A stretch of DNA of 44,096 bases from Gammaproteobacteria bacterium. GTDB taxonomy: Bacteria > Pseudomonadota > Gammaproteobacteria > Steroidobacterales > Woeseiaceae. Within the stretch, counting starts at the first letter, position 1. Every line of letters begins with the position of its first letter. The translations under genes and the position numbers were made by a program. Location of the stretch: assembly GCA_029865385.1 (NCBI GenBank), contig JAOUGX010000020.1, positions 1 through 44,096 on the forward strand, given 5' to 3'. The notes under the pieces are model-generated. The model was not told where the DNA came from. It ran no database searches and was given only the letters and a program-made list of their open reading frames with translations. Below are positions 1 through 44,096 of this stretch, piece by piece.

Positions 1-458
1 TGGATCTTGCGCGCAACGATCTCGGCCGTGTCGCCAAAGCCGGCAGCGTAACGGTCGATCCGTATCGTGCTATCGAGCGATACAGTCATGTGATGCACAT
101 CGTCAGCGGCGTGCAGGGCGAACTCGCGCCGCAGTACGATGCGTTCGATCTTTTTGCCGCAAGTTTTCCGGCGGGTACGCTGGTCGGCGCACCGAAAGTC
201 AGGGCAATGGAGATCATTGACGAAATGGAGCAGACCGGTCGCGGCTTGTATGCAGGAACCGCCGGGTACTTCGGAGTCGGTGGCGACATGGACCAGGCGA
301 TCACGATTCGCACGCTGGTATTTCGCGGCGATGAATACAGTTTCCAGGCAGGTGCCGGCATCGTAGCCGACAGCGTGCCGCAGAAGGAATACCGCGAGGT
401 GCTGGCGAAAAGCGCCATTCTGCGAAGCGCGTTGCAGATGGCGGGAGAAGGCCTTTGA
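1..458 (+). CDS. trpE: Anthranilate synthase component I, C-terminal part (5' end outside window)
   Basis: Only about 152 C-terminal residues are present, in the frame that starts at base 3. They hold the end of the chorismate-binding fold: an NDLGRVA stretch at the start, the [18 protein letters not shown] block, the [13 protein letters not shown] block and a DQAITIRTL strand, all typical of TrpE. The enzyme uses chorismate, with ammonia from TrpG, to make anthranilate, the first step of tryptophan synthesis in the cytoplasm. The stop overlaps the proposed trpG start by 4 bases, so the two subunits are translationally coupled. The trpE promoter and any leader attenuator lie upstream and cannot be judged. 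PabB is a related alternative, but the following full trp set makes TrpE the clear choice. Confidence 0.95.
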
Positions 459-1045
459 GCACATCGTCTGCGAGAATGCTGCTGATCGACAACTACGATT
501 CCTTTACCTATAACCTGGTACAGGCGTTTGCGGCGCAGGGCGCGGAGGTGATGGTCTATCGCAACGACGCGATCGACACGGCTGCGGCCATTGCGTTGAA
601 GCCTACGCACCTGGTGATCTCGCCAGGACCGGGGCGTCCCGAGGATGCCGGCGTTTCGCTGGATATGATCGGCGCATTCAAGGACCTCGTTCCGCTGCTC
701 GGTGTCTGTCTTGGCCACCAGTGCCTGGTGCATTACTTTGGCGGTGCCATCGTTCGCGCCGACCGGCTGATGCATGGCAAGACCTCGATGGTTACACATG
801 ACGGGCACAGGCTCTTCGATGGCCTGTCGCAGCCGTTCGAAGCGGGACGCTATCATTCCCTGTGTGCAGAGCATTCGTCATTGCCCGACGTGCTGGAACT
901 CACTGCCGAAACCGAACAGGGAGAGATCATGGGCGTACGACACAAGACCCTGCCACTCGAAGGGGTTCAGTTTCATCCCGAGAGCGTGCTGACTCCCGAG
1001 GGCAACCGCCTGATGGCCAATTTCCTGCGCCTGAGAACGAGATGA
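455..1045 (+). CDS. trpG: Anthranilate synthase component II (glutamine amidotransferase)
   Basis: Class I glutamine amidotransferase that supplies ammonia to TrpE. The catalytic triad is visible: Cys85 in GVCLGHQ, and His174 and Glu176 in QFHPES; the N-terminal [13 protein letters not shown] and the [11 protein letters not shown] oxyanion loop are also typical. I chose the TTG at 455, which overlaps the trpE stop and has a good ribosome site (GGGAGAAGG) just before it. The ATG at 476 gives the classic MLLIDNYDS start but has a weak ribosome site, so it remains possible. The protein has 196 residues from TTG, normal for an unfused TrpG. In many bacteria the same subunit also serves PabB in folate synthesis; that is not testable here. 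Confidence 0.95.
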
Positions 1046-2070
1046 GCAGTCCTTACGCTGCCATGCTGAATTCACTGCTCGACGGGAATTCGCTCAGCGA
1101 AGCCGAAGCCGCGTCGGTCATGCATGCGATGGCGGCCGATGACATGCCGCCGGCGGTGGCCGGCGCACTGCTTGCGGGCATGCGCGCGAAAGGCGAGACA
1201 GCCGAGGAGATTCGCGGTTTTGCGACCGCCATGCGTGCCCTTGCATTGCACCCGGCGATACCCGACGGTACGCCGACGGTCGACACGGTTGGCACCGGAG
1301 GCGACGGGTCGGGAAGTTTAAATCTGTCGACTGGCGCCGGGCTGCTAGCCGCGGCTTGCGGCGCGCGGGTCGTCAAACACGGCAATCGTTCGATATCCAG
1401 CCGCTCCGGCAGCGCCGATGTGCTGGAGAGCCTGGGAATGCCGTTGCCGCTGGACGAAAAAGCCGCCATCAGTTGCCTGCAGGAGACCAACTTCACGTTT
1501 CTGTTTGCGCCGGCCTATCACCCGGCCATGAAGGCAATCATGCCGGTGCGCACGGCGCTCGGTGTTCGAACGGTTTTCAACATACTCGGCCCGCTGACCA
1601 ATCCGGCCGCGCCGCCGTTCCAGCTGATCGGCGCATTCAGTCCAGAGACTGCGAAGTTGATGGCAAATGCGCTGGCCGGCATGCCGATAGAGCGCGCGTT
1701 CGTGGTGCACGGTGAGCCCGGCTGGGATGAAGCGACTCCGGCAGGTGAGTTCGTTCTCTACGACGTAAGGCCGGGGCAGGTGCAGGAAACGCATCGCTCC
1801 CCCGAGGACTATGGCATGTCGCGTTGTGCCCCGGCCGATCTTGCCGGCGGCGACGCGCAACACAATGCGGCGGAACTCGCGCGCGTTTTCAATGGTGAGG
1901 ATAAGGGTGCGCATCGCGATGCACTTCTGATGGGCACCTCGCTGGTGCTCGAGGTGCTTGGCAAAGCAACAAGCGCCAAAGACGGCGCAGCAATGGCGGC
2001 CGCTGCAATCGACGATGGATCGGCGGCGTCCTTCCTGAGAAAACTGGCGGGGCATTTCGCAAAGCGATGA
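1042..2070 (+). CDS. trpD: Anthranilate phosphoribosyltransferase
   Basis: Transfers phosphoribose from PRPP to anthranilate. The protein has 342 residues, the usual length for a stand-alone TrpD. The diagnostic glycine-rich PRPP loop [15 protein letters not shown] follows the helical N-terminal domain, then [18 protein letters not shown] (anthranilate and magnesium contacts) and LGPLTNPA. The ATG at 1042 overlaps the trpG stop as ATGA. A longer open frame exists upstream, but it only reads through trpG and lacks family similarity. TrpG and TrpD are separate genes here, unlike the fused TrpGD of Escherichia coli. Confidence 0.97.
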
Positions 2071-2885
2071 GCGACTTCCTGCAGCAAATGGCGCTGGCAA
2101 GCAGGGAGCGTGCAGCCGCGATCCGCGCCGAAATCAATTCCGCGGCGCTGGATCTGCCGATCCTGCCGCTGAAGTTGCGTGGCTTCGATCTGATAGCCGA
2201 AATCAAGGACAGCTCGCCATCGGAAGGTGCGCTGGCGAAGAGCGGCGCTGATCGGGCGGCACGTGCGCGTGACTATGCTGCTGGCGGCGCGGCCGCGATT
2301 TCCGTACTGACAGAGCCATCGAAATTTTCCGGCGACCTCGCGCATCTGCGTGACGTGGTGAGTGCTGTATCCGGCCGCGGCATTCCGGTCATGCGCAAGG
2401 ACTTCCTCGTCGATCCGCTGCAGGTTCTCGAGGCGCGCGACTGCGGTGCAAGCGGAATTCTACTTATCGCCGCGATGTTGTCCGATGTGCAACTGCAATC
2501 GATGCTGGCCTGTGCATATGAGCATTCGATGTTCGTTTTGCTCGAGGCGTTTGACGAATCCGACCTGGATCGTTGCAACGCGCTGCTGGAGAGCGACAGG
2601 CACCTGACCCATGCACAAGACAACAGTCTGCTGATCGGCATTAATTCGCGGAACCTGCGCACGCTCGCCGTGGATCCGGGGAGACTCGCGAAACTGTCGT
2701 CGCATCTGCCGGAAAATACGGTCTGCGTGGCCGAGAGCGGTATCGCGAATGCGCAGGATGCGGCGAAAGCCCGCGAACTCGGCTACGGCGTCGCACTGGT
2801 CGGCACGGCCCTGATGAAAAGCGAAAAGCCGGCGAAACTGATTGCCGAGATGCTCGATGCCGGCCGGCGCAAGGTGGCAGCGTGA
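2067..2885 (+). CDS. trpC: Indole-3-glycerol phosphate synthase
   Basis: Closes the indole ring from carboxyphenylamino-deoxyribulose phosphate. The 272-residue TIM barrel carries the family's active-site blocks in order: AEIKDSSPSEG (Glu and Lys of the first strand), MRKDFLVD (catalytic Lys), LLEAFD, GINSRNL (Asn) and AESGI (Glu and Ser). The SPS motif is followed by Glu rather than the more usual Lys, a variation outside the strict catalytic set. It overlaps trpD by 4 bases (ATGA). It is not fused to trpF, whereas in enterobacteria the two form one protein. Confidence 0.97.
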   Translation: MSDFLQQMALASRERAAAIRAEINSAALDLPILPLKLRGFDLIAEIKDSSPSEGALAKSGADRAARARDYAAGGAAAISVLTEPSKFSGDLAHLRDVVSAVSGRGIPVMRKDFLVDPLQVLEARDCGASGILLIAAMLSDVQLQSMLACAYEHSMFVLLEAFDESDLDRCNALLESDRHLTHAQDNSLLIGINSRNLRTLAVDPGRLAKLSSHLPENTVCVAESGIANAQDAAKARELGYGVALVGTALMKSEKPAKLIAEMLDAGRRKVAA

Positions 2886-3490
2886 GTTTGCTCGTAAAGA
2901 TCTGCGGCATGACTCAGGCAGAGACGGTCGACGCGGCAATGCGTTGCGGTGCCGATGCACTCGGTTTTGTGTTCGCGGAGTCGCCGCGTCGTGTGACGCC
3001 ACAACAGGCAAAACTGGCCGCTAACGACATCTCTTCGCATGTGTTGCGAGTGGCAGTCATGCGGCATCCCAAGCCACACGAGTGGCGCGAAGTTCTGGAC
3101 GTTTTTCGGCCGGATGTGTTGCAGACCGATGCCGCCGATTTCGAATATCTGGATGTGCCGACGCATATTCGCCGCTGGCCCGTCGTCCGGGAAGGCGATG
3201 GCGTGTTGGCGTTGCCGCAGGAATTTGTTTACGAGGGCAAAAAGAGCGGCCAGGGCGAAACCGTGGACTGGGGCGTTGCGGCGGCACTGGCTCGCAGAGG
3301 CCGCATGATCCTGGCCGGTGGGCTTGATGCCAACAACGTCGCAGAAGCCATCCGGACAGTGCGGCCGTTTGGCGTCGATGTGTCGAGCGCGGTCGAATCC
3401 GCACCGGGCAGAAAAGACGCAAAGAAGATAGGGCAATTCATCAACGCGGTTCGCGCCGCACAAGCAGGAAAAGTTATTCATGAAATCTGA
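2882..3490 (+). CDS. trpF: Phosphoribosylanthranilate isomerase
   Basis: Amadori rearrangement of phosphoribosylanthranilate. The 202-residue single-domain barrel starts with the family signature LVKICGMT, whose Cys is the general base, and ends with the phosphate-binding strands LAGGLDANNVAEAI and FGVDVSSAVE, which contains the catalytic Asp. The start is GTG at 2882, overlapping the trpC stop as GTGA. The stop lies 11 bases inside trpB. Its low-efficiency start inside an overlapped gene suggests that translation depends on ribosomes arriving from trpC. Confidence 0.96.
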   Translation: MSLLVKICGMTQAETVDAAMRCGADALGFVFAESPRRVTPQQAKLAANDISSHVLRVAVMRHPKPHEWREVLDVFRPDVLQTDAADFEYLDVPTHIRRWPVVREGDGVLALPQEFVYEGKKSGQGETVDWGVAAALARRGRMILAGGLDANNVAEAIRTVRPFGVDVSSAVESAPGRKDAKKIGQFINAVRAAQAGKVIHEI

Positions 3491-4733
3491 GCTGACGGCA
3501 GCGGACAAAGAGCGTTTGATGCGCGCATCGATCAGGGGCGAACTGCCGGACAAGCGCGGAAGATTCGGCCCCTTCGGCGGGCGATACGTTCCGGAGACGC
3601 TGGTCCCCGCGTTCGAAAGCCTTGAAGCCGGAATCGCGAAGCACTTGCACAGCGACGAGTTCCAGACAGCGTATCGGCGAGAGTTGCGCGAGTGGGTTGG
3701 TCGCCCGACGGCCCTGACATTCGCGCCGCGCCTCAGCGAACGCTGGGGAACAGAAGTGTGGTTGAAGCGCGAGGACCTCGCGCACACCGGCGCGCACAAA
3801 ATCAACAACGCAATCGGCCAGGCGTTGCTCGCCAAACGGCTCGGCGCAAAACGCGTCATTGCAGAAACCGGCGCGGGTCAGCACGGCGTGGCTTCGGCGG
3901 CGGCCTGCGCGAGAGTGGGCCTGCCTTGTCGTGTGTACATGGGTGCGGTCGACATCGAGCGACAGGCGCCGAATGTCGATCGCATGAACCGGCTGGGCGC
4001 GGAAGTTTTCCCGGTCGAAAGCGGAGACAAGACATTGCGTGCGGCGATAGACGAGGCGCTGCGCGAATGGGTGTCGGATCCTTCCGGCATCTACTACCTG
4101 CTGGGATCGGCGGTTGGCGCACACCCTTATCCCTACCTCGTGCGCGAGCTGCAATCCGTTATCGGCGCCGAGGCGCGGCAACAGATGATCGACTTTGCCG
4201 GCGGTTTGCCCGACGTTGCATTTGCCTGTGTCGGCGGCGGCTCGAATGCCATCGGACTTTTCTATCCAATGCTCGGTGACGATATCGAGCTGATCGGGGT
4301 CGAAGCCGGCGGCACGGGCTCGGGTCTCGGGCAAAATGCAGCGACACTCGCGACAGGCACACCCGGCGTATTGCAGGGATCGTATTCGATCATCCTGCAG
4401 GACAGTGACGGCAATGTTCAGGAGACGCATTCGATATCGGCGGGCCTGGATTACTCCGGCGTCGGTCCCGAGCACGCGTTGCTGCAGGCAGTGGGTCGTG
4501 TGACCTACGTTGCAGCGAGCGACAACGAGGCACTGGAAGCGCTCGAAGAGCTGTGTGAGACGGAAGGGATTCTGACCGCACTCGAAACGGCACACGCTTA
4601 CGCGGCAGCGAAGAAATGGTCGAAAGAAAATCCGGGCAAACGCGTGCTGATTGGCAACTCGGGACGCGGCGACAAGGACATGCCGACACTCAATAAAATT
4701 CCGCCGAGGACGATACGCCATGCAGGCGCATGA
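3480..4733 (+). CDS. trpB: Tryptophan synthase beta chain
   Basis: PLP enzyme that joins indole and serine to give tryptophan; works as an alpha2-beta2 complex with TrpA and receives indole through an internal channel. The protein has 417 residues, slightly longer than the family norm of about 400. Visible landmarks are GRFGPFGGRYVPETL near the N-terminus, HTGAHKINNA with the PLP-binding Lys107, AETGAGQHG, the phosphate loop CVGGGSNAIG, and GRGDKDM near the end. This is the canonical TrpB1 type that pairs with TrpA. It overlaps trpF by 11 and trpA by 14 bases. Confidence 0.98.
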   Translation: MKSELTAADKERLMRASIRGELPDKRGRFGPFGGRYVPETLVPAFESLEAGIAKHLHSDEFQTAYRRELREWVGRPTALTFAPRLSERWGTEVWLKREDLAHTGAHKINNAIGQALLAKRLGAKRVIAETGAGQHGVASAAACARVGLPCRVYMGAVDIERQAPNVDRMNRLGAEVFPVESGDKTLRAAIDEALREWVSDPSGIYYLLGSAVGAHPYPYLVRELQSVIGAEARQQMIDFAGGLPDVAFACVGGGSNAIGLFYPMLGDDIELIGVEAGGTGSGLGQNAATLATGTPGVLQGSYSIILQDSDGNVQETHSISAGLDYSGVGPEHALLQAVGRVTYVAASDNEALEALEELCETEGILTALETAHAYAAAKKWSKENPGKRVLIGNSGRGDKDMPTLNKIPPRTIRHAGA

Positions 4734-5490
4734 GAAAATAACGCGCGCATTGCGCGCCGCGAACGATGCCGGTCGTACGGGCCTAGTGCCTTTCATTACT
4801 GCCGGGTATCCCGATCCGGAAAAGTTCATTGAGACGCTCGCATCGATCGCGGCGGTCAGCGACGTTGTCGAACTCGGTGTGCCATTCTCTGATCCGATGG
4901 CGGACGGCATGACGATTCAGAGATCGAGCTTCAAAGCTATCGAAAACGGCGTAACGCTTAAATGGATTTTCGACAGCTTGCAGAAGTCGCACGCGAAAAT
5001 CGATGCACCGCTGGTCATGATGTCCTATCTGAATCCGCTGCTTGCATATGGACTCGACCGGCTCGCCGAAAGCTCATTGAAAACCGGCGTGTGCGGATTC
5101 ATCGTCCCGGATCTGCCGTTCGAAGAGAGCGAAGAGCTGCGCAATGCGCTGGAAGCCAAAGGGGTCGGCCTGATCCAGCTGGTTACGCCGGCCACACCTG
5201 AGACCCGCCTCAAGAAACTGGCGGGCGCATCGAAGGGTTTTCTGTATGCCGTAACGATTACCGGCATAACCGGCGGCGGAAACGGCTTGCCCGCGGGGCT
5301 CGCCGAGTATCTGGACAAAGTATCCGGGCTGTCGTCCTTGCCGGTTTGCGCCGGTTTCGGTATTCGCGAAGCGAAAGATGTTGCCAACGTCGGCAAGCAC
5401 GCCGCCGGCGCGATCGTTGGCTCGGCTCTGGTCGAAGTACTGGAGCGTGGCGAGGATGCGGCCGCATTCCTGCAATCGCTGCGTAAGTGA
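4720..5490 (+). CDS. trpA: Tryptophan synthase alpha chain
   Basis: Cleaves indole-3-glycerol phosphate to indole and glyceraldehyde-3-phosphate and passes indole to TrpB. The 256-residue barrel has Glu51 in VELGVPFSDPMADG and the catalytic Asp62 in the same motif, the PDLPFEE strand, and the phosphate loops GITGGGNGLP and GFGIREAKDV. I chose the ATG at 4720, where the conserved MQAHEKITRAL helix begins. An upstream in-frame start at 4651 lies in trpB and would add 23 residues with no family match. It is the last biosynthetic gene of the operon and overlaps the next gene by 4 bases. Confidence 0.97.
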   Translation: MQAHEKITRALRAANDAGRTGLVPFITAGYPDPEKFIETLASIAAVSDVVELGVPFSDPMADGMTIQRSSFKAIENGVTLKWIFDSLQKSHAKIDAPLVMMSYLNPLLAYGLDRLAESSLKTGVCGFIVPDLPFEESEELRNALEAKGVGLIQLVTPATPETRLKKLAGASKGFLYAVTITGITGGGNGLPAGLAEYLDKVSGLSSLPVCAGFGIREAKDVANVGKHAAGAIVGSALVEVLERGEDAAAFLQSLRK

Positions 5491-5792
5491 AGAAAGTTAC
5501 TTCCGCCGACTCGCTGGTTACGATCAGCCATTACAGGAATCTTCTCGTCAGCGAAGGAATTCCCGCCTTTATCCGCAACGAGCATCTCGGTTCGATCATC
5601 GGCGACATGCCATTTCAGCACGCCTGGCCGGAACTCTGGGTACAGAACGATCTCGACTACGATCGCGCGCTGCAACTTATCGACAAGTCACTGACAGACG
5701 AAAGCCCCTCGGCGCCGTGGCGATGCCGACACTGCAACGCCGAAAACGAAGGGCAGTTCGGCGCCTGCTGGAGCTGCGGCAAAAACGATTGA
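5487..5792 (+). CDS. DUF2007-type protein with C-terminal zinc ribbon
   Basis: A 101-residue protein that starts with GTG overlapping the trpA stop (GTGA), so it is translated as part of the trp transcript. Residues 1-70 resemble the DUF2007 'putative signal transducing protein' fold: early VTISHYRNLLVSEGIPAFIRNEHL, then the helix of YDRALQLIDK. The tail WRCRHCNAENEGQFGACWSCGKND has two CxxC pairs and is a RanBP2-like or rubredoxin-like zinc ribbon. No enzymatic residues are recognisable and the family has no settled function. The position after trpA probably reflects operon growth rather than a role in tryptophan synthesis. Confidence 0.8.
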   Translation: MKKVTSADSLVTISHYRNLLVSEGIPAFIRNEHLGSIIGDMPFQHAWPELWVQNDLDYDRALQLIDKSLTDESPSAPWRCRHCNAENEGQFGACWSCGKND

Positions 5793-5816
5793 TTCCGTCG
5801 CGCACGGCGCCCCGCA

Positions 5817-5930
5817 GGCATGCCCCAAAAAATGAAAAAATGGGGCCGGATACATTTTAAAAAAAGGGGCCGGATACATTTTCCCAGCATTGGAAAATGT
5901 ATCCGGCCCCTTTTTTTGTCAGGGCATGCC
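5817..5930. repeat. Palindromic repeat element, copy 1 (two direct plus one inverted 17-mer)
   Basis: The word GGGGCCGGATACATTTT occurs at 5842-5858 and 5866-5882, and its exact reverse complement at 5894-5910. The two direct copies are 24 bases apart, start to start. With flanking A7 and T7 the second copy and the inverted copy make a perfect 26-base-pair hairpin (5859-5884 with 5892-5917, 7-base loop). An outer inverted pair GGCATGCCC / GGGCATGCC lies at 5817-5825 and 5922-5930, the latter inside the last codons of the convergent gene. The run of T after the stem on either strand suggests it also acts as a bidirectional terminator. The same design recurs near 14.6 kb. It resembles REP-type elements mobilised by RAYT transposases, by inference only. 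Confidence 0.9.
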
Positions 5931-8027
5931 GCGCGACAGCAGTCGCGTGCCGGCAATTTCGCTCCTCAGAATGGAAGAGACTTTCTCGGCCTGCATCGGC
6001 CGGCTGATGAGGAAGCCCTGCGCGAGGTCGCAGTTACAGCTGCGCAGGAACTCGAACTGCGTAATGGTCTCCACGCCCTCGGCGGCAACTTCGATATTCA
6101 ATCCACGTGCCATCGCGATGGCAGCACGCACTATGCGCTGGTGACTGTCGTTGAATTCAACGTCCTGAATCAGCGACTGGTCGAGCACGAAGCTGTCGAT
6201 AACGCCTGTATCGAGCGAGCTGAATGAAATGTCCCGGGTACCGAAATGATCCAGTGACAACCGAACACCCAGTTTGCGCAGTCCCTGCAACGTTTCCAGT
6301 TGCGAGGAGCGATCGTCTACCAGCGTGCCGTCGCTGATCTCGAATTCGATGCAGCCGGGATCGAGCATGGTGTCGCCCAGTGCTTGCCTGACGGATTCGA
6401 CCAGCCGACCGTGGAGCAGTTGCTGTGGTGACAGGTTGATCGCCATCGCAAGGTCAGGAAGTTCGAAATGGCGCTGCCATGAAGCAAGCTGGCGACAGGC
6501 CGTCTCGATAATCCATTCACCGGTCGAATGAATGAGTCCGCTGGATTCCAGGATGCTGAGGAAGCGCGCCGGCGGCAATAACCCGAATCGCGGGTGTTGC
6601 CATCGAACCAGCGCTTCGAGACCGATCAGGCGCCCGGAATTGACGTCTATGCGTGGCTGGTAATGCAGCACGAATTCGTTACGGACCAGCGCATGACGCA
6701 ATCCGATCTCCAACTCCTCGTGCTGTTCGAGTTTCTTGTTCAGCGAGCTCGAGTAGTACTGAAAGCGATTGCCGCCACGCTTCTTGGCCTGGTACATCGC
6801 AAGATCGGCCGCCTTGATCAGGCGCTCCGCCTGGTCACCTGCGCCCGGATGAATGGCGATACCCACGCTGGGCGTCGCATAGACCTCGCTGTTGCCGATC
6901 TCGTATTTCTCGGACAAGACCAGCACCAGCTTTTGCGCTGCTGCTGCTGCATTCGGCGAATCGCCGAAGTCCTCCAGGCAGACGACGAATTCGTCGCCGC
7001 CCCAGCGACCGGAGAAATCACCTATGCGCAGGTTCTTCGTCAGCCGGTCGGCGACCTGCTTCAATAGCTGATCGCCGATGTCATGGCCCAGTGTGTCGTT
7101 GACCGACTTGAATCGATCGAGATCGATAAATAGTACGGCGATCGGCCTGCCATTGCGTTGGCTGCGACCTATGGCCTTTTCCAGGTGCCGCGTGAACAGG
7201 CGGCGATTGGGCAATAGCGTCAGGTCGTCATACTGTGCGCGCTTTTCAAGCTCCACGGTGCGGCGGACTATGTCCGTTACATCGCGAAAGGTAATAACGC
7301 CGCCGACCAGCGACCGGCTGCTGTCGTACAGGCCCTGACCATTGATGCTGAGAACGACATCGATCTGGCCCTGCATCTTGTAAACGGCTGTCTGGTTCGA
7401 AAACTTCTCGCCGGTGCGCGCTTTGTACAAAGGCCTCTGGTCGGGTTCGATGCGTTCGACGCCGTCGGCCGTGTAACTACAGAATGAGCGCGCCCACTCG
7501 GCGTCCGGCAGTATCCGTGACGACAGTCCGAGCATCGAGCGCGCCGCAGGATTGATATCCAGCACATGACCCTGCTGATCGACGACCATGACACCGTCAT
7601 TGATGCTGCTGAGAATCGAAAGGACGGAACTGTCGGTGTCCGATAACCTCGCCAGCAGCCGGTGACGCTGGATAGCGTGATCGAAAATGGCTTCCTGCTC
7701 GAGTTCTCCGGTATCGTCGATGCATATACTGGCCTGTGCGCCTGCCCTGACTGCGGCAACGCCACGATGTTCTTTCTCGCGTGTCGTCAATGCGACCACC
7801 GGGTAAAGTCGCAGGGAATTCAGGAGTGACGGCAAGGTTTGCCCCGACTGCACCAGCGCGGGTCCTACCTCGATGAGGATCAGGTCGATGCGATGGCCGG
7901 CCGGGTCGGGAACACTGAATTGCTCCGATTGGGCGAGGTTTTCGCAGACTGGCAGCGTCTTAAGTTTTTCCAGGTACCCGGCTGCGAACTCGCCTCGTCC
8001 GAGGTACAGAATAGAATGCCCACCCAT
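5919..8027 (-). CDS. PAS-GGDEF-EAL protein with degenerate EAL domain
   Basis: Cytoplasmic 702-residue cyclic-di-GMP protein. Residues 1-125 look like a receiver fold without a normal phospho-Asp (LIEVGP instead of an LLD-type strand). A PAS domain spans about 130-255, GGDEF about 265-425 and EAL about 435-690. GGDEF is intact at 343-347, with an RxxD inhibitory site (RIGD, 334-337) five residues before it, so diguanylate cyclase activity with product feedback is likely. The EAL triplet (471-473), Asn531, Glu650 and Gln670 are kept. The metal-binding DD pair is DH (593-594), and the conserved Lys of the KID motif is Val614. Phosphodiesterase activity is therefore doubtful, and the domain may be a sensor. 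It is divergent from the sigma gene. Confidence 0.93.
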   Translation of the reverse strand: MGGHSILYLGRGEFAAGYLEKLKTLPVCENLAQSEQFSVPDPAGHRIDLILIEVGPALVQSGQTLPSLLNSLRLYPVVALTTREKEHRGVAAVRAGAQASICIDDTGELEQEAIFDHAIQRHRLLARLSDTDSSVLSILSSINDGVMVVDQQGHVLDINPAARSMLGLSSRILPDAEWARSFCSYTADGVERIEPDQRPLYKARTGEKFSNQTAVYKMQGQIDVVLSINGQGLYDSSRSLVGGVITFRDVTDIVRRTVELEKRAQYDDLTLLPNRRLFTRHLEKAIGRSQRNGRPIAVLFIDLDRFKSVNDTLGHDIGDQLLKQVADRLTKNLRIGDFSGRWGGDEFVVCLEDFGDSPNAAAAAQKLVLVLSEKYEIGNSEVYATPSVGIAIHPGAGDQAERLIKAADLAMYQAKKRGGNRFQYYSSSLNKKLEQHEELEIGLRHALVRNEFVLHYQPRIDVNSGRLIGLEALVRWQHPRFGLLPPARFLSILESSGLIHSTGEWIIETACRQLASWQRHFELPDLAMAINLSPQQLLHGRLVESVRQALGDTMLDPGCIEFEISDGTLVDDRSSQLETLQGLRKLGVRLSLDHFGTRDISFSSLDTGVIDSFVLDQSLIQDVEFNDSHQRIVRAAIAMARGLNIEVAAEGVETITQFEFLRSCNCDLAQGFLISRPMQAEKVSSILRSEIAGTRLLSRGMP

Positions 8028-8211
8028 CAGTGTTGTACCGCTCCCGTCGGCAACTTAGCCACAAGCTGTACTTCTGAGCCGGAATTCGGGCAAGTCATTA
8101 TCTGTGCCATAGTTGTTATTCTTGAGCATTCCGCCACCGTAGCAGTGGCGCCGGTAAAGGCCATACGCATCATACCAGAATCACGTTAAAACTCAGTCTG
8201 ATATCAACAAT

Positions 8212-8239
8212 TTGGCGCGGCTGCCGGCCATTGTATAAA
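8212..8239 (+). promoter_or_regulatory. Possible sigma70-type promoter for the sigma/anti-sigma operon
   Basis: TTGGCG at 8212-8217 and TATAAA at 8234-8239 are separated by 16 bases and sit about 50 bases before the TTG start of the sigma gene. This is the best match in the 264-base divergent gap; no second candidate was aligned for the opposite gene. It is a consensus match by eye only. Confidence 0.35.
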
Positions 8240-8291
8240 CGAATGATGCACGGTCGACATCAAACCACCAAAGCGAACGGAGACAGGACCA

Positions 8292-8894
8292 TTGGAATTG
8301 CTGATGGCGGCCGGCGAAACCGACAGGGTTTCTGAGGATGCGCCGGTGACAGAGGAGCTTGTAAAGGACGAGGGGTACTGGGTTGAAAGGGCCCAGGACG
8401 GGGACGTCGCGGCGTTCGAAGTGCTTTACAGGGCAAATATCGACCGGGTCTATGCGCTGTGTCTTCGCATGACGGCCAACGTGGCCGAAGCGGAAGACTG
8501 TTCGCAGGACGCGTTTATCCAGGCTTGGCAACAACTGTCGAAATTCCGCGGCGACAGTGCGTTTGCTACCTGGTTGCATCGGGTTGCCGTCAATTCGGTG
8601 CTGGGGCGAATGCGCAAGGCTCGCAGAGAACGCGATCGTGTTGAAGCGGTATTCGATATTTCGCCGTTTACGGAAAGCATTGGCGACGATGCGGAGTTTC
8701 AGGATCTGGAAAAGGCAATGGACAGCCTGCCCGACGGTGCAAGACATGTATTCGTTTTGAATGCGGTGTACGGCTACAGCCACGATGAAACCGGTGCGAT
8801 GCTCGGCATCGCGGCAGGAACCAGCAAGGCCCAGTTACATCGCGCCAGACGGCTGCTCGCAGAGCAGCTGCAAACACAAAGTGGTGCAGCATGA
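8292..8894 (+). CDS. ECF-family RNA polymerase sigma factor (RpoE-like)
   Basis: A 200-residue sigma factor. Region 2 spans about 35-100 (DVAAFEVLYRANIDRVYALCLRM, then AEDCSQDAFIQAWQQLSKFRGDSAFATWLHRVAVN). Region 4 spans about 135-190 (DLEKAMDSLPDGARHVFVLNAVYGYSHDETGAMLGIAAGTSKAQLHRAR), with a helix-turn-helix. I took the TTG at 8292 because a GGAGACAGG ribosome site lies before it; the ATG at 8304 is a possible alternative. It overlaps the anti-sigma gene by 4 bases (ATGA), the usual arrangement for a sigma held by its membrane partner. The following DUF4097 gene is a likely target or co-operon member. Confidence 0.9.
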   Translation: MELLMAAGETDRVSEDAPVTEELVKDEGYWVERAQDGDVAAFEVLYRANIDRVYALCLRMTANVAEAEDCSQDAFIQAWQQLSKFRGDSAFATWLHRVAVNSVLGRMRKARRERDRVEAVFDISPFTESIGDDAEFQDLEKAMDSLPDGARHVFVLNAVYGYSHDETGAMLGIAAGTSKAQLHRARRLLAEQLQTQSGAA

Positions 8895-9505
8895 ACGACA
8901 GTAAAGAAACAGCAGAGAACCGCGCGTCAGATGAAGCACCGCGCGACGCATTGATGGCGGCCGCGGCCTCACTGCCGAAGGAGATCAAGCCGGGCCGCGA
9001 CCTGTGGCCGGGCATCGAGCAGAAACTGCACCATGCCCGGGCCGGTGCCTGGAAGGGTCGCGGACCGTTCAATAGCTTGTTCGCGCAGGCTGCCGCGGTG
9101 CTGCTGGTGATTGGCGCCTCCTCGGGGCTGACCTACTTCGCGGTCAAAGACGATGGCAGTCGGGTATCGCCGGTGGTAACGGATGTTGCCCGTGTCTTCG
9201 AGCCGGTTTCCGGAAGCTTCGGCAGTCGCTATAACCTCGGACCGGATTTCCAGGATGCGCGCGATTCACTCGCGGCGCGCCTCGAGGTCGAGATGCAGAA
9301 ACTGTCACCGGAATCGCGAGCGGAAGTGCAGCAAAGCCTCGATACCATTCATTCCGCGATTGTCGAGATCAACAAGGCACTGGCGGATGAGCCCGACAAT
9401 GTGTTGCTGCAGGACCTGTTGTTGCGCACGTATCACAATGAACTTGCGCTGATGCAAAAAGTTGGCGGGATCAGGAATTCTGCCATGCGACGAACCGATA
9501 TTTGA
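8891..9505 (+). CDS. Putative membrane anti-sigma factor
   Basis: A 204-residue protein directly coupled to the sigma gene. Residues 1-65 are a charged cytoplasmic part with a short helix (DLWPGIEQKLHHA). A single membrane segment spans about 66-88 (LFAQAAAVLLVIGASSGLTYFAV), and the remainder is periplasmic with a long helical stretch (about 125-190). There is no HxxxCxxC zinc motif, so it is not a ZAS-type anti-sigma. The role is inferred from position, topology and size, not from strong sequence identity. It probably senses an envelope signal and releases the sigma factor. Confidence 0.72.
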   Translation: MNDSKETAENRASDEAPRDALMAAAASLPKEIKPGRDLWPGIEQKLHHARAGAWKGRGPFNSLFAQAAAVLLVIGASSGLTYFAVKDDGSRVSPVVTDVARVFEPVSGSFGSRYNLGPDFQDARDSLAARLEVEMQKLSPESRAEVQQSLDTIHSAIVEINKALADEPDNVLLQDLLLRTYHNELALMQKVGGIRNSAMRRTDI

Positions 9506-9562
9506 GTTTTGCCGGACCAAAAGCTGCGGTATTGGCAAAATGAAACAAGCGAGAAGCAGATT

Positions 9563-10441
9563 ATGAACAGATTGATTGTATTGACCGCAATGACGTTGCT
9601 CGGCGTGTCCGCAAGCGCGAATGAAGTCAACAAGTCCATGGAAGCCGCGGCCGACGGCGCCGTCGATGTGTCGAATGTCGCCGGGTCGGTCGAGATTCGC
9701 GGCTGGTCACGCAGGGAAGTCAGCGTCAGCGCGGATCTTGGCAGCGATGTCGAGGAGCTCGTGTTCGAGCGCGATGGCGACCAGGTGAGCATCCGGGTAG
9801 AGGCGCCGCGAAGAAGTGCCCGCCATATCACCAGCGATCTCGTCATCCACGTACCGGAGAAGAGTTCGGTGCAGGTCGGCACCGTCAGTGCGGACATTAC
9901 GGTGCGGGACGTTTCGGGATCGCAGACACTCAATACCGTTAGCGGTGACATTGACATAGAGGCGTTTACCGGTGACCTCGAGATCGAGACCGTCAGTGGC
10001 GATGTAGAGGTTCAGGGCAATGGCAAAAAGATCAACGCACGAATCAATTCCGTCAGCGGCGATGTCGTTGCAGAGCAGTTGGCCGGGGAGATTTCTGCCG
10101 GCAGCGTGAGCGGCGATATCGAACTGCTGAACGGCTCCTTCGATCGGGTACGGCTCAACACGACCAATGGCGACATGGTTTTCCGTGCTTCACTGAGCGA
10201 CGGTGGCCGGTTCAGCGCCGAAACTATCAACGGGGAGCTGGATGTTCGCTTCGCGAGCAAGGTATCGGCGCGATTCGAAGTCGAGACATTCAACGGAGAC
10301 ATCCGCAACTGCTTCGGCCCGAAGCCGGTACGTACCAGCAAGTACGCTCCAGGCCGCGAGCTGAACTTCAGCGAGGGCAAGGGCGAGGGCTGGGTCACGA
10401 TCAAGACACTGAACGGTGATGTGGCTCTCTGCAGGGACTAG
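9563..10441 (+). CDS. Secreted DUF4097 beta-helix protein
   Basis: A 292-residue exported protein with a signal peptide ending near Ala19 (LLGVSASA). The rest consists of short beta repeats with recurring SGDI, SGDV and NGDM turns (for example TVSGDIDIEAFTGDLEIETVSGDVEVQ), the hallmark of DUF4097/adhesin-like right-handed helices. The start ATG at 9563 has a GAGAAG ribosome site; an earlier TTG start would put 18 residues before the signal peptide. It follows the anti-sigma gene by 57 bases. Family members often sit beside sigma/anti-sigma genes. It is probably periplasmic or surface-bound; no catalytic residues are seen. Confidence 0.8.
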   Translation: MNRLIVLTAMTLLGVSASANEVNKSMEAAADGAVDVSNVAGSVEIRGWSRREVSVSADLGSDVEELVFERDGDQVSIRVEAPRRSARHITSDLVIHVPEKSSVQVGTVSADITVRDVSGSQTLNTVSGDIDIEAFTGDLEIETVSGDVEVQGNGKKINARINSVSGDVVAEQLAGEISAGSVSGDIELLNGSFDRVRLNTTNGDMVFRASLSDGGRFSAETINGELDVRFASKVSARFEVETFNGDIRNCFGPKPVRTSKYAPGRELNFSEGKGEGWVTIKTLNGDVALCRD

Positions 10442-10527
10442 CCGCCGGCGCGGCGCCGCAATTCGTCACAGACCCGATCCGGCCGTTTTGCTAAACTCTG
10501 CCGACTTCCTTGGCGGAATCCCCAAAC

Positions 10528-12669
10528 ATGGCTCGACTGGTAAAAATACTGCTTGTTGTAGTGGCTGCGTTCGTCGGCATCGGCATCATTGCCTCGGCCG
10601 CGCTCTATCTGTTTTTCGATCCCAACGACTTTCGCGACGATATTGCATCGGCCGTCAAGAAATACACCGGCCGGGACTTGGTGATCGAAGGCGACCTGTC
10701 TCTCAGCGTCTTTCCATGGATCGCGGTCGAGGTCGGTCGAACTGAACTCGGCAATGCGGAAGGTTTCGGTGATCAGCCGTTCCTGAGCTTCGAAAAAGCG
10801 AGACTGAGTGTGCGGCTGTTGCCACTTCTGCTGCGACAGGATATCGCCGTAGGCACAGCGTCCCTGGAAAACCTGACCGTCAACCTGGCGGTGGCAAAAA
10901 ACGGCAGGAACAACTGGGATGACCTGGCGTCGAGTGAGACGACGGCTGCGGGCGAACCGTCGGAGGATGCAGAAGGCGAGCCCGCAACACTCGATGTCGC
11001 CAACATCAGTGTCAGCGGTGCGCGGCTGTCATACGTTGACGCACAGGCAGGCAGCACGCTGGAAATCAGCGAGCTGTCGTTCGACACGGGCCGAATTGCC
11101 CCCGGATCGCCGTTCGATTTCGAAGCCGCCTTTGGCTTCCTGTCAAAGCCGGGTGACATGGGTGGCAAACTGCGGATCAAAGGTAAGACTACGCTGGAAG
11201 AGGGCTTTGGCGGGGTCACGCTCGACGGTCTCAATGTGTCGGGCCAGTTGAGTGGCCTGGTTGAAAATACAACTGAATTCAACTTCGATGCCCGGCAGAT
11301 CCTCGCTGATCTGGACAAGCGCCAGCTCACGCTCGGCGAAATGGACATGTCGATACTCGGCCTCGGCATGTCGGCAACCGTAGAACCGTTTTCACTGGAC
11401 GGACCAACGCGCATCAATGCGGTACTTCGCGTTGCCGATTTCTCGCTCAAGGAACTCATGAAGACTTTCGGTAGCGAGCCTCCGCCGACGGCCGATCCGA
11501 ACGCGATGGAGAAAGTATCGTTCAGTGCAAATGCGGCAATCAGTGATAGTGCGATCGACCTCAAGTCGCTGGCGATGCGCCTCGATGACACGACCATGAC
11601 CGGTTCGCTGTCTTTGCCACTGACAGAGTCCGGTTTGCTGCGTTTCGACCTTAGCGCGGACCAGATCAATCTGGATGCCTACATGGCGCCGGCGAGCGAA
11701 ACGGCTACTCCGGCTGCATCCGGCGAAGACGCCGATATCGAGATTCCGGCCGACATGATTCGAGCGCTTAACGCGAGCGGCAAGGCGCGACTCAAACAGG
11801 CGACGCTCGGCGAAATGGTTTTCGAGAATCTCGAGATGGGCTTACAAAGCGCTGGTGGCAAGCTGCGGCTGCATCCCGTTACCGCCGAATTGTTCGACGG
11901 CACGTATGCGGGTGACGTCAGGATCGATGCCTCGGCCAAAGTTCCGTCGATTTCGGTCAACGAGCGCGTGGACGGCGTCAGCCTGAAGCCGCTGGCGAAA
12001 GCAATGTTCGATGACGACAGGATCAGCGGCACAATCCGCGGATCCTTCGTGTTGAACGGTGCCGGTGCAACGCTCTCGGCAATACGGCGCGACCTGGACG
12101 GCAACTTGTCGATGGAATTGCTCGACGGGCAGATCGACGGAACCGACGTGTGGCAGCAGATTCGTTCCGCCCGCGCATTGTTGCGTGGCGAACAGCCGCC
12201 GCCGGCGCGCACGCCACCGCGCACGGAGTTTTCGTCGATCAGGGCCAGTGGGCCGGTAACGGATGGTGTTTTTTCAAACAACGACTTCCTGGCGGAAATC
12301 CCGTACATCAGGATGACGGGTAACGGTACGGTCGATCTCGCCGCCGCCAGCCTGAATTACTCCTTGCAGGCGCGGGTCATGGAAAAACCCGAATTCGCCG
12401 GCAATGTCAGTGAGGCGGAATTGAAAGACTATACGCAAGCAGTCATTCCACTGAAGGTCAGCGGCCCGCTGGCGTCGCCCTCAATCAAGCCTGACGTCAA
12501 TGCATTGTTGCGCAAGGAAATCGAGAAAAAGGGCGGCGAACTGCTCGACAAGTTATTGGGTGGTGAGAAGGAGCCAGCCGAGGGCGAAACTGCGGAAGGC
12601 GAGGAACAAGAAGAAAAATCAACGGAAGACAAGGTCAAAGACAAGTTGAAAGACCTGTTCAAACGTTGA
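10528..12669 (+). CDS. AsmA-family protein
   Basis: A 713-residue inner-membrane-anchored periplasmic protein. One N-terminal membrane segment (about 5-30) is followed by the AsmA_N signature DPNDFRDDIASAVKKYTGRDLVIEGDL and long beta-rich stretches. A C-terminal AsmA_2 part (about 440-620) includes LDGNLSMELLDGQIDGTDVWQQI. The tail (about 675-713) is rich in Glu and Lys and probably disordered. Family members form long hydrophobic grooves and are linked with outer-membrane assembly and phospholipid transport. I used the ATG at 10528; a TTG 18 bases upstream is in frame but adds nothing recognisable. It heads a run with the SRPBCC gene, mutY and yggX. Confidence 0.88.
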   Translation: MARLVKILLVVVAAFVGIGIIASAALYLFFDPNDFRDDIASAVKKYTGRDLVIEGDLSLSVFPWIAVEVGRTELGNAEGFGDQPFLSFEKARLSVRLLPLLLRQDIAVGTASLENLTVNLAVAKNGRNNWDDLASSETTAAGEPSEDAEGEPATLDVANISVSGARLSYVDAQAGSTLEISELSFDTGRIAPGSPFDFEAAFGFLSKPGDMGGKLRIKGKTTLEEGFGGVTLDGLNVSGQLSGLVENTTEFNFDARQILADLDKRQLTLGEMDMSILGLGMSATVEPFSLDGPTRINAVLRVADFSLKELMKTFGSEPPPTADPNAMEKVSFSANAAISDSAIDLKSLAMRLDDTTMTGSLSLPLTESGLLRFDLSADQINLDAYMAPASETATPAASGEDADIEIPADMIRALNASGKARLKQATLGEMVFENLEMGLQSAGGKLRLHPVTAELFDGTYAGDVRIDASAKVPSISVNERVDGVSLKPLAKAMFDDDRISGTIRGSFVLNGAGATLSAIRRDLDGNLSMELLDGQIDGTDVWQQIRSARALLRGEQPPPARTPPRTEFSSIRASGPVTDGVFSNNDFLAEIPYIRMTGNGTVDLAAASLNYSLQARVMEKPEFAGNVSEAELKDYTQAVIPLKVSGPLASPSIKPDVNALLRKEIEKKGGELLDKLLGGEKEPAEGETAEGEEQEEKSTEDKVKDKLKDLFKR

Positions 12670-12679
12670 GACCTCGCGC

Positions 12680-13255
12680 ATGAACTCTGGAATTCTGTGG
12701 CGGCGATCTGCCGTACTGGTGCTTTTGCTTTGCGTCAAAGCGCATTCCGCCGATCTGCGTGACGTGAAAGTAGAGAAAGAGGAAAAGCGATACCGGCTGA
12801 CTTCCGAGACACGCTTCGATGTCGGCGTGACCGAACTATACAAAGTCCTGATCGACTATGACCTGTTCACGGAGTTCTCCAGCGTTTTCGTCGAATCACG
12901 AAATATCAAACCGGGCAAGAACGGCAAGCCGCGGTACTTTACTCGCATGGAAGGCTGCATTCTGTTGTTCTGCAAGTCCTTCGTGCGGGTCGGTGAACTG
13001 ACGCTGAAGCCGGACACGGAAATCGTTGCACTCGCCGACCCGGAGAAAAGCGACTTCGAATACAGTCGCGAGCGCTGGATATTGAAGCCGGACGGTAATG
13101 GGGCGCTGCTGGCTTATGAATTCGAACTCGAGCCGAGTTTCTGGGTGCCCCCCGTAATCGGGCCCTTTGTCATGAAGCGGGTACTGAAAGCGGGTGGCGC
13201 CGATGCCGTCGAGCGGATCGAGGCGGTCGCCCAGGGCAAGAAACCAAAACCGTGA
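12680..13255 (+). CDS. Exported SRPBCC (START-like) domain protein
   Basis: A 191-residue protein with a signal peptide (residues 1-23, RRSAVLVLLLCVKAHSA). It is followed by a polyketide-cyclase/coenzyme-Q-binding-like SRPBCC fold: V..V.LYKVLIDYDLFTEFSSVFVESR is the typical start of such domains. The fold binds hydrophobic ligands; the exported location suggests a periplasmic lipid or aromatic ligand, which is an inference. It lies 10 bases after the AsmA gene and overlaps mutY by 4 bases (GTGA). Two Cys residues in CILLFCKS could form a disulfide. Confidence 0.72.
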   Translation: MNSGILWRRSAVLVLLLCVKAHSADLRDVKVEKEEKRYRLTSETRFDVGVTELYKVLIDYDLFTEFSSVFVESRNIKPGKNGKPRYFTRMEGCILLFCKSFVRVGELTLKPDTEIVALADPEKSDFEYSRERWILKPDGNGALLAYEFELEPSFWVPPVIGPFVMKRVLKAGGADAVERIEAVAQGKKPKP

Positions 13256-14301
13256 ACGCATTCGCCGATCGGGTCCTCTGCTGGTTCGAAAAAAGCGGCC
13301 GCAAGAACTTGCCGTGGCAATCAGAGCCTACGCCGTATCGCGTCTGGGTTTCGGAAATCATGCTGCAGCAGACGCAAGTTGCGACCGTCACACCCTATTT
13401 CGAACGATTCATGAAATCCTTCCCCGACATTCGGTCGCTTGCCGACGCACATTCAGACCAGGTATTGCTGCATTGGGCGGGCCTCGGCTATTACGCGAGG
13501 GCGCGCAATCTGCACAAAGCGGCACGTATTGTCGTCGACGAGTTCGCTGGTGTCTTTCCAGCACACATCGATGAGGTAATGGCACTGCCGGGAATCGGAC
13601 GATCGACGGCCGGCGCAATTCTCGCACTTTCAAGGGACGAGCGGCATGCCATTCTCGATGGCAACGTCAAACGGGTACTGGCTCGCTTTCATGCGATTGA
13701 CGGCTGGCCCGGTATGGCGTCCGTTTCATCCGAACTCTGGAAACAGGCGGAATTGCATACGCCGCAAGCACAGGTGGCCGAATACACGCAGGCGATGATG
13801 GATCTCGGTGCCACCGTGTGCACGCGAAGCAAGCCGTCTTGTGCGAGCTGCCCCTTGCGAGAAGACTGCGCCGCGAATCGCGACGCGACTCAGGCCCTCT
13901 ATCCGGGAAGACGGGAGAGCCGAATGCGGCCGTTGCGGAAAACCTGCATGCTGCTCGCGGAGTGTGATGGCGCGCTGTATTTCGAGAAGCGGCCGCCGTC
14001 CGGAATTTGGGGCGGGATGTGGAGTCTTCCTGAAATCGGCGATGCAGACACTGTTGGCGACTGGTGCCGGCAGAATCTTGCGGCGGCGCCCGCGGCACAG
14101 AACGAACTACCACTGCTGCGCCACAGCTTCAGTCATTACGACCTCGATATCCGGCCGGTGGTGGTGCGGCTGCAAGGGGCATCGAGTAAAGTGTCGGAAC
14201 CGGACGCCGCCCGCTGGATACCCATTGACGAATCGAACGGCATTGGACTTGCGGCACCGGTACGCAAACTCGTCAATTCGCTTCAGGAATCAGGTTGGTA
14301 A
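13252..14301 (+). CDS. mutY: A/G-specific adenine DNA glycosylase
   Basis: Removes adenine mispaired with 8-oxoguanine or guanine, preventing G:C to T:A changes. The protein has 349 residues, the normal length. Visible are Glu35 in [10 protein letters not shown] (general acid), the helix-hairpin-helix [12 protein letters not shown] with catalytic Asp136 in [10 protein letters not shown], and the [4Fe-4S] loop with Cys190, 197, 200 and 206 (C-x6-C-x2-C-x5-C). The C-terminal NUDIX-like domain that reads 8-oxoguanine starts near 225. The start is GTG overlapping the previous gene. Pairing with yggX, as in Escherichia coli, fits a role in oxidative damage. Confidence 0.97.
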
Positions 14302-14303
14302 TC

Positions 14304-14570
14304 ATGGCTCGGAAAGTACGGTGTGCATTGCTGGGAAAAGAGGGAGACGGCCTGGACTATGCGCCGTACCCGGGCCCGCTGGGCCAGCGTGTCTATGACA
14401 GCATCTCTAAAGAAGGATGGCAGCGCTGGGTAGCGCACCAGACGATGCTGATTAACGAATACCGGCTGACACCGATCGAACCGGAAGCCCGTAAATTCCT
14501 GGAAACGGAGATGGAGAAATTCTTCTTCGGCGGTGGTTCGGAAAAGCCGAAGGAATACGTCCCCAAGTAG
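14304..14570 (+). CDS. yggX: Fe(2+)-trafficking protein YggX
   Basis: An 88-residue protein with the YggX landmarks: early Cys7 in [44 protein letters not shown] and [12 protein letters not shown]. The family protects iron-sulfur enzymes from oxidative damage and appears to handle labile iron. The ATG at 14304 is 2 bases after the mutY stop; an earlier TTG at 14295 would overlap mutY and is less likely. Its last two codons and stop lie inside the palindromic repeat element, so the C-terminal PK may have been set by that insertion. Confidence 0.95.
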
Positions 14571-14666
14571 AAAAGAGAAAAAGGGGCCGGATACATTTTA
14601 TAAAAAGGGGCCGGATACATTTTAATAATAAAATGTATCCGGCCCCTTTTTCTCTTTTCTACTTGG
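14563..14666. repeat. Palindromic repeat element, copy 2, extending into both flanking genes
   Basis: GGGGCCGGATACATTTT occurs at 14583-14599 and 14607-14623, with its reverse complement at 14630-14646. The direct copies are again 24 bases apart, as at 5.85 kb. Bases 14563-14600 are the exact reverse complement of 14629-14666, a perfect 38-base inverted repeat that includes the stop codons of both yggX and the convergent Lrp gene. A second pairing (14602-14624 with 14629-14651, 4-base loop) uses the inner copy instead. The inner hairpin is followed by a T run on both strands, so it can serve as a shared terminator. Confidence 0.92.
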
Positions 14667-15126
14667 TTGCGAGCGGCAATTCCGTTGTCTTCATCACGGT
14701 GCGTATCGCAACGCTTGAATTGACTCGCGCGACCCCCGGCAGTCGTGTAAGCGCCTCGTTGTGCAATCGTTCGAAATCGGCCATGTCGGAAACGACGACT
14801 CGCAGCAGGTAGTCGAACTCACCGGTCATCAGGTAACACTCCATGATTTCGGGAATGCCCTGTACGGCTTCCTCGAATGCCGCGAGCTCGCTCTGTTCCT
14901 CACGCCGCAACGCGATGTGTACGAACACCGTGCCACCGACGCCGGCTTTCTTCTGGTTCAGGAGCGCCACGTATTGCTCGATGAGGCCTTCTTGCTCGAG
15001 AACGCGGACTCGCCGCAGGCAGGCGGATTCGGACAGGTTGACTCGGGCCGCCAGCTGCACGTTGCTGATACGCCCGTCCTGCTGCAGCGCCCTGAGGATG
15101 GCCTTGTCGTAACGGTCCAGCTGCAC
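14659..15126 (-). CDS. Lrp/AsnC-family transcriptional regulator
   Basis: A 155-residue DNA-binding protein of normal Lrp length. The N-terminal winged helix-turn-helix (about 1-60: LDRYDKAILRALQQDGRISNVQLAARVNLSESACLRRVRVLEQEGLI) is followed by the RAM ligand-binding domain with ECYLMTGEFDYLLRVVVSDMADFERL. It is divergent from ald with a 143-base gap. Lrp-type activators next to ald are common and respond to alanine or other amino acids, so it probably controls ald. Its last codons (TK and stop) lie within the mirrored repeat shared with yggX. Confidence 0.9.
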   Translation of the reverse strand: MQLDRYDKAILRALQQDGRISNVQLAARVNLSESACLRRVRVLEQEGLIEQYVALLNQKKAGVGGTVFVHIALRREEQSELAAFEEAVQGIPEIMECYLMTGEFDYLLRVVVSDMADFERLHNEALTRLPGVARVNSSVAIRTVMKTTELPLATK

Positions 15127-15163
15127 CGCAGAATCCTTCGATAATAGGGGGCTAGGCCGCAGA

Positions 15164-15184
15164 ATATGCCATTAATTGGCAAAT
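15164..15184. promoter_or_regulatory. Possible Lrp-type operator between the regulator and ald
   Basis: ATATGCC, 7 bases of A/T (ATTAATT), GGCAAAT: an imperfect inverted repeat with an A/T-rich centre, 6 of 7 arm bases matching. It lies 38 bases before the regulator start and 86 bases before ald. Lrp-family sites typically have weak dyads around an A/T core. This is a by-eye assignment. Confidence 0.35.
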
Positions 15185-15269
15185 AAGTCACCGGATCAGC
15201 AAGGCAGTTGCGCCGCAGCCGGGGTATCCTGCGCGCCTTAATCTACGCAGGTCCGGGGGGACAATAACA

Positions 15270-16391
15270 ATGAAGATCGGTGTACCTAAGGAAATCAAGG
15301 TTCTGGAATATCGCGTCGGCATGGTGCCGGCAGGCGTTCGGGAGCTCGTGTCTGACGGCCATGAAGTAATCGTCGAGACCAACGCCGGTGCCGGCATCGG
15401 CATGATGGATGCAGACTACAAAGCGGCCGGCGCGAAGATTGCGTCCAAACCGGAGCAGGTGTTCGAGACGGCAGACCTGGTGGTCAAGGTCAAGGAGCCG
15501 CAGTTGCACGAGTGCGCGATGCTGCGCAAAGGCCAGGTGTTATTCACCTACCTGCATCTCGCGGCCGATCCCAAACAGGCAGAGGCACTGGTCAAATCCG
15601 GGTGCACGGCAATTGCCTACGAAACAGTTACCGCAGCCGACAGATCGTTGCCACTTCTGACACCGATGAGCGAAGTCGCGGGACGCCTGTCGATCCAGGC
15701 CGGTGCCTTTGCATTGCAAAAAGCCAATGGCGGACGCGGTGTGCTGCTCGGCGGCGTCCCGGGCGTCTCGCCGGGCAAGGTACTGGTCATTGGCGGTGGC
15801 GTCGCCGGCACGCACGCGGCCGAGATGGCAGCAGGACTCGGCGCCACCGTTACGATTCTCGATCGTTCCGTACCACGACTTCGCCAGATCAACGATATTT
15901 TCGGCGGGCGCGTGCGCACTGTGTATTCGACCAAGCAGGCCATCGACACGCTCATTGTCGAATCCGACCTCGTTATCGGCGCCGTGCTGGTTGCTGGTGC
16001 GGCCGCACCCAAGCTCGTTTCCAAAGAGCACGTCAAGGCAATGCAGTCGGGTTCCGTGCTCGTCGATATCTCAATCGATCAGGGCGGCTGCTTCGAAACC
16101 AGCCGGCCGACCACGCATGCCGAACCCACTTACGTCGTCGACGAAGTTGTGCATTACTGCGTGACCAACATGCCGGGCGCCGTGCCGCGCACATCCACTT
16201 TCGCGCTCACCAACGTTACGCTGCCTTTCGCCAAGGCATTGGCCAATTTCGGCTGGCGCGAGGCATTGTCGCGCGACCCGCATCTGGCAAACGGCTTGAA
16301 CGTGCACGCCGGTCACGTCAACTTCGAGGCGGTCGCCAAGGAACTTGGCTACGATTACCTCTCGGCTGCCGATGCATTGAAAGCTGCCTGA
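15270..16391 (+). CDS. ald: Alanine dehydrogenase
   Basis: NAD-dependent reversible deamination of L-alanine to pyruvate and ammonia; a cytoplasmic hexamer in known relatives. The protein has 373 residues, the family norm. Evidence includes [26 protein letters not shown] and TYLHLAADP (substrate Lys and His), the Rossmann loop [20 protein letters not shown] near 175-195, [14 protein letters not shown], and the closing [11 protein letters not shown] block. A strong GGGGGG-type ribosome site precedes the ATG. A clear rho-independent terminator follows, so it is a single-gene unit. The divergent Lrp gene is the likely regulator. Confidence 0.97.
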
Positions 16392-16424
16392 TCCTGCACC
16401 CCCCGCAGTCAGGCACTCGCTTGG

Positions 16425-16451
16425 GCCGGGCTTTTAGCCCGGCTTTTTTTT
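16425..16451 (+). terminator. Rho-independent terminator after ald
   Basis: GCCGGGC (16425-16431), loop TTTTA, GCCCGGC (16437-16443), then eight T. The 7-base-pair GC stem and T run are textbook. It lies 33 bases after the ald stop. Confidence 0.93.
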
Positions 16452-16509
16452 GGGTGCTCCGCCGGATTAGGTAGACTGTCCGCAGTTCATCATTCGGCCG
16501 GGGACAACA

Positions 16510-17829
16510 ATGAGAAATTCGAGAATACTTGCCGCTGCAATCAGCATCTTTTGCGCGCCATGGTCATTGGCGACGGACCTGAACGACGACATACGTAAGG
16601 ACTACGACACACACCTCGCCGGCCTGTTCGACCACTTTCACCGAAATCCGGAGCTCTCGCTGGTCGAACACAAGACCGCGGCGCGAATGGCGCAGGAATT
16701 ACGTGCTGCCGGATTCGATGTCACCGAGAACGTCGGTGGTACCGGTGTCGTTGCCATCATGAAAAACGGCGACGGCCCGCTGGTGATGATGCGCGCCGAT
16801 ATGGACGGACTGCCCGTCGAAGAAAAATCCGGTCTCGACAATGCTTCGAAAGCAACACAGAAGGATCCGATTACCGGTAACGTTGTGCCGGTCATGCATG
16901 CTTGCGGTCACGACGTGCACATCACCAGTCTTGTTGGCACCGCGCGGCAAATGGCGGCGAGAAAAGCCGAGTGGAACGGCACGCTGATGCTCATCGTGCA
17001 ACCCGCGGAAGAGCGTGTGCTGGGTGCCCGTGCAATGAAGGACGACGGAATCTGGCAAAGGTTCGGCGCGCCGGATTACGCGCTCGGTTTTCATGTCTCG
17101 TCGCAGGATGTCGCTGGCATCATCAACGTGTCCGAGGGCAGTCCCTATGCCGGCGCGGACACGGTCGATATCGTGATACACGGTATCGGCGCGCACGGCG
17201 CACACCCGCATGCCGGTAAGGACCCGATCGTGCTTGGCGCCCAGATCGTCATGGCATTGCAGACTCTCGTGTCACGTGAACTGTCGCCGCGCGATCCCGG
17301 TGTCGTTACTGTAGGTTCCTTTCATTCCGGCACCAAGCACAACATCATTTCGGACAATGCGCATCTGCAACTCACTGTGCGAAGCACGAGTGAAGAAACG
17401 CGCACCTTGCTGCTCGATGGCATCAAGCGCATCGCCGTCAACATGGGCCGCGTCGCAGGCCTGCCGGAAGACAAGTTGCCGGAGGTGATCGTGTCCGAAG
17501 AAAGTGTGCCGCCGACCACCAACAATGCCGCGCTGGCCCGCCGGCTGAAAATCGCCTGGGCAGAGAAGATTGGCGAAGGCGCGGTAGTCGACATTCCGAC
17601 GAAAGGCATGGGTGCGGAGGACTTCCCGTTCTTCACCGTGAATCCGTCGATCCAGAGCGTTTACTGGGCCATTGGCGGCACACCGGCCGCGGACTTCGAG
17701 CGGGCAAAGGCAGGCGGCCCGCCGGTTCCGAGCCATCACTCGCCCTTGTTCAGGATCTCGCCGGAACCGGCTGTGCGGGCCGGCGTGGAATCCACGGTGG
17801 TGGCCCTGATGACATTGATGCAGGAGTGA
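16510..17829 (+). CDS. Exported M20-family amidohydrolase/peptidase
   Basis: A 439-residue zinc hydrolase with a signal peptide (about 1-21, ending SLA). Metal-binding motifs are visible: RADMDGLPV, HACGHDVHIT, QPAEERVLGA, GFHVS and the late GMGAEDFPFF. A dimerisation domain lies around 200-310. These match the HipO/AbgB/IAA-amidohydrolase branch, which removes acyl or amino-acid groups from N-acyl amino acids or dipeptides. Export suggests a periplasmic role. The exact substrate cannot be read from sequence. It is convergent with the S46 peptidase gene, 33 bases away. Confidence 0.9.
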   Translation: MRNSRILAAAISIFCAPWSLATDLNDDIRKDYDTHLAGLFDHFHRNPELSLVEHKTAARMAQELRAAGFDVTENVGGTGVVAIMKNGDGPLVMMRADMDGLPVEEKSGLDNASKATQKDPITGNVVPVMHACGHDVHITSLVGTARQMAARKAEWNGTLMLIVQPAEERVLGARAMKDDGIWQRFGAPDYALGFHVSSQDVAGIINVSEGSPYAGADTVDIVIHGIGAHGAHPHAGKDPIVLGAQIVMALQTLVSRELSPRDPGVVTVGSFHSGTKHNIISDNAHLQLTVRSTSEETRTLLLDGIKRIAVNMGRVAGLPEDKLPEVIVSEESVPPTTNNAALARRLKIAWAEKIGEGAVVDIPTKGMGAEDFPFFTVNPSIQSVYWAIGGTPAADFERAKAGGPPVPSHHSPLFRISPEPAVRAGVESTVVALMTLMQE

Positions 17830-17862
17830 CGCGCGGGCGACCAAATCAAGTGAGCTGCACTG

Positions 17863-19926
17863 CTAATTCACAACAGTAAGTTCCTCAACCAGGTGACCGG
17901 CTGAATAAACTTTTCGCAGTGCTTCGAGCATGATGGCCGAGTCGACACCGACTGTCCGATTCGTGCCGGGATCGAACCAGTAGTCGCCGGCGATCGAATG
18001 GATATTGCCGTCGAACGCAATGCCGACCAGCGTGCCGTCTGCCGCAATCATCGGGCTGCCGGAGTTTCCCCCGGTGATGTCCGTCGTGGCCACGAAGTTG
18101 AACGGCGTATCGGCATCGAGCTGTTCGCGCGCCTGTCGCCAGCTGTCGGGTAGCCGGAACGGGCGCTCCCCGGTGGCGCGCTCGAACAGTCGGCGGCTTC
18201 GCGTGAAAGGATCAACCATCTCGCCGCGCTCTTGCCATCCCTCGACGGCGCCGTAGGTTACGCGCAGCGTGAACGTTGCATCCGGGTAGGTTTCCGTGCC
18301 GTAGATTTTGAAGCGCGCATCGGCAAGCATTTCTTCGCCGCGAGTACGGGGCGCCTCGACTTCATCTTCGTACCGCTTGCGCAGCGCGCGCGCATCGCCG
18401 TCGATTCTTGCCGCCAGTTTGATCATCGGATCGTCGCTCGCGGCGACGGCGTTCACGCCACCGCGCCACAGTGCTTCGCGATAACCCGGGTCGTCGAGGC
18501 GGCTGTTTTCCACGAGACTGGCCGCCAGTACATGCGGTGACTCGTTGCCCAGTATCTTGTGAACGTACTGGCTGTCCGGTCCCAGCCACTCACGCATTTT
18601 TTCGAGCGAGAACGTCAGTGTGAGTTTTTCGAATTCCCTGTTAATCGGGACCGCTGCCAGCAATCCCTGTTCCACCTGTGGCAGAGCGGCTTCCGTGTAA
18701 GCGCGCAGCCGGTCCTTGTTCGGTTTCTCGCGCTCGGCCGTGCCACGCACGATGGTCTTTGCATAATCGAACAGGCCGCTGTATAGCGCGGCATCGTTCT
18801 CGATGAACAGGTGTTCCTCGAACAGGTTTCGTTCTGTTTCGATAGAGCCGTCGATCAGTTTCCAGGCTTCGCCGTAGGCCGCCTGGTATTGCGGGTTTTC
18901 GGCAATTGCCGCTTTGAGTGCACGTTCGTCTTCGGCCTTCTGCGCCAACATTTCGTCGTTGTGCAAAGCTTTGAGTTGATTGCGCCGCACCTTGATGCCG
19001 TTCTCAAATCCGAGGATCCGTTGTTGCACGGTGCGCGCAGCTTCGTCACTGGTCTTTTGCCATTCGAGCATGCGTCCGCGAAGTTCCGAGTAGCGCAACA
19101 GCCAGATCGGGTATACGACATCGCGCAGTATACGCAGTTGCGACAGGGTCAACTGCCGCGAGGTCGATCCCGGGTGGCCGGTGATGAACACCGGCTCGCC
19201 CGCTTCGGGACCACCGTTCCGCCAGGCAAGATAGTTCGGTGTCGCCGCCGGCCTGCCATTCTCGTAGGCGCGCAGGAACGACATATCGAAAGACCAGCGC
19301 GGAAAGTTGAAGTTGTCGGGGTCGCCGCCGAACGCGGCGATATCCAGCTCCGGTGCGAAAACCAATCGCACGTCGTCGTAGCGCTTGTACTTGTAGATGA
19401 AGTACTGGCCGCCGTTGTACAGCGTAACCGCTTCGCAATGCAGCTTGCCGCCGGCGGTTTTTTCGCACGCGGATTCGAGCTCCGTCAGAGCCGCCTTGCG
19501 TGCCGCATTCGCCTCGGCATCCGCAAGCTTCGCAGTCGCTTTCGCGATTTTCTTCGTGACATCGTCGAATTCGACCAGTACCGAGACCTGCTGCCCCGGG
19601 CATTGCAACTCCTCGTCGCGCGTCGCCGCCAGGAATCCCTCATCGGATAGATTACGGTCTTCGCTGCTGAGGTTGCGGATGCACCCCCAGGTACAGTGAT
19701 TGTTCGTCAGGATCAGGCCATCGGGCGATGCGAACGAGCCCGTGCAACCGTTCTCGAGCCGGGTCGTGGCCAGTTGCGCCGAGCGCAGCCACCGCTTATC
19801 TATCCTGACATCGTATTTTTCTTCAACGGCTGCCGCTGGAAAATTGTCAATCGTCCACATGCCTTCGTCGGCAACGGCTGCGAGCGAAACCGACAGCAGC
19901 GCTGCGGACAGTAGGTGTTTATACAT
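17863..19926 (-). CDS. S46-family dipeptidyl peptidase (DPP7/DPP11-like)
   Basis: A 687-residue periplasmic serine exopeptidase that releases dipeptides from peptide N-termini in known relatives. A signal peptide (MYKHLLSAALLSVSLAAVA) is followed by the chymotrypsin-like half with TNNHCTWGCI (catalytic His), a helical domain, and TGGNSGSPMIAADGTLVGIAFDGN with the catalytic Ser. The ATG at 19926 has an AGGGA ribosome site 6 bases upstream; longer starts up to 20013 would place extra residues before the signal peptide. S46 enzymes are typical of peptide-using bacteria. The P1 preference (acidic versus hydrophobic) was not assigned. Confidence 0.93.
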   Translation of the reverse strand: MYKHLLSAALLSVSLAAVADEGMWTIDNFPAAAVEEKYDVRIDKRWLRSAQLATTRLENGCTGSFASPDGLILTNNHCTWGCIRNLSSEDRNLSDEGFLAATRDEELQCPGQQVSVLVEFDDVTKKIAKATAKLADAEANAARKAALTELESACEKTAGGKLHCEAVTLYNGGQYFIYKYKRYDDVRLVFAPELDIAAFGGDPDNFNFPRWSFDMSFLRAYENGRPAATPNYLAWRNGGPEAGEPVFITGHPGSTSRQLTLSQLRILRDVVYPIWLLRYSELRGRMLEWQKTSDEAARTVQQRILGFENGIKVRRNQLKALHNDEMLAQKAEDERALKAAIAENPQYQAAYGEAWKLIDGSIETERNLFEEHLFIENDAALYSGLFDYAKTIVRGTAEREKPNKDRLRAYTEAALPQVEQGLLAAVPINREFEKLTLTFSLEKMREWLGPDSQYVHKILGNESPHVLAASLVENSRLDDPGYREALWRGGVNAVAASDDPMIKLAARIDGDARALRKRYEDEVEAPRTRGEEMLADARFKIYGTETYPDATFTLRVTYGAVEGWQERGEMVDPFTRSRRLFERATGERPFRLPDSWRQAREQLDADTPFNFVATTDITGGNSGSPMIAADGTLVGIAFDGNIHSIAGDYWFDPGTNRTVGVDSAIMLEALRKVYSAGHLVEELTVVN

Positions 19927-20012
19927 TGGCATTCCCTGTTGTGAGGGTTTGATTATATCGATGACATCCGCGGACGGGTAAACTGTTCGCACAAACAGGA
20001 GGGGAGATTCCA

Positions 20013-21362
20013 TTGAGCGCTACTCGCGGTGAATTCAGTTCCAGGATAGGTTTCATTCTCGCTGCGGCAGGATCGGCAGTCGGTCTCGGAAATATCTGGG
20101 GATTCCCCACGCAGGCGGCCGGCAACGGCGGAGGCGCGTTTCTGCTGGTCTATCTGCTGCTGGCATTCTGCCTCGCGTTTCCTGCGCTGATGGCGGAATT
20201 GATCATAGGCCGCCATGCGAAAGCGAATGCTGTCACGGCATTGCGAGGAATCGCGAACAACGACGCTACGCGGCACGTTGGCGCCGCAACCGGATATCTG
20301 GGCATCACCACGGCAAGTCTGATCTTGAGCTTTTACGCTATCGTTGCCGGCTGGATGCTGGCTTATACGCTGGCAGCCGCTGCCGAAATGGCCGGCATGT
20401 ACAGCACATCCGAGTGGCTGACCGGTTTCTCTTTGGGTCGGAACCTGGTGTTCACCGGCATTTTCATGTTTCTGACGGTGGCGATCATCTGCGGCGGCGT
20501 TAAGGACGGCATCGAGAAATGGTGCACGCGCCTCATGCCCTCATTGATCGGCATACTGGTGCTGCTGATTGTTTATGTGCTGACGCTGGACGGTGCGGGC
20601 GAAGGTGTCCGGGCTTACCTGGTTCCGGATTTCAGTCGCGTTACCGATCCTGCCCTGATCCTGGGCGCCATGGGGCAGGCGTTTTTCTCCATGTCGCTCG
20701 GTGTCGGTACGATGCTGATCTACGGTTCATACGTCAGCGATCGCGAGAACATCGTATCGCTCGGCCGCTCGGTCACGTTGTTTGATATCGGTATTGCGGT
20801 GCTGGCGGGCATGCTGATTATTCCGGCGATGTACGTTGCGCAACACAACGGCGTGCAGATTTACGATGCCGCCGGGAAGCTAATCGCCGAGGACACGCTG
20901 ATCTTTACGGTGTTACCGGCCCTGTTCGAAACCATGGGCGGTGCGGGAGTCTTCGTCGCCTTTGCATTTTTCATGCTGATGCTGGTGGCCGCTTTGACGT
21001 CTTCGATCTCGATGCTCGAGGTACCGGTTGCTTACGCAGTCGAAAACCACGACATGAATCGCAAACGCGCCACTTATTTAATAGGCGGCGCGATCACGCT
21101 CGTCAGCGTGCTGCTCATTTTCAATTTCGGCACGTTGTTCGGCCTGACGATTTCAATCACCACGCGCTACAGCCAGCCTATGCTGGGCCTGCTGATGTGC
21201 GTGTTTGCGGGCTGGATCTGGCATCGAAACACCGTGATCGCCGAGATCAGGAAGGGCATGCCGGACGGCGACCGCGGCCTGTTCTGGCGGATCTGGCCGT
21301 TTTATGTACGCTTTGTCTGCCCGGCGGCCATTCTTGCGATCTTTATCCAGCAGCTTCGCTAG
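20013..21362 (+). CDS. Sodium-dependent amino acid symporter (NSS/SNF family)
   Basis: A 449-residue inner-membrane transporter. The first membrane segment carries the family signature AAAGSAVGLGNIWGFP and then NGGGAFLLVYLL, the unwound sodium- and substrate-binding region of LeuT-like proteins. About 11 further hydrophobic segments follow, as in bacterial NSS members that often have 11. The start is TTG at 20013 with an excellent AGGAGGGG ribosome site. It is divergent from the S46 peptidase, with 86 bases between them. With the peptidases nearby it probably imports amino acids released in the periplasm. Substrate is unknown. Confidence 0.93.
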   Translation: MSATRGEFSSRIGFILAAAGSAVGLGNIWGFPTQAAGNGGGAFLLVYLLLAFCLAFPALMAELIIGRHAKANAVTALRGIANNDATRHVGAATGYLGITTASLILSFYAIVAGWMLAYTLAAAAEMAGMYSTSEWLTGFSLGRNLVFTGIFMFLTVAIICGGVKDGIEKWCTRLMPSLIGILVLLIVYVLTLDGAGEGVRAYLVPDFSRVTDPALILGAMGQAFFSMSLGVGTMLIYGSYVSDRENIVSLGRSVTLFDIGIAVLAGMLIIPAMYVAQHNGVQIYDAAGKLIAEDTLIFTVLPALFETMGGAGVFVAFAFFMLMLVAALTSSISMLEVPVAYAVENHDMNRKRATYLIGGAITLVSVLLIFNFGTLFGLTISITTRYSQPMLGLLMCVFAGWIWHRNTVIAEIRKGMPDGDRGLFWRIWPFYVRFVCPAAILAIFIQQLR

Positions 21363-21489
21363 GGAGAAAGGCGCCAGGTTCGGCTGGCAAAAGGCAGCAG
21401 GATGGAGCGCATTTGACGGCCTTGACTCCCCTGGACCGCCCCGGTCTAATACCCCGCTCTTCGGCTACCCGTTTGGCTGGGTTTTCTGC

Positions 21490-21632
21490 GGGAGCCCGCA
21501 TTGCAGGCGTCGTGTGACAAGGACCGGTTGGCAGTAGGAGCCAGCATCGCAGGCGACCGAACGTGGCACGATTGAGGCAGTAACCGTAGGAGCCTGCATT
21601 GCAGGCGACCGAACGCGGCACGATTGAGGCAG
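21490..21632. repeat. REP-like repeats in the gap before tRNA-Phe
   Basis: Two 46-base direct copies (21535-21580 and 21587-21632) differ at only a few bases; each contains TAGGAGCC, a GCATTGCAGGC-type small dyad, and GGCACGATTGAGGCAG. A shorter related piece lies at 21490-21509. The pattern recalls bacterial REP elements of the 'GTAGGAGC...GCGA' kind. The rest of the 345-base gap 21363-21707 holds no gene I can support. Confidence 0.7.
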
Positions 21633-21657
21633 GCGAGGACTGAAAACGACGGTTCAG

Positions 21658-21691
21658 CGTCGTTGCGAGGAGCAAAGCGACGAAGCGATCT
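21658..21691 (+). repeat. Dispersed 'CGTTGCGAGG...AAGCGATCT' repeat
   Basis: A roughly 30-base word related to copies at 21805-21834 and to both arms of the MITE-like element at 36338-36423. The shared core is TTGCGAG followed by GAAGCAATCT or close variants. Confidence 0.6.
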
Positions 21692-21707
21692 CGTCGTGTC
21701 ACAAAGA

Positions 21708-21783
<76 letters not shown>

Positions 21784-21804
21784 TTCTAACTACTTGAAAA
21801 CCCT

Positions 21805-21834
21805 CGTCATTGCGAGCGAAGCGAAGCAATCTTT
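21805..21834 (+). repeat. Dispersed 'CGTCATTGCGAG...GAAGCAATCT' repeat
   Basis: CGTCATTGCGAGCGAAGCGA and following bases repeat, with small changes, the arms of the MITE-like element at 36.3 kb. It lies between tRNA-Phe and the integrase relic. Confidence 0.6.
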
Positions 21835-21863
21835 CAAAGCTCCGCAATCTACCCTTGCGTGAG

Positions 21864-22490
21864 TCAATTGACACTAAACCGTCGCAACACCACTAACTCA
21901 GGCTTGTTACCGTTTCTTTCACACACTGTGTTGGCCGCTTCAATGAGCTTGCTAAGCTCCGCTGCCGAGTAGTGTGTCGTCATTCGTCCGGAACGGTGTC
22001 CGAGCAGGTCCTGTCGATCTTCAAAACTCACTCCGGCCGCTCGTAAGCGACGGCCGAATGTGTGCTTCAGGTCATGAACACGAACCTGCGCTAGCCCGAC
22101 CTTCTCGCGAACCCGGCACCAGGAGCTGTTCAGCATCCTTAGTATCGGTTTGCCTTTGAATGCGAATACGTGCGTCGGGTGTTTCCCTCGGCGCGAATCC
22201 ACGACTCGCTTGGCAATGTCGTTGAGTACTACCAGTCGTTCTTCGCCGTTCTTGACGAATTTTCTCGGAACAATAAATACAAAGGTATCAAGTGACGCGA
22301 CTTTGACCTCCCACTCCCATTGCATTCTGCAGACTTCGGAATCGCGGCAACCGGTGTTAACGGTGAACAACGCCATTTCTGCAAGATGCGACGGTAACTC
22401 GGAGAACAAGACCTGCTGCTCGGCCCAACTCATCGGATATGGTCGCCGTGGGTTGGGGTTGGGCAGCATGCGGATACGCGATCGCGTATA
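21864..22490 (-). pseudogene. Tyrosine recombinase (integrase), catalytic half only
   Basis: About 200 residues of the catalytic domain remain. TGCRDSEVC holds the first catalytic Arg, HDLKHTFGRRLRAAG the His box (with Lys where the classical motif has Arg), LGHRSGRMTTHYS the late His and the Tyr nucleophile, and the protein ends VVLRRFSVN. The N-terminal arm-binding and core-binding domains are missing; the reading frame instead runs into the hipBA operator region, where family similarity stops. The 3' end points at tRNA-Phe, 80 bases away, the normal layout for an island integrase. It is probably inactive, though a catalytic fragment could still be expressed. Confidence 0.82.
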
Positions 22491-22546
22491 AAGAAAAATT
22501 ATGCGCGTTCCCGTATATTGACGACTTATACGCATTCGCGTATAAG
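22473..22546 (+). promoter_or_regulatory. hipBA promoter with three HipB-type operators in 27-base register
   Basis: O1 22474-22489 is a perfect 16-base palindrome (ATACGCGATCGCGTAT). O2 22501-22516 matches it at 13 of 16 and O3 22528-22543 at 14 of 16; O3 extends to 9-base arms CTTATACGC/GCGTATAAG. Starts are exactly 27 bases apart. A promoter TTGACG (22518-22523), 17 bases, TATAAG (22541-22546) overlaps O3, so bound repressor would block polymerase. The TATAC-N8-GTATA shape resembles the known HipB operator TATCC-N8-GGATA of Escherichia coli. Confidence 0.82.
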
Positions 22547-22568
22547 CGTATCAGGAAGGAGATCTCTC

Positions 22569-22820
22569 ATGATGCAACGCGCACGCACAGCCAAACAAAT
22601 CGGGGCGATCATTCGCCGCGCGCGGCGCAATGCCGGGCTCACACAAACCGAGCTCGGCAAGAGGATTGGCTTGCGTCAGGCCACGGTCTCAAAACTTGAG
22701 GCCGGGCAACCCGCGACGCGGCTCAGCACTTTGCTTGATGTCCTTACGGCGCTCGGATTGGAAATCATTATCGACAAGCGCGGCAGCGCGTCAGCCAAAA
22801 ACCTTGAGGACTTGTTCTGA
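22569..22820 (+). CDS. hipB: HipB-like antitoxin and repressor
   Basis: An 83-residue XRE-type helix-turn-helix protein: TAKQIGAIIRRARRNAGLTQTELGKRIGLRQATVSKLEAGQPATRLSTLLDVLTALGLEIII, then a short basic/acidic tail. It should bind the three upstream operators and neutralise HipA. The start at 22569 (ATG; a second ATG follows at 22572) is 6 bases after AAGGAGA. Its stop overlaps the hipA start (TGATG), so both are made from one message with more antitoxin first. Regulation is expected to be autorepression, strengthened by HipA. Confidence 0.92.
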   Translation: MMQRARTAKQIGAIIRRARRNAGLTQTELGKRIGLRQATVSKLEAGQPATRLSTLLDVLTALGLEIIIDKRGSASAKNLEDLF

Positions 22821-24130
22821 TGGCGAGGAAGAGCGCAAACATACCGCTCGATGTCTACCTGAACGCGCGCCTTGTCGGGCGGCTCCAGCGCGAGACTTCC
22901 GGCGCGATCGAGTTTCAATACGATCAGAGCTGGCTGGATTGGGAAGATACATTTCCGGTGTCATTGTCCTTGCCGCTGCGTGAAGATCGCTATGCCGGTG
23001 ATCCGGTCATCGCTGTCTTCGATAACCTGCTGCCGGACAACGACGATATTCGTAAACAGGTCGCAGCGCGCAGTGGTGCGGACGGCATCGATCCCTATAG
23101 TCTGCTCGCCGCGATTGGCCGCGATTGTGTAGGCGCGCTGCAATTCTTGCCGGACGGCATTAAGCCTGGTAAAGCCGGTGAGGTTAAAGCCAAACCCATC
23201 AGCAACGAAAAGATCGGTGAGAAGCTGAAGAACCTTGCGACCGCGCCACTGGGCATCGATGACGATCCAGACTTTCGGATTTCAATTGCGGGAGCGCAAG
23301 ACAAGACGGCCCTTCTATGGTGGGATGAAAAGTGGCACAGGCCATCGGGAACGACTGCGACAACCCATATTCTCAAACCTCAGATCGGAGATCGCGACGG
23401 ACGTGACCTAACGCACAGCGTTGAGAATGAGCATTTCTGCATGCGGATTCTCGACGAGCTGAATATTCCCGCTGCAGATACCGACATTGTTGATTTTGAC
23501 GGTCAAATCGCGCTCGTTGTCGAGCGGTTTGATCGCCGCTGGACGAGCGACGGACGACTGCTGCGCGTTCCACAGGAAGATTGTTGCCAGGCGTTGTCGA
23601 TTCAGCCAACCAGGAAATATCAGGCTGGTGGCGGTCCGAGCATGGCCGGTATGTTCGAGTTCCTCAAAGGCAGTGATGATCCCGATTACGACCAGCTAAT
23701 GTTCCTCAAGGCACAAATAGCCTTTTGGCTACTCGCAGCGTTAGATGGTCATGCCAAGAACTTTAGCGTGTTCCTGTATCCGCACGGCGGTTTTCAGCTC
23801 ACGCCGCTCTATGATGTGATGTCAGCGCAGCATCTATTTGACCTTAAGCAAATCCAACGCAAGCAGCTAAAGCTTGCCATGTCAGTTGGCAACAGCAATC
23901 ACTATCGCGTCCATGAAATTCAGGTGCGCCACTATTATCAGACGGCAAAAAAGGCAGGCGTCCCTGATTCCATGGTTGAAACCGCGTTGGGTCAGCTTGT
24001 GGATGACTTCCCTGCTGCCATAGAGAACGCTTCCGCGGCGTTACCGAAGAACTTTCCGACTGAATTACGGGATTCAATTGCCGAGGGGGCCCTTAAGCGC
24101 TGCGAGGTGCTTAGGGCTGCAGTTGCTTAG
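22820..24130 (+). CDS. hipA: HipA-like Ser/Thr kinase toxin
   Basis: A 436-residue protein, close to Escherichia coli HipA (440). HipA phosphorylates glutamyl-tRNA synthetase and induces dormancy; that target is known for E. coli and inferred here. Key parts: N-terminal couple-HipA domain about 10-110; ISIAGAQDKTALL with Ser155 at the autophosphorylation position; catalytic Asp309 in DGHAKNFS with Asn314; and Asp332 in LTPLYDVMSA for magnesium. All are intact, so the toxin is probably active. It is the only gene in this island segment that looks undamaged and carries its own regulation, consistent with selfish maintenance of the island. Confidence 0.93.
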   Translation: MARKSANIPLDVYLNARLVGRLQRETSGAIEFQYDQSWLDWEDTFPVSLSLPLREDRYAGDPVIAVFDNLLPDNDDIRKQVAARSGADGIDPYSLLAAIGRDCVGALQFLPDGIKPGKAGEVKAKPISNEKIGEKLKNLATAPLGIDDDPDFRISIAGAQDKTALLWWDEKWHRPSGTTATTHILKPQIGDRDGRDLTHSVENEHFCMRILDELNIPAADTDIVDFDGQIALVVERFDRRWTSDGRLLRVPQEDCCQALSIQPTRKYQAGGGPSMAGMFEFLKGSDDPDYDQLMFLKAQIAFWLLAALDGHAKNFSVFLYPHGGFQLTPLYDVMSAQHLFDLKQIQRKQLKLAMSVGNSNHYRVHEIQVRHYYQTAKKAGVPDSMVETALGQLVDDFPAAIENASAALPKNFPTELRDSIAEGALKRCEVLRAAVA

Positions 24131-24193
24131 TGTGGGGCCGGATCGGCTACTACGCTCTGCAATCCAAAACGCCGGCGCTTCGCGTATCAAACA

Positions 24194-24218
24194 CTGCGTG
24201 AATTTTGCGTGGTTCGGT
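24194..24218 (+). repeat. Truncated island-end sequence cut by an IS
   Basis: CTGCGTGAATTTTGCGTGG at 24194-24212 matches 17 of 19 bases of the conserved island end at 30229-30247. The match stops within a few bases of the IS left end at 24219, so the IS seems to have replaced the rest of the end, including the expected tRNA fragment. The gap 24131-24218 holds nothing else recognisable. Confidence 0.6.
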
Positions 24219-25331
24219 TGTGGGTCCCGAAAACCCGTGCAGATTGATTTTCTTGAAGGTTTTCGGGTGATCGGTAGCATTCAAGGATGACTCGATGGCT
24301 CGTATTTATTGTTACCTACGTCACTCGGACCTGCCGATCTCACGCTTCACTTCAGCTAGAAGTTGCCGCGCTCCGACACCAGCTCGCAGTTTATAAGGAG
24401 GAAGGACGCAGACCCAACATTCGGTCAGCCGATCGGTTGTTGTGGTCATTAATTTCGCGCTGTTGGTCGCCATGGAAAAGGGCGCTGTATCTCGTCCAGC
24501 CGCGGACGGTGCTGGAGTGGCAAAAGAAGCGATTCCGTGACTACTGGCGAGAATTGAGTCGTGCGGGCAAGCCCGGTCGACCGAGAATTCCACCTGAGTT
24601 GCGCGCGCTAATCAGGCGAATGTGGGTAGCAAATCCGACCTGGGGCTCGCCCAAGATCGTCTTGGAGCTCAAGAAACTCGGGATAGACGTCGCTAAGTCG
24701 ACTGTGGAGAAGTATAAGCCCAGGCGTCCTCGACCGAGTTCGCCTGGCTGGCGGACGTTTCTCCGATTGCACGCAAAGGACCTCGCGGCCATGGACTTCT
24801 TTGTCGTGCCAACCGCCGAGCTGAAAGTACTGTTTGTCTTGGTCATCCTCGGCCATGATCGGCGCCGGGTGCTGCACTTCAACGTGACCGAGCATCCGAC
24901 CGCAGAGTGGACGGCGCAGCAGCTGGTAGAAGCTTTCCCATTTGAGTCTGCGCCGCGCTACATACTGAGAGATGGCGATGCCATTTACGGTAGTAAGGTT
25001 CGCCGGAAGCTCCGTGCCTTGGGTATTGAAGAAGTCGTGACCGCGCCGGCATCGCCTTGGCAAAACGCTTATGCGGAGCGGCTGATCGGGAGTATTCGAC
25101 GCGAAATGCTCGATCACGTGATTGTTCTTGACGGGCGACATCTGACGCGTTTGCTCAAGACATATGTCGCTAACTACAACCGATGGCGCACACATCGGTC
25201 GCTAGAGGGCGACGCGCCAGATACCCGGCCCGTACGCCCAGCGGCACCTGAGCGCACCGTAGAAAATTCGGCTGTTCAAGGGCTGCACCACTACTATTTG
25301 CCCGAGGCCGCGTGAGTTTTCGGGACCCACA
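24219..25331 (+). mobile_element. Insertion sequence with 16-base perfect terminal inverted repeats
   Basis: TGTGGGTCCCGAAAAC at 24219-24234 and its reverse complement at 25316-25331 bound a 1113-base element with one transposase gene. A subterminal hairpin (CCCGAAAACC 24226-24235 with GGTTTTCGGG 24258-24267) overlaps the left end and lies just before the gene. No target duplication is seen between the flanks, which suggests deletion next to the element or later decay. Confidence 0.88.
24287..25315 (+). CDS. DDE transposase/integrase-core protein
   Basis: A 342-residue single-frame transposase with an N-terminal helical DNA-binding part (about 20-110, including a GRPRIPPELRALIRRM helix-turn-helix) and an rve-type catalytic core from about 160. 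Candidate acidic triad: Asp in LAAMDFFVV, Asp in LRDGDAIYG, and Glu in NAYAERLIGSIRRE, with about 34 residues between the last two. It ends in YNRWRTHRSLEGDAPDTRP, as in IS3/IS481-like cores, but no separate OrfA or frameshift is present. The frame appears intact and the stop falls one base before the right inverted repeat. Confidence 0.88.
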   Translation: MTRWLVFIVTYVTRTCRSHASLQLEVAALRHQLAVYKEEGRRPNIRSADRLLWSLISRCWSPWKRALYLVQPRTVLEWQKKRFRDYWRELSRAGKPGRPRIPPELRALIRRMWVANPTWGSPKIVLELKKLGIDVAKSTVEKYKPRRPRPSSPGWRTFLRLHAKDLAAMDFFVVPTAELKVLFVLVILGHDRRRVLHFNVTEHPTAEWTAQQLVEAFPFESAPRYILRDGDAIYGSKVRRKLRALGIEEVVTAPASPWQNAYAERLIGSIRREMLDHVIVLDGRHLTRLLKTYVANYNRWRTHRSLEGDAPDTRPVRPAAPERTVENSAVQGLHHYYLPEAA

Positions 25332-25390
25332 CCCGTTCTTCTGCTATAAACTGGGATAGGTGTGGTTTCCCAGCTTCGCGGTTTATTCTC

Positions 25391-27181
25391 GTGAGGTTAT
25401 TTAACGAACTGAAACGCCGCAACGTGCTGCGCGTCGCAGTTGCGTACGTCGTGTCGGCCTGGCTGATTATCCAGGTCGCCGAGACCATCCTCCCGCAGTA
25501 TGGTCTCGAGCACTATGTGCGAACCGTAATCACGGTTCTCGCGATCGGTTTCGTGCCGGCAATGATCCTTGCATGGGCACTGGAGTGGACGCCCGAGGGC
25601 ATCCGGGTGGATGACGGGGCCGAAGCGGCGGGCGACGGTGCTGGCGCGGTCCGTGCGGGCCGAAGGTTCGACCGCATCGTCATCGTCATCCTCACCATCG
25701 CGTTGGCCTGGTTCGTCTACGATAAGCTGGTGCCGCCGGCTCCGGAGGTTCGATACTCCATCGCGGTTCTGCCGTTCAGCAACGAGAGCCCCGACGCGCT
25801 GCCGGATTACCTGGCGGACGGCCTGGCTGGCGAGGTTCGGGATTTGCTCGCGAAACTGCCGCAGTTGCTCGTGATCGAGCGGTCGCCTGCGTTCTCGTTC
25901 AGGGGGCAGGGCCTCGCGACATCGGAAATCGGCAAGCGGCTCGGCGTGTCTCACCTGCTGACCGGCGCCGTGACGCAACTGGGCGACCGGGTCCGCGTTC
26001 GCGCCCAGTTGCTCGATGCCGCCGACGGGAAGTCGCGCTGGTCGAAGGATTACACGGGCACGCTCGCCGATATCTTTGCGATCCAGGACGAGATCGCCGG
26101 CGATGTAACGAAGGGTCTCGCGATCCAGGCCGGCGAATCGCTCCCGAAAGCGAGGCGAACGACGCTCGAAGTGCTGGCCCTGACGCTGCAGGCCAAAAAG
26201 CTCTGGGACGACAATGTCAACAACGCTGATACCGAAGCAATGACGGCGTTGCTCGACGAGGCGCTGGAGATCGATCCGAACTACACCCCGGCCATGGTCT
26301 GGAAAATTTACGCAAACTGGTCCGCGCGCCGGCAAGGGCTGATTACCAGGGAAGAAGAAGACGAGCGCTGGCTCAAGCTCGCGGGCCGCATCCTGGCGAT
26401 CGAGCCCGAGAACGGCAGTGTCCATAACATGTTCGCTTGGCAAGCGATGTATGTCGACAAGGACCTGCAGGCGGCGACGGCGAGCTACGCGCGGGCTCTC
26501 AGGAGCGAGCCAAACGACGCCGAGATCCTGCGGCATGCTTCGCGCTTTGCTCTGCTCATCGGGCAGAAAGAGGATGCGCTCGCAATGAGCGAACGATCGA
26601 TGGCGGTCGATCCTTTGTGCACCTTATGCCTGTACGAAGCGTCAAGAATCAATATGTACGCCGGGCAACTCGACAAGGCGGAAGCGTTGCGCGCGCGGTT
26701 CATATCCCTGCGCGGCGAAGGCCACTACCAGTACGGACTCATGAAGCTGCTGCAGGGCAAGGCCGCCGAAGCAGTAACCGTATTCCGAGAAGAAGAAGCA
26801 CGGATGGCACAGGCTGGGTTCCCGGATGCTGCCGGACAGGCACGCGTCGGACTCGCCATGGCATTCCACGACCTCGGACGCGCGGAGGAGTCGGACGAGC
26901 TGTTGGCGAGGTATATCGACGACTACGGCGAGCAATACCCGCGAGAAGTCGCGCAGGTCTATGCCTGGCGCGGCGAGAAGGACCTGGCATTCGAATGGTT
27001 TTACCGGGCTGACGAAACCGGGCCCGACCGAGAGAGCATGCTGATCGCGAATCCGCTGTTCGCTAAACTCCACGACGACCCGCGTTGGGCGGCGATACTC
27101 GAGGAGCGCGGATTCTCCGAGGCGCGGCTGGCGGCGCTCGAGTTCCCGGTTGAGTTATTGACCCAGTACCACAGTGAATGA
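25391..27181 (+). CDS. Membrane protein with TolB/FlgO-like domain and TPR repeats
   Basis: A 596-residue protein starting with GTG. The N-terminus LFNELKRRNVLRVAVAYVVSAWLIIQVAETILPQ and the next segment form two membrane helices (about 12-32, 42-62), with a third near 95-115. A domain from about 125 to 245 (YSIAVLPFSNESPD, LLTGAVTQLGDRVRVRAQLLDA, IFAIQDEIAGDV) is the TolB-N/FlgO-like module often miscalled adenylate cyclase; no cyclase residues are present. TPR-like helices fill about 265-560. It is likely a periplasmic protein-interaction or regulatory scaffold. Its 3' end overlaps the convergent TonB receptor gene by 27 bases. Confidence 0.8.
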   Translation: MRLFNELKRRNVLRVAVAYVVSAWLIIQVAETILPQYGLEHYVRTVITVLAIGFVPAMILAWALEWTPEGIRVDDGAEAAGDGAGAVRAGRRFDRIVIVILTIALAWFVYDKLVPPAPEVRYSIAVLPFSNESPDALPDYLADGLAGEVRDLLAKLPQLLVIERSPAFSFRGQGLATSEIGKRLGVSHLLTGAVTQLGDRVRVRAQLLDAADGKSRWSKDYTGTLADIFAIQDEIAGDVTKGLAIQAGESLPKARRTTLEVLALTLQAKKLWDDNVNNADTEAMTALLDEALEIDPNYTPAMVWKIYANWSARRQGLITREEEDERWLKLAGRILAIEPENGSVHNMFAWQAMYVDKDLQAATASYARALRSEPNDAEILRHASRFALLIGQKEDALAMSERSMAVDPLCTLCLYEASRINMYAGQLDKAEALRARFISLRGEGHYQYGLMKLLQGKAAEAVTVFREEEARMAQAGFPDAAGQARVGLAMAFHDLGRAEESDELLARYIDDYGEQYPREVAQVYAWRGEKDLAFEWFYRADETGPDRESMLIANPLFAKLHDDPRWAAILEERGFSEARLAALEFPVELLTQYHSE

Positions 27182-30025
27182 CAAGAAATAGCTGCGCCCG
27201 AACACGTCGTAAGTCTGGGAGTCGGTATTGATATCCAATACGGTGTCGGCCATTTGCGGCGGGGCGGTTTCGAACAGGTTGTTGATATTCAGGCGTGCCG
27301 TGAACCGCTCGTCGAACGTATAGCCGATGCCGAGATCGAAGTAGCTCTTGTCGCCCACTTCCGGCACGGCGAGCTCTGGATCCGGGAGAAGCTGGAAGTT
27401 GAGACTCAGCGGCGCCGCATTGTCAGTACCCTCGATCCAGCGCCAGGCCGCATGCAGCGACCAGGCCCCGGAGCTGTAGTTGGCGTAGGTCATCAGACGG
27501 TCCTCGGCGATGGTCTGGCCGCCGTCGAATACCTCGCCGTCGTAACAGGGCGAGCCGAAGCGCCCGGCACATTCCAGGACCTGTGAGGTCGGGTTCTCCT
27601 GCTGCTTGAATTCGAGGGTATGCGTCCAGATCGAATTCAACTCCAGCCTGGCGCCGGATGCCGAAAACGAGAGCCAACCCGGAAGGTCGGCAGCGAAACG
27701 GACCTGGGTGTCGATGCCACTGGTTTCGAGCAGGCCGCGGTTGCTCGTCAGGTTGGTGACACGGAAGATGTTCCCGCTTGCATCGCGCTCGATGTTCTCG
27801 CAGAAGAGATTCTCGGTGTTCTCCGGATCGAAGCAGATCGACCGTGCATCGATTCCGCCGATCGTGTCCTCGACTTCCAGCGCGAAATAGTCGATCGCCA
27901 ACGACCAGTTCGGCAGGACGTCGAGGTTGAGGACGGCGCCAATAGTGAATGTCTCTGCTGTCTCAGGCTGGAGTGCCAGGTTCCCGCCGCGCAGGAACTC
28001 GCCGAATACGATCTCGGGTGCCTCGAACACACCGATTTCGTTTGTCGACAGGCCCTGCAGGATGCACTTGTCCGCGCTGCCGCTGCCGACCGGGTCGGCC
28101 GATGCCGAGCAGGGATCCGGGTTGTTTGGTGAGACGACGAAACCCAGTTCGGTGAACTGCTGTTCAAAGAGTTCCGCGAGGTTGGGTGCGCGCACGCTGC
28201 GCTGACGCATCGCCCGCAGGCCCAGACCGCCGGGAAGCGCCCATTCGCCGCCTAGCTTGAAGGTCCGGTTCCCGCCCGCCAGTTTGTAGTCTGAGTAGCG
28301 GGCACCGATCTCCAGCTGAACGTAATCAGCCCATGCCGTATTGGCCGCGAGCGGAATCACGGCTTCGCCGTACATTTCCAATACTTCCTCGGCACCGGAG
28401 ATAGACGATTCGCCGGGGAAGCCCAGCGTGTCTCCCTGAAACAGCACTTCGTCGGCGGTGAAATCGCCCTGGTCCCGACGCCATTCCATTCCGAAGGCGG
28501 CGTCGACAGGGCCGGCCCTTAGTTCCGCAAGCGGGCCTGTCGCGAATACGCTTGCGACGGTCTGCTTGCGTTCCGTAGTGTTCTGCACGTCGCTGATGCG
28601 AATGAAATCAGCCGCCTCGGGCGAGATGTTGCCGGGACCAAACGGGTTGACCGGCACGCAACCGCCGCTGGTATCCATGCACTGACCGGTCGAGGGATCC
28701 ACAAGTAGGCCCTGTGCAAATCGCGAGCGCGAGACGTCATTTACGAGGAACTGCTTCTCTTTTGCATCCGTCAAGGTGAGCCACGCGTCGTATTTCCAGT
28801 CGCCAGCCAGGTCGCCGCGGACTCCAACGACGCTCCGCCAGAAATCGCGATCATTCCTGGTTATTCGGGGCCCGACTTCGCTCATGCGTCGTCCGTAGGG
28901 AAACGTGGCCAGGTTCGGCGCGACAGTGAAGTTGTCAGCCAGCATCTGCCGCGATTCCGGCGCCAGGAAAGGATTATCGAGGTTGATCGTCAGGGCACCG
29001 CCGGCCGGTACTTCCGCGAGATTGGTCTCCGCCTCGTTGTTGGCGTAGCCGAGCTCGACGTAGACTTCGATGGCATCGGCAAAGCCGTAGTCGGCCATCA
29101 CGCCTGCCGAAACACGGCTCAGCGGAAGTTGCAGATAGTTGATCGGCGCAAAGTTGTAACGATCGTCCGGATCAATGAACTCGCGGAATGTGCCGTCCGA
29201 CTCGAAGATCGGAAAGATTGGACCGCCACCGACGTCGACAGGTTGGAATATCAACAGTTCCGGCACGCGGAAATTTCCGCGCGGGATTAGGTTGCCCTGC
29301 CAGTCATCCTCGAGCGCGACGCGCGTGAATTCGCGCTCCCCGGCAAACAGCTCGTCGCGTTCCAAAGCGTCCGCATAAAGGACGACGTTGCCACGCCCGT
29401 CTGCCAGGTTGTGGCCGAAGGCGACGTTTACATCCCGAGTCCTGGCATCTCCTTCTTCAGTGATGCCGAAATTGCCGTCGAAGCTCAGGCCCGCGAAGTC
29501 GTCGCGTAGAATGAAGTTGACGACGCCCGCGATGGCGTCCGATCCATAGACAGCCGTAGCCCCGCCCGTAATAATCTCAACCCGCTGGACCAGCGTCTGC
29601 GGAAGGTTGTTCAGGTCGACCGCGGTACCGACCCCGGAGGGCGCGAGGCGGCGCCCATTGATCAGGACCAGCGTTCGGCCGGCCCCCAGCCCGCGCAAGT
29701 TGACCCGTGCCGTGCCATCCCCACTATTCGATGTGCGGCCGGAGTCAGGCATGACCTGCGGCATCCTGTTAAGCGTCTCTTCCAGTGTCGGACGGCCTGA
29801 GAACTCGATATTCACCCGATCGATAGTCGTAAGCGGACTGATCGAGCTGAAGTCGCGGCGCCGGATGCGGGTTCCCGTCACGACTATTTCCTCGACCGCG
29901 CGGTCGCTGTCGTCTTCTTCGGTATCATTCTGCGCCAACGAAGATTGCGGCAGGGCGAACGCTGCGCAAAGTCCCACGACGGCTGCCGGCGCCACGACGC
30001 GAAGCGGCCAGCTGGAATTCGTCAT
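27155..30025 (-). CDS. TonB-dependent outer-membrane receptor
   Basis: A 956-residue receptor. The signal peptide ends near residue 31 (LPQSSLAQ). An acidic linker and the TonB-box-like EEIVVTGTRI follow, then a plug domain (about 55-165) with NLRGLGAGRTLVLINGRRLAP, and a 22-strand barrel that ends in an aromatic-rich strand (YFLSFTVVLGQ). I chose the ATG at 30025, 6 bases after AGGAGGGA; an upstream ATG at 30049 adds 8 residues. The substrate is unknown: this family covers siderophores, peptides, glycans and vitamins, and no partner enzyme here decides it. It is convergent with the TPR protein gene, a pairing that may be functional. Confidence 0.94.
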   Translation of the reverse strand: MTNSSWPLRVVAPAAVVGLCAAFALPQSSLAQNDTEEDDSDRAVEEIVVTGTRIRRRDFSSISPLTTIDRVNIEFSGRPTLEETLNRMPQVMPDSGRTSNSGDGTARVNLRGLGAGRTLVLINGRRLAPSGVGTAVDLNNLPQTLVQRVEIITGGATAVYGSDAIAGVVNFILRDDFAGLSFDGNFGITEEGDARTRDVNVAFGHNLADGRGNVVLYADALERDELFAGEREFTRVALEDDWQGNLIPRGNFRVPELLIFQPVDVGGGPIFPIFESDGTFREFIDPDDRYNFAPINYLQLPLSRVSAGVMADYGFADAIEVYVELGYANNEAETNLAEVPAGGALTINLDNPFLAPESRQMLADNFTVAPNLATFPYGRRMSEVGPRITRNDRDFWRSVVGVRGDLAGDWKYDAWLTLTDAKEKQFLVNDVSRSRFAQGLLVDPSTGQCMDTSGGCVPVNPFGPGNISPEAADFIRISDVQNTTERKQTVASVFATGPLAELRAGPVDAAFGMEWRRDQGDFTADEVLFQGDTLGFPGESSISGAEEVLEMYGEAVIPLAANTAWADYVQLEIGARYSDYKLAGGNRTFKLGGEWALPGGLGLRAMRQRSVRAPNLAELFEQQFTELGFVVSPNNPDPCSASADPVGSGSADKCILQGLSTNEIGVFEAPEIVFGEFLRGGNLALQPETAETFTIGAVLNLDVLPNWSLAIDYFALEVEDTIGGIDARSICFDPENTENLFCENIERDASGNIFRVTNLTSNRGLLETSGIDTQVRFAADLPGWLSFSASGARLELNSIWTHTLEFKQQENPTSQVLECAGRFGSPCYDGEVFDGGQTIAEDRLMTYANYSSGAWSLHAAWRWIEGTDNAAPLSLNFQLLPDPELAVPEVGDKSYFDLGIGYTFDERFTARLNINNLFETAPPQMADTVLDINTDSQTYDVFGRSYFLSFTVVLGQ

Positions 30026-30228
30026 AAAGCGTCCCTCCTGCCAGCACATTTTTATTTTTGATTAGCAAAGTCTAGCTCATAAAGCGATGAGAAGATTGGC
30101 GGCAGCGTCGAGCAGGAATTGTCAGGAATTCTAATTCAACCTGGCTGCCCTGAACGGCTTCGACAATCGACATCCACGGCGCCGCCTTGTGTATTGATTT
30201 CGATTCGACCGTCGGGCGCGACGGACGA

Positions 30229-30305
30229 CTGCGTGAGATTTGCGTGGATCAGCTGTGCATGGTTGTGCACGGTGGTGCAACAAGAGCAACGGACGCCCCG
30301 GTAAC
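30229..30305 (+). repeat. Conserved island right end, copy 1, with phased short repeats
   Basis: Bases 30231-30305 match 37306-37380 at 66 of 75 positions without gaps. The block holds TGCGTG at 30230 and 30241 (11-base step) and TGTGCA, TGTGCA, GGTGCA at 30254, 30264 and 30274 (10-base steps). It ends about 40 bases before a tRNA-Phe fragment. The layout suggests integrase or excisionase arm sites. The remainder of the 30026-30486 gap shows no gene I can support. Confidence 0.8.
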
Positions 30306-30343
30306 TGGTTGATAAATATGAATCGAATCAACCACTTAGATTT

Positions 30344-30388
30344 CTGAAAATCCGCATGTCGGTGGTTCGATTCCGCCCCTGGCCACCA
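30344..30388 (+). repeat. tRNA-Phe 3' half copy: attachment site (attR-like)
   Basis: 45 bases matching the tRNA-Phe 3' half (21739-21783, from the anticodon loop through CCA) at 44 positions. There is no matching 5' half upstream, so it is not a second tRNA gene. It marks the right end of an island, or the junction with the next one. Confidence 0.92.
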
Positions 30389-30486
30389 ATTCCTACGTGT
30401 AGCAACTCCAGAGCCGTTTTCTCGCGCACGCGGCGCAACCCCAAGACCGTTGCTGCGGGTTCCCTGCTTCCATTACAACTTCCGTT

Positions 30487-31090
30487 ATGGTTATGAAACG
30501 GAAGACGGAGCTCACGTACGACCGGGTGGCCGCACTACGGCCGGGCTTAAATCGTGCTTATGAAGTTCGCGACGGGATGCGGAGGGCGATACGGTAGCGG
30601 ACTGCTTGTTCGCGTGCAGCCCACCGGCACGAAGTCCCTGTACGCATCGTATACGGTGACCAGCGAGAAGAACCCACGTCGCAAACATCTTGGCCGCTGG
30701 CCCGGCACAACCATCGAGGAAGCACGTGCGGAAGCGCAGGAACTTGTCGCCGACGCGCGTGGCGGTATCGACCCAGAACCGGAACGGGCGGCGAAGCAAA
30801 GGACACGTATCCTGACAATTCGCGAAGCGATGGACGAGTATCTCGATTACGGCACGACGAATGCCCGGCAGTATCGAGCACGTGTTCGCGAGGACATCAT
30901 GCCGCGCTGGGGCAACGCCAAGGTCACGGAGTTTGACAAAGACGAGTATCGGGAGCTGTTGCGCGAGTTCGTCGAAGTGGGGCGACCGGCTCGGGCACGG
31001 ACGATTCGCGACGTGATGCGAAGCATGTATAGCTACCTGATAGACGACGACCGTTTCGATGGCAAGAACCCGGCGAAGGTGCCCAAGGGG
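30487..31090 (+). pseudogene. Tyrosine recombinase, N-terminal part, frameshifted and IS-truncated
   Basis: ATG at 30487 opens KRKTELTYDRVAALRPGLNRAYEVRDG, a typical integrase arm-binding start, but this frame stops at about 30591. The continuation SGLLVRVQPTGTKSLYASYTV, KHLGRWPGTTIEEARAEAQ and the core-binding helices follow in another frame (from about 30585), so a frameshift lies near 30580. The second frame ends KVPKGY just where the IS at 31088 begins; its stop codon is inside the IS repeat. The catalytic domain is absent. It starts 99 bases after the tRNA fragment, pointing away from it. Confidence 0.8.
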
Positions 31091-31879
31091 TACTGACAAA
31101 TTAAGTTCCCTATTCGATCGAGTGCCTGCTAACCGTTGCCTTACAGCGCTGCCGCAATTCTCCAAGATGCAAAGGCGCGTTGTCGGAACAATCGGTAGTG
31201 TTTGGCTGAAATCGTATGGCGCCCCAGATTGAACAGATTGTAGACAGCAGCGTGAGTACTCAGAAACCGTTGCGCCTGATGCGCGAACTTGAATTTTCTC
31301 ATGCCACGCTCTCTGACCCGCGTTGGCTGGTGTGAAAGCTCGGCACGATTGTTGGCGTACTGCGTCGTATCGTGGGTGGTGTCCGGGATAAGTTCTCGAT
31401 GAGCAACACCGTAGCTCCGAAGCTTGTCTGTGACGATTTTCCGCGGTTCATTGCCGCTCACCCGCAGCAACCGTTTGAAGAAGCGCTTTGCTGCCTTTCC
31501 ATCCCTGTGCCGTTGTAGGAACACGTCAACTATTTCGCCATCCCGATCGATCGCGCGCCAGAGATAGTGTTGTTCGCCCTGAATTCTCACGAAAACCTCA
31601 TCAAGGTAAAAGGTATCGCCGTAACCTTGATGCCGGCGCCGAAGCCGTTTCGCGTATTTCGAGCCGAACTTGATACACCACAGTCGGATTGACTCGTATC
31701 TGATTGCGATACCACGCTCGCCCATAAGGTCCTCGATATCGCGGCTGCTCAAATTGAAACGATGATAGAGCCAGACGACGTGCTGAATGATCTCGGGTGG
31801 AAATCGGTGGCGTTTGTACATCGACGCGGATCTGCTCATCCATCGATTGTGGCTCAGACGTCGTCAAGTTGTCAGTACC
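31088..31879 (-). mobile_element. IS6-family insertion sequence
   Basis: GGGTACTGACAA at 31088-31099 and its reverse complement at 31868-31879 bound 792 bases with one transposase gene, the usual IS6 size. Flanks (CCCAAG left, GATAGGCG right) show no 8-base target duplication. IS6 elements delete or fuse adjacent DNA, which fits the loss of the integrase catalytic half on its left. Confidence 0.87.
31141..31839 (-). CDS. IS6-family transposase (IS26-like)
   Basis: A 232-residue DDE transposase. The N-terminal helix-turn-helix HRFPPEIIQHVVWLYHRFNLSSRDIEDLMGERG is the IS6 signature, and the catalytic core has Asp in YLDEVFV, Asp in VTDKLRSY and Glu in NNRAELSHQPTR. RKFKFAHQAQRFLSTHAAVYNLFN closes the core. 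It appears intact. It is read opposite to the integrase fragment that the element truncates. Confidence 0.95.
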   Translation of the reverse strand: MSRSASMYKRHRFPPEIIQHVVWLYHRFNLSSRDIEDLMGERGIAIRYESIRLWCIKFGSKYAKRLRRRHQGYGDTFYLDEVFVRIQGEQHYLWRAIDRDGEIVDVFLQRHRDGKAAKRFFKRLLRVSGNEPRKIVTDKLRSYGVAHRELIPDTTHDTTQYANNRAELSHQPTRVRERGMRKFKFAHQAQRFLSTHAAVYNLFNLGRHTISAKHYRLFRQRAFASWRIAAAL

Positions 31880-31961
31880 CGATAGGCGCATGAGGGATTC
31901 TGCGGATTGAGGTGGCCACGGGACTCAGGTGCAATGGTAGTCGGTTACCGCGAGCGCTGCC

Positions 31962-32666
31962 ATGATCACTACATTAACTGCTCGGGACCTTACCAAGATC
32001 TATCGCACGGGTGAGGTTGAAGTCCACGCACTGAGAGGCGCCAATCTCGATCTGTACGAGGGCGAACTTGTCGTCATACTGGGCCCGTCAGGGTCGGGCA
32101 AGTCGACGCTGCTGAACATCATCGGCGGGCTGGATACGCCAACATCGGGGTCTGTCCGCTTTCGCGACCACCAGCTGACGGGCGCCGATGAATCGGAGCT
32201 GACCCGCTTCCGCCGCGATCACGTCGGCTTTGTCTTCCAGTTCTACAACTTGATTCCCAGCCTGACGGCCGAGGAAAACGTCGCTTTGGTCACCGAGATC
32301 GCAAAACGTCCGCTTGACCCGGCCAAGGCGCTCGGCATTGTCGGTCTGGACAAGCGTTTGCATCATTTCCCGGCGCAACTTTCCGGCGGCGAGCAGCAGC
32401 GCGTCGCGATCGCCCGTGCAATCGCCAAGCAACCGGAAATCCTGCTGTGTGACGAGCCAACGGGCGCCCTTGACAGCGAGACCGGCATTCTGGTGCTTGA
32501 GGCTATCGACCAGGTCAATCGCGAACTCGGCACCACTACGGCCGTCATCACCCACAACACGGTCATAGGCTCGATGGCCGATCGGGTGCTGCACGTTGCC
32601 GACGGCGTGATTGCAAGCATTGAGGAAAACGCGGTGCGTCGCGCGGCCGCGGAGCTGGCATGGTAA
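31962..32666 (+). CDS. ABC transporter ATP-binding protein (MacB/LolD type)
   Basis: A 234-residue ATPase with Walker [12 protein letters not shown] (about 40-50), Q-loop [16 protein letters not shown], signature [14 protein letters not shown], Walker [13 protein letters not shown] and H-loop ITHN. This is the short MacB/LolD branch that powers FtsX-type permeases in mechanotransmission or export. It is the first gene of a three-gene operon with the permease and the adaptor. It lies 82 bases after the IS6 element, so the original upstream region may have been lost. Confidence 0.95.
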
Positions 32667-35032
32667 TGCGCGCAATAGACCGCAAAGTACTGCGCGACCT
32701 TTGGCACCTGCGGGGGCAGGTGCTGGCCATCGGCATGGTCGTCGCGGCGGGCATCGCGGCACTCATTATGTCGCTGTCGACGCTTGAGGCGCTCGACGAA
32801 ACCACGGCGGCTTATTATGAGCGTTACCGCTTCGGCGATGTTTTTGCGTGGGTCAAGCGCGCACCCGAGAGCGTCGAGCAACGCATTGCCGCGGTCCCTG
32901 GAGTGCGCACTGTGCAGGCGCGGGTGTCGCGCTTCGCGACCGTCGATATCGAGGGCTTCGCCGAGCCGGTGATGGGTCAGTTCGTTTCGGTACCCGCAGA
33001 GCGTCAGCCGGTCCTGAACCAGCTCGTGCTTCGCAGCGGTCGCCTGCCCGGGGAAGGCGCTGAAGACGAGGTAATACTCAACGAACCGTTTGCGGAGGCC
33101 CACAATCTTGCAAGCGGTGAGCAAATTGTCGCCGTGATCAATGGTCACCGCCGGGAGCTCCGCATCGTCGGGACCGCATTGTCGCCGGAATTCGTTTATG
33201 CGCTGGGCCCGGGTGCATTGATGCCGGACGACCGGCGCTTCGGCATCCTCTGGATGAGTCACGAGTCACTCGCAGCAGCCTACGATCTGAAAGGTGCGTT
33301 CAACAGCGTGTCGCTCGGTCTCGAGCGAGGCGCGAACACCGCGCAGGTGTTGCAACAACTCGACCGCATTCTCGAGCCCTACGGCGGTGTCGGTGCGATT
33401 GCGCGGGAGGACCAGCTCTCCAACTGGTTCGTCATGAACGAAATGGAGCAGCTCAGGACCATGTCGATGATTCTGCCGACGATCTTCCTGGTTATTTCGG
33501 CGTTCCTGACCAACATGGTGCTAGGGCGCCTCGTTGCGACGGAACGCGGCCAGATCGGCCTCATGAAAGCATTCGGCTACTCGAGCAGCGAGGTAGGTCT
33601 GCATTACGCGAAGTTCGTTATCGGCATCGTCTTCGTTGGCAGTGTGATCGGAATCGTGGCAGGCACCTGGCTCGGCCGCATGAACACCCAAATGTACGCC
33701 GACCTTTTCCGCTTCCCGATACTCCTGTACCGGCCGAGTACAACCGCCATTGCGATCGCCGTTAGTGTGAGCCTCGCGTCGGCGCTGCTGGGCTCGGTGG
33801 GTGCGGTGCGGCGTGCGGCGCGGCTGCCGCCAGCACAGGCCATGAACCCGCCGGCGCCCACTGTCTTCCATCGCATGCGGGCGTGGAATACACGTGCGGC
33901 GCGTTGGCTCGACCAGGGCTCGCGCATAATCGTGCGTAACATTCTGCGTTCGCCGACGCGTTCGACGATGACGATGCTTGGCGTCGCGGCAGCCGTCGGC
34001 CTGCTGGTGCTTGCCATGCAGTGGAACGATTCATTGAACTACCTCGGACAGAGTTACTTCTTCCACGCACAGCACCAGGACGCCACGATCGGCCTGGCCG
34101 AGCCGCAGTCCGATACAATCGTTCGCGACTTCGAGCACCTGCCAGGGGTGCTCGCCGTAGAGCCGATGCGCATCGTCAGCGCCGACCTGTCGGTCGGTCC
34201 GGTTACGCACCGCGGCTCTCTCACGGGTCTGAAGAGCGATGCCTGGTTGCAGCCGATCTTCGACGATGCGACGGCGCGCGTTGTGCCGGTGCCGCCCGAC
34301 GGCCTGGTGCTCGGCACTGTCCTCGCTGACAAGCTCGGCGTGTCGATCGGTGATCGGGTCTGGCTCGAGATACTCGAGGGACGCCGGCCGGAAGTTGCCC
34401 TGCCGGTCGTCGGGCTTGTCGAGACCTATATTGCAATGCCGGCGTTTATAAATATTGATGCACTGAATCGCATGCTGAAAGAACGCCCGAGCGCCGAGTA
34501 CGTCAACCTCCTTATCGACAGTCGGCACGAGGCCGAGTTTTACGCCAGGCTCAAGGAGCTGCCGATGGTATCGGCCGTGATGTTGCGCCAAGCCGCGATA
34601 GACTCGTTCTACAACACTATCGTCGAGCACATCATGGTCTTCATCACCCTGTTCTCGAGCCTGGCGTGTGCGCTCGGTTTCGGCGTGGCTTACAACAGCG
34701 CCCGCATCGCGCTCTCGGAGCGCGGCCGCGAGCTCGCGACACTGCGCGTGCTCGGCTTCAGCCGTGGCGAGATCTCCTACATACTGCTTGGCGAGACCGG
34801 GCTTTTGATCACCATCGCGCTGCCATTCGGTTGCCTGCTCGGCCGTGGCCTCTCGGAGCTCATGGCCGCATCGTTCAATACCGAGCTGTTCCGCATTCCA
34901 CTGAAGATCGAGCCCTCGACGTACGGACTGGCCGTGATCATCGCGCTCGCCGCAACCCTGATTTCGGCGCTGATCGTGCGCCATCGCCTCGATCACCTCG
35001 ACATCGTCGAGGTCCTGAAGACCCGGGAGTAA
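32660..35032 (+). CDS. ABC transporter permease with duplicated FtsX domain
   Basis: A 790-residue inner-membrane protein with about eight membrane segments arranged as 1+3 twice. They lie near 22-42, 265-290, 315-335, 355-380, 430-450, 655-685, 710-735 and 755-780, with two large periplasmic regions between the first and second, and fifth and sixth. Each half ends in an FtsX domain. MacB has four segments, so this is a fused pair working with the upstream ATPase. The start is ATG at 32660 (7-base overlap) or ATG at 32666. A linked HlyD-like adaptor suggests an export system spanning the periplasm; the substrate is unknown. Confidence 0.9.
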
Positions 35033-35035
35033 ACC

Positions 35036-36241
35036 GTGAACGCAAACTATAAACGAATCGTGATGTGGGCCGCCATCGTTGGCATCATCGTCACTGCGTT
35101 GGCGTTGAGCTTTACGCCGAGACCGGTCATGGTGGATCTCGTCGAGGTCGAACCGGGTCCACTTGTAGTGACGCTGGACGAGGAAGGGGAGACGCGGGTG
35201 CATGATGTCTACACGCTGTCGGCGCCAGTCGCCGGGCGCGTGCAGCGCATCGACAGGCACGTCGGTGATCCGGTCACGGCGAACGAGACCGTGCTTGCGC
35301 AGATCGAACCGGGGGATCCCAGTTTTCTCGATCCGCGCAGCGAGGCGCAGGCACGTGCCGCGATTCAAGCCGCGGCGGCCGCACGCGATCTGGCCGCGGC
35401 GGCGGTCAAGGATGCCGAGGCGCAGTACGAGTTCGCGCGCGCGGAGTATGCACGCATGCAGGAACTGATCGTGGAGGGCAGCGTCTCGAAGCGCGACCTC
35501 GATACTGCGGAGCGCGATTTCAAGGCACGCCGTGCCGGGTTGGATACGGCCCGCGCGGCGCTGCAGGTCCGAAGCTACGAACTCGAGCTGGCGCGGGCGC
35601 AGCTCGTTTCGCCGCTGCAAACACAGGAGTCCAGGGAAAATTGCGACTGTATCCCGATCACGGCACCGGTCAGCGGCCGCGTCCTGCAGATCTCGGATCG
35701 CAGCGAGCGCGTCGTTCGTGAAGGCGACATGCTGATGCAGATTGGTGATCCCAATGATCTCGAAATCGTCGTCGATTACCTGTCGATGGATGCGGTGAAG
35801 ATCCAAGCTGGGCAACGCGTCATTATCGACAACTGGGGCGGTGCCGGCCCGCTCGAAGGCCGGGTACGGCTCATTGAGCCGTTCGGCTTCCTCAAGGTCT
35901 CGGCGCTCGGCATCGAGGAGCAGCGCGTCAATGTGATTATTGATTTCGCGAGCGACGAAGGCTGGGAGCGGCTCGGCCACGGCTACCAGGTCGAATCGAG
36001 AGTCGTGCTGTGGGATGTCGACGACATCCTGACGGTGCCATTGACGGCGTTGTTCAGAGATGGCGAAAACTGGGCGCTGTTCGTCGAGCAGGATGGTCGC
36101 GCAAGGCTTCGACATGTGAAGGCCGGGCAACGTAATGGCATCATTGCCGAGATCAGCGACGGTCTCAAGGCCGGAGAAAGGGTAGTTGTGCACCCGAGCG
36201 ATCGCGTGGCGGATGGCGTCAGGATCGCGAGCCGGGATTAG
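35036..36241 (+). CDS. HlyD/MacA-like periplasmic adaptor
   Basis: A 401-residue protein starting with GTG 3 bases after the permease stop. A membrane anchor spans about 8-27. The lipoyl half (VAGRVQRIDRHVGDPVTANETVLAQI) is followed by an alpha-helical hairpin (about 100-195, with EAQARAAIQAAAAARDLAAA and heptad-like AEYARMQELIVEGSVSKRDLDTAE), the second lipoyl half (PITAPVSGRVLQISDRSERVVREGDMLMQIGD) and a beta-barrel. Such adaptors link an inner-membrane pump to a TolC-type channel; no channel gene is present here, so a chromosomal TolC would be needed. Confidence 0.93.
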   Translation: MNANYKRIVMWAAIVGIIVTALALSFTPRPVMVDLVEVEPGPLVVTLDEEGETRVHDVYTLSAPVAGRVQRIDRHVGDPVTANETVLAQIEPGDPSFLDPRSEAQARAAIQAAAAARDLAAAAVKDAEAQYEFARAEYARMQELIVEGSVSKRDLDTAERDFKARRAGLDTARAALQVRSYELELARAQLVSPLQTQESRENCDCIPITAPVSGRVLQISDRSERVVREGDMLMQIGDPNDLEIVVDYLSMDAVKIQAGQRVIIDNWGGAGPLEGRVRLIEPFGFLKVSALGIEEQRVNVIIDFASDEGWERLGHGYQVESRVVLWDVDDILTVPLTALFRDGENWALFVEQDGRARLRHVKAGQRNGIIAEISDGLKAGERVVVHPSDRVADGVRIASRD

Positions 36242-36318
36242 ATGATGACGCAAGTTTTTTCATAAGCTTTTGGAATAGAATTTCGACGAAATCGCCGCTG
36301 ATGCATGATCTATATACA

Positions 36319-36452
36319 AGGGAACCTCTGATTAATTCGTCATTGCGAGGAACGAAGAGACGAAGCAATCTTTAGGTCATTGAATAAGAAGTAAGAGATT
36401 GCTTCGCTGCGCTCGCAATGACGGTGGATTTCGAATTAATCAGAGGGTCCCT
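36319..36452. mobile_element. MITE-like element with 21-base terminal inverted repeats
   Basis: AGGGAACCTCTGATTAATTCG (36319-36339, one mismatch to its partner) and the inverted copy at 36432-36452 frame 134 bases with no gene. Inner arms carry TCATTGCGAGGAACGAAGAG and related sequence against CGCTCGCAATGA, so nearly the whole element can fold into one hairpin. Similar words lie at 21658-21691 and 21805-21834. The GGGAACCTCTG end recalls IS5-type repeats, an inference. No clear target duplication is seen. Confidence 0.78.
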
Positions 36453-36453
36453 A

Positions 36454-36551
36454 GGTTCGATTGACTCGGATCAGCTAAGGCTGATCCTCGCCCTGCCGGG
36501 CGCCTGCGGCGTCCTCATTCGCTTCGCGAATCGGTCCGACTCTGGCCACCA
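36454..36551 (+). other. Possible split tRNA-Phe 3' fragment and hairpins
   Basis: GGTTCGATT at 36454-36462 and TCCGACTCTGGCCACCA at 36535-36551 (15 of 17 to the tRNA-Phe 3' end) flank about 72 bases rich in small hairpins (for example GATCAGCTAAGGCTGATC and ATTCGCTTCGCGAAT). It could be a decayed attachment site opened by an insertion. The evidence is short and could be coincidence. The rest of the 410-base gap 36242-36651 beyond this and the MITE shows nothing recognisable. Confidence 0.3.
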
Positions 36552-36651
36552 CCAGCCCCTAGCCAAGTAAACTATCCGCGAACACAATCGACCGACCACC
36601 AGGCGCACGTGTCGGCGCGGCAGGCTGACATGACAATACAGACGGCACCCT

Positions 36652-37263
36652 ATGGGCGATGAACTGCTGGTAAGTACCCTTGTGCCGATATGGCTCAAAG
36701 TCGTGTGGACCGCGATGGTGGTCGCCATCGTCCTTATTTACTGGCGGCATCGCGGCCCGGCTAATTTTCTCTGGTTCTCCGACATCGCGCTCCTCGCGCT
36801 CGTGGCGGGCCTGTGGCTGGAAAGTTCGTTCATCGTCAGCCTGACGGCATGCATGGTGATTGTTGCAGAGATATTATGGAGCGTGAGCTTCTTCGGCGGC
36901 CTGCTGCACCTGCCGCGCGTGGTCGGCCTTGCTGACTACATGTTCGACAAACAGAGCCCGCCGTGGCTGCGCGCAGTGTCGCTGTTCCACGTGCCGTTGT
37001 TGGCGGTGATCGTCTGGGCCCCGTGGCGACTTGGTTATGACCCCGGCGTATATCCATGGGCAGTGCTGATTGCATGGCTCGTGCTGCTGCTGACGCGCTG
37101 GCTGACAAAACCGAAATCGAACATCAATCATGTGTACCGGTTACCGATCGCTGCGGGCGCAAACCTCACGCCGGTACAACACATGCTGGTGCTGATGACA
37201 GTGGTGCCACTGATGCTGCAGCTGCCGGGGCACCTGCTGCTGTGGCTGATGTTCGGAAACTAA
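36652..37263 (+). CDS. Hypothetical multi-pass membrane protein
   Basis: A 203-residue protein of about six hydrophobic segments (near 13-31, 38-55, 60-80, 108-125, 130-147, 180-200) with Trp-rich boundaries. I do not recognise the family with confidence. Charged and conserved-looking loops include YWRHRGPANFLWFSDIALL and NHVYRLPIAAGANLTPVQH. The ATG at 36652 opens the frame; ribosome site is weak. It is the last gene before the second island end and is separated from the ABC operon by the MITE, so it may be a separate cargo gene. Confidence 0.6.
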   Translation: MGDELLVSTLVPIWLKVVWTAMVVAIVLIYWRHRGPANFLWFSDIALLALVAGLWLESSFIVSLTACMVIVAEILWSVSFFGGLLHLPRVVGLADYMFDKQSPPWLRAVSLFHVPLLAVIVWAPWRLGYDPGVYPWAVLIAWLVLLLTRWLTKPKSNINHVYRLPIAAGANLTPVQHMLVLMTVVPLMLQLPGHLLLWLMFGN

Positions 37264-37303
37264 CGAAAGATGGAAAGTGCACGCGTCGACCGAGATGTCG
37301 GTG

Positions 37304-37380
37304 ACGCGTGAAATTTGCGTGTATCAGCTGTGCATCGTTGTGCACCGTGATGCAAATCAAGCAACGGACGCCCCGGTAAC
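37304..37380 (+). repeat. Conserved island right end, copy 2
   Basis: Matches 30231-30305 at 66 of 75 positions. TGTGCA, TGTGCA, GATGCA sit at 37329, 37339 and 37349, again exactly 10 bases apart. It ends about 38 bases before the diverged tRNA-Phe fragment at 37419, the same order and spacing as in copy 1. Confidence 0.8.
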
Positions 37381-37418
37381 CTATTTATGAATACAGCCTA
37401 AAGCAACTAAACCTCGAA

Positions 37419-37464
37419 CTGAAAATCTGCGTGTCGGGTAGTCTGATTCGATCCCTGGCCACCA
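37419..37464 (+). repeat. Diverged tRNA-Phe 3' half copy (attachment relic)
   Basis: Begins CTGAAAATCTGCGTGTCGG and ends CCCTGGCCACCA, with substitutions and a small insertion in the T-arm compared with 21739-21783. It cannot form a functional tRNA. Its divergence suggests it is an older junction than the one at 30344. Confidence 0.8.
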
Positions 37465-37541
37465 TTCAAATAAAAAACTACGATTCTAGCGATTGGCGAC
37501 CATTCTATTTTGCGTGAGTCTTGCGTGGGTTTGCAGGAGCG

Positions 37542-37592
37542 TCAACTGACGTTTAGCCGCCGCAAAACCACCAACTCAGGCTTGTTGCCGCC
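37542..37592 (-). pseudogene. Integrase C-terminal relic (16 codons)
   Basis: On the minus strand the bases read GNKPELVVLRRLNVS then stop, against GNKPELVVLRRFSVN in the integrase relic near tRNA-Phe. The stop is 77 bases after the tRNA fragment, close to the 80 bases in the first island. Family similarity ends abruptly near 37592. Between the two (37511-37527) TGCGTG occurs twice at an 11-base step, as in the island ends. It marks the left end of a further island. The rest of the 393-base gap 37264-37656 is accounted for by the island end, the tRNA fragment and the promoter below. Confidence 0.8.
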
Positions 37593-37608
37593 AACCCGAT
37601 GCTATAAT
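37582..37608 (+). promoter_or_regulatory. Possible promoter of the ECF43/kinase genes
   Basis: A perfect TATAAT at 37603-37608, 48 bases before the sigma gene, with TTGTTG at 37582-37587 as a weak -35 (15-base spacing) or CTTGTT one base earlier. It lies at the edge of the integrase relic, so island decay may have created or placed it. Confidence 0.45.
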
Positions 37609-37656
37609 CGGCGCAAAACTTTAAGGCGACTCACCCAAACGTAGAACGGCTCAATA

Positions 37657-38223
37657 ATGGAATCGCAAGCGATCACAGTGTTACTGAACGCCGCGAAAAG
37701 CGGCGACATCGAGGCGACCAACAAGCTTTTTACTGAGGTCTATTCAGAGCTGAAGCTTATTGCGCGCGCGAACCGTCGGCGCTGGCGCGGCAACCAAACC
37801 ATGAATACCACGGCGCTGATTCACGAAGTCTTTCTGAAGCTGGCCAGACCAGACAAGGGCGATTTCGCCAATCGAACGCATTTCTTTGCGACGGCGGCGA
37901 GAGCAATGCGTCAGATTTTGGTGAACTACGCGAAGCACCAGCAGACCGAGAAGCGTGGCGGCGGAGCCATGCGCGTGACCTTCGACGAAACTGTGCTTTC
38001 CTCCGAGACGAATGCGGATGAGATACTGGCTATTCATCAACTGTTGTCAGATCTCGAGTCAAAGAACCCACGCCGCTGTCGAATTATCGAATGTCGGGTT
38101 TTCGGCGGCATGACTGTAGAGGAAGTGTCGGAAGCGCTGGAGATTTCGCCGGCAACAGTAAAACGCGAATGGAGCCTCGGAACCGCGACGCTCTTCCAGG
38201 CATTACAGAGGGACCAGGGCTGA
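37657..38223 (+). CDS. ECF43-like sigma factor linked to a Ser/Thr kinase
   Basis: A 188-residue sigma factor of the DUF-like 'ECF-type' branch: ITVLLNAAKSGDIEATNKLFTEVYSELKLIARANRRRW, TTALIHEVFLKL (region 2), HFFATAARAMRQILVNYAKHQQ, and region 4 RIIECRVFGGMTVEEVSEALEISPATVKREWSLGTATLF. The acidic DAED-type patch that normal ECF sigmas use to contact core polymerase is replaced by a stretch with Thr51-Thr52. In the ECF43 group, Vibrio parahaemolyticus EcfP is activated by threonine phosphorylation by its kinase PknT; the neighbouring kinase makes the same mechanism likely here, by inference. No anti-sigma gene is present. Confidence 0.9.
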   Translation: MESQAITVLLNAAKSGDIEATNKLFTEVYSELKLIARANRRRWRGNQTMNTTALIHEVFLKLARPDKGDFANRTHFFATAARAMRQILVNYAKHQQTEKRGGGAMRVTFDETVLSSETNADEILAIHQLLSDLESKNPRRCRIIECRVFGGMTVEEVSEALEISPATVKREWSLGTATLFQALQRDQG

Positions 38224-38331
38224 GGGATTTTTACGCCCGACTTCCGGGGAGATGCAATCGAATGAGCCGTGTTCCACATGCCTGTTGTATGTCAGTGCGT
38301 GGTTCTCGATTCCAATTACGGACATTGCCTG

Positions 38332-41076
38332 ATGAGTGAAGGTGACGATTCGCCTGCTGAGCAGATCTTCCTTCGAGCCATCGAGCTAGATTCGGCCCAG
38401 CGCTCGTCATTCCTCCAGTCGGCTTGCGGCGACGATATCGAGCTGCGCGCCGATGTCGAATCGCTGCTCGAGGCGGCAAAAGACGCGTCCGATTACTTCG
38501 AAGGATTGGCGGGCCGCCTCGGCGCTGCCCGCGTCCTGCGCGGCGGCGACGTCGCGGATAACGCGCAGCCGGGCGACCTGATCAGCGCCTACCGGCTGAC
38601 CGAACGCGTCGGAAGTGGCGGCATGGGCTCGGTTTGGTGCGCCGAACGAAACGACGGCCGCTTCGAAGGCCGTGTCGCTGTCAAACTGCTGAACCGGAAG
38701 GCGCGAGGCGGCGTCATGCGGCGCTTCGATCGCGAAGCGCACTATCTCGCCAGACTCACCCACCCTAATATCGCCCGCCTGATCGATGCAGGCGTCGATG
38801 AGAGCGACCGGCCGTACCTGATCCTGGAGTTCGTCGACGGCGAGTCGATTGATCGCTACTGCAACTCGCGCTCGCTGGCAATCGAGGATCGCATTCGAAT
38901 TTTCATTAACGTGCTTGAGGCGGTTGCGCATGCACATGCGCGCCTGATCGTACACAGTGACATTAAGCCTTCGAACGTGTTGGTGGCAGCAGATGGCAAT
39001 GTGAAATTGCTTGATTTCGGCATCTCGAGGCTATTGAGCGAAGATGACGATTCGAACTCCGCCGCGGTGCATCCTGGCATCGCGCTGACACCGGAGTTTG
39101 CAGCACCGGAGCAGTTTGCGGAAGCCGACGTCACGACCGCGACAGACGTGTATTCGCTCGGGTTGCTCCTGTACCAGCTACTGGCGGGGTCGAGTCCGCG
39201 AAATCTCGACGGAGTGAGGTCCATGGACGAGCTTCGAGCGGCGGCGACGCAAGCGCCGGCGTCGCTCGTGAGCACTGTCGCGGAGACTCACGCGTCGTCA
39301 TTGCAGGCACTGGCTACTCTGGCAAAGGAACGTCACGTATCGCCTAAGCATTTGCTCAAGGTCCTGCGTGGCGATCTCGACTTCATCGTGCGTCGCGCCC
39401 TGGCCGTTGACCCGAGCGAGCGGTATGCAACGGCTGCAGACTTCGCGTCGGATCTGCGCCGTTACCTCGGTTGTCAGACGGTGGCTGCACGGCCGGAAAC
39501 GTTTACCTACGGTGCAAGCAAGTTCGTGCAGCGCCATCGAGGCGGCGTCCTGTCGGCCGCGTTGACGGTACTGGCATTGATCACCGCGGCAGGAATAACG
39601 AGCTGGCAGAGCGTCGAGGCGCGTCGGCAACGTGATATCGCGATCTATCAGCAACAGCGGGTGCAGGCGACGAACGACTTCCTCAACACCCTGCTCGGCG
39701 AACTGGGGCCAGGCGGCCAGAAACTTTCGTTGCAGGAACTCCTTGACCGTGGCGTATCGCAGCTCAACGTGCAGCACGGCACAGACGAGCGCTTGCTTGC
39801 GATGATGCTCTATGAGATTTCGGTACTCTACGCCACGCTCGGGCAGGTCGATACGCAGCTTGAATTACTCGATCGTGCGTCGGAGATCTCGCGAGGAACC
39901 GGCGATGAAGGCTTGCTTGCGAACCTGTTGTGCGCGAAAGCCCGGCTCAAGTCGGTTGCGGATCCGGAGGACGCCGGTGCCGACCTCACCGCCGCCAAGA
40001 ATATTGTTGCGAATATGCCGGCTACCAGGGGCGCAACAGCAATGGAGTGTTATCGCGCTGAGGGGCTGATACATTCCTCGGCGGGCGACCATGAAGCTGC
40101 TATTGCCGCGTATCTTGAGGGCATTCAAGCGCTTGACGCGGCACCGGTCTCGTCCGCGGGCCTGCGCCTGAACCTGCTAAACGACCTCGCTGAGCAGTAC
40201 TTCCTTACCGATCGGCCCGCCGAGGCGCTCGGCATGCTCGACGAGATTATCGCCAACCGGGAGCGCATCGGCCGCGGCCGAAGTGTCTCGCATGTCATTA
40301 TCCTGATGAACCGCTCCGCAGTGCTGCTGCGACTCGGTGAAGTAATGCGCGCGGCTGACGGTCAGCGGGAAGCACTCAGCAGGGTGAAGGGCATGGACAA
40401 TGCGCCGGTTGCCGCTCGCGGACACTACGCCGGTTCGCTGTTTCGCCTCGCGCACTACGACGAGGCGCTTGAGTTGTTCGAGACCGATTATGAAGCAGCT
40501 GTGGCCAGCGGCAACCAGCGCTGGCGTGCCCAGATAGCGATGCAAATCGGCCGCACGTTGATTCGTACACGTCGAACGACCGAAGCCGTCCGATTTCTCG
40601 ATGAGGCCGAGGCGTTTTTCATGAAAACGCCGGGCGCGCATCAGCGGCAACTGCTGACGGTGGCTGTCGCGCGCGCCGAAGCGTTGCAAATCGAAGGAGA
40701 CCTGAGCGGTGCCGACGCCAATGTGCAGCACATTCTGGCAGATCTCGGCTATCCGGCGCGGATGGACGCCAGCGGGCTCGCGAGCGTCCTTTGGCAGGCC
40801 GCCGAGACGGCACTTGCACTGGGCGACTACGACCGGGCGGCGCAATACGCGACCGATCAACTCGGCCTCGTCACCGGCATGGCTCGCGATCCTGAACAGA
40901 GCGCGGATGTCGGCCAGGCCCTGTTGCAGAAGGCCAGGGCAACACTCGTTACGGCTGGGCCAGTTGTAGCGGGCAATGACCTGCGCCGCGCCGTCCGCTC
41001 ACTGGAAAACGGTTTCGGTCCAAACCATCCGGATACGCTCGAAGCGTTGCGACTCCTCGATAATCTGACCGACTGA
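38332..41076 (+). CDS. Ser/Thr protein kinase with transmembrane segment and TPR-like sensor region
   Basis: A 914-residue protein. Residues 8-60 (IFLRAIELDSAQRSSFLQSACGDD) are the helical cap found before many such kinases. Kinase motifs are P-loop GSGGMGSVW (94-102), Lys118, catalytic HSD at 208-210 (IVHSDIKPSNVLV, with Ser in place of the usual Arg of HRD), DFG 228-230 and APE 258-260. One membrane segment spans about 405-424, and a large helical, TPR-like region fills about 460-900. The ATG at 38332 starts the conserved cap; GTG 38269 is possible but adds unmatched residues. It probably phosphorylates the upstream sigma factor. Confidence 0.92.
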   Translation: MSEGDDSPAEQIFLRAIELDSAQRSSFLQSACGDDIELRADVESLLEAAKDASDYFEGLAGRLGAARVLRGGDVADNAQPGDLISAYRLTERVGSGGMGSVWCAERNDGRFEGRVAVKLLNRKARGGVMRRFDREAHYLARLTHPNIARLIDAGVDESDRPYLILEFVDGESIDRYCNSRSLAIEDRIRIFINVLEAVAHAHARLIVHSDIKPSNVLVAADGNVKLLDFGISRLLSEDDDSNSAAVHPGIALTPEFAAPEQFAEADVTTATDVYSLGLLLYQLLAGSSPRNLDGVRSMDELRAAATQAPASLVSTVAETHASSLQALATLAKERHVSPKHLLKVLRGDLDFIVRRALAVDPSERYATAADFASDLRRYLGCQTVAARPETFTYGASKFVQRHRGGVLSAALTVLALITAAGITSWQSVEARRQRDIAIYQQQRVQATNDFLNTLLGELGPGGQKLSLQELLDRGVSQLNVQHGTDERLLAMMLYEISVLYATLGQVDTQLELLDRASEISRGTGDEGLLANLLCAKARLKSVADPEDAGADLTAAKNIVANMPATRGATAMECYRAEGLIHSSAGDHEAAIAAYLEGIQALDAAPVSSAGLRLNLLNDLAEQYFLTDRPAEALGMLDEIIANRERIGRGRSVSHVIILMNRSAVLLRLGEVMRAADGQREALSRVKGMDNAPVAARGHYAGSLFRLAHYDEALELFETDYEAAVASGNQRWRAQIAMQIGRTLIRTRRTTEAVRFLDEAEAFFMKTPGAHQRQLLTVAVARAEALQIEGDLSGADANVQHILADLGYPARMDASGLASVLWQAAETALALGDYDRAAQYATDQLGLVTGMARDPEQSADVGQALLQKARATLVTAGPVVAGNDLRRAVRSLENGFGPNHPDTLEALRLLDNLTD

Positions 41077-41161
41077 GCGCGGCGGCTCAGTGTGAGCCCG
41101 TTTCTGCGCCATTGTTGTATGCCCCGGTAAGAGTTACTCATTCAACCCGTGGAAGTCAGCA

Positions 41162-44096
41162 ATGAATCAGTCGAAATCTCGCTTCTGGAGCCTCCTCATC
41201 GTAACGCTTTCTCTCCCGCTTGCAGGTTGCCCGGGGTCGAACAGCGAAGAGCCCGAAACCGAGGCACCAGACGATCCAGTCGTCGAATCAACGTACCTGA
41301 TCGGGGGTGTCGTCAACGGGCTGCAGAGTGACGAAATTACAATTGGTCTTAGCGTCGATGGGGTCGGCGAAGTAGAAATCGCTGTCGGGCCCGGTCCCTT
41401 CAGTTTCGACGGGAGCTATCCGGATGGCGCCTCCTACCGGGTGAACGTATTCTTCCAGGGTTACCAACCGCGAACTCCGCCCCAGCGCTGCGAAGCCGAT
41501 CCCGCGACGGCGAGCGGCGTGATTGACGGCGCCGACGTAACGTCCGTAATCATAGAATGCGTTCCGGCCTACACGGTTGGCGGAACGGTCAGCGGATTGA
41601 CGGAAGGCGTGCTCGCTTTAAGACTTGATACGCCTGACGGGGCGTACTCGGACATCGAGTTGATTTACGCCGACGGCGAATACGCCTTCTTTCCCTTGCT
41701 GAAGGCCGGCGAAGGGTACGATGTCATTCGGGGCGTTGGCGCTACCACGACCACGCAGCGTTGCGATATCCAGAATGGTTCCGGGACTGTCAGTGGCCCG
41801 GTCGATGATGTCTTCGTGCAGTGCTTTCCTTCACAACCCCTGCGGGTCCAGGTATCGGGCCTGACCGGATTCGGCCTGCAACTCAGAAACACGATCACCG
41901 ACGACTTTGCTATCGACCCGGGACAATACCCGATATTCGATACGCTGCCCGTCAACACCAATGGCGAGCTGGTATTCCCGATGAGCCTGAAAAGCGGCGA
42001 GTCCTATTCTGTAACTGTGGATGCCGAACCGTCAGGTCCGGACCAGACATGCCGGGTTTATGCCGGCGAAGGTGGTGTATTTGATACACCGCCGGATCCG
42101 GTGGAAGTCGTTTGCGGAGACGCGACCGTCGGCGGGACAGTTGCCGGCATGCTCGGCACCGGCCTCGGCCTCGCGCTGAATGCTACCGTTGATGTGAACG
42201 GCGTGCCGACCGAATTCGAACTGGAGAACCTTACGGTCGACGAGGACGGCGAGTTTGAATTCGAGGTCACCTTGTCCGACGAGACGGAATTCGACGTTAC
42301 GATATACCGCCAACCCAGTGATCCGGACCAGGAGTGCATCGTAGAAAATGGCTCCGGAACCATCCAAGGTGGGCAGAACGTCGATAACGTTCGCATCCTC
42401 TGCCCGGAACCGCTTCGCAAGTATCGTTTTGACAACGGGGGAACGTTCAGTACGGACAATCCGCTGCGCGGTGGAGAGCAGCGCGGTGGTGCGTTCTATG
42501 CGGATTATGTTTTTGACGGCGTTACTGCAATTCCCCTCGGTACGGTGAGCGGCCTGTCCAACAGGGAGTTATTCGAACGCTACCTGGACTTCGATGAGTC
42601 CCTTGGCGTGCTTTACTCGAATCGCTCCGGTTTCCAGTACTGGCTGGCGGTAGAGTCGCCGCCGGCGTTCGGTGCAACAACGCCGGAAGAGTATGACACC
42701 TTGGACCACCTGGTTGGCCTCGACACCCTTTGGCGGTTCCGCAAGAGTTCGGAAGGCGCAACATTCCGGCTCGTCATCTCCGCAGCCCATCTGCTCGCGT
42801 ATGCGGACTCCCCGTTACCTCGCGCCCGCGATGGAGTTGGTCGGATGAATGCCCAAAACTACCTGAACATACATGCCTACCGGCTCAGCGGAGGTCAGCA
42901 GGTCGATGGCCCGTTCTTTTACAAGCAGGCCGCTACCATGCTGACAGGCCGATACGATCCGGCGAACACGACCAGCACCAGCATTGGTTGGGAACTCGAT
43001 ATTGTCGTCGATTCAGATGCGCTCGAAGCACTCTGGACGGCGGCCGATTTCGATTTCAATGAGGCGGCCGGCGCAGACGGAGTGGTGAACCCGGACCAGG
43101 TTGCGTCCGCAAATCTGAACAAGCAGATCGTCGTCGAGCTCGATCTGACGACCGTCCCGGTTGGTACGGAATTCGTAGTCATCTCCGAAGCATTGCTGCT
43201 GGCCGCCAACCATACGTCGCCCGAGGGCAGCACTGCCGCCTACCTGCGCGATCCCGGGGAGTTCGAAGACGGCGAACCGGAAGGCGGCATTTTCGTCGCC
43301 GAGACCGCCGGTCTCGTCATGCTCGATGTGGGCGACCTCGATCCGGACGACTTTGAAACTGCCGCGGGGCCTGGGCCCTCGGCCTGCAGCCCGGGCGAGA
43401 CGAACCTGAGCATTCTCGAGCTGTCGGAGATCGAGTACCGCTTTTCGGAAAACACGCTTGACGTGTTGCCTTATGTAACCGTAACGCGCAGTGGCGGCCT
43501 GCCCGGTTTTGTGAGCGCACGGGTCAGCCTCAGCGGCGGCAGCGCGACGCCCGACTCCGACTTCGAGAACCGGGATTTTCTTGTTCGCTTCGGCGATTCC
43601 AGTTATGACGCGCGGACGATCGCGCTGCCAATTATCGACGATGTGGATCCAGAGGCAGACGAGACGCTGACCGTGACGCTGCATTCCCCGGAAGGCTGCG
43701 CCGAACTCGGTGCGCAACAGGCAGCACTGGTTACGATCGTCGACGACGACCTGGCACGGGGCCGCATCTCGTTTGCAAGCGACGCTTACGAGTTTGACGA
43801 GTCCGTCGGTGAAGCATCGATCGTCGTTGAACGCACAGGCGGCAGCGATGGCACAGCGACGGTCACAGTCCAGACCGGCGACGAGTCTGCAATCGCCGGA
43901 GTGGACTACGCTGCTGTAGCCGAAGTTGTTACATTCCAGGACGGTGATACGGCGCCAAGAACGGTTGGAATCCCGATCCTCGACGACGCGGATCCGGAGG
44001 CCGACAAAACGCTGATCGTTTACCTGACGTCCACGGATCCCGATCGCGTCGGAGAGCCATCTTCGGCGGTGCTGACGATACACGACGACGATGCGC
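41162..44096 (+). CDS. Large lipoprotein with Cys-pair repeats and Calx-beta domains (3' end outside window)
   Basis: The frame is open from ATG 41162 to the window end (978 codons shown). The signal peptide ends in lipobox LPLAGC, so it is a lipoprotein. Residues about 40-415 hold four repeats of about 95 residues, each ending in a Cys pair about 20 apart (110/133, 201/221, 297/318, 392/414), often Q-x-C ... NGSGT ... C, with GGTVSGL-type strands. Residues 425-730 are a globular region I do not recognise. Two Calx-beta domains follow (about 748-865 and 868-978; VDPEADETLTVTL and VDDDD-type ends), usually calcium-binding. It follows the kinase by 85 bases and may be a surface target of that pathway. 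Confidence 0.88.
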   Translation, partial: MNQSKSRFWSLLIVTLSLPLAGCPGSNSEEPETEAPDDPVVESTYLIGGVVNGLQSDEITIGLSVDGVGEVEIAVGPGPFSFDGSYPDGASYRVNVFFQGYQPRTPPQRCEADPATASGVIDGADVTSVIIECVPAYTVGGTVSGLTEGVLALRLDTPDGAYSDIELIYADGEYAFFPLLKAGEGYDVIRGVGATTTTQRCDIQNGSGTVSGPVDDVFVQCFPSQPLRVQVSGLTGFGLQLRNTITDDFAIDPGQYPIFDTLPVNTNGELVFPMSLKSGESYSVTVDAEPSGPDQTCRVYAGEGGVFDTPPDPVEVVCGDATVGGTVAGMLGTGLGLALNATVDVNGVPTEFELENLTVDEDGEFEFEVTLSDETEFDVTIYRQPSDPDQECIVENGSGTIQGGQNVDNVRILCPEPLRKYRFDNGGTFSTDNPLRGGEQRGGAFYADYVFDGVTAIPLGTVSGLSNRELFERYLDFDESLGVLYSNRSGFQYWLAVESPPAFGATTPEEYDTLDHLVGLDTLWRFRKSSEGATFRLVISAAHLLAYADSPLPRARDGVGRMNAQNYLNIHAYRLSGGQQVDGPFFYKQAATMLTGRYDPANTTSTSIGWELDIVVDSDALEALWTAADFDFNEAAGADGVVNPDQVASANLNKQIVVELDLTTVPVGTEFVVISEALLLAANHTSPEGSTAAYLRDPGEFEDGEPEGGIFVAETAGLVMLDVGDLDPDDFETAAGPGPSACSPGETNLSILELSEIEYRFSENTLDVLPYVTVTRSGGLPGFVSARVSLSGGSATPDSDFENRDFLVRFGDSSYDARTIALPIIDDVDPEADETLTVTLHSPEGCAELGAQQAALVTIVDDDLARGRISFASDAYEFDESVGEASIVVERTGGSDGTATVTVQTGDESAIAGVDYAAVAEVVTFQDGDTAPRTVGIPILDDADPEADKTLIVYLTSTDPDRVGEPSSAVLTIHDDDA

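Follow-up and report, generated by a model that had tools for sequence, protein, structure and literature searches.

Within the window analysed (the whole stretch of DNA, 44,096 nucleotides in length), yggX and a gene for an Lrp/AsnC-family regulator (lrp) converge, and the last codons and stops of both genes lie within an inverted repeat (Table 1). The two arms of 39 nt each are 100% complementary and are separated by 26 nt. The initial annotation had described, under the name of a mirror repeat, a perfect 38-base inverted repeat over both gene ends; the perfect pairing and the coverage of codons and stops are borne out, whereas the length is 39 nt and the structure is strictly an inverted repeat. 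The yggX gene ends in CCC AAG TAG and lrp, on the minus strand, in ACC AAG TAG, with its stop at 14659–14661. As had been noted, both genes terminate in the same eight bases, CCAAGTAG, which are followed by AAAAGAGAAAAAGGGGCC; the lrp end whose origin is at issue in this genome is ACCAAGTAGAAAAGAG. The repeat contains a 23-nt unit, with direct copies at 14578 and 14602 and one inverted copy at 14629–14651, and the reported two direct and one inverted copies of a 17-mer were found at the positions given in Table 1. The element at this junction is referred to as W2. When the window was searched against Rfam with gathering scores, a tRNA at 21708–21780 was the sole match, so no listed RNA family is present at the yggX–lrp site.

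Table 1. Features of the yggX–lrp junction and a second family member in the window
Feature	Position	Strand	Basis
yggX, Fe(2+)-trafficking / oxidative damage protection protein, end inside left arm	14304..14570	+	NF003817 130.7 bits (cut-off 74); PF04362
Left arm of perfect 39-nt inverted repeat: yggX end (CCAAGTAG), A/G-rich flank, repeat copy 1	14563..14601	+	complementarity
Repeat core copy 1, GGGGCCGGATACATTTT	14583..14599	+	17-mer match
Repeat core copy 2, tandem direct, start-to-start spacing 24	14607..14623	+	17-mer match
Right arm, inverted copy over lrp end	14628..14666	-	complementarity
Repeat core copy 3, inverted	14630..14646	-	17-mer match
Lrp/AsnC-family regulator, last codons and stop inside right arm	14659..15126	-	PF01037 over cut-off; PRK11169 143.9 bits, under cut-off 233
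Second family member, two + copies and one - copy	5842..5910	.	17-mer match

The 110-nt stretch 14560–14669 folds at -66 kcal/mol as RNA and at -45 kcal/mol as DNA, and none of 200 shuffled sequences folded as well in either form (z values of -11.66 and -14.66, respectively). Two alternative folds had been proposed for the element. For the 104-nt repeat as RNA, the long form reaches -65.0 kcal/mol, and a forced alternative, in which the inner direct copy pairs with the inverted copy, reaches -56.3 kcal/mol; either fold is thus possible, with the long form favoured. A single repeat unit is not palindromic by itself: the unit and its complement fold at -0.2 and 0 kcal/mol, no better than shuffles.

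A genome-wide search with the 17-mer GGGGCCGGATACATTTT, allowing up to one mismatch, revealed 46 forward and 53 reverse copies (99 in all), and none for the reversed-pattern control. The copies fall at 40 sites, with both termini of the transposase element counted as a single site. The family unit of about 22 nt, AAAAAGGGGCCGGATACATTTT, occurs in inverted pairs or triplets, with a + copy first and a - copy last at 34 of the 40 sites (11 +-, 11 +--, 8 ++-, 2 ++-- and 2 +---). Copies mostly have an A-run at the outer edge and ATTTT at the inner edge. The loops of these 34 elements measure 14–49 nt and are all different, implying that the inverted pairs are not simply copied whole. In the second element of the window (5842–5910), GGCATGCCC is mirrored a few bases beyond the A/T runs. 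Any match to the 17-mer was found in five of 59 other genomes, and matches are numerous (17) only in G053, which belongs to a different family of the same order. The other two members of the genus, G001 and G002, are both incomplete assemblies (G001 about 67% complete) and contain no copy.

Three genes of this genome encode PF01797 proteins. One of them, at G000:C171:2414-2737, lies inside 47-nt repeats that are 98% complementary, each consisting of two tandem units of the family of W2. Its product scores 44.7 bits with PF01797 (cut-off 23) and 71.3 bits, under the cut-off of 80, with the REP-associated model NF047646. A protein of G053 that is 58.6% identical to this transposase sits between copies of the same motif. 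Because the gene is flanked by units of the family, and its G053 homologue likewise, the family is presumably moved by the C171 single-strand (Y1) transposase. The two further Y1 transposase genes (L092 and L093) are adjoined by other repeats (GTGCCGGATCTATTT and TGTAGGAGCC), which suggests that at least three transposase–repeat families coexist in the genome.

The core of W2 belongs to a new family that falls among the known RAYT/TIRYT-type repeats, with full membership in neither REPINs nor TIRtrons. The accounts of TIR-associated tyrosine transposases (TIRYTs), probably subclass 2.1 of the Y1 superfamily, describe a RAYT-like gene between inverted terminal repeats in the TIRtron, with scattered copies, many of them dimers or clusters, that start with GGGG; a GGGGWSAS motif is given for some or the majority of the published TIRs (PMC3733652, PMC6006769). 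Here too a transposase gene lies between terminal inverted repeats, and copies are scattered singly, as dimers or as clusters. By contrast, GGGGCCGG departs from GGGGWSAS at two of eight positions, whereas GGGGTCAG, from the repeat family of G002, fits it; and Pfam detects no C-terminal helix-turn-helix of subclass 2.1 in the C171 protein, giving only Y1_Tnp at E values up to 0.01. REPINs are described as inverted hairpin pairs with a cognate RAYT and a spacer less conserved than the repeats, and compensatory changes on both sides of their hairpins have been reported and read as selection (PMC3116915). The present family resembles REPINs and BIMEs in its short inverted pairs that form a hairpin, the cognate Y1 transposase gene that lies between copies of the repeat, the variable spacer and the compensatory changes. 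It differs in that GTAG is not next to the hairpin foot (the reverse strand of the unit reads GTATCC), in that the single unit does not fold alone, and in its uniformly different loops. REPs are reported to lie mostly between unidirectional and convergent genes (PMC3733652).

The yggX–lrp junction of G001 lacks the element and has 22 nt between the genes. There, yggX ends in CCCAAATAAGAAAAGATT and lrp in GTGAAATAGAGGAAGG, so that the two genes of this element-free relative do not share the common ending. The yggX end of the present genome matches that of G001 (GTCCCCAAGT-AGAAAAGA versus GTCCCCAAATAAGAAAAGA). When lrp ends were ranked against the G001 yggX end (82 of 110 lrp loci, the 28 most distant being left out), the lrp end found here ranked first among 66 distinct ends, with a score of 10 against 9 for the next. 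Because the yggX end of G001 resembles both gene ends here, the lrp end was probably overwritten from yggX, a comparison with a thin margin (10 versus 9) and a single element-free relative.

The argument of the initial annotation that unrelated genes would not share such an ending by chance proved too strong. A Lys codon followed by a stop ends both genes in all three genomes of the genus (AAATAA/AAATAG in G001 and AAATAA/AAATAA in G002), and the shared CCAAGTAG is thus less surprising than claimed; Lys-terminal ends account for five of 66 distinct lrp ends (three from this genus) and for eight of 45 yggX ends. As judged from these endings, much of the eight-base identity is older than the W2 element. 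The special feature of this genome is the identical CC, AAG, TAG and AAAAGAG, not the Lys-stop itself. The proposal that one gene end was rewritten from the other therefore stands as far as the G001 ends point to an lrp overwritten from yggX, but it has to allow for identity that predates the element and for a flank that is perhaps partly element-borne.

In G002, the yggX–lrp junction carries a repeat of a different family, with AAATAAAATC on both sides. The same AAATAAAATC borders the G002 repeat at one further place (L147), which implies that part of the G002 flank may belong to the repeat. The loop of G002 was considered as native DNA, since TTCCCGCG is common to G002 and G001, and the shared stretch is too short for such a claim. 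Several relatives have other hairpin-like repeats directly at the yggX stop (loci L112, L190, L194, L195, L199, L202 and L204), some of them enclosing the stop codon; in L204, a direct copy of the yggX end CGCCCGAATAAATGGGGTC is found again some 1 kb downstream, where it adjoins the end of lrp.

Mirrored flanks, whose recurrence had been put forward as a check, are found across the family. In 34 elements, the exact mirror match running outward from the repeats averages 5.85 nt within elements and 2.93 nt between elements, and none of 20000 permutations was as high. Without W2, C153 and C155e, the values are 4.45 versus 2.93 nt (1 of 20000), and 1.48 versus 0.75 nt when the A/T run is also dropped (38 of 20000). 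Running inward, the match is 5.88 nt within and 4.16 nt between elements (0 of 20000). A looser gapped flank test of the same 34 elements gave a weak signal (377 of 20000 permutations as high) compared with the clearer anchored exact tests. Six of the 40 sites were left out of these tests: C57 (contig end), C171a (transposase gene), and C155d, C169, C135 and the C155 copy at 7442, which have no + to - pair.

Among the 34 elements, only W2 has a 15-nt mirror that is free of repeat pieces; the mirrored junctions of C153 and C155e consist of truncated repeat copies. In a comparison of the 70-nt flanks of 38 family sites, with GGGGCC pieces masked and the terminal A/T run dropped, the 15-nt match between the W2 flanks ranks second among 2850 flank pairs, behind 36 nt for C57/C129b and ahead of 11 nt for the third pair. 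The sites of the first pair (L066 and L088, one of them at a contig end) have a longer common stretch beside the repeat, 36 nt exact and more, which is perhaps part of a larger element.

At C67b, both convergent frames end in CAG TAA TAAAGGGGCC. The ligase gene there ends in RDQ-stop in G002 as well, so its Gln-stop is native there; hemE ends in Gln in four of 27 relatives with a preserved end (YHQ-stop in three), and its end is cut off in G001 and G002. A second rewritten gene end at C67b is possible, the hemE Gln-stop being either native or copied. Searches for empty sites of other elements gave no match for W1 in G001 and one-sided matches on two contigs in G002; the C153 site of G001 bears another hairpin, of GTAG type by its letters; the left 980 bases of C129a have no DNA match in G001 or G002; and in G002 the C67b site is interrupted by contig ends and holds a repeat of the G002 type.

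The explanation that we consider rather likely is that the repeat landed in the gap between yggX and lrp, and that a hairpin-driven template switch then wrote the yggX end, reversed, over the lrp end. A RAYT/TIRYT-type repeat, carried by a Y1 transposase encoded elsewhere in the genome, would have inserted in the short gap, and its hairpin would make replication switch templates. The nascent strand, beyond the yggX end and the left copy, would fold back and copy itself, and would rejoin the correct template at the lrp end, which already had a Lys codon and stop in common with the yggX end. The yggX end would thereby be written in reverse over the lrp end, producing the 39-bp stem. The mirror of W2 ends near the Lys-stop common to both genes in G001, as predicted for a return to the right template through microhomology.

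In E. coli, it is established that template switching can bring imperfect inverted repeats closer to perfection (PMC7202029). The proposed event resembles quasipalindrome template-switch mutation, in which an imperfect inverted repeat becomes perfect via nascent-strand copying (PMC7202029, PMC8794818, PMC8604942), and differs from it in being apparently seeded by a mobile hairpin and in reaching into the ends of two genes. The repeat itself, the family to which it belongs, a transposase gene flanked by units of that family, the element-free junction of G001 and the mirroring within elements are seen directly in the sequences. We infer from them that the C171 transposase moves the family and that a template switch took place, as well as when it occurred and that it ran from yggX to lrp. 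Switching across a hairpin, suggested from the outset, would give the best fit to the within-element mirroring.

The flanks could instead have come with the element: a mobile unit with longer terminal repeats that include TAGAAAAGAGAAAAA would have supplied both stop codons on landing. The sequences at issue are CCAAGTAGAAAAGAG and TAGAAAAGAG, the latter at the gene end of C129a. In the 3.9-Mb genome, TAGAAAAGAGAAAA has three exact matches, one in each flank of W2 and one in the left flank of C129a (G000:C129:26459-26472), where its TAG stops a 319-aa open frame; with one mismatch it occurs at three further places (reversed control, 1). C136 has TAAGAAAAGAGAGG at the stop of a frame, and AAATAAAATC lies just outside the repeats of the different G002 family at yggX, at lrp and at L147. 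Template switching at W2 alone is insufficient for the third exact TAGAAAAGAGAAAA, for which the explanation would be a daughter element that took its flank along, an end borne by the element, or chance. Against a unit with such ends, the element-free G001 already has TAAGAAAAGA 3' of yggX, and the right side of C129a is devoid of the outer sequence. Among the 25 longest of the 2850 flank matches, this sequence is otherwise unshared, C129a (10 nt) and C136 (9 nt) apart, and unrelated flanks also reach 10–11 nt. An element-borne origin of both stop codons, which retains some support from the copy at C129a, is considered unlikely.

A role in termination could also account for symmetry at this position, if the flank was palindromic before the insertion or was shaped by selection for a stem terminating both transcripts. 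At 22 of 37 sites, mechanically called open frames of at least 90 codons terminate close to the element from both directions, an apparently convergent setting that would suit a bidirectional terminator. The empty site of G001, the one relative available, is weakly quasi-palindromic (local score 6), and on the + strand one stem is terminator-like in three nested readings (3 found versus 0.8 in shuffles). The same pattern scan listed no terminator-like site on the - strand at the stem. Termination, moreover, needs no symmetry over the codons of both genes; the perfect 15-nt flank far exceeds the symmetry of G001, and the inner loops are mirrored as well. Judging from its T/A tracts, the hairpin stem may also end transcription, but a palindromic terminator as the origin of the mirrored gene ends is improbable. 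A chance likeness between two Lys-stop ends rich in purines, or a chimera formed by fold-back during metagenome assembly, would be in keeping with the Lys-stop of both genes throughout the genus, the A/G-rich flank and the record of the sister genomes as metagenome assemblies, but is very improbable given a 15-nt match versus 11 nt for unrelated flanks, mirroring that runs family-wide, and AAATAAAATC on both sides of another repeat in the separate assembly G002, where the flank is perhaps repeat-borne.

Truncated copies accompany the family. By pattern, 21 of 22 lie 16–69 nt from a full copy, and 76 of the 77 places with AAAAAGGGGCC are at listed family sites. Among 30 partial matches no more than 110 nt from full copies, which include some unrelated matches or full copies with a changed G number, 13 stop after GGGGCC and six one base later, and none is of the suffix type. 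Such a recurring breakpoint may reflect a nick or the end of a hairpin. More speculatively, transposase-linked repeats might grow where they land, acquiring inverted partners and truncated tandem copies by template switching with a break at GGGGCC^GGATAC, while convergent gene ends would be recoded and the termini would evolve in concert with the hairpin.

At its core, W2 is thus unremarkable, since the repeat represents a new family of hairpin elements of a familiar type; what is unusual is the footprint along its borders. A literature search of titles and the starts of abstracts, with limited journal coverage, found no description of mobile hairpins that rewrite neighbouring gene ends. If the proposed switch is correct, mobile hairpins would seed template switches that copy the end of one gene onto its neighbour, changing C-terminal codons and stops. 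The finding also bears on the origin of inverted repeat pairs, whose loops differ in every element and yet whose arms agree better within a pair than between pairs. The yggX–lrp junction would then be an example, on a small scale, of gene endings remodelled by repeat DNA.
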